Shown piece by piece: positions 1 through 63,590 of a stretch of DNA of 63,590 nt. Origin of the DNA: Candidatus Kapaibacterium sp. (GTDB taxonomy: Bacteria > Bacteroidota > Ignavibacteria > Kapaibacteriales > UBA4661); the NCBI GenBank assembly GCA_025455065.1, contig JALONG010000027.1, positions 1 through 63,590 of the forward strand, written 5' to 3'. The translations under genes and the position numbers were made by a program. The notes below the pieces were generated by a model, which worked only from the letters and a program-made list of their open reading frames with translations, was not told where the DNA came from and searched no databases. The first letter of the stretch is position 1, and each line of letters opens with the position of its first letter.

Positions 1-99
1 CCAATGACGAATGACTACTGACCAATGACGAATGACTACTGACCAATGACGAATGACTACTGACCAATGACGAATGACTACTGACCAATGACGAATGAC
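1..99. repeat. 21-bp tandem repeat inside a TonB-receptor gene
   Basis: Four full 21-bp units start at 1, 22, 43 and 64, followed by a 15-bp partial unit. Each unit is three degenerate heptamers (ccaatga, cgaatga, ctactga). The unit length is a multiple of three and contains no stop in the minus-strand frame of the surrounding receptor gene, so it encodes a repeated HSSLVSS heptapeptide. The array touches the window edge, so its full copy number is unknown. Confidence 0.95.
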
Positions 100-925
100 C
101 AATGCCACCACCCTCCAGCGCAAGCGATACTGCGCCTTGTGAGTTATTGCTAAAAAGTGTCGTTTGTACTTCGCCGCCGAACCAGTCGCCGTGCGGGATG
201 TGGCGCGGCTCTATGCGAATCACACCGCCGATTGCTCCTGCGCCATATTCCACGCCTGCCGCACCACGCACAACCTCAATGCGCTGCGCGGCAAAGGGGT
301 CAATTTCGGGCGCGTGTTCTGCACCCCACTGTTGCCCTTCTTGCTGGACTCCCGCGTTCACGACCACAACGCGCTGGCTGTGCAGCCCACGAATAACGGG
401 CTTTGCGATAGATGCACCTGTTTGCAAAAGCGTAATGCCCGGGACATTTTGCAACGATTCGCCGAGCGTCTGTCCGCGAGTGCGCTCCAATTCTTGTGCA
501 GAAATCGTCGTGATGGCTTGTGTCGGGATATTCTCAGACGTTGTGCGCTCTGCAACGACCTTTGCTGCCGAAAGCCTCACTGCTGCTTGCTCTAAGCGTA
601 TGGACATTATCGTTGTGTCGCCCGTGATGTTTACGCGCTCTTCACGATGGGCATAGCCCACAAGCGAGACGTGGAGAGTTGTTTGGGGCAGTTTCATAGT
701 TTGAAGTGTCTGCACTTGCAGCGCGAGAATAAATGAGCCATTTGCATCAGAAATCGCACCACGCCTAAGTTCGGGGAGCATTATCCGTGCGCCGGAAAGC
801 GGTTTATTCGTCGTGTTATCGCGCACGATGCCGCGCAGGATTTGGCTTTGTGCTGAAACGTTTTCAGGGTAGCACAAGACAACAAGCCACGCGCACAGTG
901 CAATACTGTGTCGTAAAAATTGCAT
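1..925 (-). CDS. TonB-dependent outer-membrane receptor, N-terminal part (runs off left edge)
   Basis: Read on the minus strand from the ATG at 925-923, this frame stays open to the window edge. It starts with a signal peptide ending near ENVSAQ. A carboxypeptidase-regulatory-like domain follows (GIVRDNTTNKPLSGARI, then SDANGSF). Next comes a TonB plug domain with SLQNVPGITLLQTGASIAKP, VIRGLHSQRVVVVN and the plug end RIEVVRGAAGVEYGAGAIGG. Such receptors import metal chelates or other bulky ligands across the outer membrane using TonB energy. The barrel lies mostly outside the window. Just after the plug, where an early barrel loop is expected, the sequence becomes a run of HSSLVSS repeats. 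The gene follows a DUF2946-like gene on the same strand, so a metal ligand such as copper or zinc is possible but unproven. Confidence 0.85.
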   Translation of the reverse strand, partial: MQFLRHSIALCAWLVVLCYPENVSAQSQILRGIVRDNTTNKPLSGARIMLPELRRGAISDANGSFILALQVQTLQTMKLPQTTLHVSLVGYAHREERVNITGDTTIMSIRLEQAAVRLSAAKVVAERTTSENIPTQAITTISAQELERTRGQTLGESLQNVPGITLLQTGASIAKPVIRGLHSQRVVVVNAGVQQEGQQWGAEHAPEIDPFAAQRIEVVRGAAGVEYGAGAIGGVIRIEPRHIPHGDWFGGEVQTTLFSNNSQGAVSLALEGGGIGHSSLVSSHSSLVSSHSSLVSSHSSLVSSHSSL

Positions 926-1010
926 GAATACTGGATAAATCAAGGTTTGCCGCGTTATCGCTCAACGTGTTTCTTGAACGTGTTGTTGTGGAATCGGTGC
1001 GGCGGAAATA

Positions 1011-1415
1011 TCAGAGACAGGAGAAGAATGTAGGTGGGGCGCGATCTGCAAGGCGTAAGCGCGAGTGAGTGTCAAGCATATTTTCCATTGGTGTAAGAAA
1101 ATATGACAATACAACAACTAAGCCAAGAGCAAGAGCGCCGAATATGGCAGCTTCACTATGGCTTGTGGTGAGAAAATCGCAAAGCGGACAGTTTTCGTGG
1201 TGCGTGTCATCCGCTTCATTGGTGAAGGGATCATCACTGCTCGTGTCTGTGAAAGGCGAGTGAGGAGTCGTTGTTGTGGAAGAATGGGAATCGTGCTTGT
1301 GGTCGTAATGTATGTGCAGCCAAGCACCCGTACGCACCGCCAGAAGCAGTACGGCACTTGTTAGCGCCAACAAGCGCAGAAGTGTTGTAGAAATATGTTG
1401 AAGGCGAAAATTCAT
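1011..1415 (-). CDS. DUF2946-like small membrane/periplasmic protein
   Basis: This is a 134-residue protein with an N-terminal hydrophobic segment (residues about 10-30). A His/Asp/Ser/Thr-rich stretch follows (HIHYDHKHDSHSS), then a CPLCDF motif, a second membrane segment near residues 88-108, and a C-terminal RAPPTF motif. The Cys-x-x-Cys plus RxPP pattern is typical of DUF2946-type proteins, which often sit beside metal-linked TonB receptors. It is 85 bp upstream of the receptor on the same strand, suggesting one transcript. The His-rich stretch suggests metal binding, which is inference. Confidence 0.6.
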   Translation of the reverse strand: MNFRLQHISTTLLRLLALTSAVLLLAVRTGAWLHIHYDHKHDSHSSTTTTPHSPFTDTSSDDPFTNEADDTHHENCPLCDFLTTSHSEAAIFGALALGLVVVLSYFLTPMENMLDTHSRLRLADRAPPTFFSCL

Positions 1416-1561
1416 GGCGGTAAATTACCATGTTTTTAGGGTTTTTGCAAGTCATTTGCAATTATTGTTGTATATTTTACTCGACGCTGCTTGATAATTC
1501 TTCAAAATCAGTGTTGATTATATTGATGTTGCAAAGTATTTTTGCTTTTGCCGAAATATAG

Positions 1562-1592
1562 TTGATTTCGTAGTGGCAATGTTGTATGTTTG
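1562..1592 (+). promoter_or_regulatory. Bacteroidota-type promoter for the macrodomain gene
   Basis: A TATGTTTG box at 1585-1592 matches the TAnnTTTG -7 consensus used by Bacteroidota primary sigma factors. A TTG at 1562-1564 lies about 20 bp upstream, where the -33 element is expected. The ATG at 1649 would leave a leader of roughly 50 nt. Confidence 0.45.
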
Positions 1593-1648
1593 TACAAAAG
1601 ATATAATTGTCTGAAATCTTTATCTTAACTTTTTATTGAAAGACGACC

Positions 1649-2164
1649 ATGATGTACGACCTCACCGGTGATATTTTGCTGTCGAAAGCAGCAGTGATTG
1701 TTCAAGGAGTTGCTCCGAATGACGATTTTAACAAGGGTTTGGCAATGTCACTCAGGGAGCATTTTCCTTCGCTCTACAAAGATTTTCGCCATTTTTGCCA
1801 TACTGCGCATCCCAAAGAAGGCACAGTGTGGATGTGGTCAGGTATGGGTAACGGAAGAACGGTAAGCATTGTGAATCTTTTCACTCATGAAACACCGGAA
1901 CACGCCGGAGACCATGCAGGAAAGCCACATCTATCGCACGTGAATCACGCACTGCGCAGTTTGCGCAAATTGATTCAAAAGGAGGAGATTAAAAGTGTCG
2001 CCTTGCCGCGTATTGCCTGCGGTTTGGGCGGTTTAGATTGGGAAGAAGTTCGTGCGCTCATTGAGCAACATTTGGGCGATTTGGAAATCCCTGTCTATGT
2101 CTATAGCACATTTGCTGTCGGCATAGAAGCTAAAGAACCGCACAAAACATACGCTATGGTGTGA
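1649..2164 (+). CDS. Stand-alone macrodomain protein
   Basis: This 171-residue protein is a single macrodomain. It has the N-terminal DLTGDILLSKAAVIVQGVAP segment, the phosphate-loop-type stretch ALPRIACGLGGLDWEEV and the following helix. Macrodomains bind ADP-ribose or related nucleotides and many remove ADP-ribose from proteins, DNA or phosphate; the LPRIACGLGGL loop resembles ADP-ribosyl-hydrolysing forms such as TARG1/DarG. No DarT-like toxin is next to it, so it may act alone, for instance in reversing ADP-ribosylation. It is monocistronic, with its own likely promoter upstream and a strong terminator downstream. The substrate is unknown. Confidence 0.8.
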   Translation: MMYDLTGDILLSKAAVIVQGVAPNDDFNKGLAMSLREHFPSLYKDFRHFCHTAHPKEGTVWMWSGMGNGRTVSIVNLFTHETPEHAGDHAGKPHLSHVNHALRSLRKLIQKEEIKSVALPRIACGLGGLDWEEVRALIEQHLGDLEIPVYVYSTFAVGIEAKEPHKTYAMV

Positions 2165-2231
2165 TTTGAAGCAGAATCTTGGGTAGTTTGCCGTGCAAAG
2201 AACATATCATCACACCACCCACAAAGAGACA

Positions 2232-2267
2232 AAGCCCTGACAGAATTCGTTTTGTCAGGGCTTTTTT
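2232..2267 (+). terminator. Rho-independent terminator between macrodomain gene and fabH
   Basis: An 11-bp perfect stem (AAGCCCTGACA with TGTCAGGGCTT) is followed on the plus strand by a T-run. It lies between two convergent genes and could also stop minus-strand transcripts, although that side lacks a good T tract. Confidence 0.9.
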
Positions 2268-2294
2268 GTACTCGACGTTATTCTGTAAGCACAA

Positions 2295-3296
2295 TTATGA
2301 CCGAATTCCCCATTTCAAATACGTCGCACCGTAGGTAAAACCACCACCAAATGCTGCTAAGACGACGTTGTCGCCATAGCTGATTTTGCCTGCCTTTTGC
2401 CATTCGGAAAGGCAAATCGGGATTGTTCCGGCTGTTGTATTGCCGTAGCGTTGAATGTTAATCATCACACGGTCTTTGTCAAGCCCCATGCGGTTTGCCG
2501 TTGCATCAATGATACGCAAATTTGCTTGGTGTGGCACAAGCCATGCCACATCGCCGCCCGTGAGGTTGTTACGTTGCATCACGTCGTATGCCGCATCCGC
2601 CATGCCTTTGACGGCAGACTTAAAGACCTGCTGACCCTCCTGATACGCGAAATGTAAGCGTTTTTCAACAGTTTCCGCCGTAGCGGGCATTGCACTACCA
2701 CCAGCTTTCATATGTAAGTATTGGAGTCCGCTTCCGTCCACGTGCATCACGGAATCCATGATGCCAACGCTGTCATCGTCACTTTGTTCCACAAGCACTG
2801 CACCTGCGCCATCACCGAAAATGATGCACGTAGCGCGGTCGTAGGGATCAACGATTGCCGTCATTTTGTCCGCACCCACAACAAGTGCTTTTTTCGAGCC
2901 GCCCGTTTCGACAAGTCTTCGTGCGGTCTCCAGCGCAAAAATAAATCCCGAACAGGCTGCGGAAATGTCGTATCCCCAGATGTAGGGGTGCTTTAGTTGC
3001 ATTTTTTCCTGCACAATACACGCCGTTGCGGGAAACACGTGGTCAGGCGTAACGGTTGCAACGACAATAAAATCTATCTCATTTTTGTCAATACCGCGAT
3101 TGTTGAGGCAGTCTTGAATCGCAAGTACGCTCATGTCCGAAGTCGCCATGCCGTCAGGCGCAAAGCGACGTTCCTCAATGCCGGTGCGAGTGCGAATCCA
3201 CTCGTCGGTTGTTTCGATGCGGCTTTCAAAGTAGGTGTTTGGGATGACGTTTTCAGGGACGTAATGTCCGACGGCAGTAATGACAGCTTTTTTCAT
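2295..3296 (-). CDS. fabH: Beta-ketoacyl-ACP synthase III
   Basis: FabH starts type II fatty-acid synthesis by condensing acetyl-CoA (or a branched acyl-CoA) with malonyl-ACP in the cytosol. The 333-residue length is normal. The catalytic triad is visible: Cys115 in ISAACSGF, His256 in VPHQANLRI and Asn286 in YGNTTAGTIP. It lies 9 bp downstream of plsX, the conserved plsX-fabH pairing, so acyl-chain initiation and phospholipid precursor supply are probably co-transcribed. The usual upstream partners yceD and rpmF are about 51 kb away in this window. Confidence 0.97.
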   Translation of the reverse strand: MKKAVITAVGHYVPENVIPNTYFESRIETTDEWIRTRTGIEERRFAPDGMATSDMSVLAIQDCLNNRGIDKNEIDFIVVATVTPDHVFPATACIVQEKMQLKHPYIWGYDISAACSGFIFALETARRLVETGGSKKALVVGADKMTAIVDPYDRATCIIFGDGAGAVLVEQSDDDSVGIMDSVMHVDGSGLQYLHMKAGGSAMPATAETVEKRLHFAYQEGQQVFKSAVKGMADAAYDVMQRNNLTGGDVAWLVPHQANLRIIDATANRMGLDKDRVMINIQRYGNTTAGTIPICLSEWQKAGKISYGDNVVLAAFGGGFTYGATYLKWGIRS

Positions 3297-3305
3297 AAGG
3301 AAAAG

Positions 3306-4328
3306 TTAAGAGTGAAGTGCAGTTTCAATACTTTTATTTACTTCTTTGCGGACAACTTCTTCTGCGCGGAGAATCATATTTTTCAGCGCAAGCGGCGTGG
3401 ATTTTCCATGCCCGATGATGCTTACGCCGTTTACGCCCAAAAGCGGAACGCCGCCGTATTCTTCGTAATTCATGCCCGTCAGTGCGCCTTTTATTGCGGG
3501 TTTGGCAGCACCCATCATCAGTTTCTGACCAAAACTTTTATCGGCAAACGCCGTAAATTTTGCTTTCAAAAAGGTGAGCATACTTTCGGCAAATTTCAGA
3601 ACGATATTACCCACAAAGCCGTCGCAAACAACCACATGAACAGCGCCCATGAGAATATCGCGTCCTTCGATATTTCCGACAAAATTGAGATTGCTTTCTT
3701 TCAAAAGCGTATGCGCTTCCAAAGCGGCTTCGTTGCCTTTGATTTCCTCCTCGCCGACGTTCAGCAAGCCGACACGCGGGTTTTCGATGCCTAAAATACG
3801 CCGCACGTATATGCTTCCCATCACGCCAAATTCGTAGAGGTGCTTCGGCTTACAATCTACGTTTGCGCCGGCATCCACAAGCAATGTGGGGTATGATTCC
3901 GTTGTAGGCAGGAACGTGCCGATAGTAGGGCGGCTTACGCCTTCAATACGCCCCAAAATCAAGGTAGAATGAGACATCACAGCACCCGTATTTCCCGCAG
4001 AGACGAATGCCTCCGCTTTGCCCTCTTTGTGATGCTGCAACCCCAGATACAACGAGGAGTTGCGCTTTTTGCGGAATGCAACGGCGGGTTCGTCTTCCAT
4101 CGTAACCACTTCGTCCGCATGAATCACCGTAAAATTCAGGCTTTCTGCGCCGTGTTTTGCCAGCGAAGCGCGTATTTCCTGCTCTTTACCGACGAGAATA
4201 ATTTCCGCATTGATGCCGTTTGCCTTAAAATGCTGCATCGCTTCTTTTGCGCCCAGCACTTCATTGTGCGGCGCAAAATCGCCACCCATTGCATCAAGAA
4301 CGATGCGCGTTATTGGTGATTGTGCCAT
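3306..4328 (-). CDS. plsX: Phosphate acyltransferase
   Basis: PlsX converts acyl-ACP to acyl-phosphate for phospholipid synthesis and is a peripheral membrane enzyme. The sequence has the N-terminal IVLDAMGGDFAP motif, the central SAGNTGAVM stretch and the later LLVDAGANVDCKP region. The ATG at 4328 is chosen because it directly precedes the conserved N-terminus and gives a typical 340 residues. The frame is open further upstream, but only with a GTG start and 40 unrelated residues. The gene is followed by fabH after 9 bp. Confidence 0.95.
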   Translation of the reverse strand: MAQSPITRIVLDAMGGDFAPHNEVLGAKEAMQHFKANGINAEIILVGKEQEIRASLAKHGAESLNFTVIHADEVVTMEDEPAVAFRKKRNSSLYLGLQHHKEGKAEAFVSAGNTGAVMSHSTLILGRIEGVSRPTIGTFLPTTESYPTLLVDAGANVDCKPKHLYEFGVMGSIYVRRILGIENPRVGLLNVGEEEIKGNEAALEAHTLLKESNLNFVGNIEGRDILMGAVHVVVCDGFVGNIVLKFAESMLTFLKAKFTAFADKSFGQKLMMGAAKPAIKGALTGMNYEEYGGVPLLGVNGVSIIGHGKSTPLALKNMILRAEEVVRKEVNKSIETALHS

Positions 4329-4454
4329 AAAAACTTTGTCAATATGCGGTTCAGTAAAACAAACACGAGTAGCAAAGAAAATACATAAACCTTGCGAGAG
4401 CAGGAAGGAATTTTTGTCGAAAAAGCGGGATTTACTCACACAGCGCACACAGCA

Positions 4455-7382
4455 CTACGCACCGCGGCTTGCCCGCTCCACCAGTGCAATGAAGGATTGA
4501 TATTCCTCACCCACAGCAGTCGTCATGCCGATTTGACACGTCGGATTGCTGGAATAATAGCCGTCGTAATGCCGCTCTTTCGCTTCCCGCGCTTCCAAGA
4601 GCGTCGCATTGGCAGTGAGTTCCGGCGCAATCATTCCCCTGTCACCCGCAAAGGCGCAGCAGCCCACGTTTATCGGCGTTACGGCATCGTGCGAACACGC
4701 CTCCGCGACGGCTTGGAGTTTGTCGGCAAAGCCCAATTTCATCACCGAACAGACGGGATGCAGCAAGGCAGATTCCGAGAGGCGTGTCAGCAAGCCGCGT
4801 TCTTGGAGTTTTGGCAAGAGCGCGTCGTGAACAAATTCAATCGAATCCAAAATCGTCAGTTGCGTAAAGCGCTCTAATGCTCGTCCTTTGAGGTCTTTGC
4901 CTGCATTGCGGAAGGTGTATGTGCAAGAACTGGCATCGGTCAGAATCGGCAAACGCCCGCCGTCCGACCATTCCCAAAACTCATCCACCGTACGCTCCAG
5001 CATATCCTTGTAGGCTTCGGTAAAACCTTTCGAGGAAAATGGCGTTCCGCAGCAATACCTCGTGCTTTTTTCAGGAATCCACAGGTTCACTCCGGCGCGT
5101 TCTGCCACGCGAAGCAGCATTTCTACTTGATTCATCGCCTTCGGGTCGTCTGCACCGCCCATCATGCGCGTTACGCAAGCGGGGAAGTAGATTGCATCGG
5201 GGTTTTTGTGGCTTGTGTGAGGAAGCGTAATCGGAGAGCCGATATTGTCATTCCACCCCGGCAAGCGAGTATCCATCAGCTTTCCCGCCACATCACTCGC
5301 AAAATCCAATATCCCTTCCGCACCAACACTTTCCAAAAAACGCCCCGCTTTTACGCCAAGTTTTGCAACGGTCTCGGCAGCATGGAAATGGCGTGAAATG
5401 GTGCGTGCGTTGTCTTGGGCAAAGTCCGAATGTTGCTTGCTGCGGAGCAGTTTCACCAAATCGCCCGTGTTGATATAGACCGGACACGACGTTGCGCACA
5501 TTCCGTCGGTGGCGCAGGTTTCTAAGCCGTAATAATCGTAATCCCGCTCCAACTGCCACGCACTGAAGGGTGCATCGGGCAAAGTTTTTCCGGCTTTTGC
5601 GGCATTTTGCACACGGGTAATTTCGCGGCGAACAACGATACGCTGGCGCGGTGTGAGCGTCAAACCCTGTGAGGGGCATTTATTCTCGCACCAGCCACAT
5701 TCGATGCAATTATCTACCTCTTTTTCCACCACCGGAATCGGCTTCAAATTCTCCACGTGCGCTTTCGGGTTATCATTCAAAATCACTCCCGGATTCAAGA
5801 TATTGTGCGGGTCTATGAGGTTTTTGAGGCGGCGCATAATTGAGTATGCCTCTGCACCCCACTCCATTTCCACATACGGAGCCATATTCCGCCCCGTGCC
5901 GTGTTCCGCCTTGAGCGAGCCGTCGAAGCGCCCGACAACAAGCTGTGCAATGTCATCCAAAAGCCCCGCAAACTGCGCCACGTCTGCTTCCGTGTCGAAG
6001 GACTGCGCAAGCGTAAAATGTAGATTGCCGTCTTTGGCGTGACCAAAAACAACGCCGTCAGGGTAGCCATGCTTGACAAACAGTTCCTGCAAGGCAATCA
6101 CGCCATCGGCGAGGTATTCAATCGGAAAGGCAATATCTTCGTTGATGACCGTCGTTCCGGGGCGACGTTTTGCGCTCACAACAGGAATCACGCCTTTGCG
6201 GAGTTTCCAGAAAATGGCTTGCTGCTTCGTGTCTTCGGTAAAAGGCTGCGTGGCAACAAGCGGAAACGTTGGCAAGAGCGCCTCTCCGCCTGAACGCAAG
6301 GTTTGGAGGGCTTCGGCGGTTTGAGATTGATATTCCACCAGCAAACACGCGGCGGTGCTTGGCAGAGAATCAATAATCTCCTTCGGAGCGCCGTATTGGT
6401 CGCGCATGGCGGCAAGCGAGGCGTAATCCATCAGCTCCAATGCGGCTGCACCGGAATCGCGCAGCGCCACAATCGAAGCACAGGCATCGGCAACCGTTTT
6501 GAAAAAGAGCAGCGCGGTAGATTTCATCGGCAAATCCGGCACGGTATAAAATCCCGTTTCCGCAATAAAGCCGAGCGTCCCTTCCGAACCGACCATCAAA
6601 TGGCGCAAAATCTCGGCGGGCGTGTGGTAATCCAAAAACGCATTGATGCTGTAGCCAATCGTATTTTTGATTTTGTATTTGCGGCGAATTTTCTCGACAA
6701 GCGGTGTATTTACTTCAATCTCAGCCTTCATCGCCATCAGCCCGTCGGCAATCTCAGGCGAGGTGCGGCGTAAAATCTCGTTTGCATCTTCGGCTGCGGA
6801 ATCAATCACCACGCCGTTTGGGAGCATGAACGTCAAGGATTCCAGCGTGTGGTAGGTGTTTTGCGTTACGCCGCAGCACATCCCGCTTGCATTATTGGCA
6901 ACGATGCCGCCGACCATACACGCAGTCATTGATGCGGGGTCGGGACCAATTTTTTTGCCGTACTTTCGCAAATAATCATTCACCTTCGAGCCGATCATTC
7001 CCGGACCAACCCTCACCACAGAGCCATCGGAAGCAATCGAAATTGCGTCCCACGCCCCGCGCGTAATATCCACAATCACGCCGCTTGTAACAGCCTGTCC
7101 CGAAAGACTCGTCCCCGCAGCCCTGAAGGTAAGCGGTGTTCGCGTGTCGTTTGCCCATGCCATAAGGCGGCGCACATCGTCCAGCGATTCGGGGCGCACG
7201 ATTGCTTCTGGCACAAGGCGGTAACAGCTTGCGTCGTGGGCGTAGGCGATGCGCTCAATCGGGCGTGTGAGGATTTGGTCTGCACGGAGAAAACGCCCAA
7301 GCGAGAGGGCAATGTCGCTGCGCACAGGAAGCGATTCCGTCGAGGTTTGAAGCGCTTGTGAGGGTGTGTCGGTGAGTTCCAT
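4455..7382 (-). CDS. FAD-binding and Fe-S oxidoreductase, D-lactate dehydrogenase-like
   Basis: This 975-residue three-part enzyme oxidises D-lactate or another 2-hydroxy acid and passes electrons to the respiratory chain. A FAD_binding_4 (VAO/GlcD) domain is at about residues 45-270, with TFRAAGTSLSGQAVTSG. A FAD-oxidase C-terminal domain follows, including HAKDGNLHFT. Near residues 558-569 there is a ferredoxin motif CIECGWCENKCP, with a second near 620 (CATDGMCATSCPV). The C-terminal part has CCG-type cysteine motifs: PACVTRM near 734, CCGTPF near 776, HPVCSVMKLG near 876 and GCCAFAGD near 907. The single-chain fusion resembles YdiJ/Dld-II proteins. The exact substrate cannot be read from the sequence. 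Confidence 0.88.
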   Translation of the reverse strand: MELTDTPSQALQTSTESLPVRSDIALSLGRFLRADQILTRPIERIAYAHDASCYRLVPEAIVRPESLDDVRRLMAWANDTRTPLTFRAAGTSLSGQAVTSGVIVDITRGAWDAISIASDGSVVRVGPGMIGSKVNDYLRKYGKKIGPDPASMTACMVGGIVANNASGMCCGVTQNTYHTLESLTFMLPNGVVIDSAAEDANEILRRTSPEIADGLMAMKAEIEVNTPLVEKIRRKYKIKNTIGYSINAFLDYHTPAEILRHLMVGSEGTLGFIAETGFYTVPDLPMKSTALLFFKTVADACASIVALRDSGAAALELMDYASLAAMRDQYGAPKEIIDSLPSTAACLLVEYQSQTAEALQTLRSGGEALLPTFPLVATQPFTEDTKQQAIFWKLRKGVIPVVSAKRRPGTTVINEDIAFPIEYLADGVIALQELFVKHGYPDGVVFGHAKDGNLHFTLAQSFDTEADVAQFAGLLDDIAQLVVGRFDGSLKAEHGTGRNMAPYVEMEWGAEAYSIMRRLKNLIDPHNILNPGVILNDNPKAHVENLKPIPVVEKEVDNCIECGWCENKCPSQGLTLTPRQRIVVRREITRVQNAAKAGKTLPDAPFSAWQLERDYDYYGLETCATDGMCATSCPVYINTGDLVKLLRSKQHSDFAQDNARTISRHFHAAETVAKLGVKAGRFLESVGAEGILDFASDVAGKLMDTRLPGWNDNIGSPITLPHTSHKNPDAIYFPACVTRMMGGADDPKAMNQVEMLLRVAERAGVNLWIPEKSTRYCCGTPFSSKGFTEAYKDMLERTVDEFWEWSDGGRLPILTDASSCTYTFRNAGKDLKGRALERFTQLTILDSIEFVHDALLPKLQERGLLTRLSESALLHPVCSVMKLGFADKLQAVAEACSHDAVTPINVGCCAFAGDRGMIAPELTANATLLEAREAKERHYDGYYSSNPTCQIGMTTAVGEEYQSFIALVERASRGA

Positions 7383-7464
7383 AAATGCTTGTGAAAAACG
7401 AAGTACGAGAGAATAATTGGGCGAGAGCAGAGTTGTTGATCACAAACGCTTTCCGACTGTTTTT

Positions 7465-7617
7465 CCTTCGTAGCACAGACATTCTTGTCTGTGCCACCGA
7501 TACGCGCAGCGTATAGTCTTGAAAAGGTAGTATCTACAACAACTTTTCGTCATTACGCCTAGCGGCGTTAATTGCACAGACAACTTGAGCGCGACGCTCA
7601 GTCTATGCTACGGAAGG
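7465..7617. repeat. Nested palindromic intergenic repeat, copy 1
   Basis: The left end carries a CGTAGCACAGACA-type arm that is itself a palindrome (CACAGACA, TTCT, TGTCTGTG at 7474-7493). The right end (GTCTATGCTACGGAAGG, 7601-7617) is an imperfect inverted copy of the left end (CCTTCGTAGCACAGAC). Inside are two more small palindromes, ATACGC-gca-GCGTAT and TGAGCG-cga-CGCTCA. It fills most of the spacer between two minus-strand genes and contains no gene. Confidence 0.8.
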
Positions 7618-7644
7618 CAGTATTTATGCCGATTAACCACTACC

Positions 7645-7765
7645 AATAGTTCGGACATTTTGGCACAATATTCGCACAGACAGGAATGTCTGTGCCACTG
7701 AAGCCTGATTTTATGACGCAGGGCAGACATTCCTACCCGTGCAATTAAGAAATGTCCGAATTATT
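7645..7765. repeat. Inverted repeat flanking a second CACAGACA palindrome
   Basis: A 16-bp arm (AATAGTTCGGACATTT, 7645-7660) is matched at 15 of 16 positions by an inverted arm at 7750-7765. Between them at 7674-7695 lies another palindrome of the same family (GCACAGACA, GGAA, TGTCTGTGC), followed by a degenerate half-copy near 7721-7740. With the preceding element it makes up almost all of the 386-bp spacer 7383-7768. Confidence 0.75.
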
Positions 7766-7768
7766 GCA

Positions 7769-9613
7769 CTACAACTGCTGAATAATTTCCACCGCCATTG
7801 AGTATTTCTTAAACGGTGGCATGAGATACACGCCTTGAATCATGGTTTTTGCTTTGCGGAGAAAATCCACCGCAAGCGTGATTCCTTCTCGTGTTGCGGC
7901 TTCCAAACCGCCTTCGGCGTTGGCGTTGTGAATGCGCGAACGCACCCAATCGGGAATGTACATTCCGGGAACTTCATGGTGCAGGAAGTCCGCATGGCGA
8001 GCCGAGCGCAGGGGAATTACGCCCAGCATAATGTTAATGGGAATATGCTTTATGCGCTCCAAAAAGCGTGTAAGCGTTTCTTCATCAAACACAGGCTGCG
8101 AAAAGGCTACGTGAGCGCCTTGCGCGGCTTTTTCCTCCAAACGGCGAGCCTCTCTGTCGAGGTCGTAGGCGGACGGATTACACGCACAGGCGATGCAAAA
8201 TTGTGTTTTGCCGCCAATCGGATTGCCCATAAGGTCTTTGCCTTGATTCATCTGCCCCAAAGCCCGTATAAGCCCTATAGAATCTACGTCATAAACCGAC
8301 GTTGCGTAGGGGAAATCACCGATTTGCGTCGGGTCGCCCGTAACGGCGAGAATGTTTTTCACGCCCATTGCGTGTGCGCCCAGCACTTCCGATTGCAAGC
8401 CAATCATATTGCGGTCACGGCAGGCAAGATGCGCCAAACATTCGATACCGACTTGCGCTTGGACGATTTGCGAAATGGCAATCGAACTCATCCTGAGCCG
8501 CGCCCGTGCGCCGTCGGAGATATTCACTGCGTCAATGCCATTTTCCTTCAAATATGCCGCACCCTCCAGAATGCTTGATAAATCCAGCCCTCGCGGCACA
8601 TCAAGTTCAACCGTTGTGAGCGTTTTTTTGCCGAGATTCTCAAAAAACTGCGTTGGTGAACCAAGTGCAATTTCCGGCTCGTGGTGCGCACTCACCTTGA
8701 TTTCCGGCTTGTGCGAACCGATAGCAGCATCTCGCACCGCCTCAGCAATAGCGCGTGTGTGAGCAACGGTGCAGCCGCCTTCGCAGCCGACAATCCGCGC
8801 ACCCGCTTCCACCAAACGTTTGACGGCTTGCGCGACGTACTCCGGCTCGGCGTTGAAAATTGCTTTCCCGTCCACCAGCGTCGGAATGCCGACATCGGGC
8901 TGCGAACAAAGCGGAGTGCCGTTGGCGCGGAAATGCTTCAAAATATCCATCATGCGCTGCGGTCCGACCGTACCGTTTGTTCCGATAACGCTGACACCCT
9001 TAGAAACAAGACGTTGCGCTACATCGGCGGGAAATGACGTTGCTAAAACCGCACCGTCTTCGGGAAAGGTTTTTTGGGCAATAATCGGCAAATCCGGGGC
9101 GACAAATTTCGCGGCATCAATCGCTATTTCTAATTCCTCAACGTCAATAAACGATTTCAGCATCAGCACATCCGCGCCGCCGTCTGCCAGCGCTGTGATT
9201 TGCTGCACAAATGCCTCGCGCACATCCTCGCGGTTCATTGCACCAAGCGGCGTGAGAAATTTTCCGACCGGTCCGACAACACCCGCCACAAAAGCACGGC
9301 GCTGTGCGGCGTAGCGGGCAATCCACACACCTGTTCGGTTCACTTCATAGACTTTATCGGCAAAGCCGTAGCGTTCAAGTGTGAGGCGGTTTGCGTGTTC
9401 GGTGTTGCTTTGGAGCAGTTCCGCACCCGCATCCATAAACGCACGGTGAATGTCTTCTATTAAGACCGATTGTTTGCTGTTGTAAAGACATGGCGGAAAT
9501 TCTGTGAAGCCGCGTTCAGCTAGTTCTGCCGCTATGGAGCCATCGGTAACTATCGGGGTGGATTCTGTAAGTCGTTCAAGAAATGATGTTTTTGTTGAAG
9601 TGGTAGTAAACAT
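7769..9613 (-). CDS. yitJ: Bifunctional homocysteine S-methyltransferase / methylenetetrahydrofolate reductase
   Basis: The 614-residue protein has an N-terminal homocysteine methyltransferase barrel (about residues 12-295) and a C-terminal MTHFR domain (about 320-610, with HLACRDRNMIGLQSEVLGAH, NILAVTGDP and AHVAFSQPVFD). The MTHFR part reduces 5,10-methylene-THF, and the N-terminal part in this family transfers a methyl group to homocysteine to make methionine. The usual three zinc-binding cysteines are altered. The GxNC position reads GTNGTVGP (Gly214), and the GGCC motif reads VGCEGGCTVAH (Cys277, Cys281). Either a different metal site is used or the N-terminal activity has changed. It is flanked on both sides by palindromic repeats. 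Confidence 0.85.
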   Translation of the reverse strand: MFTTTSTKTSFLERLTESTPIVTDGSIAAELAERGFTEFPPCLYNSKQSVLIEDIHRAFMDAGAELLQSNTEHANRLTLERYGFADKVYEVNRTGVWIARYAAQRRAFVAGVVGPVGKFLTPLGAMNREDVREAFVQQITALADGGADVLMLKSFIDVEELEIAIDAAKFVAPDLPIIAQKTFPEDGAVLATSFPADVAQRLVSKGVSVIGTNGTVGPQRMMDILKHFRANGTPLCSQPDVGIPTLVDGKAIFNAEPEYVAQAVKRLVEAGARIVGCEGGCTVAHTRAIAEAVRDAAIGSHKPEIKVSAHHEPEIALGSPTQFFENLGKKTLTTVELDVPRGLDLSSILEGAAYLKENGIDAVNISDGARARLRMSSIAISQIVQAQVGIECLAHLACRDRNMIGLQSEVLGAHAMGVKNILAVTGDPTQIGDFPYATSVYDVDSIGLIRALGQMNQGKDLMGNPIGGKTQFCIACACNPSAYDLDREARRLEEKAAQGAHVAFSQPVFDEETLTRFLERIKHIPINIMLGVIPLRSARHADFLHHEVPGMYIPDWVRSRIHNANAEGGLEAATREGITLAVDFLRKAKTMIQGVYLMPPFKKYSMAVEIIQQL

Positions 9614-9736
9614 TGCTAAATACGTGGTGTTTGGGGATTTTTTTGTGGTGCTTGGGTGTGGTTTTCAAGCACTATGCAGCCTTTTTGCTGAATGTACAAT
9701 AGACATTATCAAAGTTTAGCGTATAACCCTCTTCAA

Positions 9737-9833
9737 CGTAGCACAGACATTCTTGTCTGTGTCCGAAATGAGCGAAGCGAATAATCTTTAAGCTGTATGC
9801 GTTAAGGACACAGACAAGAATGTCTGTGCTACG
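9737..9833. repeat. Nested palindromic intergenic repeat, copy 2
   Basis: Two 28-bp arms, 9737-9764 and 9806-9833, are perfect inverted copies of each other around a 41-bp centre. Each arm itself contains the CACAGACA / TGTCTGTG palindrome. The element sits in the 302-bp spacer 9614-9915 between minus-strand genes. I see no gene in that spacer. Confidence 0.92.
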
Positions 9834-9915
9834 AAGAAATTCCCAGACTCTTAACTTGGATAAACTCTAATGTAAAAGCAACGTACAAATGTAGTGATTT
9901 TCTCGCGGAAATGCG

Positions 9916-11049
9916 TCAGACAAATTTTTCCCCACTCTGCTCACGTAGCGCTGTAACAACTTTGCGCACATCTTGTACACGGTCTTTTGGGCAGACTAAA
10001 ATGCCGTCTTTGGTTGCCACGATAACGAGGTTTTCAATGCCAATCGCAGCAACGGAGAGGACATCATCGCCGACGCTGTTCATCACGATACAATTTTTGC
10101 TGTCAAGCAAAAGTGAGCCGCCAACGTTGATATTTCCTGCTTCGTCGGGTTCATGCACCCGCTCCAGCGCATCCCACGAGCCGACATCATCCCAACCGAA
10201 ATCCACGCAGACAACCGCGACGTGGTGCGCCCGTTCCATAAGCCCGTAATCAATCGAAATGTCGGGCATCGCTTTAAAAATCGTATTTGTGCCGGAAGGC
10301 GCTCCGATACTTACTTCGCGGGTTTTGTTAGACAAAACGCTGCGCAAATCTTTGATTTTGAGTCCGACATCGGGCAGATGCCTCTCCAAACCGCCGATAA
10401 TGGTATCCAAGCGCCAAAAAAACATCCCGCTATTCCAGAAAAATCGCCCTTGTCGGAGAAATTCCTGTGCGGTTTCGGTGCTGGGTTTTTCGTGAAAACT
10501 CTCGACGGGAAGCGCTTCCAAATTGTTCACGGCGACACTACTTTTGCGGGCTGCGGCGATTTCGATGTAACCGTACCCCGTCGCGGGGCGCGAAGGCTGC
10601 ACACCAAAGGTTACGATATTGCCCGTTTTTTCAGCGTGAGTGAGTGCGGCATCCACCGCAGCACGGAAAATCTCGGTATTTTCAATAAAATGGTCGGCGG
10701 TAAGAACAGCAATCGAGATTTCATGGGGCTTCAATGCCGGATAGCGCTCGGCAATATACGCCGCACCAAGCGCAATGCAAGGCGCAGTATTGCGTTTGAG
10801 CGGTTCTGCGATGATATTTTCCGGCGGCAAAAGCGCCAAATTTTCCCGCATGATAGGCTGAAGCGCTTCGCTGGTGATGATGAAAATATGTTCGGGGGCA
10901 ATAAGCGGTGCAACGCGCTCTATTGCTTCATCCAACATGGTTTTGTCGGGTGAGACGAGTTTCAAAAGTTGTTTCGGTTTGGTGCGGCGCGAAAGGGGCC
11001 AAAAGCGTTCACCTGAGCCGCCTGCCATGATGAGGACTGTACGTTGCAT
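9916..11049 (-). CDS. manC: Mannose-1-phosphate guanylyltransferase (copy 1)
   Basis: The enzyme makes GDP-mannose from GTP and mannose 1-phosphate for polysaccharide and glycan synthesis. The nucleotidyltransferase signature is at the N-terminus (LIMAGGSGERFWPLSRR, then KPKQLLKL). The later FHEKP and GWDDVGSWDALERV motifs match the family. The ATG at 11049 puts the signature right at the start; the frame also has an ATG seven codons earlier. At 377 residues it lacks the phosphomannose-isomerase domain found in type II enzymes. A clearly related second copy lies at 51902-52999. Confidence 0.9.
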   Translation of the reverse strand: MQRTVLIMAGGSGERFWPLSRRTKPKQLLKLVSPDKTMLDEAIERVAPLIAPEHIFIITSEALQPIMRENLALLPPENIIAEPLKRNTAPCIALGAAYIAERYPALKPHEISIAVLTADHFIENTEIFRAAVDAALTHAEKTGNIVTFGVQPSRPATGYGYIEIAAARKSSVAVNNLEALPVESFHEKPSTETAQEFLRQGRFFWNSGMFFWRLDTIIGGLERHLPDVGLKIKDLRSVLSNKTREVSIGAPSGTNTIFKAMPDISIDYGLMERAHHVAVVCVDFGWDDVGSWDALERVHEPDEAGNINVGGSLLLDSKNCIVMNSVGDDVLSVAAIGIENLVIVATKDGILVCPKDRVQDVRKVVTALREQSGEKFV

Positions 11050-11103
11050 GATTTCGGTTAAATGCTTCAATATAAAATGATTACAAGATGAGAGTTCGTA
11101 AAA

Positions 11104-12189
11104 TTACCATTCAATCCATTCGCCGTTATCAATGGCGCGGAACGCAGCTTCATTGATATTTGCCTGTTGTAGAGATTTTTTGAGTTCGTCCATCGGCTCT
11201 TGTTCGCCGTCGTCGGCAAGCGGGAATGTACCGAAGTGCATAGCGAGGCTCTGCCGTGCGTGTACATCCTGATGCGCTTTGACGGCTTCTTCAGGTCCAA
11301 TGTGAACGGGCGACATAAACCAGCGCGGTCGAAAGGCACCAATCGGAATCATCGCGCAAACGATATTGCGAAACTTCTCGCCAATACGCGCAAAATGCGC
11401 TCCGTAGCCGGAATCACCGGCGAAGTAGAGTTCTTCCGTCGTTTGAGCGCTTTGCAGCACAAAACCGCACCAGAGCGATTTGTTTCGGTCGCTTACACCG
11501 CGCCCCGAAAAGTGTTGCGCTGGAACGCAGTGAATATGCATCGTTGCGCCGTTGTGGGTAAACGAGGTTTGTTGCCACCAATCGTATTCCTGCACGTTTC
11601 CTATGCCGTTTTTCTCCAAATACGCTTTATTGCCCAGAGGTACGATAATCGTTGGTTTGAAGCGCTCTGCAAGGCGTTTCATTGTGCCGATGTCAAGATG
11701 GTCGTAGTGGTTGTGTGAGAGCAAAATGAGGTCAATCTTGGGCAAGTTCTCAAATGGTACTCCTGCAGGACGCACACGCTTCGCGCCAACAAGGTCAAAT
11801 ACCCCTGCAACATCCGCCCAAACAGGGTCGGTGAGGATATTGATACCTTCGGTTTGAATGAGCATCGTTGCGTGATTGACGAAGGTAATGCGTGTTTTGA
11901 TACTTTTCGTGGTATCCGTTCCAATGCGCTCATTCGGCACAGTCTGCCGAACATCAGCAACAGTGCGGCTTGGCAGCCATTCGCCTTCATCGCGGTTTGT
12001 TACCCATTTCAGCAAATCACTAAATTCGCCCGGGTTTGGTGCGCCCGGCGTAAAAAACGTATCGCCGTTAAAATGGTCGCTTACTGCGCCTTTGTACGGC
12101 GGTGTTGATATGACGAAGCGCTCAAGAAGAAAAGAAGTGAGTATCACGAGTAAAATGCCTCCTACAATCCAAAGTATCATGGGTTTCAT
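11104..12189 (-). CDS. Membrane-anchored MBL-fold metallohydrolase, NAPE-PLD-like
   Basis: The 361-residue protein begins with an N-terminal membrane anchor (residues 3-22). A metallo-beta-lactamase fold follows, with the metal motif SHNHYDHLD, an earlier LTDPVWADVAG segment, and later YFAGDSGYGAHF and AMHFGTFPLADD. The last of these matches N-acyl-phosphatidylethanolamine phospholipase D-like and UlaG-like members. The family cleaves phosphodiester or lactone substrates using two metal ions. The anchor suggests action at the inner membrane or in the periplasm on a lipid, which is inference. Confidence 0.8.
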   Translation of the reverse strand: MKPMILWIVGGILLVILTSFLLERFVISTPPYKGAVSDHFNGDTFFTPGAPNPGEFSDLLKWVTNRDEGEWLPSRTVADVRQTVPNERIGTDTTKSIKTRITFVNHATMLIQTEGINILTDPVWADVAGVFDLVGAKRVRPAGVPFENLPKIDLILLSHNHYDHLDIGTMKRLAERFKPTIIVPLGNKAYLEKNGIGNVQEYDWWQQTSFTHNGATMHIHCVPAQHFSGRGVSDRNKSLWCGFVLQSAQTTEELYFAGDSGYGAHFARIGEKFRNIVCAMIPIGAFRPRWFMSPVHIGPEEAVKAHQDVHARQSLAMHFGTFPLADDGEQEPMDELKKSLQQANINEAAFRAIDNGEWIEW

Positions 12190-12247
12190 TGAGTTATGGT
12201 CGAAAAATATAAATTCCCCTGTTATTTATTTGCCTCTATTGTATTTC

Positions 12248-13012
12248 TTACATCGCAGCCAAGCCACCATCAGCAATCAAGCCGTGTCCGTAAAGGTAAC
12301 TTGCGTCGTCGGAGGCGAGAAACAAAATCGCTTTGGCGATTTCTTCGGGCTGCGCAACGCGCTTTGCCGGAATTGCGCTGTAATAGCGCTCGGCGACGGC
12401 TTTGTCTTTTTCGGTTTCCATCACAGTCATTGGTGTATCCACAAAGCCCGGACACATAGCATTGATGCGGATTCCGGCGCGAGAGTATTCCGTTGCGGCG
12501 GCTCTGGTCATGCCCATAACGGCGTGTTTTGCGGCAACGTAGGCAATGTGAAACGGCATACCGAAATGTCCCAGAAATGATGCAGTGTTCACGATAGCAC
12601 CTTGTGTTTTGCTACCCAACATTGCCTGCAATTCTGCTTTCATACATAAAAAAACACCCGTCAAATTCACATCAATCACGCGGCGGAACGTGGTTTCATC
12701 GTATTCGTGCGTGGCTTTGTCGCGTGAGCCTTCGATTCCTGCATTGTTAATGCCAATGTGCAAGCCGCCAAACTCAGCAACCGTGCGCCGTACAGCCGCT
12801 TCCACCTCTTGCGCGGAAGCGACATCGGTTTTGATAAATATCCCTTTTGCGCCTGTGGCATTAACAAGATGAACAGTTTCTTGTGCAGATTCTTCTGCCA
12901 CATCGCAGACCGCTATACGAGCGCCTTCGCGGGCAAATGCAAGGGCTGTTGCGCGACCGATTCCCGTTGCGCCGCCGGTCAAAAAAACGACTTTGTTCTC
13001 GAAGCGTGCCAT
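12248..13012 (-). CDS. Short-chain dehydrogenase/reductase
   Basis: A classical 254-residue SDR. The cofactor motif is GGATGIGRATALAFA, with an acidic residue at the end of strand 2 (AVCDV) that suggests NAD(H). NNAGIEG and the catalytic Tyr-x3-Lys (YVAAKHAV) are present. The C-terminus has the usual DDASYLYGHGLIADGG. It resembles glucose-1-dehydrogenase and 3-oxoacyl-ACP-reductase-like SDRs. The substrate cannot be told, and the neighbours give no pathway clue. Confidence 0.88.
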   Translation of the reverse strand: MARFENKVVFLTGGATGIGRATALAFAREGARIAVCDVAEESAQETVHLVNATGAKGIFIKTDVASAQEVEAAVRRTVAEFGGLHIGINNAGIEGSRDKATHEYDETTFRRVIDVNLTGVFLCMKAELQAMLGSKTQGAIVNTASFLGHFGMPFHIAYVAAKHAVMGMTRAAATEYSRAGIRINAMCPGFVDTPMTVMETEKDKAVAERYYSAIPAKRVAQPEEIAKAILFLASDDASYLYGHGLIADGGLAAM

Positions 13013-13060
13013 AGTCTTGCGTGATAAGGGTTATCGAAAAATTACGTGTGTAAAGTCCAA

Positions 13061-13140
13061 GTGGCACAGACATTTTTGTCTGTGCGGAAATCACTCAAAA
13101 TCAGCATAGATACTCGCACAGACAAAAATGTCTGTGCCAC
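13061..13140. repeat. Nested palindromic intergenic repeat, copy 3
   Basis: Arms at 13061-13086 and 13115-13140 are perfect 26-bp inverted copies around a 28-bp centre. Each arm contains the CACAGACA, TTTT, TGTCTGTG palindrome. Compared with copy 2 the inner loop is TTTT instead of TTCT, and both arms show the same change. Confidence 0.92.
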
Positions 13141-13185
13141 TGATTCTAAGGCGATTCACTTCTTTGTTCATTCCTCAATGGTAAA

Positions 13186-13758
13186 TCAAAACGTACAAGG
13201 CAGATGAATAGCGACCTCCAAACGGCTCATATACTCGCTTCGGGGGATCTCGATGCCGCCCAGACTTTCGATGTGGTCATTCAGATATTGCGAGTCCAGC
13301 AAAATAAACCCTTGCTTGCGCAAATGCTCCACAAGTCGCACAAATGCTACTTTAGAAGCATCATTCATCGTTGCAAACATAGATTCCCCAAAAAATGCTC
13401 CACCAATAGCGACACCGTACAAACCGCCTACCAACTCGTCATTGTGCCATGCTTCCACCGAATGAGCAAAGCTGAGTTCATGCAAATACGTGTAGGCATC
13501 AATGATTTCGGGCGAAATCCACGTTTCTTTTCGTACTGAACACGCCGTAACAACTTCCTGAAACGCAGTATTGATGCGGGTTTCATACACGCCTTTGGCA
13601 ATAGTTCTTCGCAAAGAACGTGCAATACGCACCCCATCAAGCGGGATAACTGCTCGCGGGTCAGGCGAGTGCCAGTATGTCTCACCATTTCGCTCCGCCA
13701 TCGGGAAATATCCCTGTTGGTACGCCATTATCAGCAATTCGGGAGTGAGAATATTCAT
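13186..13758 (-). CDS. aat: Leucyl/phenylalanyl-tRNA-protein transferase
   Basis: Aat adds Leu or Phe to proteins with N-terminal Arg or Lys, marking them for ClpS/ClpAP degradation (N-degron pathway). The N-terminus has AYQQGYFPMAE and the PDPRAVIPLDG stretch. The centre has SVEAWHNDELVGGLYGVAIG, followed by FFGESMFATMNDASKVAF, and the C-terminus LDSQYLNDHIESLGG. These are all family hallmarks. At 190 residues it is slightly shorter than the E. coli enzyme but has the complete GNAT-like core. Confidence 0.95.
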   Translation of the reverse strand: MNILTPELLIMAYQQGYFPMAERNGETYWHSPDPRAVIPLDGVRIARSLRRTIAKGVYETRINTAFQEVVTACSVRKETWISPEIIDAYTYLHELSFAHSVEAWHNDELVGGLYGVAIGGAFFGESMFATMNDASKVAFVRLVEHLRKQGFILLDSQYLNDHIESLGGIEIPRSEYMSRLEVAIHLPCTF

Positions 13759-13914
13759 GGCGGAAGGGTTGAGGGATAGGGGATGAGGGATGAAAGCAAG
13801 TGTTTATCAGATTTTGGGCAAAATAGAATATTGTTATCGTTCTTGTGTTGAATGTTCTTACGCAGCAGCAAGTTCAATAAATTCCCTTATCCTTTTGCCC
13901 TTATCCTTCTGCCT

Positions 13915-14919
13915 TTACCTCAGCGCCAGCATAAAATCAAGCAATTCTTTGGGAATACTGTCGTGACTTGCTTCGTCGCCGGCTGCTTCTTCAAGCGGCA
14001 TCGGCGCGGGCGAATGTCCCGTGTAATATGCAGTGTAAAAGCCGCTATCACAGTTTTTGAAGGCATCTTGCACCATACGGTAACTAATCCAACTTGCGCG
14101 GAGAATATCGGTAACAGACGTTTTGCCGCCACGCTGAAAATATCCCATATCTACAGCGCGAACTTCCCGTTTGATGCCGCGTTGGACAAAGATTTTTTCC
14201 AGTGTTGCGCGAATTTCATCCAACGTCATCGGGTATGATTCGCTGACGATAATGCGAGTGTCTTTGTCACGCTCGGCAATAAGCGTTGCGACGTTTTCAT
14301 AATCCACTACCTCATTCGGCGTTACGACAAACTCTGCGCCGGAAGCAATGCCGGCATAGAGCGCCAAATACGCCGATTTACGACCCATGGAGCGGACGAC
14401 ATACACGCGGCGATGCGAACTTGCCGTGTCACGTATCCACTCCAACATATCCAAACTTTTGTCGAGCGCACTGTAAAAACCGATGGAAGAGCCAACGGTG
14501 TTACACACGTCGTTGTCAATGGAGCCGGGCGAAACGAGGAATTTTGTGCGAAGATTCTCGCGTCGAGCGATGGTATTGAGCGCATTGGAAGCTTTCAAAC
14601 TGCCGTTTCCGCCGCACACGAAGAGGTAATTAAAGCCGTTATCATGCAGATTCCGGGCGAGTGTTTCCTGCAAATCAGGGTCGGTGGCGAGTTCGGGGAC
14701 GCGGGTTGTTCCCAAAATTGTGCCGCCTCTGCTGGTGAGTCCGGCAACGTCGAGTTTGGTCAAGCGGGTGTAATTATTGTCCAAAAGACCTTTCCAACCG
14801 TCCACCACGCCCCATACGGACGTTTGCGGGCGTAGATTGAGCGTTGTGCGGACAACAGCACGAACAAATGCGTTCATACCGGGGCAATCGCCGCCGCCTG
14901 TGAGTATGCCAAATTTCAT
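13915..14919 (-). CDS. pfkA: ATP-dependent 6-phosphofructokinase, variant active site
   Basis: This enzyme phosphorylates fructose 6-phosphate in glycolysis. Conserved features are GGGDCPGMNAF at the N-terminus, SRGGTILGTTR, the catalytic SIDND (Asp135) and SMGRKSAYLALYAG. Two active-site positions differ from the usual form. The GGDGS loop reads GGNGS (Asn105 in place of the Mg-ATP Asp), and TIDND reads SIDND. The Gly residues after this loop and before SIDND (PGSIDND) are of the ATP type rather than the pyrophosphate type. The length of 334 is normal. The Asp-to-Asn change could lower activity or alter metal use. Confidence 0.88.
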   Translation of the reverse strand: MKFGILTGGGDCPGMNAFVRAVVRTTLNLRPQTSVWGVVDGWKGLLDNNYTRLTKLDVAGLTSRGGTILGTTRVPELATDPDLQETLARNLHDNGFNYLFVCGGNGSLKASNALNTIARRENLRTKFLVSPGSIDNDVCNTVGSSIGFYSALDKSLDMLEWIRDTASSHRRVYVVRSMGRKSAYLALYAGIASGAEFVVTPNEVVDYENVATLIAERDKDTRIIVSESYPMTLDEIRATLEKIFVQRGIKREVRAVDMGYFQRGGKTSVTDILRASWISYRMVQDAFKNCDSGFYTAYYTGHSPAPMPLEEAAGDEASHDSIPKELLDFMLALR

Positions 14920-15227
14920 AAATATTGAAATGAGTGAAACAGAGTTGTTGCTTTCAGATGAGCTAATTTTTAAGGCTCAAAGATATTCTTTTCATGGCTT
15001 TTTTACCAATTTTTCTTTTACGATGCTCTCGTTACGGCGACGGAATTTTATGAATAATCCTTGCTTTTCATCTACCAAAACGATAGATTCCCATATCCTT
15101 TGCAAAACAATGTGCATTGTAGGAATTATACATAACGCTTCATGTGGTTGGTATAGTTTTCGTATGAATTTTAGTATGAATCATCGTCTGGACTATGACA
15201 GTCTTTATATCATGTAGAACCGGCATC
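14920..15227. other. Divergent spacer between pfkA and the histidine-kinase gene
   Basis: This AT-rich spacer of about 300 bp must hold the start signals for both divergent genes. I see no clear TAnnTTTG box, no gene and no strong hairpin. A short open frame from 15195 leads into the kinase gene, but the kinase signal peptide is better placed from the ATG at 15228. Confidence 0.5.
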
Positions 15228-18200
15228 ATGTACCGAACCGAGCTTCAAAGGAAGATTGTTGGGATTCTACGATTCCTTTCCGTGTTGCCTTGGCGTGCCT
15301 TATGGGGTACTGTTTTTTTGTGGTGTGCTTTGCCAATACACCTCTCTGCACAAATACAGCATCGCTCGCCTCAACCGCTTTTTCATAGGCACATCGGAAT
15401 TGAGCAAGGCTTATCAGCAAATTGGATACAATGCTTTATGCAAGACCGTAAGGGCTTCCTGTGGGTAGGAACAGAGAACGGTGCAAATATCTATGACGGG
15501 AAACAATTTCAACATTACAAAAATGTTCCTTTTGACACAACTTCGCTCCCAAGCGGCTACGCAATCTGCATCGCTCAAGATTCGTCCGGTGCAATTTGGA
15601 TAGGCACGAGTAAGGGACTCAGCCGCCGCGACCCGCTTACAAACAGATGGCGGCGTTGGCAACATGATACTCTCAATTCACATTCTTTGCCGGACAACAA
15701 TGTTTACAGGCTTCTCTGTTCATCAGATGGAACACTGTGGATAGGTACAGCGAAAGGACTATGCCGCCTTGTGCAACCGACCAAGGGTATTTCTGCGCAA
15801 TCAGCGGCATTAAACCTGCAGTTTGAGGCATTTGCGGATATGAAGGAGACAATTTTTTCCTTCTGTCAAGACCGTTTGAACCCCCACATTCTTTGGATTG
15901 GTACATTCGAGGGAAATCTTTTTGCGTTCGATATGCGTACCAAGCGTTTCACAAAGTATAATCCGCCCTTCTATTTGCCGACAGCGCAGCAGGGCAATGC
16001 GATTACCGCTATCGTACAAGAAGCAGGAGGGCGGCTCTGGATGTCACGCGACAATGCGGGAATATTAACATTTTCAACCGCGACCGACGAGTGGCAGCAT
16101 TATGACCATCGCCCTTCAGACCCGCATAGCCTCAGCTATAACCGTGCGCCGTCAATTGTTCTGGACGAGGAAAACGGCTATTTGTGGGCAGGAACGTTGG
16201 GTGGTGGACTCAATCGCATGGATTTGCACACACAACAATTTGTTGTTTGGAAACGCAACAGTTCAGACAACAATATAGATCCCGCCATGTTTCCCGATGA
16301 TTTCATCAATTATCTTCTCCTCGACCGCGAAAAGAATCTTTGGTGTGGCACGGGGGTGGGATTGTCGCTTATTACCGCTCAAGCCCGACGGAACGGCACA
16401 TTTTTAACGTATCGGCACAATCGCTTGCGACCAAATGACGTACACACGCTGCCTTTTGATAATGTTACCGCCGTTACTGCTGTGCAAGAAAAGGTGTGGA
16501 TGGGTACACAACAAGGCATAGCAGGAATGAACGCCGACGGGACGGAACTGAGGCGGGTACCTCTCCTTGTGCCGAAGGGACATGACGAAAAACGCTCCGT
16601 AGTCATTCAGGCAATAGCAGTAAGCCGCACCCGGACAGTCTGGGCAGCCTCCGCCGACGGAATCTACACACTGCCACCGAAAGCCAAAGCATTTACACGC
16701 TGTAACGACATTGCAAAAGTCGAGAAAGGAGCATTTATGAGGTCTGTATGGGTGGATGCCGAAGATGTGGTCTGGATGTGTGATAATTCAATAGGGTTGC
16801 TTATGTATCATCCCAAAACCCGCACCACCGTTATTCCGAAAGAAGGCGATGCTTCCGGCTATCATAGTGTGCGTCCGCTCAGTTTTGCCGAGCGCATCAA
16901 CGAACGTGGTGAGCGCGAAGTCTGGTTCGGTGGCTATGGAGCAGGTTTGCAGTGCTATAATACCGTGAAGAAAACGTTTCGCCTTTACAAACACAATCCC
17001 GCCAATCCGCGTAGTTTGCCGGTGAATAACATTGGCTCAGTGATGGTGAGACACCTCGCCGATGCAACGGGCAATATGCACGATGAAATCTGGTGTGCGC
17101 CTATGAATGCAGGTCTTTGTCGGCTGACAAATCCTTCCGATACGAATACCGATGGCATATTTGAACGTTTTACCGCAGCCGATGGTGTCCCCGATGTCAG
17201 CGTTTGGCAAATGCACAGCTACAAAGACAAAATTTGGTGCGCTTCTCAGCGTGGTATTGTCGTTCTCTGTCCCGAAAAACGGACAACAGAACTGTACGGG
17301 CGCGAGGACGGATTACCTTCATTGGAATTTGGTAGTTGTGCGGGGCTTTCAAACGGGCAGATGTTCTTTGGCAGCATAGAAGGACTTGTAACCTTCCATG
17401 CAGACAGCATCAGCACTTCGGCAAAGACATTTGCTGTGCCAAAAGTTCAGATAACCCGATTTGAAGCACTGTTCAAACCACGTACGCTCTCCAAGGCGCA
17501 AGAAACAGGTGAAGAAGCGGTCGAAGTAGAATGGCAGCAAAACGTGGTCAAACTTCGCTTTGCTGCACCGATTTTTGCTGCGGCAAGAAGAACGAATTAT
17601 CGTTACAAGTTAGAAGGCTTCGATGCTGATTGGCGTTTGCAACGTGCGCTTGGTAATGATGGTGAAGCAAGTAATGAGGCTGTGTACAGCAATCTCAATC
17701 CGGGGACATACATTTTCCGCGTCCAATCCGGCAACGCCGACGGCACGTGGAATGATGAGGGAGAAGCGCGTTTGAATCTTGTCGTTGTACCACCGTTTTG
17801 GCAGACGCGGTGGTTTTTAGGATTGGTCGTTTTGGTGGTCTTGGTGAGTGTCGGTGCTACAGTGCGGTATTTGACCACGCGCCGTTTCCAAGAGCGCATC
17901 AGAGTTTTAGAAGAACTGAACCGTGAGCGGGAGCGCATTTCGCAAGATGTTCACGACGACGTTGGCTCTACGCTGACGCGCATTACACTTTTGACCGAGA
18001 CGCTGAAAATGCAATCCCCGGCTCAATCGTCCGATGTTGTACAAGGGCGCTTAGAAACGATTGCCTCGACTGCCCGCGAAGCGACACAAACGCTCGGTGA
18101 AATTATCTGGGCAATTAAGCCCGTTAATGATTCGTTGGATAATTTTTGTGCCTTTGTCCGCGAATATGTTTTTGATTTATTCGAGGAAAAAATTGCCGAA

Positions 18201-18563
18201 GAGCGGATGATTACTTGTACGGTTGATATACCCAAGCCCATGCCCGATGTTCAACTTCTTCCCGAAACACGGCGCAATGCGTTTTTGATTATCAAAGAAT
18301 CGCTGAATAATGCGATAAAGTATGCCCAACCGATAACAGTACGGGTTACAATATCGGTGGAGAATCGTATGCTGCTCATTACCGTCGCCGACGACGGCTG
18401 TGGCTTTGATGTGGAGCGGGTTGTGCAATCAGGGCGATACATCGGAGGGAACGGCTTGAAGAATATGCGGCGCAGAGCAGAAGGCGTTGGTGGTATGCTG
18501 GAAATTGTTGCGAAAGAATCTGCCGGAACGCTCATTATAGGGCGGCTTCCGCTTGTTCGGTAA
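15228..18563 (+). CDS. Hybrid-like sensor: Reg_prop beta-propeller, Y_Y_Y, HisKA_3 histidine kinase
   Basis: This is a 1111-residue membrane sensor. A signal peptide (to about LSAQ) is followed by some fourteen propeller-type repeats of the WVGTENG/WIGTSKG/WAGTLGG form, enough for two seven-bladed propellers. A Y_Y_Y domain (near RYKLEGFDADW to YIFRVQSGNADG) follows, then one transmembrane helix. The cytosolic part has a HisKA_3 dimerisation domain with phospho-acceptor His909 (ISQDVHDDVGSTLTRI) and a HATPase domain (SLNNAIKYA, DDGCGFD, GNGLKNMRRR). The kinase is of the NarX/DesK type and has no receiver or HTH of its own. The next gene, 190 bp downstream, encodes the expected NarL/LuxR response regulator. 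The ligand is unknown. Confidence 0.9.
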   Translation: MYRTELQRKIVGILRFLSVLPWRALWGTVFLWCALPIHLSAQIQHRSPQPLFHRHIGIEQGLSANWIQCFMQDRKGFLWVGTENGANIYDGKQFQHYKNVPFDTTSLPSGYAICIAQDSSGAIWIGTSKGLSRRDPLTNRWRRWQHDTLNSHSLPDNNVYRLLCSSDGTLWIGTAKGLCRLVQPTKGISAQSAALNLQFEAFADMKETIFSFCQDRLNPHILWIGTFEGNLFAFDMRTKRFTKYNPPFYLPTAQQGNAITAIVQEAGGRLWMSRDNAGILTFSTATDEWQHYDHRPSDPHSLSYNRAPSIVLDEENGYLWAGTLGGGLNRMDLHTQQFVVWKRNSSDNNIDPAMFPDDFINYLLLDREKNLWCGTGVGLSLITAQARRNGTFLTYRHNRLRPNDVHTLPFDNVTAVTAVQEKVWMGTQQGIAGMNADGTELRRVPLLVPKGHDEKRSVVIQAIAVSRTRTVWAASADGIYTLPPKAKAFTRCNDIAKVEKGAFMRSVWVDAEDVVWMCDNSIGLLMYHPKTRTTVIPKEGDASGYHSVRPLSFAERINERGEREVWFGGYGAGLQCYNTVKKTFRLYKHNPANPRSLPVNNIGSVMVRHLADATGNMHDEIWCAPMNAGLCRLTNPSDTNTDGIFERFTAADGVPDVSVWQMHSYKDKIWCASQRGIVVLCPEKRTTELYGREDGLPSLEFGSCAGLSNGQMFFGSIEGLVTFHADSISTSAKTFAVPKVQITRFEALFKPRTLSKAQETGEEAVEVEWQQNVVKLRFAAPIFAAARRTNYRYKLEGFDADWRLQRALGNDGEASNEAVYSNLNPGTYIFRVQSGNADGTWNDEGEARLNLVVVPPFWQTRWFLGLVVLVVLVSVGATVRYLTTRRFQERIRVLEELNRERERISQDVHDDVGSTLTRITLLTETLKMQSPAQSSDVVQGRLETIASTAREATQTLGEIIWAIKPVNDSLDNFCAFVREYVFDLFEEKIAEERMITCTVDIPKPMPDVQLLPETRRNAFLIIKESLNNAIKYAQPITVRVTISVENRMLLITVADDGCGFDVERVVQSGRYIGGNGLKNMRRRAEGVGGMLEIVAKESAGTLIIGRLPLVR

Positions 18564-18753
18564 TGGACATATACAGTGATTTGCTACCGCAGTAAAACCG
18601 ATGAGCGTTGATATTTCTCTGTTGTGTTCAATCTGTGTTTTTTGAGGAAGATTTGCAAAAATACAACATTTGTTCGATAGCACCGCAGTTGAAAAAGCCG
18701 TATGTTGCAAGGTACAAGGAGATTTTTTTTATCAATATTTCGTATCACGCTCC

Positions 18754-19449
18754 ATGAGTATTCGCGTGGCTATTGTGGAAGACACCACAGATATTCGCAC
18801 AAGCCTGAGCCTTCTTATCGCGGGAACGCACGGTTTCGAGTGTGTAGCGGCGTGTGCTTCGGGTGAGGAAGCAATGCACGTGCTTCCTGCGCTTATACCC
18901 GATATTACGCTTATGGATATTGATTTACCCGGAATGACGGGAACAGAATGTATGCGAAGTCTGCTCGCAGGCGGCTTTCAGGGGAAATTTATGATGCTCA
19001 CCGTGCTTCTGGATGATGTGAGTATTTTCAAAGCCCTGCAATCCGGTGCCAATGCATATGTCCTCAAAAATACGCCCCCCGCCGAACTTATCAGTAATAT
19101 CAATGAACTGTACGTCGGCGGTGCGCCTATGTCCAGCCAAATTGCGCGGCGTGTGCTGGAAAGTTTTCATGACACTTCGCTGCGCACCCCGAAAAATGCT
19201 ACTTCTCAAGCACGTGCGCAATATCCTCCTCACAACGAAGGTGCAGTATTCAGCCAAACCCTCACCGCAGGGCTGACCGAGCGCGAAGAAGAAATCCTTC
19301 AAATGCTTGCCGAAGGTCTTCGGTACAAAGCGATTGCCGAGAAATTTTTTATCAGCCCCGCCACCGTGCGCACGCATATTCACAACATCTACCAAAAACT
19401 CCACGTCAGATCTCGCGGAGAAGCCGTAGCGAAACTGCATCGGAAGTAA
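18754..19449 (+). CDS. LuxR/NarL-family response regulator
   Basis: The 231-residue protein has a receiver domain at residues 1-120 and a LuxR-type helix-turn-helix at about 165-228. The receiver has Glu/Asp near residue 9, phospho-acceptor Asp55 in LMDIDLPG and Lys near VLKNT. The HTH begins GLTEREEEILQMLAEGL and contains FISPATVRTHIHNIYQ. The ATG at 18754 is chosen because MSIRVAIVED starts the receiver fold; the frame is open 84 bp further upstream. It is the natural partner of the HisKA_3 sensor before it and may control the surface genes that follow. Confidence 0.92.
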   Translation: MSIRVAIVEDTTDIRTSLSLLIAGTHGFECVAACASGEEAMHVLPALIPDITLMDIDLPGMTGTECMRSLLAGGFQGKFMMLTVLLDDVSIFKALQSGANAYVLKNTPPAELISNINELYVGGAPMSSQIARRVLESFHDTSLRTPKNATSQARAQYPPHNEGAVFSQTLTAGLTEREEEILQMLAEGLRYKAIAEKFFISPATVRTHIHNIYQKLHVRSRGEAVAKLHRK

Positions 19450-19570
19450 TACTATCTTCTGTTGGGGAGTGCAAAAATACGACATTTGTCGTATTGTCTT
19501 TGAGCAAGGTGTAAGGTATTTTGGTAGTGAATCCTCAGTATCATATTTGCATCTTTTTGGAGATTGTCTT

Positions 19571-20929
19571 ATGAATCGTTTGTTCCCTTGTTTTGCATCG
19601 CGGAGAATCATTGTGCTGTTTGCTGCTGTATTTGTTATTGTGGTAATGAGTGCATCGGAGGTTTTTGCTCAGCCCGCAGTACGTTCCTTTACGCCGACCA
19701 CAACCGCGCCCAGTGGGAGTATCGTCATTACGGGGGTGCGTTTTACGGGTGCAACTGCCGTTAGTATTGGCGGAACACCAGTGAATTCTTTCACAGTAGA
19801 TAATGATGGTCAAATTACGGCGGTTGTCGCCTGCAATAATGCCTCCGGTGATGTTGCCGTAACCACCGGTGCCGGAACGGGGCGTTTGGCGGGATTTACA
19901 TTGAGCGCCGCAACGTTACTCGTGTCGAGTTTTTCTCCAACTTCCGGTCCTCCCGGCACTGTCGTAACCGTTACCGGACGTGGTTTACATTGTATAACCC
20001 GCGTAAATGTTGGTGGTGTGGCAGCAACCCGCATAACTACTTCGATTGGTAGTCAAACATCCATGAGTTTTACCGTACCGGATGGTGCTGTTACAGGCGC
20101 ATTGACGCTAACTTCGCCGTTTGGTTCGGAAAGCGCGAGTGAACGATTTGTTGTTACCATTCCTGCACCGACAATAACAGGGTTTTCTCCCACTTCCGGC
20201 GCTCCCGGAACGGTCGTTACAATTACAGGAACAAATCTCACAGGGGCAACATCGGTGAACGTGGGCGGCGCTGCGGCAAACTATACGGTGAACCGCGATG
20301 GCACTGTTAGCGTAACTATTCCGGCAAATGCGCAAACAGGCGTTATCACTATTACCACGCCCGGCGGAACAGCAAATAGCGGGCGCACAACATTTACCGT
20401 TCTTCCACTGCCACCAACAATTACAAGTTTTACGCCGACAATTGCTTCACCTGGAAGAACCATTACGATCACAGGTACGAATCTCACGGGTGCAAGTTCT
20501 GTTACTATTGGTAACACTCCTGCCACCTCATTTACCGTGATTTCTCCAACGATGATAACATTTGTTGTTCCGGCGACCGGAAATGGGGTGATTACTGTTG
20601 TTACACCCGGTGGACGGGCAATAAGCGGAGGAGTGTTGATTGTAAATCCGGCTTCTGTGCGTGTTGCGGAAGAATACGGCATGAGAATCTTTCCACAGCC
20701 TACAACTGACTACATAACGCTTGAATACACGCTTCAGCAACCTGCGCCTGTGCAAATGGAAATTGTCAATAGTTTGGGAGTAAGTGTCTTAACATATCTG
20801 GAAACTCAGCAGGGAAGCGGTATTCACCGCGCAACGATTCAGACAAAGACACTTTCACAAGGAGTATATTTTGTGAGGATTTATATCGGTGGGAAGGTAG
20901 CAACAGTACCACTTCAGGTTATACGATAG
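19571..20929 (+). CDS. Secreted IPT/TIG-repeat protein with T9SS sorting domain
   Basis: A 452-residue protein exported by a signal peptide (to about EVFAQ). It has four or five IPT/TIG immunoglobulin-like repeats, recognised by the recurring FSPTSGAPGTVVTITG-type start and NVGG or IGGTP turns, at about residues 38-365. The C-terminal 80 residues are a type A T9SS sorting domain (IFPQPTTDYITLEY, then LSQGVYFVRIYIGGKVAT). It should therefore cross the outer membrane by type IX secretion and be anchored or released. The ATG at 19571 precedes the signal peptide directly. The next gene begins 8 bp after the stop. Repeat identity at the DNA level suggests internal duplication. Confidence 0.88.
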   Translation: MNRLFPCFASRRIIVLFAAVFVIVVMSASEVFAQPAVRSFTPTTTAPSGSIVITGVRFTGATAVSIGGTPVNSFTVDNDGQITAVVACNNASGDVAVTTGAGTGRLAGFTLSAATLLVSSFSPTSGPPGTVVTVTGRGLHCITRVNVGGVAATRITTSIGSQTSMSFTVPDGAVTGALTLTSPFGSESASERFVVTIPAPTITGFSPTSGAPGTVVTITGTNLTGATSVNVGGAAANYTVNRDGTVSVTIPANAQTGVITITTPGGTANSGRTTFTVLPLPPTITSFTPTIASPGRTITITGTNLTGASSVTIGNTPATSFTVISPTMITFVVPATGNGVITVVTPGGRAISGGVLIVNPASVRVAEEYGMRIFPQPTTDYITLEYTLQQPAPVQMEIVNSLGVSVLTYLETQQGSGIHRATIQTKTLSQGVYFVRIYIGGKVATVPLQVIR

Positions 20930-20937
20930 GAACAACT

Positions 20938-22716
20938 ATGATGATGTTGCGATGCTTTTTTTGTTCTGTTATGCTGGTTTGTGTCCTAAAAAACACAGGC
21001 AATCTTTCGGCTCAGACAGAGACAACTCGTACTAACTCTGATTCCACCACAAAGCCCGCCGTTACGCCCTTTCGCGTGAGCGGCGGCGTTACGCTCTCCG
21101 GTGATTTTTACACCGCAGACGGCATCGAAGCGCGTCGCCCCACGAGTAATCTCATGGCGATAGCCCGCATCAACATTGCGCTTTTCGAGCAGGTCAATCT
21201 TCCCTTTGAAGCGTTTATCGGCACGAATCAAAGCGGGTTTCGGCAGCCGTTTAACCAATTTGGTATTTCTCCGACATTTTTTAATTGGCTAACGCTCCAC
21301 GCGGGCTGGTTTTCCATGCGGTTCAGCGATTTGACCTTTGGCGATATTCGTATGCTGGGCGGCGGCGTGGAACTGCGCCCGGGAAATTTTCGCCTTGCCG
21401 CGCTTTACGGAAGCACCAATCAAGCCGTTCCTTACGATGTCAGCACGGGCGGAGCGGCGGTTGCAGGGGCGTTTACGTCGTATTCGCGTCCTGTTGTCGG
21501 CGTAAAACTTGGCTATGGCGATGAAAATATCGCGTTTATCAACTTCCAAGCAATTCGTGTCAGCGACGATACGACATCGTTACAAACGCCCGCCAATGCT
21601 GATGTTTCGCGCCTTGCCAAACCACAGGAAAATACGGTGTTCTCAACGACCTTCGGTTTTGGAGCGTTTGACGGAAAACTCCGCTTCACGGCAGAAATAG
21701 CAGGCTCGGCATATTCCGCCGATACGCGCTCTCAAAGCCTCGCCGCGCTTACGACAACTTCAACATTCCAACTTCCTGCTATTCCTTCCGAAATTTTCAC
21801 ACCGCGCCTTTCCAGCCAACTCGACGCAGCCGCCAAAGCTACGCTCACGATTGCCCCAACGCAAGATTTTACCGTAGCTCTGGGTGGTCAGTATGTCGGA
21901 CCGGGCTTTGTCAGTTTGGGCTATGCGCAACTGCAAAACGATGTGCTGGACGGCACGATTTCACCCTCACTCAGGCTTTTCAACGGCGGCTTATCGGTGC
22001 GCGGAACGCTGGGAATCCGCGTGAATAATCTCATTGCCAACCGCACCGCACCGCTTCAACGCTTGATTGCATCAGGCTCAATTTCGATTCAGCCTGTGCA
22101 GGCATTTGGTTTCGATGTGCAATACTCGAATTACGGCATCCGCTCCACCCCGCGTAATGACACGCTTCGCATAGAAAACGTCTCGCAATCGCTCACGCTT
22201 TCGCCGCGTCTGAATTTCGAGGCATTTGGCGGCATGAGCGGTATTTTCGGTTCGTATTCGCTGAATAATGTGGACGATGTGAACGTGATTACCCGCCAGA
22301 CCAATACCAATCAAACGCAGACCGCAATGCTCTCGTGGACGCTGGGGCTGCCGTCGGGCTTGTCGCTGGCGACGACGGGTTTTTACTCCGATATTGCCCA
22401 AAGCATCGCCCGCACGAACATCCTGAACATCGGACAAACAGCCGCGTACAGCTTTTTCGATGGAGCGCTTTCCACCTCATTGACGCTTGGCTACGGGATA
22501 GTCGGTTCGGAATTAACCTCAGCAGGCATGACGACGACTTCTTCCGACGGGCAGATTACAGGGCAGGCAAGCGTTTCCTACGCTATTGGCGAAAGCGGAA
22601 AATTCGGCACACTTTCGCTGAATGTAAACAACAATAACTATGCTTTCGGCAATCCCGCTCGCGGGCGGAATTTCGGTGAGTGGACGGCACTGGTGCAGTA
22701 TGCGATTGGATTTTGA
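20938..22716 (+). CDS. Outer-membrane beta-barrel protein of unknown function
   Basis: This 592-residue protein has a signal peptide ending near LSAQ and many alternating amphipathic strands. A conserved-looking segment reads QPFNQFGISPTFFNWLTLHA, then GWFSMRFSDLTFGD and GGGVELRPGNFRLA. It ends with phenylalanine (VQYAIGF), as outer-membrane barrels assembled by BAM usually do. The function is unknown. It is 8 bp after the IPT/TIG gene and 42 bp before the 2008-residue gene, so these are probably co-expressed. It may anchor or export its neighbours, which is inference. Confidence 0.75.
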   Translation: MMMLRCFFCSVMLVCVLKNTGNLSAQTETTRTNSDSTTKPAVTPFRVSGGVTLSGDFYTADGIEARRPTSNLMAIARINIALFEQVNLPFEAFIGTNQSGFRQPFNQFGISPTFFNWLTLHAGWFSMRFSDLTFGDIRMLGGGVELRPGNFRLAALYGSTNQAVPYDVSTGGAAVAGAFTSYSRPVVGVKLGYGDENIAFINFQAIRVSDDTTSLQTPANADVSRLAKPQENTVFSTTFGFGAFDGKLRFTAEIAGSAYSADTRSQSLAALTTTSTFQLPAIPSEIFTPRLSSQLDAAAKATLTIAPTQDFTVALGGQYVGPGFVSLGYAQLQNDVLDGTISPSLRLFNGGLSVRGTLGIRVNNLIANRTAPLQRLIASGSISIQPVQAFGFDVQYSNYGIRSTPRNDTLRIENVSQSLTLSPRLNFEAFGGMSGIFGSYSLNNVDDVNVITRQTNTNQTQTAMLSWTLGLPSGLSLATTGFYSDIAQSIARTNILNIGQTAAYSFFDGALSTSLTLGYGIVGSELTSAGMTTTSSDGQITGQASVSYAIGESGKFGTLSLNVNNNNYAFGNPARGRNFGEWTALVQYAIGF

Positions 22717-22758
22717 TTATTCTACCTTCTATCATTTCATTTTTTACGAGGCTCTGTT

Positions 22759-25700
22759 ATGCGCCGCATATTGATTCTACGTTGCTTTGTAGCTTTCGTG
22801 CTGTTGTGTTCTCTGCAGATTGCACAAGCACAGGTTACGCTCATCCTCAACACCCCACCACAACTGCCTGAGCGGGTGAATGATTGGGAGCGCCTCAACG
22901 CGCTCTTTTCCGTAACTGTGACCAACACGGGCGGAACACCGCTTCAACGCTTGCGTATAGCGGCAACGGTGACGAACTTAGACAACAACGCCACGCTTTT
23001 CCGCACCAAAAACGACCTCACGCGACCATTTACCGCGCCGCCCAGAGTGCCGACCACACTCACCGCGCCGCAGATTCTTCCCGCGAACTCGTTTGAATAC
23101 GATGCTTCGGTGCAAACGGCGCTTATTCGCACCAACACGCTTCCCGAAGGCGCATACAGACTGTGCGTGCGCGTGATAGACGAGCGCGGCGCGACTCTCG
23201 GATTTGAGCAGTGCCGCACCTTCAACGTCATCATTCCCGACCCGCCGAGCCTGATTTCTCCTGCAAATGGAGATTCTGTGCGCCGCGCTGCGCCGAGTGT
23301 GCCGGTATTGCCACAATTCCAGTGGACACCAGTTTTTGCGCGGTTTGGGCAGCAGAGTAAGTACAAACTCCGCGTTGTGCCTGTCTTTGAAGGACAGCAG
23401 CCGCGTCAAGCATTGGAAGGAAATCCCGTTTTGTTGGAAAAAATTGTCCAAACAAGTAGCTACCAATGGCTTCCCTCCGATGCGCAGTTCGGCAATTATC
23501 CCAATGCAAAGGGCTTCGCATGGCAGGTGCAGGCGGTGGAAGGGGAGATAACCACAGCAGCACGCGCTGTTGGGCGAAATGAGGGAAAAAGCGAGATTTT
23601 TACCTTTGGCACGCCACCGCCGACAAGCCAAGTGATGAGCAGTGATGCGCCTCCCATGAAAGGCTCGAAAATTAAGGTGGGTGAATTTACCATGACCTTA
23701 GGCGATTTTACCGTCAATCCAAATTTTACTATCACGGGAAAAGGAACAATCCAAATTGATTGGCTGAAAACTGCGGTAAATGTACAGTTTGACGGCATTA
23801 CGGTTGAGAAAAAAGAAGTTACGAAAGGTGAAGTATTGTCCGTACAAACTGACGGCGTACCATCATTCAAAGACCAGCTCGGCAGCAAAATGAACCTGCC
23901 TAGTGTGCCTGAAGGTGCGAATCTCTCCTTTGGCACTAATTCAGACAATGGGAAAGGCATTTACGAAAAAGCAAAAGCCGCGATTAGTCAGATTGGAAAA
24001 GGCGCAATCACGCTGCCTCTGGGGTATGAATCCGCTACAAAAACGATGTTCGCGCTTTCGGCAATGAAGTTCACCAAAGACGATGCGCAAATGAATATGC
24101 TCACCCGCGTTCCGATGCCGAGTTTGGGTGCCGATGTCGCATTAACGCTTGGTGCGGGAGAAATTTCCTTTGCGCCGTCGGGTCCAAAACTTTCTTCCTT
24201 TGCGCTCTTTCTTGCGCAAGATTTCGCTGTGCCCTCCAGCTACAAACTCACGTTCCTTGCACCTTCGCAAGGTACAAAAGGAACATTGCTGAAAGTAAAA
24301 AATTGGAACGTGGACGAATTTGCTATCGGCGGGAAAATGGAATTTCCCACGACATGGTTCACAAAATCAAGCGACGGCGCGAGTACTGTTACAGGAACAT
24401 TCTCCGGCAGCTCGAAAAGCCTCACAGCGTGGATAGTTTCGGCGAGTATTCCCGATGAGTGCAACATTGCGAAACTTACCGATTTCAAACTCAAAATTGA
24501 CGACCTCAGTCTGGATATGTCCGACACAGACAATCCGTCGGGGCTTGTGCTACCGTCAGGCTATGGGAATGGTGTGCAATGGCGCGGCTTTGCAATCAAG
24601 AAAGCAACTATAACACTTCCACCGTATTTGAAAAAATTTGATTCCGATTCGCCGCTCACACTCGAACTCTCGAACTTTCTCATTGACGGCGGCGGCTTGA
24701 CTGGTACGGCGCAAATCGCCAAAAAGCTAGATAATATCAACTTCGGCGGCTTCAAAGGAAGCATCGAAACCTTCAAAGTGGCGTTCGTAACGATGTCGCC
24801 GACAGAAGTGTCGCTCGGCGGCACACTTACGCTCCCTGTGGGCAATGCCACGATTGGCGTTGTGGGTACATACTCCGGAAAACAACAAGGATTTTCTATG
24901 GCGGCAAATCTTGATGCAAACACAACTTTTCAAATCGGCTCTGCGGCTGAATTTATGCTTTATGGTAAAAATGGTGGAAACCCCGCAAAAGCTGTTACCA
25001 TTGCTTTCGATAAAGATAATGGCGCGACTGCAAGTTTAAGTGGGCAATTCACGCTCACAAGTGGCTTCGGTGCGAATGTACAGGGAACGGAGATGAGTTT
25101 CAAAGGTATTGCCTTTGAGGGCGTGAAGCTCAGTCCGCAAGGCGCGAAGGTGTTTACGCTGGGGCAATGGAGCTATGTGAATGGGGCGGGACAAACGAAA
25201 TCCTTTGGAACAATCGGCAAAGATATTCCTACGCACCTCAGCGATGAAGCACTCGCCGATGCCGTTTCCGACGAGGTAGAACGCCTTTATGCAGGCGGCG
25301 AGCGACTTGATTTGGAGAGCGCACCAATGCTTGCACCGGAGGGCAGCAACGGCGGAGAGGGTTTTGGTGGGTTTCCGATTTCGATTGATACCCTTTATTC
25401 TTCTGAAGTAGAAAATAAAACGATCATCAATGTTGGACTAAAACTCAATTTGGATGGTGATGGCAGTAGTAGCGGGCTTTCCGGTACGACGACGTTGGCA
25501 ATCAGTTTTAAGGCAAATAAAGGCGATAAAGGAAAGCCCATGAAGTTCGAGAATGCGGATATGGACGTAAAGGGAATTCGTGTCATAGGGAACATTGCGG
25601 GATGTGTGGATTTAGACGGCACCATTAAATTTTTCAGTGATGATGCTACTTATGGCAACGGCTTTTACGGCGCAATCACGGTAACATTGCTTGATGCGGT

Positions 25701-28700
25701 GAAAGGAGATATTGCCACACAATTCGGTCGCACGGAAAAATTAGGACGCTACTGGTTTGTGGATGCAAATCTTTTGCTGAAAAGTGGCGTAGCTATTGGC
25801 GCAACGGGCATGAGTTTCTACGGCTTCGGTGGTGGTGTGTGGAAAAATATGACCGTGAGTGGCTCTGGAGGCTTTTCAGGCAAGACACCCCAAACGATGG
25901 AAATTGGTGAGTCTTTTTCAGGGCTGAAATTTACACCAAGTTCTGGTAATGCACTCGGCATCAAGGCTTCGTGCGATATTGGTCTGACCGGAAATTCCAC
26001 TACCTTTAACGGCTCGGTGGCACTTCTGGGTGAGTTTGAAGACGGTTCGCTTTCCACGCTCAGTTTGGCAACCAAAGCTTTTTTTATGACGGAAATTACT
26101 AAGCGTCCGGCGAATCCAGAAAAAGAGGCGATGGCATATGCAGACCTAACAATCAGTATGGATTTCCCGGCATCAAAATTTACTTGTTCGGGCAAGTATG
26201 CTATCAATGTTACTCCATCAAAAAAATTTCTAACAGCAAACGGTTCGCTTGACCTTCTTTTTTCACCCGAGGAATGGCATATTTTCTTGGGTACACCGCA
26301 AATTCCGAATAAAGTAACGTTGTTTCAGGTTGCGGAATCAGATTCGTACTTTATGTTGGGTGAAAATCTGCCAATTAATGCGGGTTTTCTTGCGAGTGCT
26401 GCAAAAGCGACCTCAAAACGGAATGAAACGCAAGCCACAGACGGGAGCGGTATTGCTTTTGGAATGAAGCAAGAACTCAAGATTCCATCCGACGGCAGCG
26501 AAGCTCGCTTTTTAATGTTTTATGCCAAGCTCACAGCAGGCTGGGGCTTTGAGATGATGATTACCAAGACACAAGCGCAGTGTCAGGGCATCGGCGTTCC
26601 GGGCATTAACGGCTGGTATGTGGATGGTCAAATTGCCGCGTGGATGTCGGGCGAGGCGGGAGTGTACATTGATACATGGTTTTATGAAGGAAAAGCTAAA
26701 TTTATTGGTGTCAATGCTGAGGCAAATCTTCGCGCAAAATTCCCCAACCCTTCGTGGTTAAGCGGTACTGTAACCGTTGGGGGAGAGGTGTTAGATGGGT
26801 TACTGAGTTTGGAAACCTCATTTCCTTTTGAACTTGGTGAGCAGTGCAGGAATCTTACCAACTCTAATGATTTGCTGAAAGATTTTGAACCGATTGGGGA
26901 AATTCAGCCCTCAGACGGAAGTAAAGACGTAAGCACTTATGCTGTTCCAACAGTTGCATTTAATCAAAAAATGGAGTTTAATCCCAACAATTCCTCCACA
27001 CAAAAAACTCCTTCTAACTTCGATATTCCCTTACCCGAAGGCGGTGTTGCACGGTTTCGTTTTATTACCCGCAGCAACGACATTGTTGTGGAAAAACGCG
27101 ATGCAAACGGTGCATACTCGTCTGTGTATATAAAAAAGTTTAGCACAAGTTCCGACTTGAAAACCGCGTCAGTTCTGCCGGAAGACGAACTGGACTCGGA
27201 AACAGATTATCGTGTAACGGTAACGGTGAAAGCCGAGCAGTTTAATTTTTCAAGCCAAAACTGGAAGGAGGTTATTTTCAGCGACGGCAAAAAAGGCGTG
27301 TTTATCAAAACTTTGACTTTTACGACAGGCAAGGGTGTGGCGGCGATTCCATTCAAATCAATTGCATCAATGAATCCAATGCTTCTACAACGATTTTACT
27401 TGCAGAATGAAGATAAAACGGGACGCATCACCTTTACACAAGGCTTAAAATCTGCCTTTGCAGGCAAAGGGAACTATGTGGTTCGCATCAAAAATGCCGA
27501 TACGTATGTTGGTGAAGAAATAACGCTCAATATTGTCAAAAATACAGAAAAAGCTGTGAAAGAAATCTCGTGGAAAATGCCAACATTGAAAAATTCTACT
27601 TTATACCTGATGGAGATTTGCTTTCAAGGCTCACCAACAAAACTTGGCGATATAAAAGCAAATACAGAGGCACAATCTCAATCCCTGAAAAAAAATGGCT
27701 ATACGGTCGGAAGTATAACATCGCTTAAATCCACACTTGCCGGAAAAGGCGGCGTTATCACGAATGCGCCAAATGACAAAATACTTGGCAGCTATGCCTT
27801 TCGCACCAGCAAATTTAACACCTTTGCCGAAAAAATCAAGACTTTCCGTCCCCAGATTGGTGAAGGTAATGCAGGCAATGGCGTGAGCCTTGCAAAAAAT
27901 CTTTGCCCGAACGGCTATTTCACAAGCAAGGTCGGGAATTTGCGCTATTTCACGCGCGTCGGGAACTGGCCTCCTGTCTCAAGCAGCTTACAGTTTCCGC
28001 TTTCAACCTATCCTTACGAAACGCCACCAGAAAGCCAGTTTTCGCAAGCAGACTGGGATAGTTACATAAGTGCGGCAAAAGATTTGGGCGACCTCCAACA
28101 AAAAGCCTCTCCTGGAAACACCATTTTGAATAATATCGCCGGAGTACTGTTCTCTTGCCGTGATGCGAAAAGCGATCCAATGGATATTTACAGCCTGCCC
28201 TATCGCCTCAGCATGATGAAGGCTCTTTCCTCCATGCCTGCGCCGCATCCACTGTCATTTGGAACGATAGCGAACGGGATTGATTTCAACGTCGAAGAGC
28301 CGTTTGACGACATTGAGGTAAAAAACGTGGATATTGGCTTTAGAATTGAAGTGCAATCACCGATTTCAGGCAGTGGTATCAAAAAGAAGTGGGACAACAG
28401 CAGTATTATCTACCTCAATCCCGCTCAACCCGTCAATCCCTTTGGTCAGCAAAAAGAAGCACCAAAAACTGCCAAAATACGAATCCAATCAAGTGGCTTA
28501 GATCAACCTTGGTTAGGAGACTATAGTGTGCAATGCTTCCGAGCAAGCTATTCCGAAAAGGCTGATTTGCCCTCTGTCAAATACCGTACCGTTATTGGTG
28601 AAACCACTTCTTTTGTTGGTATTACTACAAGCAAACTTTGTAAAGAACTTGATGCGTTGCTCAATGAACCAACATATTGGGATTTCAACGAATACGAATA

Positions 28701-28785
28701 CACAACACCATTCTATCCGTTGGGCAAAAAGGAAGAACCGTCCAATGCAACGCTGCAAACGGCTTGGCTTTTTGCCTCCAAGTAA
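22759..28785 (+). CDS. Giant secreted repetitive protein (2008 residues), TANFOR-like N-terminus
   Basis: The protein starts with a signal peptide (to about QIAQAQ). The N-terminal 290 residues resemble surface immunoglobulin-like/TANFOR-type regions (SLISPANGDSV, FQWTPVFARFG, KLRVVPVFEGQQP). Residues about 300-1380 form a very long beta-rich stretch of repeated amphipathic strands (WRGFAIKKATITLPPYLKKF, FLIDGGGLTGTAQIAKKL, GTEMSFKGIAFEGVKLSP). Near residue 1395 a Big_5-like domain starts (IQPSDGSKDVSTYAVPTVAF). There is no T9SS sorting domain and no enzymatic motif that I recognise. It is the centre of the surface cluster and lies downstream of the barrel gene. An adhesive or structural surface role is plausible but not shown. 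Confidence 0.7.
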   Translation: MRRILILRCFVAFVLLCSLQIAQAQVTLILNTPPQLPERVNDWERLNALFSVTVTNTGGTPLQRLRIAATVTNLDNNATLFRTKNDLTRPFTAPPRVPTTLTAPQILPANSFEYDASVQTALIRTNTLPEGAYRLCVRVIDERGATLGFEQCRTFNVIIPDPPSLISPANGDSVRRAAPSVPVLPQFQWTPVFARFGQQSKYKLRVVPVFEGQQPRQALEGNPVLLEKIVQTSSYQWLPSDAQFGNYPNAKGFAWQVQAVEGEITTAARAVGRNEGKSEIFTFGTPPPTSQVMSSDAPPMKGSKIKVGEFTMTLGDFTVNPNFTITGKGTIQIDWLKTAVNVQFDGITVEKKEVTKGEVLSVQTDGVPSFKDQLGSKMNLPSVPEGANLSFGTNSDNGKGIYEKAKAAISQIGKGAITLPLGYESATKTMFALSAMKFTKDDAQMNMLTRVPMPSLGADVALTLGAGEISFAPSGPKLSSFALFLAQDFAVPSSYKLTFLAPSQGTKGTLLKVKNWNVDEFAIGGKMEFPTTWFTKSSDGASTVTGTFSGSSKSLTAWIVSASIPDECNIAKLTDFKLKIDDLSLDMSDTDNPSGLVLPSGYGNGVQWRGFAIKKATITLPPYLKKFDSDSPLTLELSNFLIDGGGLTGTAQIAKKLDNINFGGFKGSIETFKVAFVTMSPTEVSLGGTLTLPVGNATIGVVGTYSGKQQGFSMAANLDANTTFQIGSAAEFMLYGKNGGNPAKAVTIAFDKDNGATASLSGQFTLTSGFGANVQGTEMSFKGIAFEGVKLSPQGAKVFTLGQWSYVNGAGQTKSFGTIGKDIPTHLSDEALADAVSDEVERLYAGGERLDLESAPMLAPEGSNGGEGFGGFPISIDTLYSSEVENKTIINVGLKLNLDGDGSSSGLSGTTTLAISFKANKGDKGKPMKFENADMDVKGIRVIGNIAGCVDLDGTIKFFSDDATYGNGFYGAITVTLLDAVKGDIATQFGRTEKLGRYWFVDANLLLKSGVAIGATGMSFYGFGGGVWKNMTVSGSGGFSGKTPQTMEIGESFSGLKFTPSSGNALGIKASCDIGLTGNSTTFNGSVALLGEFEDGSLSTLSLATKAFFMTEITKRPANPEKEAMAYADLTISMDFPASKFTCSGKYAINVTPSKKFLTANGSLDLLFSPEEWHIFLGTPQIPNKVTLFQVAESDSYFMLGENLPINAGFLASAAKATSKRNETQATDGSGIAFGMKQELKIPSDGSEARFLMFYAKLTAGWGFEMMITKTQAQCQGIGVPGINGWYVDGQIAAWMSGEAGVYIDTWFYEGKAKFIGVNAEANLRAKFPNPSWLSGTVTVGGEVLDGLLSLETSFPFELGEQCRNLTNSNDLLKDFEPIGEIQPSDGSKDVSTYAVPTVAFNQKMEFNPNNSSTQKTPSNFDIPLPEGGVARFRFITRSNDIVVEKRDANGAYSSVYIKKFSTSSDLKTASVLPEDELDSETDYRVTVTVKAEQFNFSSQNWKEVIFSDGKKGVFIKTLTFTTGKGVAAIPFKSIASMNPMLLQRFYLQNEDKTGRITFTQGLKSAFAGKGNYVVRIKNADTYVGEEITLNIVKNTEKAVKEISWKMPTLKNSTLYLMEICFQGSPTKLGDIKANTEAQSQSLKKNGYTVGSITSLKSTLAGKGGVITNAPNDKILGSYAFRTSKFNTFAEKIKTFRPQIGEGNAGNGVSLAKNLCPNGYFTSKVGNLRYFTRVGNWPPVSSSLQFPLSTYPYETPPESQFSQADWDSYISAAKDLGDLQQKASPGNTILNNIAGVLFSCRDAKSDPMDIYSLPYRLSMMKALSSMPAPHPLSFGTIANGIDFNVEEPFDDIEVKNVDIGFRIEVQSPISGSGIKKKWDNSSIIYLNPAQPVNPFGQQKEAPKTAKIRIQSSGLDQPWLGDYSVQCFRASYSEKADLPSVKYRTVIGETTSFVGITTSKLCKELDALLNEPTYWDFNEYEYTTPFYPLGKKEEPSNATLQTAWLFASK

Positions 28786-28850
28786 CTTCTGAGCAATGCT
28801 CTTTGGTATTTCTCAACCTCTAATACGACAACTTTATTTTGACAATATTT

Positions 28851-31055
28851 ATGCTCATAATTCCTGAACAAACCAGACTTTTTACCCTCTTAGCGGCGGT
28901 TGTTATGTTTTTTCATGCTGTTCCCATTCAACTTACGGCACAGCAACAACAACCGCTCAATATCGGCAAAATTGCTGGCACAGCCAGAAGTTCAACAGAT
29001 TCTATTATTCTGCGTTGGGGAGTCTCGTCGGCTCTGGCATGGCGTATGGCAAATGACACAGGCTATGTAGTGGAGAGGCTTACACTGGATTCGCTCTTCA
29101 AACCCGTACCGAATTCTCTCATTAAACTTACTCCGCAGCCTATAAAACCTTGGTCTTTGGCGGAATGGAAATCTCGCGCTACTGCCCGCAAGCAGGAGAA
29201 AAACACGTATGCTGCCATAGCAACGCAAATGCTCTACGGCAAAATCCAAGCAAACACGCAAGGTTCAGCCAACAACGCAGCAGGAGGTATTAATCTCAAC
29301 GCGGTTGATGCAGCAGCGACGGAATTTCAGACCCGCTTTGCATATTCGCTTGTAGCGGCAGATAATGATGCTTTTGCCGCAGAGGGGCTTGCACTCAGGC
29401 TTGTTGATACATCAGTCCGTGCGGGAGAAAGCTATACGTATCGTGTGTTTATTCCGCTCCGCGATAAGGCGTATGCGATAGATACTGCCTATATTTTCGC
29501 TCGTGCAGAGCCATTTCAAGCGGTGCAGGCAGATATTGCACTGGAAGCAAAAGCCGGAGACGGCTCTATCACGGTAAAATGGTCGCCAACAGGAACAAAG
29601 GGCTACGCAGGATTTTTCCTGTATCGCGCCGACAAAGCAAATCCGACGTTCAAACGCCTGAATACCGCACCACTACTGGGTAATTCCAATGATTCCACAA
29701 AAACATCACAGTTCACCGACACAACTATCACTAACTACAAACTCTACCGCTACCGCCTCACCGCCATCACCGCCTTCGCTGACGAAACACTCCCACTCGA
29801 AGTAGCCACCTTCGGGCGAGACCTTACGCCGCCACCGGCACCAACACTTGACAAACCCGAACAAACTGCACAAACAACTGTCAAACTCAAGTGGTCAATG
29901 CCGAAAACGCTACCCAAAGACCTTGCGGGATTTGTTGTGATGCGCTCTTCGCGGTCGTTGGAAGGATTCAAAGCACTGCCACGTGATGCTGAAGCAGAGG
30001 CACGTGCAGACACAAGCGGTACGGAATACGAAGGTAAGCGGCTTCCAGCAACAGCACGAGAATTTACCGACACCGACGCGGACGAAGAAGAGCCATACTA
30101 CGCCGTTGTCGCGGTGGACACTGCCGGAAACCGTGCGCATTCTTTCGCCGGATACGTGATTATGCGCAATATGATTCCGATTGCCGCGCCGAAAGGTTTG
30201 GCAGCAACGATTGATTCACTTGGTGTGGTGCGGCTTCGGTGGAATTTGGGTGAGGAAAAAGCGATTGCCGGATACCGGGTTTTTCGGGCGAATAATCCAA
30301 CCCAAGAATTTTCGCTGCTCACAGGCGATATGCTCCGCGATACCGTGTTTACGGACACAATTTCCCTGAACACATTGACAAAATCGGTTTTCTACCGCGT
30401 GGCAGCAGTCGATAAGCGGTATGTCGTTTCGCAGCCCTCTCGTATTTTAACGGTGAAACGTCCCGACATCGTGCCGCCCCTTGCACCCATGTTTACAAGC
30501 GTCATTGTGCGTGATACGGCTGTTTCGCTTGCGTGGCAGCCCAGCGCGAGCGATGATGTGTCGTATCAAGCCTTGTCGCGGCGTGTGGTCGGTGCTTCGT
30601 GGCAACTGGTGAAAATTATTCCGCCATTTGAACGCACCTACAACGATGCTTCCATTACGCAGCAAACCGAATATGAATATCGCATTATTGCCGTGGATAG
30701 TGCAGGCTTGCGTTCCGAGCCTTCGATGATTGTCAAAGCGCATACCTACGAACAAGGCTTAAAGCAGAGCATCACAAATTTGAAGGCGAAGTATGATTCC
30801 ACGCAAAGCCGCATCGTGCTTGATTGGCAATATACCCCCAGCACAAAAAACAGCACGGGCAAAGAATGGTTCATCGTGTACCGCGCAAGCGATGGCGATG
30901 CTTTGGAGCAGTATGAATCGGTCAATATATCTACGATGACCTTTCAAGACCGCGTCAATCCTTCACAGAAACGCACGTATCGGTACGCAATCGCTGTTAC
31001 CAATGGGCGAAGTACGTCACCACTCTCGCAAGAGGCACAAATGCGTGTTCCGTAA
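28851..31055 (+). CDS. Secreted fibronectin type III repeat protein
   Basis: A 734-residue protein with a signal peptide (to about LTAQQQ) and several fibronectin type III-like domains. FN3 strands recur, for example ITVKWSPTGTKGYAGFFLYR, VKLKWSMPKTLPKDLAGFVV, VRLRWNLGEEKAIAGYRVFR, VSLAWQPSASDDVSYQ and RIVLDWQYTPS. It lacks a T9SS sorting domain. The ATG at 28851 is preferred over an in-frame TTG twelve bases upstream. It follows the giant gene by about 65 bp and is followed by a strong terminator, so it closes the cluster. Such FN3 proteins usually bind other proteins or glycans at the cell surface. Confidence 0.8.
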   Translation: MLIIPEQTRLFTLLAAVVMFFHAVPIQLTAQQQQPLNIGKIAGTARSSTDSIILRWGVSSALAWRMANDTGYVVERLTLDSLFKPVPNSLIKLTPQPIKPWSLAEWKSRATARKQEKNTYAAIATQMLYGKIQANTQGSANNAAGGINLNAVDAAATEFQTRFAYSLVAADNDAFAAEGLALRLVDTSVRAGESYTYRVFIPLRDKAYAIDTAYIFARAEPFQAVQADIALEAKAGDGSITVKWSPTGTKGYAGFFLYRADKANPTFKRLNTAPLLGNSNDSTKTSQFTDTTITNYKLYRYRLTAITAFADETLPLEVATFGRDLTPPPAPTLDKPEQTAQTTVKLKWSMPKTLPKDLAGFVVMRSSRSLEGFKALPRDAEAEARADTSGTEYEGKRLPATAREFTDTDADEEEPYYAVVAVDTAGNRAHSFAGYVIMRNMIPIAAPKGLAATIDSLGVVRLRWNLGEEKAIAGYRVFRANNPTQEFSLLTGDMLRDTVFTDTISLNTLTKSVFYRVAAVDKRYVVSQPSRILTVKRPDIVPPLAPMFTSVIVRDTAVSLAWQPSASDDVSYQALSRRVVGASWQLVKIIPPFERTYNDASITQQTEYEYRIIAVDSAGLRSEPSMIVKAHTYEQGLKQSITNLKAKYDSTQSRIVLDWQYTPSTKNSTGKEWFIVYRASDGDALEQYESVNISTMTFQDRVNPSQKRTYRYAIAVTNGRSTSPLSQEAQMRVP

Positions 31056-31138
31056 GTAGAAAGAGCGATGACGGTAGTGGTAGCAAACACGAATGATTGC
31101 CTTTGCCGATTCTCCCCAATTTTTCGTAAATTAACGCG

Positions 31139-31188
31139 AATCTTCGCAGAAATTCTTGTGAAAAAGGATTCTGCGAAGATTTTTTTTA
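31139..31188 (+). terminator. Terminator after the surface-protein cluster
   Basis: A 13-bp perfect stem (AATCTTCGCAGAA at 31139-31151 with TTCTGCGAAGATT at 31169-31181) is followed by a run of T. It separates the FN3 gene from the Wzi-like gene that starts at 31222. Confidence 0.92.
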
Positions 31189-31221
31189 TTTCGTCATTGT
31201 TGATGATTCTTTCTTCAATCT

Positions 31222-32952
31222 ATGCTTCGTTTTGGCTTTGTAACCTTCTTGTTTGCTTGTTTTTCCCTTGTTTTGTCTGCTCAAGTTGAACACGTCCCCG
31301 TAGCACATCCCGTCTATGATTTCCTCATGCACGCGGAAGCGCGTGGCGTGTTTACAAATTTTTCCTCAACGATGTTCCCGCTTCAGCGTAAAGAAATTAC
31401 TGCGGCGTTAGCGGTGATGCGTCAAAAGGACACCTTACTCTCTGAAGCGGAGCGCAAAACGTTGGGGCTTTTCGAGCGGGAATTTCGCCTTGTGCCTGCG
31501 GAACGCGCAATCGTACTGCCTTCGCCGAGTGATTCCGCACAACTTTTTTTTAACCGCCTTTTGACCCAAGATGAAAAATTTCTGCTGAACTATTCTTCAT
31601 CGCTCGTGAATGTCAGCGTTACGCCCTTGCTTTCTGCGGAAGTGCGCTGGGCGAATGGCGAGAATACACGCGCTTTACTCGGCACATATGGCGGACGTAT
31701 TTTCGGTACGATTGACAGCGCCGTCGGTTTTTTTCTGCAAGGCACCAGCACAGGCGTATTGGCGGGTAGTTCAGCATATCTTCTGCAAGATGCGCAACTG
31801 TTCAAAAACCCGACATTTCGCCTTTACAATTCGCGCTTTATTAACTGGTCGGAATCACACGTGCGCTACGACAATCGCTGGTTTTATGCGGGCATTGGGC
31901 GAGAAACGCGGCTTATCGGTTCGGGGTATTTGATGCGAAGCATCATGTCGGACAATGCGACTGCCGCCGATGCCTTTATGCTGGGCGCACGATTTCCCGT
32001 GAACACTCCCGACGCAGAATCAGGCTTCGAGTACCGTTTTCAGCACTTTAGTTTGCTTGCCGAAGCGCTGGATGTAACCGGAGCAATCAACCCCCGTTCT
32101 GCCGGTGCGGGAACGATTGTTCCGGCGAAATTTATGGCGTTTCACCGTGCGGCATTTCGCAGCTCATGGGGCGAAGTCGGCGTGTGGGAATCCGTCGTGT
32201 ACAGCAATCGCGGCATGGAACTTGCCTACATGACCCCTTTCACCTTTCTCAAAGGCGGCAGCGATAACCTCCGAGACCGCGACAACGCTGCTTTGGGGGT
32301 AGATTTGACCTTGCGCCCTTTGCCCGGAGTGCAGTTCAAAGGAAATTTTATGCTGGATGATGTGGAATTTGGGCGACTTGGCAGAGACAGCACGGGGCGA
32401 TTTTGGTGGCAAAATAAAATCGCGTGGAATGCAGGCGTGATGCTGTCTCCGGCAGGACTTCCCTTCGATGCAACGGTGGAATACGCCCAAGTAACGCCCT
32501 ACACCTACACGCATTTCGACCGTCAAAATGCGATGACACAAGACGGCATCCTCTTTACAGGCACGCTGCCTCCGAATAGTGATGAAATCAAGGCGCAAGT
32601 GCGCTGGTTCTTCGGAGGGCGCTATCCGCTTGCTCTCACGGCTGCATACAGGCGGCACGGACGCAACACCTTCGATGCACAGGGGAAATTGCTTGCAAAT
32701 GTCGGTGGCGACGTGCTGTACAGCCTTCGCCGAGACCCACGCACGTTTCAATATACCGACGACCAAACCGTCATTTTTTTGGAAGGCGACCGCGAAGACC
32801 GCTTCACTCTAACCTTTTCGGGTGGTCTGGAAATTGTTCGCAATGTAAATTGCCAATTTTTTTATCGCTACACGCTCTTGCAAGCACAACAAGCACAAAC
32901 GCCCTTCCAGCCTCATTCTGTAGGGGTTCTGTTGCGTTTTGAAGATTTTTAA
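31222..32952 (+). CDS. Outer-membrane barrel resembling capsule assembly Wzi proteins
   Basis: A 576-residue protein with a signal peptide (to about LVLSAQ). It opens with HPVYDFLMHAEARGVF, a form common to Wzi-like outer-membrane proteins, and continues as long amphipathic strands. Aromatic-rich stretches recur, such as FINWSESHVRYDNRWFYAGI and HRAAFRSSWGEVGVWESVVY. Wzi-family proteins attach or organise surface polysaccharide. The link to the family rests on general resemblance, so an unrelated barrel remains possible. Two GDP-mannose pyrophosphorylase genes elsewhere in the window fit with active surface-glycan synthesis. Confidence 0.6.
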   Translation: MLRFGFVTFLFACFSLVLSAQVEHVPVAHPVYDFLMHAEARGVFTNFSSTMFPLQRKEITAALAVMRQKDTLLSEAERKTLGLFEREFRLVPAERAIVLPSPSDSAQLFFNRLLTQDEKFLLNYSSSLVNVSVTPLLSAEVRWANGENTRALLGTYGGRIFGTIDSAVGFFLQGTSTGVLAGSSAYLLQDAQLFKNPTFRLYNSRFINWSESHVRYDNRWFYAGIGRETRLIGSGYLMRSIMSDNATAADAFMLGARFPVNTPDAESGFEYRFQHFSLLAEALDVTGAINPRSAGAGTIVPAKFMAFHRAAFRSSWGEVGVWESVVYSNRGMELAYMTPFTFLKGGSDNLRDRDNAALGVDLTLRPLPGVQFKGNFMLDDVEFGRLGRDSTGRFWWQNKIAWNAGVMLSPAGLPFDATVEYAQVTPYTYTHFDRQNAMTQDGILFTGTLPPNSDEIKAQVRWFFGGRYPLALTAAYRRHGRNTFDAQGKLLANVGGDVLYSLRRDPRTFQYTDDQTVIFLEGDREDRFTLTFSGGLEIVRNVNCQFFYRYTLLQAQQAQTPFQPHSVGVLLRFEDF

Positions 32953-32971
32953 CCATAGAATTGCAAAAGTC

Positions 32972-34699
32972 ATGCGTACAGTCATTATCACAGCCCTCAT
33001 TCTTACAAGCCTTGCTGCTTGCAATAAAGCCGATGTTGCACAAACAAATGCCAAACAAAACGGCACGAAAGAGCAGTATTTCTGTCCCATGCACCCGCAA
33101 GTCCGCTCCGACAAACCGGGCGTGTGTTCGATTTGCCAAATGGATTTGGTACTGCCCGGGCATGAGCATGAAATGGACGCTGCGCACGATTCTTCCGCAG
33201 CACTGTTGCTCAATTTGGATTCGAGGAAACAAGTCTTGGCAGATGTTCGCACGGTGGAAGTCCGTAAAGAGCGCTTGGATGCTCGTATTCGTGCTTCCGG
33301 AACGCTTGTCCCGTCGGAATCGGCACAGCGAGTGATTTCGGCTCGTGTAAGTGGTCGTGTGGAGCGCCTGTTTGTGCGGCAGACGGGCGATAGGGTAAAA
33401 ATCGGTCAGGCACTGTTTGAACTCTACAGTCCGGCACTTATTCAAGCGCAAAATGATTATCTGCTTGCGCTCAAAAGCGTTGCGCAGGCTGTCGTACAGG
33501 ATGCACAGGCACAAGGGTTGCCGAACACGCATAATGCTTCGTCGCCGGAGAATCTCAAGAAATTTTCCGCCAAAGCGCGTGAACGCTTGCTACTCTTGGG
33601 TATGACCGAAGCACAAATCAACGCGATAAACACTTCCGGCGAAGCAATGACGCGGCTTACGGTCTATTCGCCATTTTCAGGAACAGTCGTGCAGAAAAAC
33701 GTTATCGAAGGTGCAACGGTACAAGAAGGCGCATCACTCTTTGATTTGACGGATTTTTCAACCGTGTGGAATATCGCCGACATCTATGAGCAGGATGCAC
33801 AGGCAATTCGCGTGGGAGACCGCGTGACAATGACGATTGCGGGGTATTCAGGCGAAACCTTTGCGGGGCGAATCGGGTTTATTTACCCGACGGTCAATGC
33901 AGAAACGCGCACGATAAAAGCCCGTATTGAAGTCCCGAACCCGCGTGGAATCTTACGCCCGGGAATGTTTACCGAAACAGAATTTTCACCCAATAGCGCC
34001 CAAGCGCTGACTGTGCCGGAAGAAAGTGTGCTGATAAGCGGGACACACGCAATCGTCTGGGTGAAAGAAGGCACGGAAAACGGAAAAGGAATTTTTCGCG
34101 CACAGGCAGTGCGCATCGGCACTCGCACCTCCGGCAAATACGCGATTCTGGCAGGATTACGCGAAGGCGAAGAAGTTGCTGCAAGCGGCGGATTTTTGCT
34201 GGATTCCGAGCGGCAGTTACGTGGCGGTAGTATCGCTGAAGTAGGTGCTACGCCTGTGGAAGTACCGCAAAGTCTTGTTAGCCAACTTAATACGCTGTTT
34301 AGTGAGTATGAAGCATTAAGCGAGGCACTCGTCCGAAGCAGTCACGATGCGACTTCTGAGGGCGCAGCGAAATTTGTATCACTGGTACAAAAAATCGGCA
34401 TGACATCGCTGGGGACAAGTAACAACGAGGCTTGGAAAGGATTTCAAGCAAGTTTAGTCGGTGAAGCAAAAAGCGTGCAGGCAGCTTCGACGCTGGCAGC
34501 GCAGCGCAAAGCATACCAACGCTTATCGGACGCACTGTACAAAACACTTTCTGCATTCAAAGGCACAAAAAAAATCTACCGCGCCTACTGCCCAATGGCA
34601 TTCGGTGACAGAGGCGCATACTGGCTGACTTCAGACAGGACAATTCGTAATCCGTATTTTGGGGAAGAAATGTTGCAATGCGGCGAAATTCGGGACTGA
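32972..34699 (+). CDS. cusB: CusB-like periplasmic adaptor lipoprotein of a metal RND efflux pump
   Basis: A 575-residue protein with a lipoprotein signal (lipobox LAAC, Cys17). A heavy-metal-binding domain follows (YFCPMHPQVRSDKPGVCSIC, about residues 33-60). The HlyD/membrane-fusion core spans about 75-410 (RVSGRVERLFVRQTGDRVKI, YSPFSGTVVQKNVIEG). A DUF3347-like C-terminal domain has YCPMAFGDRGAYWL and NPYFGEEMLQCGE. These adaptors join an inner-membrane RND pump and an outer-membrane channel to export copper or silver. Neither partner is adjacent, as the next gene is an exonuclease on the other strand. The ATG at 32972 gives the best lipoprotein signal; the frame is open 33 bp upstream into the preceding gene. 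Confidence 0.88.
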   Translation: MRTVIITALILTSLAACNKADVAQTNAKQNGTKEQYFCPMHPQVRSDKPGVCSICQMDLVLPGHEHEMDAAHDSSAALLLNLDSRKQVLADVRTVEVRKERLDARIRASGTLVPSESAQRVISARVSGRVERLFVRQTGDRVKIGQALFELYSPALIQAQNDYLLALKSVAQAVVQDAQAQGLPNTHNASSPENLKKFSAKARERLLLLGMTEAQINAINTSGEAMTRLTVYSPFSGTVVQKNVIEGATVQEGASLFDLTDFSTVWNIADIYEQDAQAIRVGDRVTMTIAGYSGETFAGRIGFIYPTVNAETRTIKARIEVPNPRGILRPGMFTETEFSPNSAQALTVPEESVLISGTHAIVWVKEGTENGKGIFRAQAVRIGTRTSGKYAILAGLREGEEVAASGGFLLDSERQLRGGSIAEVGATPVEVPQSLVSQLNTLFSEYEALSEALVRSSHDATSEGAAKFVSLVQKIGMTSLGTSNNEAWKGFQASLVGEAKSVQAASTLAAQRKAYQRLSDALYKTLSAFKGTKKIYRAYCPMAFGDRGAYWLTSDRTIRNPYFGEEMLQCGEIRD

Positions 34700-34718
34700 G
34701 GTGCGAAGAATTTTCTTC

Positions 34719-35477
34719 TTACTCGCTAAAATCCAAGTATTCACGCCAATAAAGGTACAACTCCCACGTTGCCCGAACATCGCGCATACAGTATTCCGCG
34801 ATTTCCTTGATGCGTCCATTGGCATAAAATTCCGCGACATTGCCGCCATGAATCCCTTCGGCTTTGGGTGAAGTAATCCCAAAAGCACGAGCGTAAAAAT
34901 CAAAGTTGAAGCGCCTCGCCGCACCGCTCGTGTTTGCGCCATAGGTGTTAAAGGTGAGTTCCTTCAAAAGGTCAATGTGTTTCTGTACTTTGTCCCACGA
35001 TTTATTCATATCCACAATTTTTTTCGACGGGCGTACACGGCAAGCCGCCGAGCGGAGCATCAAAAACGGCGCATCGAACTCTTTCCCGTTAAAACTGACC
35101 AAATACGCATGGTCGAAATACTCCGTGAGCATTTTCCAAAACGACGTTAAAAGTGTGTGTTCATCAGATGCCTGAGCGAGTGTGCCGTCGGCTAATTCAA
35201 CGCGCTGCTTTTTTCCTGTGGGAAGCGTTTCATCCAAAATCAGTGCGCCTTGTTTCACGCAAACAGCCTCTCCATCGGGCTTCCACTCCATAATCATAAT
35301 GCCTATGCACACCACTTTCGCCGTCAAAGCGGAAAGCGCAAATTCACGGATTTTTTTCTCGCGGTCTTCGTCGGTCTGTGCGCTGCGGAGCAAGTATTCT
35401 TGCTGCGCTTCGTCGAAATACTCTAAGGGCAGCCCGACGGTTTCAATGTCGAAAATGAAGTAGTAAGGGAGTTTCAT
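34719..35477 (-). CDS. PolB-like 3'-5' exonuclease
   Basis: A 252-residue stand-alone DnaQ-fold exonuclease. The ExoI motif is FIFDIETVGLP, ExoII is YLVSFNGKEFDAPFLMLRS, and ExoIII is YCMRDVRATWELYLYW. These give the usual acidic metal ligands. It resembles the predicted PolB-like 3'-5' exonucleases found without a polymerase. The ATG at 35477 puts the ExoI motif close to the start. It converges with the CusB-like gene with only 19 bp between them, and selD lies upstream on the same strand. Confidence 0.88.
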   Translation of the reverse strand: MKLPYYFIFDIETVGLPLEYFDEAQQEYLLRSAQTDEDREKKIREFALSALTAKVVCIGIMIMEWKPDGEAVCVKQGALILDETLPTGKKQRVELADGTLAQASDEHTLLTSFWKMLTEYFDHAYLVSFNGKEFDAPFLMLRSAACRVRPSKKIVDMNKSWDKVQKHIDLLKELTFNTYGANTSGAARRFNFDFYARAFGITSPKAEGIHGGNVAEFYANGRIKEIAEYCMRDVRATWELYLYWREYLDFSE

Positions 35478-35531
35478 GGTGCTTGAAGTCAAGTATGTCA
35501 AGGAATGGCGAAAATGCGAAGAATGGGATGT

Positions 35532-36602
35532 TTAGGAAAGAACAACTCTGGAAGGCAAGGTTTCATGCGGTATCAAGCGCCCAATGGGTGTGCTGTATTC
35601 TTCCAAACCATGTCGGCGAAAAAGCTCCTGTACCGCTTGAACACTATCCGGGCGAACTGCCACAAGCAAACCACCGCTTGTTTGTGGGTCGCAGAAAATG
35701 GCGCGTTGTTCATCGGAAAGTGTGCAAAGATGCTGCCCGTAGCTGGCAAAATTGCGCTGAGTACCGCCCGGAACGGACTTTTGCACAATGTATTCACGCA
35801 CATTCGGCAAGAGCGGTACGGCTTCTTCTTGAATTTCCGCCGCAAGACCGCTTCCCATGCACATTTCCAGCAAATGCCCCATAAAACCAAAGCCCGTTAC
35901 GTCGGTCATTGCCGTAACGCCCTGCAATGCCCCCAAATGCGCACCAATGCTGTTTAGGCGCATCATTTGTGCGGCTGCTCTACCTTGGTCTTCGGGGCGA
36001 AGAATACTGCGCTTTTCGGCAGTCGTCAAAACGCCCACACCAAGCGCTTTGGTGAGAAACAGTACGTCTTCTGCTTGTGCGGTGTTGTTGCGTTTGATAT
36101 TCGCAATCGGCACGAGACCGCTCACTGCCAAGCCAAAAATCGGTTCAGGGCTGTCAATGCTGTGTCCTCCCGCGAGAGGTATTCCCGCTTCAGCGCAGAC
36201 GTGCCTTCCACCTGAGACAACGCGCCCTGCAATCTGCGGCGAGAGTTTATCCAGCGTCCAGCCCAAAATCGCAATCGCCATCGTTGGCGTGCCACCCATT
36301 GCATAAACATCGCTAATCGCATTTGCGCCCGCAATCCGCCCAAAATCAAACGGGTCATCCACAATCGGCATAAAAAAATCCGTCGTGCTGATGAGCGCTT
36401 GCCCATTGCCCAAATCGTACACCGCCGCATCGTCACGGGAATCATTGCCGACAAGCAGTTTCCCTGTGGTGAATTGTGCAGGTTCGGCTTCGTTGCTGTG
36501 CAAAATTTCGTCCAAAATTGCGGGAGAAATTTTACACCCGCAACCCGCACCATGACTGTATTGCGTGAGGCGAATCGGTTCTTGTGCTTGAGAAATGTCC
36601 AT
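35532..36602 (-). CDS. selD: Selenide, water dikinase (selenophosphate synthetase)
   Basis: SelD makes selenophosphate from selenide and ATP, the selenium donor for selenocysteine, 2-selenouridine in tRNA, or selenium cofactors. The catalytic loop is present ([13 protein letters not shown], with Cys21 and Lys24), in the cysteine rather than selenocysteine form. The PurM/AIRS-type fold is seen in [39 protein letters not shown] and [18 protein letters not shown]. The length of 356 is normal. No selA, selB, mnmH/ybbB or selenoprotein is visible in the window, so its use here is unknown. Confidence 0.95.
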
Positions 36603-36619
36603 AGTTTTTCTTTCGTTAC

Positions 36620-37528
36620 TTACGGCTGATTTTTGTACAAAAACGTGCGGTGAAGCGCCATAGAAGCCGAGCCGAACACGCCCACACCACCTTCAATACT
36701 ACCCAAACGGTAGTTAAATCGCGGGTTCTGCCCCAAATTTGTCTGGCGAAACCAATTCGCCCAATTCACATCCGGCGCATAAATACGCAGTTCATGGACA
36801 CCGTACCATTTGAACGCCGTCCAAATAATCGGTGTAAACACCACAGCACGAATACCGGAGCGCACAGGCTCACTGTAACGCGGCAAACTAGCTTCAAAAA
36901 AACGCACAATACGGCGATTTTTCTCGTCGGTCGGCGGTCGGAGATATTTCCCATACCCCAGCGTATCAAGACATTCCGTCGAAAAAATATAATCCGTAAC
37001 GCCTGGCATCGGAGTCCACGAAATAGTAAGCGAATCCGGCGTAGGAAGCCGCGTTGTATCTTTCGGATACCAAAGTGTGTCTTTGGGAGCGCGTAACCAC
37101 TGTATTTGTGCGGGAGTGGTTGTTGTGCCTCGCAGCGTCAGGCGCGTTTGACGGTCGAGTTTGAGGAAACTCGCCTCAAAGCGGTAGGTAGTGCTAGGTT
37201 TTATAGGCTCCGGCGAGGAATATGTAAATGTTACGGGGTTATATTGCAAAGGAATCAAGCGTGAACCTTCAATCAAGCGAACATCGGCATCGCGGACGGC
37301 GGATTTCTCCAAACTAAAGGCAGAGTCTATGTTCAGCGACCGCATCACGCGAATATCCTGCACAGGCTCACCAACGATGATGAGCGCTTGCACGGCATAT
37401 TCTTCGATATAAGTGGTAATTTGCGGACTACCAAAAAAATCGCCAAAGCCCGATGCCTCGCAACCCGCAAGAATACTGCATACGGCGGCGATGCCCAAGA
37501 AGGCACGAATGGTGTGGTAAATCTTCAT
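36620..37528 (-). CDS. DUF4249-like lipoprotein
   Basis: A 302-residue lipoprotein with a lipobox ending at LAGC (Cys23). The DUF4249 pattern is visible: an early strand pair ([19 protein letters not shown]), the DADVRLIEG turn and a late [11 protein letters not shown] region. DUF4249 lipoproteins are usual in Bacteroidota, often next to TonB receptors, and are predicted to sit on the outer membrane. No TonB receptor is adjacent here. It lies between selD and mrdA on the same strand, 17 bp upstream of selD. Confidence 0.65.
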
Positions 37529-37583
37529 GATGTGGTGAGTGGTGAAGTTGTAGAATAATCAAATGAGAAACCCGCGTCATACC

Positions 37584-39431
37584 TTACTTCGCTTGGGCAA
37601 TATCCTTCGTAACCTTGGTAGAATCAGTATTGTTCGGTTTTGTTGTTTTTTCGCGGTCGATTTTTTGTAATGCAAAATACCGTTCCATAATTTTTTGTGC
37701 AATCGGCGCGGCAATCGTACCGCCTGTTGCTCCGGCATTTTCAATCATCACGCACATCGCAATTTGCGGATTTTCGCGGGGTGCAAAGCAGATAAACCAA
37801 GCGTGGTCTTTGTTTTGCGAGTTTTGTGCCGTGCCTGTTTTTCCGCAGACCACAACACCGTCCACCGCCGCGCCGGAGGCAGTACCGCCGCGCCCTACCA
37901 CTGCTTGCATACCGTCGTGAATAATATCGAAATACTCAGGTTTTATCGGCAGTTGATTAGACGCAAAGGCGAGTTCCTGCTCTGAGCCTTGCTGTTTATC
38001 AATAAGTGAACGGACGATGTGCGGCTGATTCCACAAACCACGATTTGCCAGCGTTGCGGCGTAACTCGCCATTTGAAGCGGCGTAACGCCTACTTCACCT
38101 TGACCGATACCCCAATTCACCAACACGCCTTCTGTCCAGCCGTTTTTTCCGTAGCGGCGATTCATATACTGCGCCGAGGGTAGCAATCCTGAGCCTTCGT
38201 CAATCACGTCGGCACTTGTTTTTGCACCAAAGCCGAACATTTTTCCGTATTGCTCAAAGCGCTTCACACCAAGTTTCAAGCCGAGTTGGTAGAAATACGA
38301 ATTACACGAAACTTGAATCGCTCTGCGGACATTGATTGCGCCGTGTACGCCGCCGTGACACTTGAAGGATTTGTTACCCAAGGTAAACACACCGTTACAC
38401 TGAAGCGTCGTGTTTTCATCAACGATGCCTTCTTGCAATCCCGCCAGCGCCATCAGCATTTTCCACGTTGAACCGGGTGGATAGGAAGTTTGTGTAGCGC
38501 GGTTGAACATCGGCGTTTCGGGGTCGTTGGCAATGGAATCGTAAATAACTTTCGGTGTGCGTCCGCTAAATTTGCGCAAATCATAATCCGGCTTACTCAC
38601 AAGCGCAAGGATTTCCCCCGTTTTCGGCTCAATCACCACCGCCGCACCGCGTCTGTCAATGAGGGAGTCAATGAAGTCCTGCAAGCGAGCATCTATGCCG
38701 AGTTTGAGATTGAAGCCGTCTTCGGGATTAACGTCGTTTTTGCCGTTGTTAAAGCTGGAAACACGCTGTCCAAGCACGTTCACAGCCGCAAACTCAATGC
38801 CTTTGCGCCCACGCATGAAATTTTCGTATCCCGCTTCAATACCGGAATACCCGATAACATCGCCCGGGCGGTAGTAATCACCAAGTTGCGCGAGTTGCTG
38901 TTCGGCAATTTCTTTCGTGTAGCCGAAAAGATGGGGCGAATTGCCCTTAAAATCGTACACGCGCTTCGATTCCGAAAGCACCGCAATACCGGGCAGTTCA
39001 TTCCGATTTTCCTCCACCGCCGCAACAATTCTTGCATCGGCATCACGGTAGATTTTGACGGGAATCGTTGGTGAGGTTTTGCGGTAGCGGTCAATTTTTG
39101 TGCGGAGTTCGTCCTCGTCTATGCCTAAAATTGTCGCCAAAAAAGGCAGCGTCCGCACATCAAATTCTGCCGGAGTAACCGTAATGGCTTGCGAGGGCGT
39201 ATTATGGACAATCAGTGTGCCGTTGCGGTCATAGATACCGCCGCGTACAGGCTCTTTGACAATTTGCTTAATCGCCTGCAACTCAGATTTGGAGCGGTAT
39301 TCCTCGCCTTCGATAATTTGTAGTTGCACCAAACGCCCGACATACAGCGCGGAAATGAATCCTATAACGCCGTAAAGAATCCGCCGCCGTTTGGGAGTGC
39401 CGAAATCGCTGTAACTTGAGAGTGTTTCCAT
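37584..39431 (-). CDS. mrdA: Penicillin-binding protein 2, peptidoglycan DD-transpeptidase
   Basis: PBP2 cross-links peptidoglycan during cell elongation. The 615-residue protein has one N-terminal membrane helix (residues about 18-38), a PBP-dimer domain, and a transpeptidase domain. The latter has the active-site Ser in YPPGSTWKM (about 319) and the KTGT motif GKTGTAQNS (about 528). The REPVRGGIYDRNGT-like segment (KEPVRGGIYDRNGTLIVHN) is usual for the family. Neither rodA nor mreBCD is next to it, so the common elongation operon is not conserved here. Confidence 0.95.
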   Translation of the reverse strand: METLSSYSDFGTPKRRRILYGVIGFISALYVGRLVQLQIIEGEEYRSKSELQAIKQIVKEPVRGGIYDRNGTLIVHNTPSQAITVTPAEFDVRTLPFLATILGIDEDELRTKIDRYRKTSPTIPVKIYRDADARIVAAVEENRNELPGIAVLSESKRVYDFKGNSPHLFGYTKEIAEQQLAQLGDYYRPGDVIGYSGIEAGYENFMRGRKGIEFAAVNVLGQRVSSFNNGKNDVNPEDGFNLKLGIDARLQDFIDSLIDRRGAAVVIEPKTGEILALVSKPDYDLRKFSGRTPKVIYDSIANDPETPMFNRATQTSYPPGSTWKMLMALAGLQEGIVDENTTLQCNGVFTLGNKSFKCHGGVHGAINVRRAIQVSCNSYFYQLGLKLGVKRFEQYGKMFGFGAKTSADVIDEGSGLLPSAQYMNRRYGKNGWTEGVLVNWGIGQGEVGVTPLQMASYAATLANRGLWNQPHIVRSLIDKQQGSEQELAFASNQLPIKPEYFDIIHDGMQAVVGRGGTASGAAVDGVVVCGKTGTAQNSQNKDHAWFICFAPRENPQIAMCVMIENAGATGGTIAAPIAQKIMERYFALQKIDREKTTKPNNTDSTKVTKDIAQAK

Positions 39432-39637
39432 AACGTTCTAAAATGAAGAAAAAACAGTCTGCAAAGTTACACAGTTCGCCGCTTCTATCCACAGAAATTT
39501 TGCTGAAAAGCGGATGCAATGGTACTTTTCACCAAATTGAAAAAGAAAGGCGCGAGAAAAAGCAGACATTTTGTATCTTTAGCGCATCCGCGCCGTAGAG
39601 CCGGAAAAGAACTGTTTCCACGTTTATCGCTGCTGTT

Positions 39638-40267
39638 ATGCTGGATTACGCCGTCCATTTTATTCAAGGGCTGCCGCCGCTTGGTGTGCTGCTGTTTGTG
39701 TGCTTTATCACACTTCTGGAAAATGTTTTTCCGCCTTCGCCAAGCGACACAATTTTGGTCTTTTGCGGTACGCTCATTGGGCTTGGAACGGTAGGTTTTG
39801 CGCCGATGTTGGCAATGGCGACCCTTGGCAGCGTACTGGGATTTTTGATAATGTATTGGGTGGGGCAGCGCTACGGAACGCATATTATCGAATCAAAGCG
39901 CTTTGATTTTTTGCCTGTTGATAGTATTCACCGCGCTGAAGCGTGGTTTAGACACTACGGGTATTGGGTTATCATTGCGAATCGCTTTCTTTCCGGTACA
40001 CGTGCCGTTATTTCGATGGTTGCAGGCATTTCGGAAATGAAACTCAGCACAACGACTATTTTATGCGCTCTGAGCGCGGGAGTCTGGAATGCCGCATTAC
40101 TTGGTGCGGGAGCGGTCTTAGGGAAAAATTGGATTCAGATGGACGAGTATTTGCAACTTTACGGAAAAATCTTGCTTGTGGCATTAGCGGTGATTGCTGT
40201 AGGTATTTGGGGGTATCGCGTGTGGAAAAAATCATCCACAAACAACGCAGCCAAGCCGAAGGTGTAG
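39638..40267 (+). CDS. DedA-family membrane protein
   Basis: A 209-residue protein with several membrane helices. The family core is visible: ENVFPPSPSDTILVFCG near the N-terminus and FRHYGYWVIIANRFLSGTRA with VISMVAGISEM in the middle, matching the re-entrant-loop FxxRxxPGxR region. DedA proteins help recycle lipid carriers such as undecaprenyl phosphate or move phospholipids across the inner membrane. The gene is divergent from mrdA and convergent with gltD. Confidence 0.92.
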   Translation: MLDYAVHFIQGLPPLGVLLFVCFITLLENVFPPSPSDTILVFCGTLIGLGTVGFAPMLAMATLGSVLGFLIMYWVGQRYGTHIIESKRFDFLPVDSIHRAEAWFRHYGYWVIIANRFLSGTRAVISMVAGISEMKLSTTTILCALSAGVWNAALLGAGAVLGKNWIQMDEYLQLYGKILLVALAVIAVGIWGYRVWKKSSTNNAAKPKV

Positions 40268-40285
40268 CCTTAGACCAAATCTTCC

Positions 40286-40329
40286 CCGTCCTACTGCTTC
40301 GCGCCGTCTTCGGAGCGGCGGTAGAACGG
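40286..40329. terminator. Possible bidirectional terminator between the DedA gene and gltD
   Basis: CCGTCCTACTGC at 40286-40297 can pair with GCGGTAGAACGG at 40318-40329, with one mismatch and one wobble, around a GC-rich loop. It lies in the convergent spacer. There is no T-run on either side, so the call is weak. Confidence 0.3.
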
Positions 40330-40355
40330 GTTATCCGAAAAAATTCCAAGTCTTC

Positions 40356-41843
40356 TCACACCGTCAAAATTGCATCGTGGTCAATTACAACCGTATCGCG
40401 CAAAGGGTCAGGTAATACGCTTTCGCCCATGAGGTATTCATCCACCGAGCGAGCAATAGAGCGCCCTTCGGCAATAGCCCACACCACCAGCGACGCGCCC
40501 CGCGTACAGTCTCCTGCCGCGAAAATTCCCGGCTGCGACGTAAAGCCGCCCGTGCGCACTGCTACTTTGCCCGTTTTCGTGGTTTCCACCTCAAGTTGGC
40601 GTAAAAGCTGGTATTCGGGATAAGAAAATCCAACAGCAATGAGTACCAAATCCGCCGGAATAAGCACTTTGTCGCCTTTGATGAGGTGCGGTGCGGCGCG
40701 TTCTTCCGCACGGGCTTTGCGGTTGAGTCGTGCGGCTTCGATTGCCACAACATTCCCTTTTGCATCACCCACAAAACGCTGCGTTACCATCGTAAACATT
40801 CGTTCACAGCCCTCTTCATGCGATGTTGTTTCCATGAGAACAGCCGGAACGTGGGGCCACATTACGTTGATTTCTCCTGCTTCCGGCGGTCGAAGGTGAA
40901 TATCGAACTGCGTTACCGACTTCGCGCCTTGACGATTTGCCGTGCCAATGCAGTCCGCTCCTGTGTCGCCGCCGCCAATCACGACAACATTCTTCCCCTC
41001 AGCCGTGATACGGTCTTCAGGGGAAATTGCCTCGCCACAATCCACGCGGTTTTGCTGTGTGAGATACTCCATCGCCGGCGAAATTCCCTCTAATTCCCGT
41101 CCTTCGAGTGGTACATCGCGCTCAACGCTGGAGCCGATTGCCAGCACAACCGCGTCAAACTCGCGTTGCAAGCGCCATGCGGGGAATTTTGTACCGACAT
41201 CGGTGTTCGTTTGAAATTTTATTCCTTCTGCGCGAAGCTGCTCAATGCGGCGTTCCACCACGCTTTTCGCCAATTTGAAATTCGGAATGCCGTACAGCAA
41301 GAGACCACCCAAACGGTCGCTTTTCTCAAACACCGTTACCGAATGTCCAGCGCGATTAAGTTGCTGTGCGGCTGCCAGCCCTGCCGGACCGGAACCCACA
41401 ATAGCCACACGCTTCCCCGTGCGGAAGGTCGGCGGCTCCGGCTGAATCCAGCCTTCAGCAAAGCCCCTATCCACAATCGCATTTTCGATAGATTTTATCG
41501 TAACAGCAGGCGCATTGATTGCCAGAACGCATGAAGACTCGCAGGGTGCAGGGCAGGTGCGCCCCGTAAATTCGGGGAAATTATTGGTAGCGTGAAGCTG
41601 GTCAATCGCCTCGCGCCAATCGTTTTTGTACACCAAATCGTTCCACGTTGGAATAAGATTCCCAAGCGGACAGCCCGATGTGCAGAAGGGCGTTCCGCAG
41701 TCCATACAGCGAGCGCCTTGCTCCTGTGCTTGCTGGACGGGCAGCGTGTATTCAAATTCGCCGAAGTGCTTCTTTCGTTCATCGGCGCTTTGTTTGGGAG
41801 CGGTCTTGCGCTCAAATTCGAGAAATCCTGTTGGTTTGCCCAT
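40356..41843 (-). CDS. gltD: Glutamate synthase, small (NADPH) subunit
   Basis: GltD supplies electrons from NAD(P)H to GltB for making glutamate from glutamine and 2-oxoglutarate. The 495-residue protein starts with the N-terminal Fe-S part (CMDCGTPFCTSGCPLGN, about residues 46-62, and CPAPCESSC near 96). A FAD site (AIVGSGPAGLAAAQQL, about 147) and an NAD site (VVIGGGDTGADCIGTA, about 290) follow. It is on the same strand as gltB but separated from it by about 4.2 kb carrying seven other genes. Its start lies just after a 15-bp tandem repeat, which is therefore in its promoter region. Confidence 0.97.
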   Translation of the reverse strand: MGKPTGFLEFERKTAPKQSADERKKHFGEFEYTLPVQQAQEQGARCMDCGTPFCTSGCPLGNLIPTWNDLVYKNDWREAIDQLHATNNFPEFTGRTCPAPCESSCVLAINAPAVTIKSIENAIVDRGFAEGWIQPEPPTFRTGKRVAIVGSGPAGLAAAQQLNRAGHSVTVFEKSDRLGGLLLYGIPNFKLAKSVVERRIEQLRAEGIKFQTNTDVGTKFPAWRLQREFDAVVLAIGSSVERDVPLEGRELEGISPAMEYLTQQNRVDCGEAISPEDRITAEGKNVVVIGGGDTGADCIGTANRQGAKSVTQFDIHLRPPEAGEINVMWPHVPAVLMETTSHEEGCERMFTMVTQRFVGDAKGNVVAIEAARLNRKARAEERAAPHLIKGDKVLIPADLVLIAVGFSYPEYQLLRQLEVETTKTGKVAVRTGGFTSQPGIFAAGDCTRGASLVVWAIAEGRSIARSVDEYLMGESVLPDPLRDTVVIDHDAILTV

Positions 41844-41854
41844 GATGATTAGTT

Positions 41855-41919
41855 TGGTGCTTGGTTACTTGGTGCTTGGTTACTTGGTGCTTGGTTACTT
41901 GGTGCTTGGTGCTTGGTTT
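41855..41919. repeat. 15-bp tandem repeat upstream of gltD
   Basis: Three full units of tggtgcttggttact start at 41855, 41870 and 41885. A broken fourth unit with an extra ggtgctt follows. The array begins 12 bp from the gltD start codon. It also lies within the upstream region of the divergent nuclease gene. It could vary in copy number by slippage. Confidence 0.9.
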
Positions 41920-41939
41920 CGGGGAGTTTTGTATTTTTG
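41914..41939 (+). promoter_or_regulatory. Putative TTG / TAnnTTTG promoter of the nuclease pair
   Basis: TATTTTTG at 41932-41939 matches the TAnnTTTG box, and a TTG at 41914 lies upstream at about the right distance. The ATG at 41987 follows after a leader of roughly 40 nt. The upstream element overlaps the end of the 15-bp repeat. Confidence 0.4.
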
Positions 41940-41986
41940 TGAAATTGACAGCAAAAATTTCTTTTACCGTACATAATTTTTTAGAT

Positions 41987-42604
41987 ATGGCTACTTCATA
42001 CTCAGGTTTTACGACCATTGAGAGCATTAAGAAACTAGGCTTGCAAGTGCAACGGAAGGGATTATTTCCCGAAATTCAGCCGATTGTGCCTGATGCAGCG
42101 CTTGTTTCCTTGCTCGGCAAAAATCGTCGTTTGCCGCTTGGGAACGAAAAAGTCAAATCAGAAATGCTTGTTGCTCCTATTCTCAGTGAAATGTGGAGTA
42201 GGAATGAAGCCGCTTGTACGCTCTTTTCCGGCTATATTCTGGATGTTGATGCAGAGCAAGGTTTAACGGGGCGTTGTGATTTTCTCTTTTCAGCAATCAA
42301 TAGCGTCATTGTCGAAGCGCCAATTATTGCCATTGTCGAAGCAAAAAATGATAATGTTGATGAAGCCATTCCTCAGTGTGCCGCTCAATTACTTGCCTCG
42401 CAGATGTTTAATGAGCAAAATAGCCATCCAACATCTGTTCTCTACGGCGCAACGACAACCGGCTTTGAATGGCTTTTCATGAAACTCATTGGCTCAGTCA
42501 TTACTGTTGATACCGATATTTACCAACTCCGCAATCTGCCTGAATTGATCGGCGTTTTGCAGTATGTCATCAACTATTACAAAGAACACTCCTTTACCCA
42601 CTAG
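41987..42604 (+). CDS. PD-(D/E)XK-like nuclease domain protein, copy A
   Basis: A 205-residue protein. The likely catalytic core is GRCDFLFS followed by IIAIVEAKNDNVDEAIPQC, giving the Asp and Glu-x-Lys of a PD-(D/E)XK nuclease. An upstream segment, EMLVAPILSEMW, supplies a possible Glu. No helicase, methylase or other partner domain is seen. The ATG at 41987 is chosen because the longer frame upstream translates the DNA repeat. A close copy lies 12 bp downstream. The family is often annotated only as hypothetical; substrate and role are unknown. Confidence 0.6.
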   Translation: MATSYSGFTTIESIKKLGLQVQRKGLFPEIQPIVPDAALVSLLGKNRRLPLGNEKVKSEMLVAPILSEMWSRNEAACTLFSGYILDVDAEQGLTGRCDFLFSAINSVIVEAPIIAIVEAKNDNVDEAIPQCAAQLLASQMFNEQNSHPTSVLYGATTTGFEWLFMKLIGSVITVDTDIYQLRNLPELIGVLQYVINYYKEHSFTH

Positions 42605-42616
42605 CGCCTCGCAACC

Positions 42617-43246
42617 ATGATTACATCCTACTCCGGCTTTACTTCCGTTACAGAAACAGAGGAGATTCTGCACATTACCGTAAGACGCTCTCAACTGTTT
42701 CCAACACTGCCGCAGCTTGAGCCAAGTGTGCGTTTACAAGAAACGCTTGCGATAAACCGCCGTTTACCGCTTGGCAACGAAAAAGCAAAATCGGAAATGC
42801 TCGTTGCGCCTGTTTTGAGCGAGATTTGGCTGCGTAATGAAGCCCATTCTACGCTGTATTCAGGTTACACGTTGGATGTTGATAGAGAACAAGGTTTGAC
42901 GGGGCGTTGCGGCTTTATTTTTTCCGCAGAAAACAACATCGTGGTCAAAGCACCGATTATTACTATCGTTGAGGCAAAAAACGATAATGTTGATGAAGCC
43001 GTGCCTCAGTGTGCCGCTCAACTCTATGCCGCACAGATTTTTAACGAGCGCAATGGGCGGAACGTGCCTATTCTTTACGGCGCAACAACAACCGGCTTAG
43101 AATGGCTCTTTGTGAAACTTATCGGTTCGGTCGTAACGGTTGATACGGATGTCTATCAACTCCGTGCACTACCTGAACTTCTCGGCGTTTTGCAGCATAT
43201 CATCAATTATTACAAAGAACTTCCTCCGACAACAGATGCCTTGTAA
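42617..43246 (+). CDS. PD-(D/E)XK-like paralogue, copy B, lacking the catalytic Asp
   Basis: A 209-residue tandem duplicate of the gene before it. Shared stretches include NRRLPLGNEKAKSEMLVAPV, GLTGRC, TIVEAKNDNVDEAVPQCAAQ and LYGATTTGLEWLFVKLIGSV. Where copy A has GRCDFLF, this copy has GRCGFIF (GAT replaced by GGC), removing the predicted metal-binding Asp, while EAK is kept. It may be a catalytically dead partner or regulator of copy A, or an early pseudogene. The open frame is intact, which favours retained function. Confidence 0.6.
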   Translation: MITSYSGFTSVTETEEILHITVRRSQLFPTLPQLEPSVRLQETLAINRRLPLGNEKAKSEMLVAPVLSEIWLRNEAHSTLYSGYTLDVDREQGLTGRCGFIFSAENNIVVKAPIITIVEAKNDNVDEAVPQCAAQLYAAQIFNERNGRNVPILYGATTTGLEWLFVKLIGSVVTVDTDVYQLRALPELLGVLQHIINYYKELPPTTDAL

Positions 43247-43267
43247 GGCTCTTCAAATCTCATTCTT

Positions 43268-44941
43268 TTAGGGAGCAAGCGGCGGACGCTTCTTGTGAAA
43301 CCCCGTCGCATCTTGAAATTTCTTTGCGACAGTAAGTACCGTGCCTTCGTCAAACAACCGCCCGCAAAACGTGATGCTGATTGGTCTGCCGTCCGTGCGT
43401 GTGCCATTGGGAACAACCACGCAGGGGTGTCCCGTCAAATTCGTCAGAAGCGTGTTGTTTCCTTCGGTTGTCGGGCAGATGTACACATCCACTGTTTTCA
43501 TCAATGCTGCCATTTCTTCGATGACGAGGCTGCGAATGCGCTGCGCTTGGACGTACTCAACGGCAGGAATGAAGCGGGCTGCGCGGAATTGGTTGCCCCA
43601 CGCGAATTTATGTTGCTGCACAAATGCACTGTCCTTTCCGCTCCGCGTGAGTTCATCGAAAGCGGCGGCGGCTTCCACGCTAATCAGGTAATCCAAACTT
43701 CCAACGGGATATTTTTTCGGTAATGTAATCGGAATAAGTTCCGCGCCGAGTTGTCGCAATGTCGTCAAAGCCGCACTGTCACTGGTGGTATAGCCTCTGT
43801 CATTTTCAAAAAGGTCTTTCACATAGCCGATACGCAACTTCGACAAATCCACTTTCGGCGAATAGGAAAACGCCGCCTCGTACACACTAGCATCCAAGCC
43901 GTCTTTGCCCTTAATCGCGTTGAACACAATCGCACAGTCTTCCACCGAGCGGCAAATCGGACCAACTTTATCAAACGTCCATGCAAGCGCCATAGCACCC
44001 GTGCGGCTTACACGCCCGAAGGTTGGACGCAAACCCGTTACACCGCAGCGCGTGGAAGGCGAAACAATAGAACCGTAGGTTTCCGTGCCGATAGCAAACG
44101 CGACCAATCCCGCAGCCGTCGCTGCCGCAGAACCCGCAGACGAGCCACTGGAGCCGTCTTTCAGATTCCAAGGACTGCGCGTCATGCCGCCGTACCAAAC
44201 ATCGCCCATCGCAAATTCTCCCAAGGAGAGCTTTGCAACCAGCACTGCACCTGCTTCGGAGAGTTTTTTCACAACAGTCGCATCTTCGTCCAAAACTTGG
44301 TCTTTGTAAAGAGCGCTTCCCCACGTGGTTTTGTAGGTTTTGGTGGAAAATAAATCTTTCAAACCGTAAGGAATACCGTGCAGCAATCCGCGATATTTCC
44401 CCTTCGCAATCTCCGCATCCGCTCTGCGAGCCTCTTCCAAAGCGCGTTCTTCGGTCAGCGTCACGGTGCAAAGAAGGCTATTGCCGTATTGTTTCAGGCG
44501 ATTGAGATAGAGCGTTGTTAGCTCAAGCGACGTGATTTTACGGGCTTTGATGAGCGCGGCAAGCTCACCAATGCTGTAAAATGCGCGGTCTTCGCGGTTT
44601 TCGGGCAGAGCAGCGCTCACAGAACTTGTTTGAAAATTACCTTTTGTGGGCAGCACGAAACCCGGTGGAATCGGATTAAACACAAACGCAGGTGGGATGC
44701 TGTTTGGAAGCGTTGCTGTACGGACTTCAGTGTAAGCAGCGAGATTCGCATTTACTTCATCCAGTAAGGAATCACGCTGATTCTCGCTGAAGCGCAGCCC
44801 GATAATGCGCTCCGCTTCAGCAATCATCGTTCTCGTAATAGCACCTTGCTTTTCCTGAGCAATGCTTCCCAGCACAAAGCCTACTGCCACAAGCGTTATA
44901 GAAAGCATACCAATGTTGATGTTACGAGTAATCGTTTTCAT
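43268..44941 (-). CDS. Secreted amidase-signature hydrolase
   Basis: A 557-residue amidase-signature enzyme that hydrolyses an amide bond using a Ser-cisSer-Lys triad. Visible parts are PYGLKDLF (Lys195), DGSSGSSAGSA (cis-Ser region, near 265) and the nucleophile loop TETYGSIVSPS (Ser291). An N-terminal hydrophobic segment (residues 8-28) suggests export or membrane anchoring, and about 90 extra residues precede the catalytic domain. This is unlike GatA, which is cytosolic. It starts 3 bp after a cytochrome P460-like lipoprotein gene, so the two are very likely one operon. The substrate is unknown. Confidence 0.88.
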   Translation of the reverse strand: MKTITRNINIGMLSITLVAVGFVLGSIAQEKQGAITRTMIAEAERIIGLRFSENQRDSLLDEVNANLAAYTEVRTATLPNSIPPAFVFNPIPPGFVLPTKGNFQTSSVSAALPENREDRAFYSIGELAALIKARKITSLELTTLYLNRLKQYGNSLLCTVTLTEERALEEARRADAEIAKGKYRGLLHGIPYGLKDLFSTKTYKTTWGSALYKDQVLDEDATVVKKLSEAGAVLVAKLSLGEFAMGDVWYGGMTRSPWNLKDGSSGSSAGSAAATAAGLVAFAIGTETYGSIVSPSTRCGVTGLRPTFGRVSRTGAMALAWTFDKVGPICRSVEDCAIVFNAIKGKDGLDASVYEAAFSYSPKVDLSKLRIGYVKDLFENDRGYTTSDSAALTTLRQLGAELIPITLPKKYPVGSLDYLISVEAAAAFDELTRSGKDSAFVQQHKFAWGNQFRAARFIPAVEYVQAQRIRSLVIEEMAALMKTVDVYICPTTEGNNTLLTNLTGHPCVVVPNGTRTDGRPISITFCGRLFDEGTVLTVAKKFQDATGFHKKRPPLAP

Positions 44942-44944
44942 TGG

Positions 44945-45481
44945 TTACTTCAAAGACCATGAATAATCGTTCGACATCCGTGTACGATGACAACCAACGC
45001 ACAAGGCAGCCGCACTGTCACTTACAAAGCGGTTTGCGATATTGCCAGCAGCATTAAGTGTTATCCACTCCCAGCCAGTTGGATTGGTAGCAGCAAAGGC
45101 TCCACCACGCTTTACCATCATCGCACCGCTTACAATCACGCTATCACTGCGGCGGCGGAAGTATTTTACAAGGATTGTACCAACGGGATAGCGTCCGTTA
45201 GCGTCTTTGGCAATCGTTACAAAGTTGTTACGGGCATAGACAGTACGCGTAACAGAGGTATCTCTCGAACTGTGCGCCGTACCTAAAAACGAGCCGTCTG
45301 GACCTGCAGTGCCAACGTAAGGACCAGCAATCCGCGACCATTGGGCCGTGACACCAACCAAATTCGAGTCCCCGGCGATAAAGTCCGCAGGAACTTGTGG
45401 CGCAGGAGTGGGCTGCGTACAGGCATAGACAAGTACCACCATCGCAAAAACAACGCATATGCGGTAGAATAGAGTCTTCAT
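44945..45481 (-). CDS. Cytochrome P460-like lipoprotein
   Basis: A 178-residue exported protein with a lipobox-like signal (VLVYAC, Cys21). The P460-type pattern is visible: GTILVKYF, MMVKRGGAFAATNPTGWEWI and a C-terminal CVGCHRTRMSNDYSWS carrying one c-type haem motif (CVGCH). P460 family members oxidise hydroxylamine or NO with a lysine-linked haem, although many homologues have other or unknown roles. It directly precedes the secreted amidase. Both proteins should be in the periplasm or on the outer surface. Confidence 0.75.
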   Translation of the reverse strand: MKTLFYRICVVFAMVVLVYACTQPTPAPQVPADFIAGDSNLVGVTAQWSRIAGPYVGTAGPDGSFLGTAHSSRDTSVTRTVYARNNFVTIAKDANGRYPVGTILVKYFRRRSDSVIVSGAMMVKRGGAFAATNPTGWEWITLNAAGNIANRFVSDSAAALCVGCHRTRMSNDYSWSLK

Positions 45482-45655
45482 AATATGACTTTCAAAAATG
45501 TGTGAAAAAGAATTGTAATGAGGGCATTTGTGGGGTTAGATGCCCGTTTGATTCTTCAAAAACTACGAAAAAAACATAACTCATTATGTCATCTAGCTAA
45601 CATTTGATAGCCGCTCAAGAATAGTTCCGAGAACGTACGTTCCCCACAAACTACC

Positions 45656-45799
45656 TCAATACCATTTTTCTTGCATGAGGCGCAAAAGTTCAGCATTTTT
45701 CTTACCATTCCAGCCTTTATCACGCACCGTAAATACTTCGTGTTGCGTGAAATTGCGCTTGAGTTTTTTTGGTAAATTTTCATCCAACAAGATTTTCAT
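45656..45799 (-). pseudogene. Truncated DUF5615 toxin remnant
   Basis: The frame starts at 45799 as MKILLDENLPKKLKRNFTQH and continues through VFTVRDKGWNGKKNAELL to a TGA at 45656-45658. This gives 47 residues against about 110 in intact DUF5615 PIN-like toxins. The N-terminal acidic motif is present, but the rest of the fold is missing. Its start overlaps the DUF433 gene by 20 bp, as in intact pairs. A 12-bp perfect palindrome (GAACGTACGTTC, 45631-45642) lies just beyond the stop. Confidence 0.7.
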
Positions 45800-46013
45800 C
45801 GTGCAAGGCGGTTAGCGATTGAAGAAGTTGCGAACTTGACTGAAGCACCGCCACTGCTTGCTCACGCGAAACAGTCGGAAAATCGTCTAAAAACTCATCC
45901 AATGAAATACTGTCTGCCAAATGGTCAAAAAGGCTTTCCACCGGAACGCGAGTACCGCGAAAAACGGGTGTTCCGCCGAGTATATCGGGGTCGGAGTGAA
46001 TAACAGAAGCCAT
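45780..46013 (-). CDS. DUF433 antitoxin-like protein
   Basis: A 77-residue protein starting MASVIHSDPDILGGTPVFRG, then TRVPVESLFDHLADSISLDE and FLDDFPTVSREQ, the hallmark DUF433 pattern. DUF433 proteins are DNA-binding antitoxins that pair with DUF5615 toxins. The ATG at 46013 fits the conserved start better than the upstream extension. The paired toxin downstream is truncated, so the antitoxin may be orphaned. The gene is about 45 bp downstream of gltB on the same strand. Confidence 0.85.
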   Translation of the reverse strand: MASVIHSDPDILGGTPVFRGTRVPVESLFDHLADSISLDEFLDDFPTVSREQAVAVLQSSSQLLQSLTALHDENLVG

Positions 46014-46056
46014 AGCGTTTGAAGGACAATGAGAAAAAATCACTATTCTCCATAAA

Positions 46057-49000
46057 CTACGAAAAGTTCTCTTCCAGAGCAAGTTCCTTGCTGAGTTCTA
46101 CAAGCATTGGAGCGGGTTGTGGGCGGGTGCGCTGCAAATACTTCCGATATTCATGCGGGAACACCAATGCAAAATCTTGAACCGATGTCGCCCAAGAATC
46201 CAAAATACGCCGTGCAATCGCGCTTCCTGTGTATTCCGCATGAAGCGAAATCAAGGCGTGGAGCGTGCTGCGCTGCTCTTCGTCCAGCACATTCACTACA
46301 TCAACCATTTCGTGATTACACCGGAGAGCAAAGGTTTTATGCGGGTCGTAGATACACGCAAGACCGCCGCTCATTCCTGCGGCAAAGTTCCGCCCCGTTT
46401 TGCCAAGCACCACAACTGTTCCGCCCGTCATGTATTCGCAAGCGTGGTCGCCAACGCCTTCCACGACAACCGTTGCGCCTGAATTGCGCACCGAAAAGCG
46501 CTCCCCGACTTGTCCGCGAATGAACATCTGCCCTGAGGTTGCGCCGTACATAAGAGTATTTCCTGCAATCACGTTTTCCTCCGCCGCAAAGGTTGAGGTT
46601 TCATGCGGGACGATGATGATTTTTCCGCCGGACAAACCCTTGCCGACGTAATCATTCCCCTCGCCCTCAAGCCGCATCGTTACGCCACGCGGAATGAATG
46701 CACCGAAACTTTGCCCGGCAGTACCTTTGAAATGCGCTTGGATTGTATCTTCCGGCAAGCCTTGCTCCCCGAAGCGGCGTGAAATCTCACTTCCCAGCAT
46801 CGTTCCGACGGTGCGGTGAACGTTTTTAATGGGCAGCGTGAACTCAGTCGGTGTGCCGTCCTGCAAGGTTTGATGCGCTTTTTTGAGTAGTTCGTGGTCG
46901 AGAGCCGTTTCCAAGCCGTGTTCTTGCGACGAGAGGCAGCGCAGTTGTACATTCGGCGCGGTGGATGTGTTCGTAAATGCGTTGAAGGGAGCGGGGTTGT
47001 AGAGAATTGGCGCTAAATCCAGCGTTGCAGCCTTGCCCGTGAGATCTGACGCGGGTTTGAGCAAGTCCGAGCGCCCAATCATTTCATCCATCGTGCGGAA
47101 GCCAAGTTCCGCCATGATTTCGCGCACTTCTTCGGCGATAAAACGGAAAAAATTGATGATATGTTCGGCTTTTCCCGTGAATTTTTCGCGCAGTTCGGGC
47201 TTTTGCGTCGCAATGCCGACGGGACACGTATTGAGATGGCATTTCCGCATGAGAATACAGCCCGAAACCACGAGTGGTGCGGTCGAGAAGCCAAATTCCT
47301 CCGCGCCCAGCAGTGCTGCGATTGCCACATCGCGCCCCGTTTTCATCTGCCCATCCACCTGCACCCGCACACGCCCGCGAAGGTCGTTCAGAACAAGTGT
47401 TTGCTGCGTTTCTGCCAAGCCCAATTCCCACGGGATACCCGCATGGCGCGTGGAACTTATCGGCGAAGCGCCCGTGCCGCCGTCGTAGCCGGAAATCAGA
47501 ATCATATCCGCATGAGCCTTCGCAACGCCCGCCGCTACTACGCCCACGCCAACTTCGGACACAAGTTTCACCGAAATTGCAGCGCGAGCATTCGCATTTT
47601 TGAGGTCGAAAATAAGTTGAGCAAGGTCTTCAATTGAGTAAATATCGTGATGAGGAGGCGGTGAAATCAGCGTTACGCCCGGCACAGAATGGCGCACTCG
47701 CGCAATCGTCCCATCTACCTTGTGTCCCGGAAGCTGACCGCCTTCACCCGGCTTCGCGCCTTGTGCCACCTTGATTTGCAGTTCGTCGGCATTGACCAAA
47801 TAATGCGACGTTACGCCGAAACGCCCCGACGCAACTTGTTTGATAGCCGAGCGGCGATTATCCACAAACCGTGCTGCATCTTCGCCGCCTTCGCCCGTGT
47901 TGCTTTTTCCGCCGATGGTGTTCATGGCGACAGCCAAGGTTTCATGAGCCTCAGCGCTGATGGAGCCAAACGACATCGCGCCTGTGGCAAAGCGTTTCAT
48001 AATGGTTTCAACGGGTTCGACCTCTGAAAGCGGTATAGAATCTGCCTTCTTGAACTCCAACAATCCGCGCAGCATGGCATTTTTCTTTTGCTGCGTGTTC
48101 ACAAGAGCGCTGTACCGCTTGAATTCCTCGTAATTACCTGTTTGTGTTGCCTTCTGAAGCGCATGAATGCTTGCGGGATTGTAGGCGTGAAATTCTCCGT
48201 CGCGCTGCCATTGGTACAAACCGGAGCGCGTGAGAGACGGCTTCTGCACACGTTTTGCGGGAAAAGCGGCTTTGTGAAAGCGCTCAATATCGCGGGTGAT
48301 GTGGCGTAAATCAATGCCTTCCAAACGCGAAGGAGTACGGGGGAAGTAATTATCAATAAGCTGCGAACTCAAGCCCACAGCCTCGAAAATCTGCGCTCCT
48401 CTGTACGACATCAGCGTCGAAATGCCCATTTTACTCATGATTTTGAGCAAGCCCTTTCCGATTGCCTTGCGGTAATTTTCCGTCATCGCCTGTACGCTGC
48501 CCAGCGCCGTCAATTCCGCGCCATGCACGGTAGCAATGGCGTTTGCAGGCGCAAAGGAATGTTTGATTGTTCCCAAAGCGAGATACGGATTGATAGCACT
48601 CGCGCCGTAGCCGATGAGCAGCGCAAAGTGCATCACTTCACGCGGTTCGCCGGATTCAACAATCAAGCCGACTTGTGTGCGTTTGCCCGTTTTGATGAGG
48701 TGATGATGCACCGCCGAAACCGCCAGCAGCGCGGGAATAGGAGCCATTGTCTTATTTACGCCCCGGTCACTCAAAATCAGCAGCGCATGACCTTCTTCAA
48801 TCACTGCCTCCGCCTGTTCACAAAGGCTTGTGAGCGCCTTCACTAAGCCCTCTGCGCCTTTGGCAATGGGGAAAAGTGTGGAAAGTGTTGCGGAACTCAT
48901 ACCCCGCGAAACACTAGCGTCCATGCCGTCTAGTGATTTAATTTTCGCTAATTCTTCATCGGTCAAAATCGGGGAATCCAATTCCAAATCGCAGCGAAGC

Positions 49001-50709
49001 GGGTCAAAATCTTCGTTCAGGAACTTCCCGCGCCGCCCCGTATAGACTTTGAGCGACATCACCGAGCGCTCACGAAGCGGGTCAATAGGCGGATTGGTAA
49101 CTTGCGCGAAAAGCTGTTTGAAATAATTAGGTAGCAGCTGCGGCTTCTCGGACAAGACGGCAAGCGGCGTGTCAGTCCCCATAGACCCAATAGGCTCTTC
49201 GCCGTTTTGCGCCATTGGTTGCAAAATGACGCGCACATCTTCGTCAGAATAGCCGAATGCCTGTTGCTGTTCCAAAAGCGTCGTTTTGTCGGAAAGATTC
49301 GGCTGCAAGGCAAGTTCCGGTGAGGCTTCGGAGAGATTGTCAAGGCGAATAACGTGGGATTTCACATAGTCTGCGTAGGGCTGACGCGAGGCGATAGAGT
49401 GCTTAATTTCGTCATTTTCCAGAACACGACCTTCCGCGAGATCAGCAATCATCATGCTTCCGGGTTCAACGCGCCCTTTGCGAATAATCGTTTCCGGCGC
49501 AAAATCCAACACGCCTGTTTCCGAAGCCATCGCAACGATACCGTCCGACGTAACGAGGAATCGTGCGGGGCGCAAGCCGTTTCGGTCAAGCGCCGTACCG
49601 ATGCGGAGTCCGTCGGTGAAGGAAATCGCGGCGGGACCGTCCCAAGGCTCGGAAAGAGTGCTGTGGTATTGATAGAAAGCGCGTAGTTCCTCACTCATAT
49701 CGGCTTTTGCTTCCCATGCCTCCGGCACAAGCATCATCAGCGCGTGTGGCACAGAGCGCCCACTCAAGACTAAGAGTTCCAGAGCATTGTCCAAAATGGC
49801 GGAATCTGAGCCGCTTTCGGTGATAATGGGTTTGATTTTTTTGATGTCGTCGCCGAAAAGCGGTGATTCGAGCATTGCTTCTCTAGCCCGCATCCAATTC
49901 ACATTCCCGCGCAGCGTGTTGATTTCGCCGTTGTGGGCAATATAGCGGAAGGGGTGTGACAGCGCCCACGAGGGGAACGTGTTGGTACTGAAACGTTGAT
50001 GCACAAGCGCCAGAGCCGAGACGAAATCACGCGCTTTGAGGTCAATGTAGTACGAATCAATCTGTTCAGGCTGGAGCAAGCCTTTGTAGCAAATTGTCCG
50101 CGTAGAAAAGCTGACCATGTAGAAATAATGCCCCTGCTGAAGACCCAAGCGCACAATTTCTTTCGCCATCATCTGCCGCGCAACGTAGAGTTTGATTTCG
50201 AGTTGCTCTTGCGTAAGATGCGGCGCTGCCACAAACACCTGACGGATAGCAGGCTGTGAGGCTTTTGCAACGTCCCCCGCAACTTGGTCGTTGATGGGAG
50301 GATTACGCCAACCCAAGACGCGCAAACCTTCCGCCTCCAAGCGTCGTTGTATCAGGGTTTCGCAGCGTTTGCGTTCATCCGCCAAGGCAGGCAGAAAGAC
50401 CATGCCCACGCCGTACTGTCCGGCTGCCGGCAGTTCAAACCCGCCGTCTAAGATATTTTGCGGTTCGCGGCAAACGCGGCGGAAAAAATCATGCGGAATC
50501 TGCGTTAAAATCCCCGCACCGTCGCCCGTATGCGGGTCGCAGCCGGTAGCACCGCGATGCTTGAGATTCTTCAAAATCTTCAAACCTTGCGTAACAATGT
50601 CGCGGCTCGGCTTGCCGCTCAGATTCGCTACAAAGCCCACACCACAAGCGTCGCGCTCAAATGCGGGGTCGTATAAGCCTTGTTTTGGAGGGAGAGTAGA
50701 AAAAGACAT
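46057..50709 (-). CDS. gltB: Glutamate synthase, large subunit
   Basis: GltB converts glutamine and 2-oxoglutarate to two glutamates. The 1550-residue protein has a short propeptide before the nucleophile Cys22 (FERDACGVGFVA), a class II amidotransferase domain, the central and FMN-binding domains, and a 3Fe-4S motif CHLNTCPVGIATQ (about residue 1155). The C-terminal GXGXG beta-helix follows. The ATG at 50709 gives the usual short propeptide; an upstream extension of 26 residues is unlikely. Palindromic operator-like sites lie 50-135 bp upstream. Its partner gltD is about 4.2 kb downstream, not adjacent. Confidence 0.97.
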   Translation of the reverse strand: MSFSTLPPKQGLYDPAFERDACGVGFVANLSGKPSRDIVTQGLKILKNLKHRGATGCDPHTGDGAGILTQIPHDFFRRVCREPQNILDGGFELPAAGQYGVGMVFLPALADERKRCETLIQRRLEAEGLRVLGWRNPPINDQVAGDVAKASQPAIRQVFVAAPHLTQEQLEIKLYVARQMMAKEIVRLGLQQGHYFYMVSFSTRTICYKGLLQPEQIDSYYIDLKARDFVSALALVHQRFSTNTFPSWALSHPFRYIAHNGEINTLRGNVNWMRAREAMLESPLFGDDIKKIKPIITESGSDSAILDNALELLVLSGRSVPHALMMLVPEAWEAKADMSEELRAFYQYHSTLSEPWDGPAAISFTDGLRIGTALDRNGLRPARFLVTSDGIVAMASETGVLDFAPETIIRKGRVEPGSMMIADLAEGRVLENDEIKHSIASRQPYADYVKSHVIRLDNLSEASPELALQPNLSDKTTLLEQQQAFGYSDEDVRVILQPMAQNGEEPIGSMGTDTPLAVLSEKPQLLPNYFKQLFAQVTNPPIDPLRERSVMSLKVYTGRRGKFLNEDFDPLRCDLELDSPILTDEELAKIKSLDGMDASVSRGMSSATLSTLFPIAKGAEGLVKALTSLCEQAEAVIEEGHALLILSDRGVNKTMAPIPALLAVSAVHHHLIKTGKRTQVGLIVESGEPREVMHFALLIGYGASAINPYLALGTIKHSFAPANAIATVHGAELTALGSVQAMTENYRKAIGKGLLKIMSKMGISTLMSYRGAQIFEAVGLSSQLIDNYFPRTPSRLEGIDLRHITRDIERFHKAAFPAKRVQKPSLTRSGLYQWQRDGEFHAYNPASIHALQKATQTGNYEEFKRYSALVNTQQKKNAMLRGLLEFKKADSIPLSEVEPVETIMKRFATGAMSFGSISAEAHETLAVAMNTIGGKSNTGEGGEDAARFVDNRRSAIKQVASGRFGVTSHYLVNADELQIKVAQGAKPGEGGQLPGHKVDGTIARVRHSVPGVTLISPPPHHDIYSIEDLAQLIFDLKNANARAAISVKLVSEVGVGVVAAGVAKAHADMILISGYDGGTGASPISSTRHAGIPWELGLAETQQTLVLNDLRGRVRVQVDGQMKTGRDVAIAALLGAEEFGFSTAPLVVSGCILMRKCHLNTCPVGIATQKPELREKFTGKAEHIINFFRFIAEEVREIMAELGFRTMDEMIGRSDLLKPASDLTGKAATLDLAPILYNPAPFNAFTNTSTAPNVQLRCLSSQEHGLETALDHELLKKAHQTLQDGTPTEFTLPIKNVHRTVGTMLGSEISRRFGEQGLPEDTIQAHFKGTAGQSFGAFIPRGVTMRLEGEGNDYVGKGLSGGKIIIVPHETSTFAAEENVIAGNTLMYGATSGQMFIRGQVGERFSVRNSGATVVVEGVGDHACEYMTGGTVVVLGKTGRNFAAGMSGGLACIYDPHKTFALRCNHEMVDVVNVLDEEQRSTLHALISLHAEYTGSAIARRILDSWATSVQDFALVFPHEYRKYLQRTRPQPAPMLVELSKELALEENFS

Positions 50710-50759
50710 AACGTTTTGGGATTGCGGAAGATGAAGAACAGGGACTTTGGCGTACAAAA

Positions 50760-50845
50760 TTTTCGCTCTTAGCGAAAAATTAAACAAATTAGCTTTAAGC
50801 GAAATTTCGCTTTAGATTGTAAGGTAAGGAATTTTTTCGCTAAAG
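50760..50845 (-). promoter_or_regulatory. Palindromic operator-like sites upstream of gltB
   Basis: Two palindromes share the half-site TTTCGCT/AGCGAAA. One is TTTTCGCT-ctt-AGCGAAAA at 50760-50778, the other AAGCGAAATTTCGCTT at 50797-50812. A third half-site with flank (TTTCGCTAAAG) is at 50835-50845. All lie in the gltB upstream region. A TTGACT-like element on the minus strand near 50845-50850 could be a -35 box, with the sites covering the region from there to the start. This layout suits a dimeric repressor or activator, for example nitrogen control. The regulator is unknown. Confidence 0.6.
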
Positions 50846-50887
50846 TCAATGCTATTATTTCCACATATCCTTGTATGCCAACAAAAA

Positions 50888-50935
50888 AGGCTGAAACAGT
50901 CGCATAAAAGCAAGTTTTATGGGGTGTTTCAGCCT
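50888..50935 (-). terminator. Terminator of the transketolase gene
   Basis: An 11-bp perfect stem (AGGCTGAAACA with TGTTTCAGCCT) encloses an inner hairpin (CATAAAA-gcaag-TTTTATG). On the minus strand it is followed by six T. It lies directly downstream of the transketolase subunit, before the gltB control region. Confidence 0.92.
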
Positions 50936-50957
50936 GCAATTCTTCGGAATGGCGTAT

Positions 50958-51818
50958 TTACGCGAGTTCCTGCAATGCTTGTTCTGCTTGTTCTTTATTC
51001 GGTGGCTTGCCGTGCCACTCGTATTTGTCGTGCATGAAGGAAACACCTTTGCCCATGAAGGTCTTAGCGACGATGCAGGTGGGTTTACCTGTTTTTGCGG
51101 CGCGGTTTTTCTCGAAGAAATCAAGCCCTTTGTAGATGTCAGCAATGTTATGACCGTCAATTTCGATGGTCTCAAAACCAAAGGCAACGCATTTATCTAC
51201 AATCGGATAGACGCTCATAATGTCTTTGACGCGCCCGTCAATTTGGCAATCGTTATTGTCAATAATCCAACAGAAATTGTCCAATTTCAAATGTGCCGCA
51301 GACATTGCTGCTTCCCACACCGAGCCTTCTTGGAGTTCACCGTCGCCCGTCAGCGCAAAAACTTTTTGGTCGGTTTTGTTTAGGTGCAAATCGCTAATTG
51401 CCATGCCGACGGCAATAGATATGCCGTGTCCAAGCGAACCCGTTGAAGTTTCTATGCCCGGAAGGTGCATATCCAAGCCCGGATGCCCCTGAAGCCGTGA
51501 GCCGAATTTGCGCAGCGTGAGCAGTTCGTCTTTGGGAAAAAATCCTGCATTGGCGAGCGTTGCGTATAAGCCCGGACACAAATGCCCTGCGCTCAAAACA
51601 AAGCGGTCTCGCCCAGACCACTGATAATTACTTGCGTCGTAGCGCATCACGCCACCAAAATACAGCACGGCAAAAATATCTGCCAAACCGAGCGGTCCGC
51701 CCGAATGTCCCGAACCCGCCGGAAGAAGACTGCGAATAATATCACGCCGAATTTCTTTGGCAATGTCCGCAAGTTGGCTGTATTCCGCTTCACTGCGTCG
51801 TTTGTTTTCAAAAGCCAT
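50958..51818 (-). CDS. Transketolase, N-terminal subunit
   Basis: A 286-residue half-transketolase that binds the pyrophosphate end of thiamine diphosphate. Conserved parts are GSGHSGGPLGLADI, LSAGHLCPGLYATL, GSLGHGISIAVGMA and the ThDP motif GDGELQEGSVWEAA with the later IIDNNDCQIDG. The split form needs a C-terminal subunit, usually encoded next to it. None is adjacent, since a terminator and gltB follow. The holoenzyme moves two-carbon units in the pentose phosphate pathway. Confidence 0.92.
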   Translation of the reverse strand: MAFENKRRSEAEYSQLADIAKEIRRDIIRSLLPAGSGHSGGPLGLADIFAVLYFGGVMRYDASNYQWSGRDRFVLSAGHLCPGLYATLANAGFFPKDELLTLRKFGSRLQGHPGLDMHLPGIETSTGSLGHGISIAVGMAISDLHLNKTDQKVFALTGDGELQEGSVWEAAMSAAHLKLDNFCWIIDNNDCQIDGRVKDIMSVYPIVDKCVAFGFETIEIDGHNIADIYKGLDFFEKNRAAKTGKPTCIVAKTFMGKGVSFMHDKYEWHGKPPNKEQAEQALQELA

Positions 51819-51901
51819 AGTTGTATGAAGATTGACAAAAGGTTGAAGAAGGTTGGTATTCTTACATTTTCAGCACGTCAATATACCGTAAAATCTGGAT
51901 T

Positions 51902-52999
51902 CTACAAAAAATCCTTCATCTGCTTGCGGCGCAGAAAGTCAACGATTTCCTTCACGTCCTGCCCGTGTCCGTTGCGGCAAATTACGAGTGCATCATCGGT
52001 TTCCACCACAATCAAATCATCCACATCCACGAGCGCAATGAGTTTTTTCGAGGCTTTGATGTAGGAATTACTCACGTTCACTGCAACAACTTCACCCTCA
52101 AACGCATTGTCTGAAGCGTCTTTCGGGGCAAGTTGATACATGGAATCCCACGAACTGAGGTCGCTCCAATCAAACGCACCTTCAATCACGTAGGAATTGC
52201 GCGTTTTTTCCATAATGCCGTAATCAATCGAAGTGGAGCGGAATTGGCGATAAACCATGCGTAACGTGTTGGTGTACGTGTCTTTGCCGAGATGTTTTTG
52301 GAGTAATCGCAAAATATGAACATGGTCTGGTAAAAATTCCTCATAATTTTTCCACAAAACCGATGCACGAGCGAAGAAAACACCGGTGTTCCACAAAAAA
52401 TCACCCGAATTTAAGAAACGAATCGCTGTTTCTATATCGGGTTTTTCTGCAAATGTTAATACCTTGCGCATTGCCTGAAGAGGACTGACAAAACTTTCCA
52501 CCACACGCGGCGTTTCGTCAAATGCCTGAATGTATCCCAAACCTGTTTCGGGGCGCGTCGGCTGAACACCAAGCGCAATCATCCCTTCGGTAATAGCAGC
52601 CGTTTCGGAGGCAAGTGACGCGGAGTAGAGAAAATCGCGGTTGTTGGAAATAAGGTGGTCGGAAGGGAAGACGGCAACGACAAATTCGTCATCGGTGCGG
52701 TGGTGCAGGTGAATGAGCGCCAGCCCGATTGCGGCGGCGGTATTGCGTCCAAACGGCTCAACAATGAGGTTTTCCGTTGGCAAAAGCGGTACTTGTTCGC
52801 GGGTGATTTCGACGAGGTTTTCGCCCGTAATCACGAAAATATCTTCCGCCGCAAACAAGAGCCGAAGCCGCTCAAATGTTTGCTGCAAGAGCGATGTGTT
52901 ATCAAAAAGCGGTAGAAATTGTTTCGGGCGATTTTCACGGCTGAGGGGCCAAAGCCGCACACCACCGCCGCCCGCTAAAATAAGTGCAAACGTTTTCAT
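51902..52999 (-). CDS. manC: Mannose-1-phosphate guanylyltransferase (copy 2)
   Basis: A 365-residue GDP-mannose pyrophosphorylase with the canonical signature LILAGGGGVRLWPLSRENRP, then KQFLPLFD, FAEKPDIETA and FDWSDLSSWDSMY. The ATG at 52999 puts the signature at the N-terminus; the longer open frame adds 34 residues of no family resemblance. It starts 17 bp after the alr stop, so the two are probably co-transcribed. It is a diverged paralogue of the enzyme at 9916-11049, so one copy may serve a different sugar or condition. Confidence 0.9.
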   Translation of the reverse strand: MKTFALILAGGGGVRLWPLSRENRPKQFLPLFDNTSLLQQTFERLRLLFAAEDIFVITGENLVEITREQVPLLPTENLIVEPFGRNTAAAIGLALIHLHHRTDDEFVVAVFPSDHLISNNRDFLYSASLASETAAITEGMIALGVQPTRPETGLGYIQAFDETPRVVESFVSPLQAMRKVLTFAEKPDIETAIRFLNSGDFLWNTGVFFARASVLWKNYEEFLPDHVHILRLLQKHLGKDTYTNTLRMVYRQFRSTSIDYGIMEKTRNSYVIEGAFDWSDLSSWDSMYQLAPKDASDNAFEGEVVAVNVSNSYIKASKKLIALVDVDDLIVVETDDALVICRNGHGQDVKEIVDFLRRKQMKDFL

Positions 53000-53016
53000 G
53001 GAAATTGGAAAAACAA

Positions 53017-54198
53017 TTACGAATTCACGTAAATACGCGGTACTCTGGCGGTTATGCCGGTGAGAATTTCGTAGGGAATTGTCCGCAACTGCTGCGCCCA
53101 ATCATTCGCGTCAATACGAATTTCACCTTGTTCAGAGCCACTGGATTTTTGAGAACCAAGTATTTGAACAGTCTCACCAACTTGAAAATCAGCATCGCCA
53201 ATGTCCACCATACACTGGTCCATACAAATCGTGCCGACGATAGGAAAATACTGCCCTCCAATCATTACTCGCGCTTTCCCCGTGAGATTTCGCCTGAGTC
53301 CGTCGGCGTAGCCAATCGGAATGGTCGCAATCGTTGTCTCGCGGGGTGTTGTGTAACGCCGCCCGTAGCTGACGGGTTCTCCGGCGCTGAGGCGGCGCAG
53401 CGAGATGATGCTGGTTTTGAGCGACATGACAGGTTTCACATCAAGCGGAGTAGTGAGTTCGCCCGAAGGGTTGTAACCGTACAAGGCAATTCCGGGGCGT
53501 AAAAGCGTGAATGCTGCTTCGGTGCTACTGTCTGCGACTGCGCCGCTATTGGCGGCATGAATAAAACGAAACGCAAACCCCGCATCACGCAAGGTTTGAA
53601 CGGTTGTGCGGAAGCGCTCTACCTGCGTGTGAAAATAGTGTTTGTCCGCTTCGTCTGCCGTCGCAAAATGCGTACATACCCCGTGAATAGTGATATTCGG
53701 CAATGCACTCGCAACCCTCATAAATTCTAGTGCCTCGTGCGGTTGGATGCCGTCGCGGTGCATTCCTGTGTCAATCGTCAAATGGGCATGGAGGTTTCGC
53801 CCTGTGCGCGAGGCTTCGGCGGAAAAGGCTTGCATTGTGGTCATGGAAGCGGCGCAAAACTCCAAGTTCAAACGGCAGTATTCTTGCGCTCCGTGCGGGA
53901 AAGGCGGCGTAACAACGGCAATCGGCACTTCATACGGCACGCGACGGTCGGAGCGAAGCGGCTCTGCTTCGGCAGCAAAGGCTACACCCAGCATTTGTGC
54001 GCCTTCGCGGACAAGTACCTCCGCGCAAGGAACAATGCCGTGTCCGTAGGCATCGGCTTTGATAACGGGCATTGCGGGAGCATGGTTTCCCCGTGCAACA
54101 ATAGCCCGAAAATTCGCTCGAAGGCGCTCTAAATCTATCTCGGCGACAGTAGTGCGTAAAGGATATTCTTGCGGATATTCGCGGGTGGTGTAATTCAT
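53017..54198 (-). CDS. alr: Alanine racemase
   Basis: Alr makes D-alanine for peptidoglycan using pyridoxal phosphate. The PLP lysine lies in AMPVIKADAYGHG (Lys47). Later motifs are HLTIDTGMHRDGI, SYGRRYTTPRETTIATIPIG and the C-terminal CMDQCMVDIGD. The 393 residues are slightly longer than usual. The ATG at 54198 precedes a natural N-terminal segment; the frame is open 81 bp further upstream from a TTG. It is followed after 17 bp by a GDP-mannose pyrophosphorylase gene. Confidence 0.95.
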   Translation of the reverse strand: MNYTTREYPQEYPLRTTVAEIDLERLRANFRAIVARGNHAPAMPVIKADAYGHGIVPCAEVLVREGAQMLGVAFAAEAEPLRSDRRVPYEVPIAVVTPPFPHGAQEYCRLNLEFCAASMTTMQAFSAEASRTGRNLHAHLTIDTGMHRDGIQPHEALEFMRVASALPNITIHGVCTHFATADEADKHYFHTQVERFRTTVQTLRDAGFAFRFIHAANSGAVADSSTEAAFTLLRPGIALYGYNPSGELTTPLDVKPVMSLKTSIISLRRLSAGEPVSYGRRYTTPRETTIATIPIGYADGLRRNLTGKARVMIGGQYFPIVGTICMDQCMVDIGDADFQVGETVQILGSQKSSGSEQGEIRIDANDWAQQLRTIPYEILTGITARVPRIYVNS

Positions 54199-54289
54199 GG
54201 AGCGTGAAATTCGGGGAGATATGGAAATGCAGAAAAAGAGCCTCATCGCTTCAAATCTAGGCGTTGAGGCTCTTTGCAAATGCTAAAAC

Positions 54290-54688
54290 TTACACGCGCA
54301 CGGTGGCTTCGCCGTCAATCACTACTTCGCCTCTCGCGTTTGTACCGGTAATTTTTAGCGTGACAATCGGCTTCCCTTCAGCAATGGCAGCAACTTCAAC
54401 GCTTGCCGTTACTTCGTCGCCGATAAAGACAGGGCGCAAAAACTTGATGCTCTGCCCCATAGCAATCGTGCCTTCGCCGGGCAACTCCATACCAATTACG
54501 CCCGAAAAGAGGCTTGCAACCAAGGCTCCGTGAACAACGCGCTGTTTGAAAATGGTATTTTTCGCATATTCCGCGTCGAGGTGAATGGGGTTTTTGTCAA
54601 GAGAAATCTCTGCAAACTGCTTCACGTCTGCTTCGGTGAAGGCTTTGGTAACGCTGGCTTTGTCGCCGATTTTGACTTGTTTAGGCAT
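54290..54688 (-). CDS. MaoC-like (R)-specific enoyl-CoA hydratase
   Basis: A 132-residue hot-dog-fold hydratase. The catalytic region DKNPIHLDAEYAKNTIFKQR with VVHGALVASLFSGVIG matches (R)-specific enoyl-CoA hydratases such as PhaJ. It adds water to trans-2-enoyl-CoA. The ATG at 54688 is used because the longer open frame adds 51 residues without family features. It lies 91 bp upstream of alr on the same strand. Use in polyhydroxyalkanoate or fatty-acid metabolism is an inference. Confidence 0.88.
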   Translation of the reverse strand: MPKQVKIGDKASVTKAFTEADVKQFAEISLDKNPIHLDAEYAKNTIFKQRVVHGALVASLFSGVIGMELPGEGTIAMGQSIKFLRPVFIGDEVTASVEVAAIAEGKPIVTLKITGTNARGEVVIDGEATVRV

Positions 54689-54958
54689 GACTGAACACGA
54701 AAAGAAGTGAAAAAAAATAGATTGCAAAAAAGCAAGATTCGGAGCGCAAAATACAAACAAGTATCCTACTCGCAAGCGGATTTCCATAAAAAAGGTGACT
54801 GTTTTGGTCATAAATTTTTGACGCAGATTTTCATGATTCAACAGATATTCATGATTATTCGTATGTAAACAGCAATCGAAAGGCTATTCCGAAACTCCCT
54901 GAAAATCTGCGCAATCAGTTTAATCATGACAATCTGCGTCGAAGAGCTAAACAGTTAC

Positions 54959-55012
54959 AAAAAAGGAAACAAATAACTGTTTTGCCTGAAAGCAAAGACA
55001 GAATTTGTTTCC
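54959..55012 (-). terminator. Terminator of the yceD-rpmF operon
   Basis: A long hairpin has outer arms GGAAACAAAT (54965-54974) and ATTTGTTTCC (55003-55012) and inner arms CTGTTTTGC and GCAAAGACAG. On the minus strand it is followed by six T at 54964-54959. A second GC-rich hairpin next to the rpmF stop (55053-55078) may help. The rest of the 390-bp spacer 54689-55078 shows no gene. Confidence 0.75.
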
Positions 55013-55078
55013 TACAAAATGCTTATTGATTCAGCGAGGATTCATCAAGAAAGCGCGGAAGAATCATTCTTCCGTGCG

Positions 55079-55273
55079 TTATTCTTCCGAAGAGCCACCG
55101 CCGACCGTAATAACGCGGCGACCGTTGTAATAGCCGCAAGAAGGGCAAGCCGCGTGGGCGAGTTTCATTTCGCCGCAATTCGGGCATTCAACGAGTGTGG
55201 AAGCAACGGCTTTGTAGTGGGTGCGGCGCTTTGCGCTGCGTGATTTCGAGTGTCTGCGCTTGGGATTTGGCAT
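55079..55273 (-). CDS. rpmF: Ribosomal protein bL32
   Basis: A 64-residue large-subunit protein starting MPNPKRRHSKSRSAKRRTHY, with a zinc ribbon CPNCGEMKLAHAACPSC (two CxxC pairs). It is the zinc-binding form. It follows the yceD gene by 39 bp, the conserved pairing. The plsX-fabH genes that often complete this operon are far away in this genome. Confidence 0.97.
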   Translation of the reverse strand: MPNPKRRHSKSRSAKRRTHYKAVASTLVECPNCGEMKLAHAACPSCGYYNGRRVITVGGGSSEE

Positions 55274-55312
55274 GACCGTATCCTGAAAAAATCAATGAAT
55301 AGTTAATTGGTT

Positions 55313-55840
55313 TCACGTATCAAATTTGATGGATTTGAGCGCTGCCCAGCGTGGGTCGGTTTCCGGCTCGCCGTCGGCATTGGTTTTCGCAGCATTTTCA
55401 CTAAACTGCGGGAAAACCTGCTCAAAATCTTTATCGCGGTATTGCGGTGCGATGCGCCTCATTGGGAGGCTGATGGAAAGTTCTTGACGAACTTCATCGG
55501 TAATGTCAATGGTTGTGTCGTCCTCACGGATGTAAAAGGGCGGCTCAAGGTCAGTTTTATCGGCATTGAGGTTAGCAAGCATCGTGTTAGCGATGTATTC
55601 CAGCGAAAATGATGCTTGAATCGTTTCCTCAAATTCTTCACCGGAAACGTCGCAGAGCAGTTTGGCGGGCGCTTGGGCGCTAATGTCCATTAAATAGCGT
55701 TTCCCGTGTTTGCGCAGCGTCCCGGTAATCGAGACTGTTCCAAAAAATTCGGGTGCGACGTATTCCATTGCCGATACTTCTTCGGCAGCTTCGACAGGGT
55801 ATTTCCCGTCAGTCAAACCTTTGATAGAGACTATCACCAT
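55313..55840 (-). CDS. yceD: DUF177 (YceD) family protein, large-subunit rRNA accumulation factor
   Basis: A 175-residue DUF177 protein. Features are the early KGLTDGKYPVE segment, the acidic DDTTIDITDEVRQELSISLP stretch, and the end DPRWAALKSIKFDT, typical of the family. YceD proteins help 23S rRNA maturation or accumulation. The cysteines of the family's C-terminal region are absent here (LPMRRIAPQYRDKDF). It precedes rpmF by 39 bp. Confidence 0.85.
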   Translation of the reverse strand: MVIVSIKGLTDGKYPVEAAEEVSAMEYVAPEFFGTVSITGTLRKHGKRYLMDISAQAPAKLLCDVSGEEFEETIQASFSLEYIANTMLANLNADKTDLEPPFYIREDDTTIDITDEVRQELSISLPMRRIAPQYRDKDFEQVFPQFSENAAKTNADGEPETDPRWAALKSIKFDT

Positions 55841-55955
55841 AGCATATTACCACAGCAGTAGTGCGGAAACTTTCCGCAAAATCAAGACCAACAAAATTTT
55901 TTAGCGATAAAGACTTCAAATATATGTTTTTTGTCGGAGCTAAACAAAGAAAAAA

Positions 55956-56396
55956 TCATTTTTGCTGTGCTGTTGCGCTACTTCGACGAAGGAAATATGC
56001 CACGTGAAATGCCCAAACGATGAACAATATCTGCATAGAAAGCCGCATCCAAACAAGCCAAAGCGGTATAAAAAAGGGTGGCGCGGGGTTTCCGGAAAAT
56101 AACGCCGCATGGTCGGTCAAAACGTAGATGTGAACAGGCATATAGACTATCATTAAGCATCCCACAGACAACCACGCAATAAAGCGTGTGCTGCGCCGCC
56201 ACAGGAGCGCAATAATGCTAAATTCGGCGATTCCGCTTGCCAGAACCGCCTCGTGTGGAAAGGGGAGATAGGTGGGGTAGTACGCCTCAAACACCTGCGG
56301 AAAGAGCAGATGTACGGCTCCGGCAGCAGAAAGCAGCATTGTCCAAAACAGGCGCGAATACGGCTCATACAGGCGGGAAAATGACGGTAAAATCAT
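55956..56396 (-). CDS. DoxX-like four-helix membrane protein
   Basis: A 146-residue protein with four predicted membrane helices (LFWTMLLSAAGAVHLLFPQV, HEAVLASGIAEFSIIALL, IAWLSVGCLMIVYMPVHIYV and LWLVWMRLSMQILFIVWAFH). This layout matches DoxX-like/DUF4149-type small membrane proteins. The ATG at 56396 is chosen because the helices start soon after it and the upstream extension begins at a GTG. The precise function is unknown. Confidence 0.65.
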   Translation of the reverse strand: MILPSFSRLYEPYSRLFWTMLLSAAGAVHLLFPQVFEAYYPTYLPFPHEAVLASGIAEFSIIALLWRRSTRFIAWLSVGCLMIVYMPVHIYVLTDHAALFSGNPAPPFFIPLWLVWMRLSMQILFIVWAFHVAYFLRRSSATAQQK

Positions 56397-56526
56397 CTGT
56401 TTACGGTGGTTGTTTGTAAGGGAAATCCTGCACGGTAGGCATCCGGCGGCATCAAGCCGAAGGGAATCCACCAGAGCTATTACCTATCATAAGTGCTTGA
56501 TTACGGAAAACTGAGGCGAAGATTAG

Positions 56527-57165
56527 CTAATCGCAGGCTATTTCCATGACCAAGTCGCGCGTAACCGCCTTGTTGAGCCGGACAACTTCTTTGACAATCC
56601 GAAGTGTCTTCACGTTGGCAAGAGCATTCTCAACAATGACTCGAACTCTTGCTAAAAAAGTATTCCACTGTCGCTCATGCTCAGGACGTTCTTTCTTGCG
56701 CGGTTTCTTGCATGGCAAAAGTAGCGTTGCCTCGCCAAGCGTTAAGCCTTGAAAGCCGCTATCAGCCAGAAGAATGGTGATTGCCGAAAGTAAAAACACC
56801 GCATTATCCGCCATTTTTTTATCATGAACAGAGCCGTCGGTGCTCTGTCCAAGGTAGAGAATACGCTTGTTTGGAGCGGCTATGATGAGATTTTTTTCGG
56901 TATGTGTTTTTTTTTACCGCTATAGACTTTCTGCTGTTGCTCGTCTTTCGCAGGACGCTCTCGTAAACGCTCGGTAGCATCAAGGACAGCATATTCATAT
57001 GCTTCCAATATCTCTGGCAAATACTTTGCATCACGCTCCGGTGCCTGCCTCATTCGATAAAGCGCTCCGGCAAGAACAGGCAGCAAAACGTGAATCCATG
57101 TATTAGCGTGTGATTGCGGCATTGCAAAATCATGGGCTAGTTCTTGCTGAATCGGATTATTTTTG
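56527..57165 (-). mobile_element. Truncated IS5-like element with frameshifted DDE transposase
   Basis: The upstream frame encodes NPIQQELAHDFAMPQSHANT and WIHVLLPVLAG, then VLDATERLRERP and YSGKKK (first catalytic Asp). The other frame gives THTEKNLIIAAPNKRILYLG, DGSVHDKKMAD, ILLADSGFQGL (second Asp) and ARVRVIVENALANVK (Glu). The frames meet at a run of nine A on the minus strand (56907-56915). A -1 slip there gives GKKKTHTEKN, the expected DDE_Tnp_4 join. The N-terminal part of the transposase is missing; at about 57165 the sequence becomes the remnant of another gene. I see no clear terminal inverted repeats or target duplication. Confidence 0.8.
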
Positions 57166-57665
57166 CAAAAACTTGCGGATGTGCTGTGCTTTTTGTAACG
57201 AGAACGAAATATGCGATTCATCTTCGGTCGGATTAGTGCTGATACTGACAGAAAGCGCATCGGAGCGCCCTTTTGTCAATGTTGCTGCTTGCTGCTGCGC
57301 TACGCCGTTAAACCCTGTAAGGGAACTTACGGATTTTTCGGCAAGCATCGAAGCAGATTTGAGAATACGGTAAATGCGTGTTTCGGCAGGCTAGAACGGC
57401 GTATTATCATTGAGAATGTAATCCGGTACAAGGGAATTGCCGACCTGTGTCAGCATCGGAGCTGTATGCGTCGGCATCCCTGCCGGAATCATTGGGGGAA
57501 CGGTTGTTTGCAACAAAACAGGCGCACGCCAACTCAATTCTAAAGCAAGTACCGCCGAAACGCCGAGCCATCATTGACCATGTTGATAGCGATAATATAG
57601 AACGAATCGCCCCATCCGCGCTCCATCACCAGCATTTGGTGGTCTTGGAAGGGGAGCGCTGCCGT
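57160..57665 (-). pseudogene. Decayed T9SS-sorted secreted protein, cut by the IS remnant
   Basis: One frame gives AALPFQDHQMLVMERGWGDS and FYIIAINMVNDGSA. A one-base loss near 57560-57567 then shifts to SAVLALELSWRAPVLLQTTV and LVPDYILNDNTPF. After a TAG at 57391-57393 the frame resumes and ends with VSISTNPTEDESHISFSLQK, the start of a T9SS sorting domain. That domain stops at the boundary with the IS5-like remnant. The 5' part is also missing, because the fragment begins at the stop of the next T9SS gene. Its original function is unknown. Confidence 0.55.
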
Positions 57666-57666
57666 A

Positions 57667-58680
57667 TTACCTCCTCACCACCATTGGCACCGTCTGTACC
57701 AGCCCATCCGCAAAAAGCCGCACCCAATACACGCCATTCGCCAACGCCTCCGCACGGACGGGAAAACGATGCTCCCCGCTTGGTAGCTGCTCATCGGCTA
57801 TGGACAAAAGCACACGCCCCAAATTATCCACCAACGCAAGGCGCACACGCTTGGAAGACGCAAGCGAAAAGCGCACCTCTGCTTCATCGCTCACAGGGTT
57901 TGGTGCGAGGCTGAGGCTGTGTGCTGCTTCCTGCTCACGCACACCAACGGTGATACGGCTGGTTTGGAGGAGCGTGTCGAGTTGTTGGATGAAGTTGATG
58001 GTTGCTCCGTTAGATGGGAAAATTTCTTCACCAACAAAAGCAGCACCTACTCTATAAAATTCTTGAATCTGCTGTCCATTTTGACTATTAGAAATTGATG
58101 TTAAGCCATAACCTGTAGTGCCGTACCTAATCTGAAAAGTATAGGAACCGATTGTTACAAGAAATATCCACGAAACAGGATTACCATTAAGATCATACCC
58201 TACGGCACCTCTATTCAATCCAACAGTACACCCAATAGAGCAGTCGAAAAATGGGGTTTTCAAGTAAAACTTCTCATCTGCTTTGTAACTGGGGAGGTGT
58301 CTGAGCCGAACATATTCCGTATTCTCTTTCGGTACCCATTCATACAGTGCAGAATCATTCGCTCGCTCGAAACGGATTGTGTCAATTGGGGTAGTGGCAG
58401 TACGTGGTAAGCGATCTCTGAGATTTGCAGTCATCATCCAAGGGTCGCTATAGACTTTGGAGTAGATTTGCCCTTGAATGATTGTATCACCGATGACTTT
58501 CTCAAAAAAATATCCCGCAATGCGGCTTGTATTTTGATAGTAGTAATAGAAGATATTCCCTCTTCTGAGGTCTTTTAGTGGACGTTGGGCAAAAACTGTC
58601 GGGGCAGTTTCACTCAGCAGACAGACCAATAGAATCCAAGCAAGCAGGGAGCGCAGAATAGTACAACGACGATGTGCCAT
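57667..58680 (-). CDS. Secreted protein with T9SS type A sorting domain
   Basis: A 337-residue exported protein with a signal peptide (to about TVFAQ), a middle part of unknown fold (residues about 35-250) and a C-terminal T9SS sorting domain. The sorting domain starts LSLAPNPVSDEAEVRFSL, continues RVRLALVDNLGRVLLSI and ends LANGVYWVRLFADGLVQTVP. The middle part has no motif that I recognise. The ATG at 58680 directly precedes the signal peptide. A decayed T9SS gene and IS remnant follow immediately. The T9SS machinery itself is not in this window. Confidence 0.8.
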   Translation of the reverse strand: MAHRRCTILRSLLAWILLVCLLSETAPTVFAQRPLKDLRRGNIFYYYYQNTSRIAGYFFEKVIGDTIIQGQIYSKVYSDPWMMTANLRDRLPRTATTPIDTIRFERANDSALYEWVPKENTEYVRLRHLPSYKADEKFYLKTPFFDCSIGCTVGLNRGAVGYDLNGNPVSWIFLVTIGSYTFQIRYGTTGYGLTSISNSQNGQQIQEFYRVGAAFVGEEIFPSNGATINFIQQLDTLLQTSRITVGVREQEAAHSLSLAPNPVSDEAEVRFSLASSKRVRLALVDNLGRVLLSIADEQLPSGEHRFPVRAEALANGVYWVRLFADGLVQTVPMVVRR

Positions 58681-58944
58681 GATGAAACGCCTTAAAAAAA
58701 ATGAGGATAGTTTTTCGTATGGTTGGCTGGTGTGCAAGGTAATTTTCTGAACAAGCCGTACTCAAGACACGCATGGGCAGTTGAGACGCGAAAATTCCTT
58801 GTGCTGAGGGAGAACCTTTTTTCAATATCAACAAACTTACGACAACATTTTCGGACAGACAAGGCATTTTTTACCGGAAGAGATGTTTTTCCGAAGAGAA
58901 GACAAACCCCAACATAAACACCGTTTTTGGCAGTCAAAACAAAA

Positions 58945-58979
58945 AAAACGGCTCAAAACTCTAGGTTTCAAGCCGTTTT
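58945..58979 (-). terminator. Terminator of ssrA
   Basis: A 9-bp stem (AAAACGGCT at 58945-58953 with AGCCGTTTT at 58971-58979) is followed on the minus strand by a T-run. It lies directly after the 3' end of tmRNA. The rest of the spacer up to 58680 shows no gene. Confidence 0.88.
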
Positions 58980-58982
58980 GTG

Positions 58983-59347
58983 TGGAGATGGCGAGAATCG
59001 AACTCGCGTCCAAAGTGCGTAGAACGCTGATACTACGTGTGTAGTCGCTTTACGACATTCGCTTTCGTCTTCGCCAAACGACAGGCAGACAATTGCTAGA
59101 AGCAGTGAATCGAATGTGCAAGCCTGTTCCACACCAGCACATCGCTCTGTTTAAGTTTTACACCCGCTAGCTAACCCGAACAGATACACGTTAGGCGGAT
59201 GCGTAATGGCGCTCTAAATTAAGCAGCCATTGCGTAGGAGTAAGTGTTGCCACTTAGAATTTGCCAGTTGAATTTACGTGCGCCACCGGCGAAGCACGAC
59301 ACGCATCATACGCTCTATCATCACCCTGTCGAAACCATTGCATCCCC
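58983..59347 (-). ncRNA. ssrA: Transfer-messenger RNA (tmRNA)
   Basis: About 365 nt on the minus strand. The 5' end GGGGATG pairs with CATCTCC at the 3' end to form the acceptor stem (one wobble), and the T-arm sequence GGCGAGAATCGAACTCGCG (as read on the plus strand) is tRNA-like. The tag frame at 59219-59251 reads GNTYSYAMAA then TAA, with Gly (GGC) as the likely resume codon. tmRNA frees ribosomes stalled on broken messages and tags the products for degradation. The one-piece form is seen, not a permuted one. The CCA end is not encoded exactly (CAC follows the discriminator base). Confidence 0.95.
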
Positions 59348-59403
59348 GAAAAAAGGATAAAGGATAAGGGCAGAAAGATAAAGGCGAACGACCTTTCTCA
59401 GAT

Positions 59404-62400
59404 TTAGTCTATACGGAATTTTCTGGTTAATTGTTGCAAATTCGCTGACAAGCTTTTCAGTGATTCTGCGGCATCGGCAACTTCGGTAATTTCTTTCGTG
59501 AATTGTGCTAATGTGTGCGTCATATCGTCCACATTGCGGCGTATTTCCTCGCTTGTCGCAGCTTGCTCTTCGCTCGCGGCGGCGACTTGGGTTGTGATGC
59601 TGGCAACCTTTTCCGTTTGGTCAATAATACTCCCCAAAGCAACACCGGCTTTTTCTGCAAGGCGCTTGCCTGCTTGTGTTTCGCGTGTGCCTTGCTTCAT
59701 AATTTTCACCGTTTCGCCGATGTCTTCTTGAATTTGCTTGACCATCGTGGTAATCTGCTTTGTTGCTTTAGTTGTACTTTCGGCAAGTTGGCGCACTTCG
59801 TCGGCAACAATCGCAAAGCCTTTACCGTGTTCTCCCGCACGAGCCGCTTCAATAGCCGCGTTCAGCGCCAGAAGGTTTGTTTGATTGGCAATAGAGTTAA
59901 TCACTTCGATAATATCGCCAATTTCAATGCTGCGCTCACCCAAACGCTGTACCGTATGCGCCGAAGCCTGCACAACAGCACTGATTTTGTTGATACCCTC
60001 AATCGTCTGCTCCACAATTTTTCCGCCTTCTTTGGCATTTTCACCGGATTCCGTCGCAATCGAAGCCACCAGCGTAATGTTCCGCGAAGTATCGTGAATC
60101 GTGTGCGCCATTTCGTTAATCGCTCCACGAACTTCCGTTACTTGCATATTTTGCTGCTGTGCAGCGCGGGACATATGCTCTACCGAACCGGAAATATCAC
60201 GGCTTTCACGGGCAGCAGTATTCACCGATTCGCTCACTTGCTTTATCATCCCCGCGATATTTTCTGCGGCTTTGGTGAAGCCGTCGTACAAACGCCCAAT
60301 ATCGTCACTGCTTTTGGGGATAAGGTTAATGTTCAAATTCCCCGATGCAAAGCGTGTCATTTCTTGCAATAACTCTTCGACCGATGAAGCGAGATACTGC
60401 CGTTGTGATTCGGATTCCCGCACGGCAACTTCTACTTTTTTCTCAACACTTTCTTTCTCCACAAGCGTTGCCTCGTGCGCCGTGCGTAAATCCACAACCA
60501 TTTCATCAATTCGCTTGTTAAGTTCTGCTTCACGCTTTTCTGCGCTTTTGATACGGATTCGGTACGCCTGATACACGCCCCCGACAACAAGCCCCAAGCA
60601 AATAAGCCCAAACCACCATGTTTGGTAAAAATACGGACGGAAATAGAAGGCTAGTTCAGCACCCGTATCATTCCAAATACCATCATTGTTACAGGCTTTG
60701 ACTTTGAACGTGTAACTTCCGGGGGAGATATTGGTGTAAAATGCCGAACGGCGCGTTCCTGCCTCAACCCAATCTTTGTCAAATCCTTCCAGCATATACT
60801 TAAACCGTACTTTTCCCGGAAAAAGCAAGCTTAACCCTGTAAAATGGAATTCAAAATTTGTCTTTCCCGCAGGAATGGTGACCTCACCGTCGTGCGGAGT
60901 ATAAATATCCTTGTCCACGATAAGTTCTTCCACAACGACGGGGGGGGCAAGGGTATTTTTCGGGATATTATTCGGGTCAATAATAGCAGCACCGGAAACA
61001 GTAGGGAACCAAAACTTTCCTTCGCTGTCTTTAATAGACGGGAATTGATTACCGCCATTACACTCCGAACTGCGCATTCCGTCAAGTTTCCCATAGAGTA
61101 CGGCGGTAGTAATGTTAGGGGTTTGACCGTCTAAAAATTTGTTCAAATCTCCCTTGGAAACTTTGATGATACCTTTGTTACAGGTCATCCAAAGGTTATT
61201 ATTGTCATCTTCCAAAATTGAATATTCCGTATCGTCCGGCATACCGTCTTTCGCTCTTGCGGCAGTAAATTTGCCGTCTTTGTAGCGACTAATCCCGCCG
61301 CCGTTTGTCCCAACCCACAATACGCCGTCTTTATCCTCGTGCATTGCCATCGCAACACTGCCGGACAATCCTTGGTCTGTGGTAAGTGCCGTAAATTTCC
61401 CATTATCGTAGATGGCTAAACCACCGCGTGTGGCTATCCATATTTTACCGTCTTTGCGCTGCATAATGCGGTAAATTGTACCGTGTGGCAGACCGTCTTT
61501 GGTTGTATAAGTCGTGTACACACCATTACGCAAGACTGTCAATCCGTCACGGTTACAACCAATCCACAGGGAGCCGTCAGGGTGTTGAAATGTTACACGA
61601 ACAAAGTTACCGGCAATGCCGTCTTTTTGCGTTAATATCGTCAATTTACCATTGACAAGTTTTGCCAGCCCTTTTTCTTGCGTTCCAAAATACATCGTAC
61701 CATCAGCACCTTCACCAATAGAACGAATGCTATTTGTCGGTAAGCCGTCTTTGTCATTATACACCCGAATAACACGACCGTTATGCACCTGATTAACACC
61801 ACCACCATTAGTCGGAATCCAAATATCCCCTTTGCTATCACGAAACAGTCCCCAAAGCATGGGGAATGATAGTCCTTCCGGCACACCAAACGGCGTAAAC
61901 TTCCCGTTTTTAAGACGATTCAAACCGCCGGCGCTCGTACCAATCCAAATGCTACCTTCACGGTCTTCATAGATATATTGAATTTCGTCACTACCCAAAC
62001 CATCTTTGTCAGTTAATGTTTCCGCCCGACCACTCTTTATACGGCTCAGTCCGGCATTTGTCCCGACAAAGAAATTCCCACGCGAATCTTCATACACAAA
62101 TAAAACAAAGCTGGAAAGCATTCCGGAGTTTTCTTTGTTGTAAAGTGTCGTAAATTGACCGTTCTCAAACTTTTGCGCGCCATCGTCCGTCGCAAGCCAA
62201 ATTTCACCATTGCGCACATTGTAAAACACATCGCTGATACGTTCATGAACTAAACCATTCGTCTTCATATAACGACGGAATGTACCGTTATTCATAGTAA
62301 AAAAGCCTTGGTATGTCGCTATCAACAGCGTACCGTCTTTGCTTTCCTTAATGCGCGATACCATAAATCCGTCGGGTGCACCATTACCCGTTACTTTCTC

Positions 62401-62943
62401 AAATTTATCGCTTTGTGTGTTAAAACGAAATATACCGTTATTGGAACCAACCCATATAGTTCCTTTACTATCTTGGAAGATTGTGGAAACATCACCATCA
62501 ATTCCTTGCTCTTTGCTATAATTTTTGAAAACACCTTTGGAATAAACGCTAATTCCACCAACGTATGTACCGACCCAAAGTTTCCCCTCCTTATCCTCAC
62601 AAAGCGCATATACATTATTTTCCTTGATGCCTTCGGTATGCTGTTTGTCAAAAACCGTAAAGCGTACACCGTCAAACCGCACAACTCCTTCTTGAGAACC
62701 AAACCACAAATATCCGTCGCGTGTTTGGAGAATCGTCTGCACGGCGTTTTGGGGTAATCCTTGGTCTTCGCGCCAAACTTCGAGAATATACTGCGTAAGG
62801 CGTTTTTGCGGGTCAAGCCCCGTAGCGGTCTGCGCCGTAACGTGAGTGTGGGAGAGGCAAAACCAGCATAGCACGAACAACGATAAACAGACAGTACGCC
62901 CGAAGCGCGTTGGGAAATTAGCAGACGGCAATGTTTTGACCAT
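59404..62943 (-). CDS. Beta-propeller chemoreceptor: Reg_prop repeats, Y_Y_Y, HAMP-like, MCP signalling domain
   Basis: A 1179-residue membrane receptor. After a signal peptide (to about HVTAQ), about fourteen Reg_prop repeats (WFGSQEG, WVGTYVG, WVGSNNG, WIGTSAG, WIATRGG, WVGTNGG) form probably two seven-bladed propellers. A Y_Y_Y domain (near [13 protein letters not shown] to [12 protein letters not shown]) and a transmembrane helix near residue 778 follow. The cytosolic part has a HAMP-like segment (about 850-905) and an MCP domain with the tip [20 protein letters not shown], then [20 protein letters not shown] (about 1014-1050). These outer domains normally drive histidine kinases; here they feed a CheA-binding coiled coil. 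There is no CheR-docking pentapeptide, and no che genes lie nearby. The ATG at 62943 is used; the upstream extension starts at a TTG. Confidence 0.88.
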
Positions 62944-63127
62944 AGTACATCCTTGATGCTGTGCAGAAGAGGTAAGGCTTGTGAGAGCAAGCAAGAAAAT
63001 TAAGAAAATTTTACACAAAAAACTAATTCTTTACACTCCCGTTAGGGCTATCGCATGAACATCCACAAACCGCATAAAACCTTGCGATTGCAACAAGGGG
63101 TTGCAACCCAATGTCATCAACTTAAGA

Positions 63128-63590
63128 TTAAATGATTGTTTTTGCGTTACTTGGATGCTTGAGGTGCGGATGTTTTCTCTTTCGATTCGATGTTGTGGAG
63201 GTACGATTGTTTCGGATGGGGACTTTATGCTTCAAGAGCGCCTTGCGCAGGTCGTCCATGATGTTCTGCATCTCTTTGGTATCTTCACAAATCACCAAGG
63301 CAATTAAGCGCAAGCGCAGTGAAGAGACAGCTTGCGTGATATTGATAGCGTACAAATGCTTGCGTTCTTTGGTAGCATTATATTCTTCAAGTTCCTCTCG
63401 GACATCGTAGAGTGCCAGAGCAAGGAAATTTGCCAGCAGCATCGCTGCGTAGAGGTCTTGCATGACTCCTTGGAATGAGGTTGAACTGAAATCTTCCAAA
63501 TGAAGGACGCTTTTCACAACATCATACTGGGTTTCCAGCCCCCAACGCTCGTGATAGAGGGCGAGAAGTTCGTCAGGGGTAATATCCGGG
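63128..63590 (-). mobile_element. IS4-type transposase, C-terminal part (runs off right edge)
   Basis: The minus-strand frame is open from the window edge to the stop at 63128. It contains LALYHERWGLETQYDVVKSV, the Y-(2)-R-(3)-E-(6)-K region of IS4-family DDE transposases, including the catalytic Glu. HLEDFSSTSFQGVMQDLYAA follows. It ends in a basic tail. The rest of the element lies beyond the window, so completeness is unknown. Confidence 0.85.

Follow-up and report, generated by a model that had tools for sequence, protein, structure and literature searches.

A two-propeller/Y_Y_Y sensor joined to a chemoreceptor signalling domain in a Candidatus Kapaibacterium genome

Near one end of the window (the whole stretch of DNA analysed here, 63,590 nucleotides), the minus strand carries a receptor gene that forms one frame with zero internal stops and begins with an ATG at 62943 (Table 1). 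A TTG at 63018 is a possible alternative start. In four orthologues (L031, L032, L034 and L036) the matching M-V-K/N position also carries an ATG, which we chose as the start of each of them. Pfam matches to Reg_prop (7.8e-56), Y_Y_Y (2.9e-20) and MCPsignal (1.1e-46; 159 bits against a curated cut-off of 34.6) lie within this single frame, bearing out the central claim of a first-pass annotation of the window, namely that a propeller/Y_Y_Y sensor is joined here to a full MCP output. The order from the N terminus is a hydrophobic helix, two seven-bladed propellers, Y_Y_Y, a membrane helix, a coil, a borderline HAMP domain and the MCP signalling domain. One membrane helix had been proposed at first pass; that helix was found behind Y_Y_Y, but a second hydrophobic helix stands at the N terminus, where it is predicted to be a signal peptide or a first membrane helix.

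The window also encodes, on the plus strand, a kinase with a similar outer part, as the first-pass annotation had pointed out. A LuxR-type response regulator adjoins it. Across the genome Y_Y_Y has 34 matches, of which this kinase is just one. Between these genes and the receptor, a plus-strand open frame of 2,008 residues (22759-28785) has no Pfam match at 1e-5.

Table 1. Features of the receptor gene and of the related kinase locus in the window, with the basis of each assignment.
Feature	Position	Strand	Basis
Whole gene, 1179-aa propeller/Y_Y_Y chemoreceptor	59404..62943	-	Single open frame, Pfam domains, orthologues
N-terminal hydrophobic helix (residues 14-35)	62839..62904	-	Hydropathy, predicted helix
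Propeller 1, seven blades (about residues 44-352)	61888..62814	-	AlphaFold2 strands, pLDDT mostly >90; via alignment to 4a2l
Propeller 2, seven blades (about residues 353-656)	60976..61887	-	AlphaFold2 strands, alignment to 4a2l
Y_Y_Y domain, Pfam core (residues 709-767)	60643..60819	-	Pfam
Membrane helix (about residues 776-800)	60544..60618	-	Hydropathy, predicted helix
Coil from membrane to HAMP (residues 801-850)	60394..60543	-	Sequence comparison; model weak here
HAMP-like domain (residues 851-896)	60256..60393	-	Pfam 4.7e-5, 24.1 bits; alignment to L001
MCP signalling domain (residues 962-1143)	59515..60060	-	Pfam
Hairpin tip, 16 residues (1023-1038)	59830..59877	-	Alignments to known chains
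Methylation-type motif, 11 residues (1121-1131)	59551..59583	-	Match to consensus
Related sensor with histidine kinase output	15195..18563	+	Pfam: Reg_prop, Y_Y_Y, HisKA_3, HATPase_c
LuxR-type response regulator adjoining the kinase	18670..19449	+	Pfam

Structure prediction, a check suggested at first pass, displayed both propellers. The AlphaFold2 model of the receptor (27-sequence alignment, mean pLDDT 80.4, pTM 0.64) has two sets of seven blades (strands read by eye). It also shows Y_Y_Y as an all-beta domain, then a membrane helix, and it has long helices in the MCP portion; pLDDT is above 90 over most of the outer half. The two sets of seven agree with the earlier estimate of about fourteen propeller repeats, a number that Pfam alone does not give (six Reg_prop stretches individually fell under E 0.01). 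Among solved structures, the outer half was closest to three sensors of Bacteroides thetaiotaomicron: BT4663 (4a2l; 694 residues aligned, Z 39.6, rmsd 3.6), BT3049 (3v9f; Z 34.5, rmsd 3.4) and BT4673 (3va6; Z 35.2, rmsd 18.5), with 21-25% identity across the three. Most of the matches further down were single propellers, with Z values of 29 or less, and Foldseek likewise placed the same three proteins on top. By sequence, the nearest solved chains were these sensors together with chemoreceptor bundles, and BT3049 and BT4663 were the best matches of the sensor half. All three are described as periplasmic sensors with two seven-bladed propellers and a Y_Y_Y domain (PMC5121618). From its topology and by analogy with BT4663, the propellers of the receptor would lie in the periplasm too; the first-pass annotation had envisaged 'surface' sensing.

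The hairpin tip of the inner half, the site at which known receptors contact CheA and CheW, aligned to 6s18, 2ch7 and 3zx6 and is a standard one. Against 6s18, an aromatic acid chemoreceptor, the alignment was gapless over 316 residues of each chain, and the best eight receptors found in other genomes are 46-50% identical to the inner half. Relative to Tsr-type chains, each arm of the bundle has a two-heptad insertion, in agreement with a bundle of the 40H type, a class read from alignment gaps rather than from class models. The HAMP match falls just below its cut-off of 25 bits, as does that of a close relative, L165 (23.3 bits). One stretch fits the methylation-site consensus, and no CheR-binding pentapeptide stands at the C terminus. 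None of the NCBIfam chemoreceptor models reached its cut-off on the receptor, CtpM giving 192 bits against 900. Pfam matched only HAMP and MCPsignal behind the membrane helix, with no histidine kinase, receiver or DNA-binding output there.

To locate the seam between the two halves, we compared the receptor with L001, an ordinary chemoreceptor of the same genome composed of Cache_3-Cache_2, HAMP and MCP, with two HAMP matches. From residue 808, the inner half is 47% identical to L001 over 374 columns; a closer comparison of 153 columns from the same residue showed no gaps, and the HAMP-like domain lines up with the stretch behind the first HAMP of L001. The residues next to the membrane helix on its inner side, R-x-R and then R-E-x-E-L, are like those of sensors with other outputs, and up to about residue 807 the receptor appears, from these comparisons, to belong to the sensor family. 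We place the junction of the two modules near residues 807-815, an approximate position read from sequence and not from structure; the structure model is weak exactly across it (pLDDT below 50 at residues 811-893). Because the match begins within the first HAMP of L001, it would seem that the sensor, with its membrane helix and a kinase-type coil, occupies the place of the Cache domain, its membrane helix and most of that first HAMP. The swap would have run from a propeller sensor into a chemoreceptor.

The receptor is real, conserved and uncommon. We searched ten genomes of the family, eight from its own genus and two from the sister genus. A full-length receptor was present in all eight genomes of the genus (own genome included), the seven other copies being 67-86% identical to it. 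In the sister genus, one genome holds a copy truncated at the end of its contig and the other (70% complete) gave no match. Named records, all of them MAGs filed under Ignavibacteria bacterium or Candidatus Kapaibacterium sp. and overlapping with the genomes of the family search, hold five full-length copies at 83-86% identity and one cut copy at 54%. Upstream of the receptor gene lies a transposase fragment (63128-63589, minus strand), inside which the contig ends 647 bases from the gene; the gene itself is whole. This nearness to a contig end and a transposase might suggest an assembly join, a frameshift or a recent accidental fusion without function, and a join of the first two kinds had been raised at first pass as a finding that would undo the reading. 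But the frame is single and free of stops, and the same join recurs at full length in 8 of 8 genus genomes, so the receptor is not an assembly join, and we give an artefact next to no credence.

A search for the same domain order across the phylum agreed with the first-pass impression that the architecture is uncommon. At least 7 of 395 sampled genomes have a match spanning Y_Y_Y through MCP (E up to 1e-60), a lower bound because at most three candidates were scored per genome. Three of these belong to the receptor's own genus and one to a different family within the class. The remaining three come from one genus elsewhere in the phylum, in which 3 of the 5 listed genomes carry the fusion. One genome of the receptor's genus (G337) gave two matches, one of them a 506-residue frame cut by a contig end. 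In six of six other fusions (L169, L170, L098, L064, L166 and L165), Reg_prop, Y_Y_Y and MCPsignal all exceeded their cut-offs; a Pfam HAMP match at E 0.001 was found in L165 only, below cut-off, and was absent from the other five, including L064 and L098. The last of these, a paralogue on C42 of the same genome, and its orthologues L038 and L047 have the same Reg_prop, Y_Y_Y, MCPsignal order as the receptor, at 35-36% identity overall. Three propeller/Y_Y_Y receptors from unplaced bacteria (L045, L064 and L071) have a shorter MCP bundle and near-identical MCP parts.

A single clade comprising the sensors of all 15 fused rows was rejected (AU p 1.9e-55) on a tree of 57 chosen rows out of 90, the 33 left out including C21, which has a long branch, and C73, which is truncated where its contig ends. 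Under the tree model used, propeller/MCP fusions therefore appear to have arisen at least twice, by separate joinings. The first trees set the receptor and its C42 paralogue apart; since the AU test does not reject trees that join them (sensors, p 0.78, the joined tree scoring better; MCP domains, p 0.3), we do not claim separate origins for these two. On the MCP tree, in which 90 rows were kept after duplicate or cut copies had been dropped, the fused label needs 7 changes, and the starred branches force 2. The 90-row sensor tree (FastTree) has many long branches and was not relied on.

Behind the 34 Y_Y_Y matches of the genome stand 23 HATPase_c, 19 HisKA, 3 His_kinase and 1 HisKA_3 matches, together with 3 guanylate/adenylate cyclases, 2 SpoIIE phosphatases and 2 MCPsignal domains. 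Kinase and MCP outputs are thus both present in one genome, as had been proposed from the window. On reading, we took 24 of the 34 sensors for putative kinases; those on C80 and C57 terminate in hydrophobic stretches with no recognised output, and that on C73 is cut by a contig end. With kinase, cyclase, phosphatase and MCP outputs all represented, output swapping is common among the Y_Y_Y sensors of this genome, MCP being a minor outcome (2 of 34), and the swap in the receptor belongs to a wider pattern of four kinds of known output. Reading of the sequences assigned a class III nucleotide cyclase end to the propeller/Y_Y_Y sensors L106, L110 and L112 (C99, C30 and C88) and a SpoIIE-type phosphatase end to L115 and L118 (C36 and C42). 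Two closely related propeller/Y_Y_Y sensors, at C57:99395-99592 (L125) and C30:111911-112105 (L122), are sisters on the trees and differ in their ends, which read as a histidine kinase in one case and as hydrophobic stretches in the other; the pair looks like a recent output swap.

CheA, CheW, CheR and CheB, which the first-pass annotation had proposed to look for, are all present. MCPsignal matches number 49, every one above the cut-off and two with an internal stop; there are also 5 CheW-domain and 2 CheR matches. Alongside CheW, CheR, CheA and CheB, one cluster (L130) contains a HEAT-repeat protein, a receiver protein and a match to CheZ that is weak (32.0 bits against 30.7). The other CheA, which has two Hpt matches, is encoded at a separate locus (L131). 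Searches of this 99.5% complete genome for motility markers gave no match to FliG_C or FHIPEP (FlhA), each matched in 4 of 14 control genomes, and none to the PilT family, matched in 13 of 14. SprA did match (3.3e-31), with no control genome doing so; the GldL search is no guide, since it matched zero control genomes. T9SS sorting tails were matched in two of the window proteins scanned, in one case above the cut-off and in the other just below. The flagellar and PilT families mark the motors to which CheA systems usually couple, and their absence from the matches leaves a role in chemotaxis tentative.

Architecture, predicted fold, conservation and Che genes all point to a transmembrane chemoreceptor in which a periplasmic two-propeller plus Y_Y_Y sensor replaces a Cache-type sensor, a reading in which we place considerable confidence; the steps of signalling that follow are those we infer. 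A sensor of the hybrid two-component type, known mainly from gene control, probably feeds a signalling network of the chemotaxis type in this organism. The ligand is most likely a periplasmic oligosaccharide or a fragment of another polymer; it would bind the propeller faces and rearrange the sensor dimer. This change would pass through Y_Y_Y, the membrane helix, the kinase-like coil and one HAMP-like domain to the four-helix MCP bundle, which would sit in an array with other chemoreceptors and modulate CheA through CheW, while CheR and CheB would adapt the receptor, presumably by methylation. Either of the two CheA proteins might be the one engaged on the way to the final output. BT4663 is described as binding disaccharides at the entry face of each propeller and as switching conformation to activate its kinase (PMC5121618); the same would be expected in the receptor.

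A glycan ligand had been suggested at first pass, and the nearest solved relative, BT4663, being a glycan sensor, favours it; gene neighbourhoods point neither way, no neighbour gene being common to all orthologous loci when frames were compared. Shared neighbours occurred only between the close pairs L031/L034 and L032/L036, and the two scanned neighbours of the receptor gene itself are a sorting-tail protein and the transposase fragment. The sensor might instead recognise a different polymer, one that is secreted or belongs to the cell envelope; lipopolysaccharide, fragments of peptidoglycan and T9SS cargo are examples. Its propellers partially match PorZ, a T9SS component (2.1e-20; 72.7 bits, under the NCBIfam cut-off of 260 for membership), and PorZ is described as delivering anionic lipopolysaccharide (PMC8545088), a partial likeness that keeps lipopolysaccharide-like ligands in play. 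However, the best structural match is a glycan sensor and the best sequence matches are to BT3049 and BT4663, whereas PorZ is described as secreted and monomeric, with no output of this kind (PMC5121618). We therefore regard a non-glycan ligand as less likely than not, and retain a periplasmic oligosaccharide or other polymer fragment as the preferred reading.

The end point of the pathway is likely to be gliding or a non-motility output, given that flagellar and PilT markers were not found and SprA was. Gliding would be our first guess, and a non-motility output its main rival. In the latter case, the same receptor would feed a non-chemotaxis pathway, its Che proteins controlling development, biofilm or a second messenger, as in alternative-function systems. 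Such an output would fit the two CheA proteins and the marker families missing from a nearly complete genome, all three of which were detected in controls; yet so many MCPsignal matches, and a single cluster with CheW, CheR, CheA, CheB and a weak CheZ, resemble a taxis system, and SprA and the T9SS sorting tails keep gliding possible. On this evidence we consider a non-chemotaxis pathway less likely than not. Flagellar and chemotaxis genes are reported for two other Kapabacteria, and type IV pilus genes are reported missing from one of the two (PMC6338057 and PMC7509429), so the lineage studied here may have lost or replaced its flagellum.

Building on gliding as the output, a broader and decidedly speculative proposal, which we would not expect to hold in full, is that a CheA array lets propeller/Y_Y_Y receptors direct T9SS-driven gliding towards polymers in a bacterium with neither flagella nor type IV pili, the sensor being a freely shuffled module. 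If true, this would amount to surface chemotaxis towards ligands of a type whose role elsewhere is confined to gene switching. The outputs of one shuffled sensor family in one genome would then include kinases, cyclases, phosphatases and chemoreceptors. Structures of hybrid two-component sensors are known, but it is difficult to isolate the signal that they send across the membrane. Because the same sensor fold occurs on MCP, kinase, cyclase and phosphatase outputs, chimeras could reveal the signal sent by Y_Y_Y and the membrane helix, and MCP assays would permit quick ligand screens for the sensor. The genome further raises the question of the means of movement where 49 MCP matches coexist with no detected flagellar or pilus motor marker.

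Both parts of the receptor are of known kinds, and their pairing was not found in the open-licence literature. We found no publication there that names the propeller/Y_Y_Y-MCP architecture, although a domain-database listing is possible, and a word search of two surveys (PMC8547431 and PMC11237719) gave no match to 'propeller' or 'Reg_prop'; the first-pass concern that the architecture might already be well characterised was thus not borne out in the literature searched. Reg_prop/Y_Y_Y outer domains are also listed for the GGDEF proteins GdpX2 and GdpX3 of Xanthomonas oryzae (PMC6637768), which the receptor resembles in its outer domains and from which it differs in having an MCP rather than a GGDEF output. 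With BT4663, BT3049 and BT4673 it shares two propellers and Y_Y_Y in its predicted fold, whereas those sensors act through a histidine kinase system and the receptor ends in an MCP bundle. In its MCP bundle, preceded by a borderline HAMP, the receptor is like long-bundle transmembrane chemoreceptors such as 6s18 and CtpM (taken here as 40H-type); unlike these, which have a Cache or four-helix sensor and a membrane-proximal HAMP, it has a propeller pair as its sensor and a coil next to the membrane.
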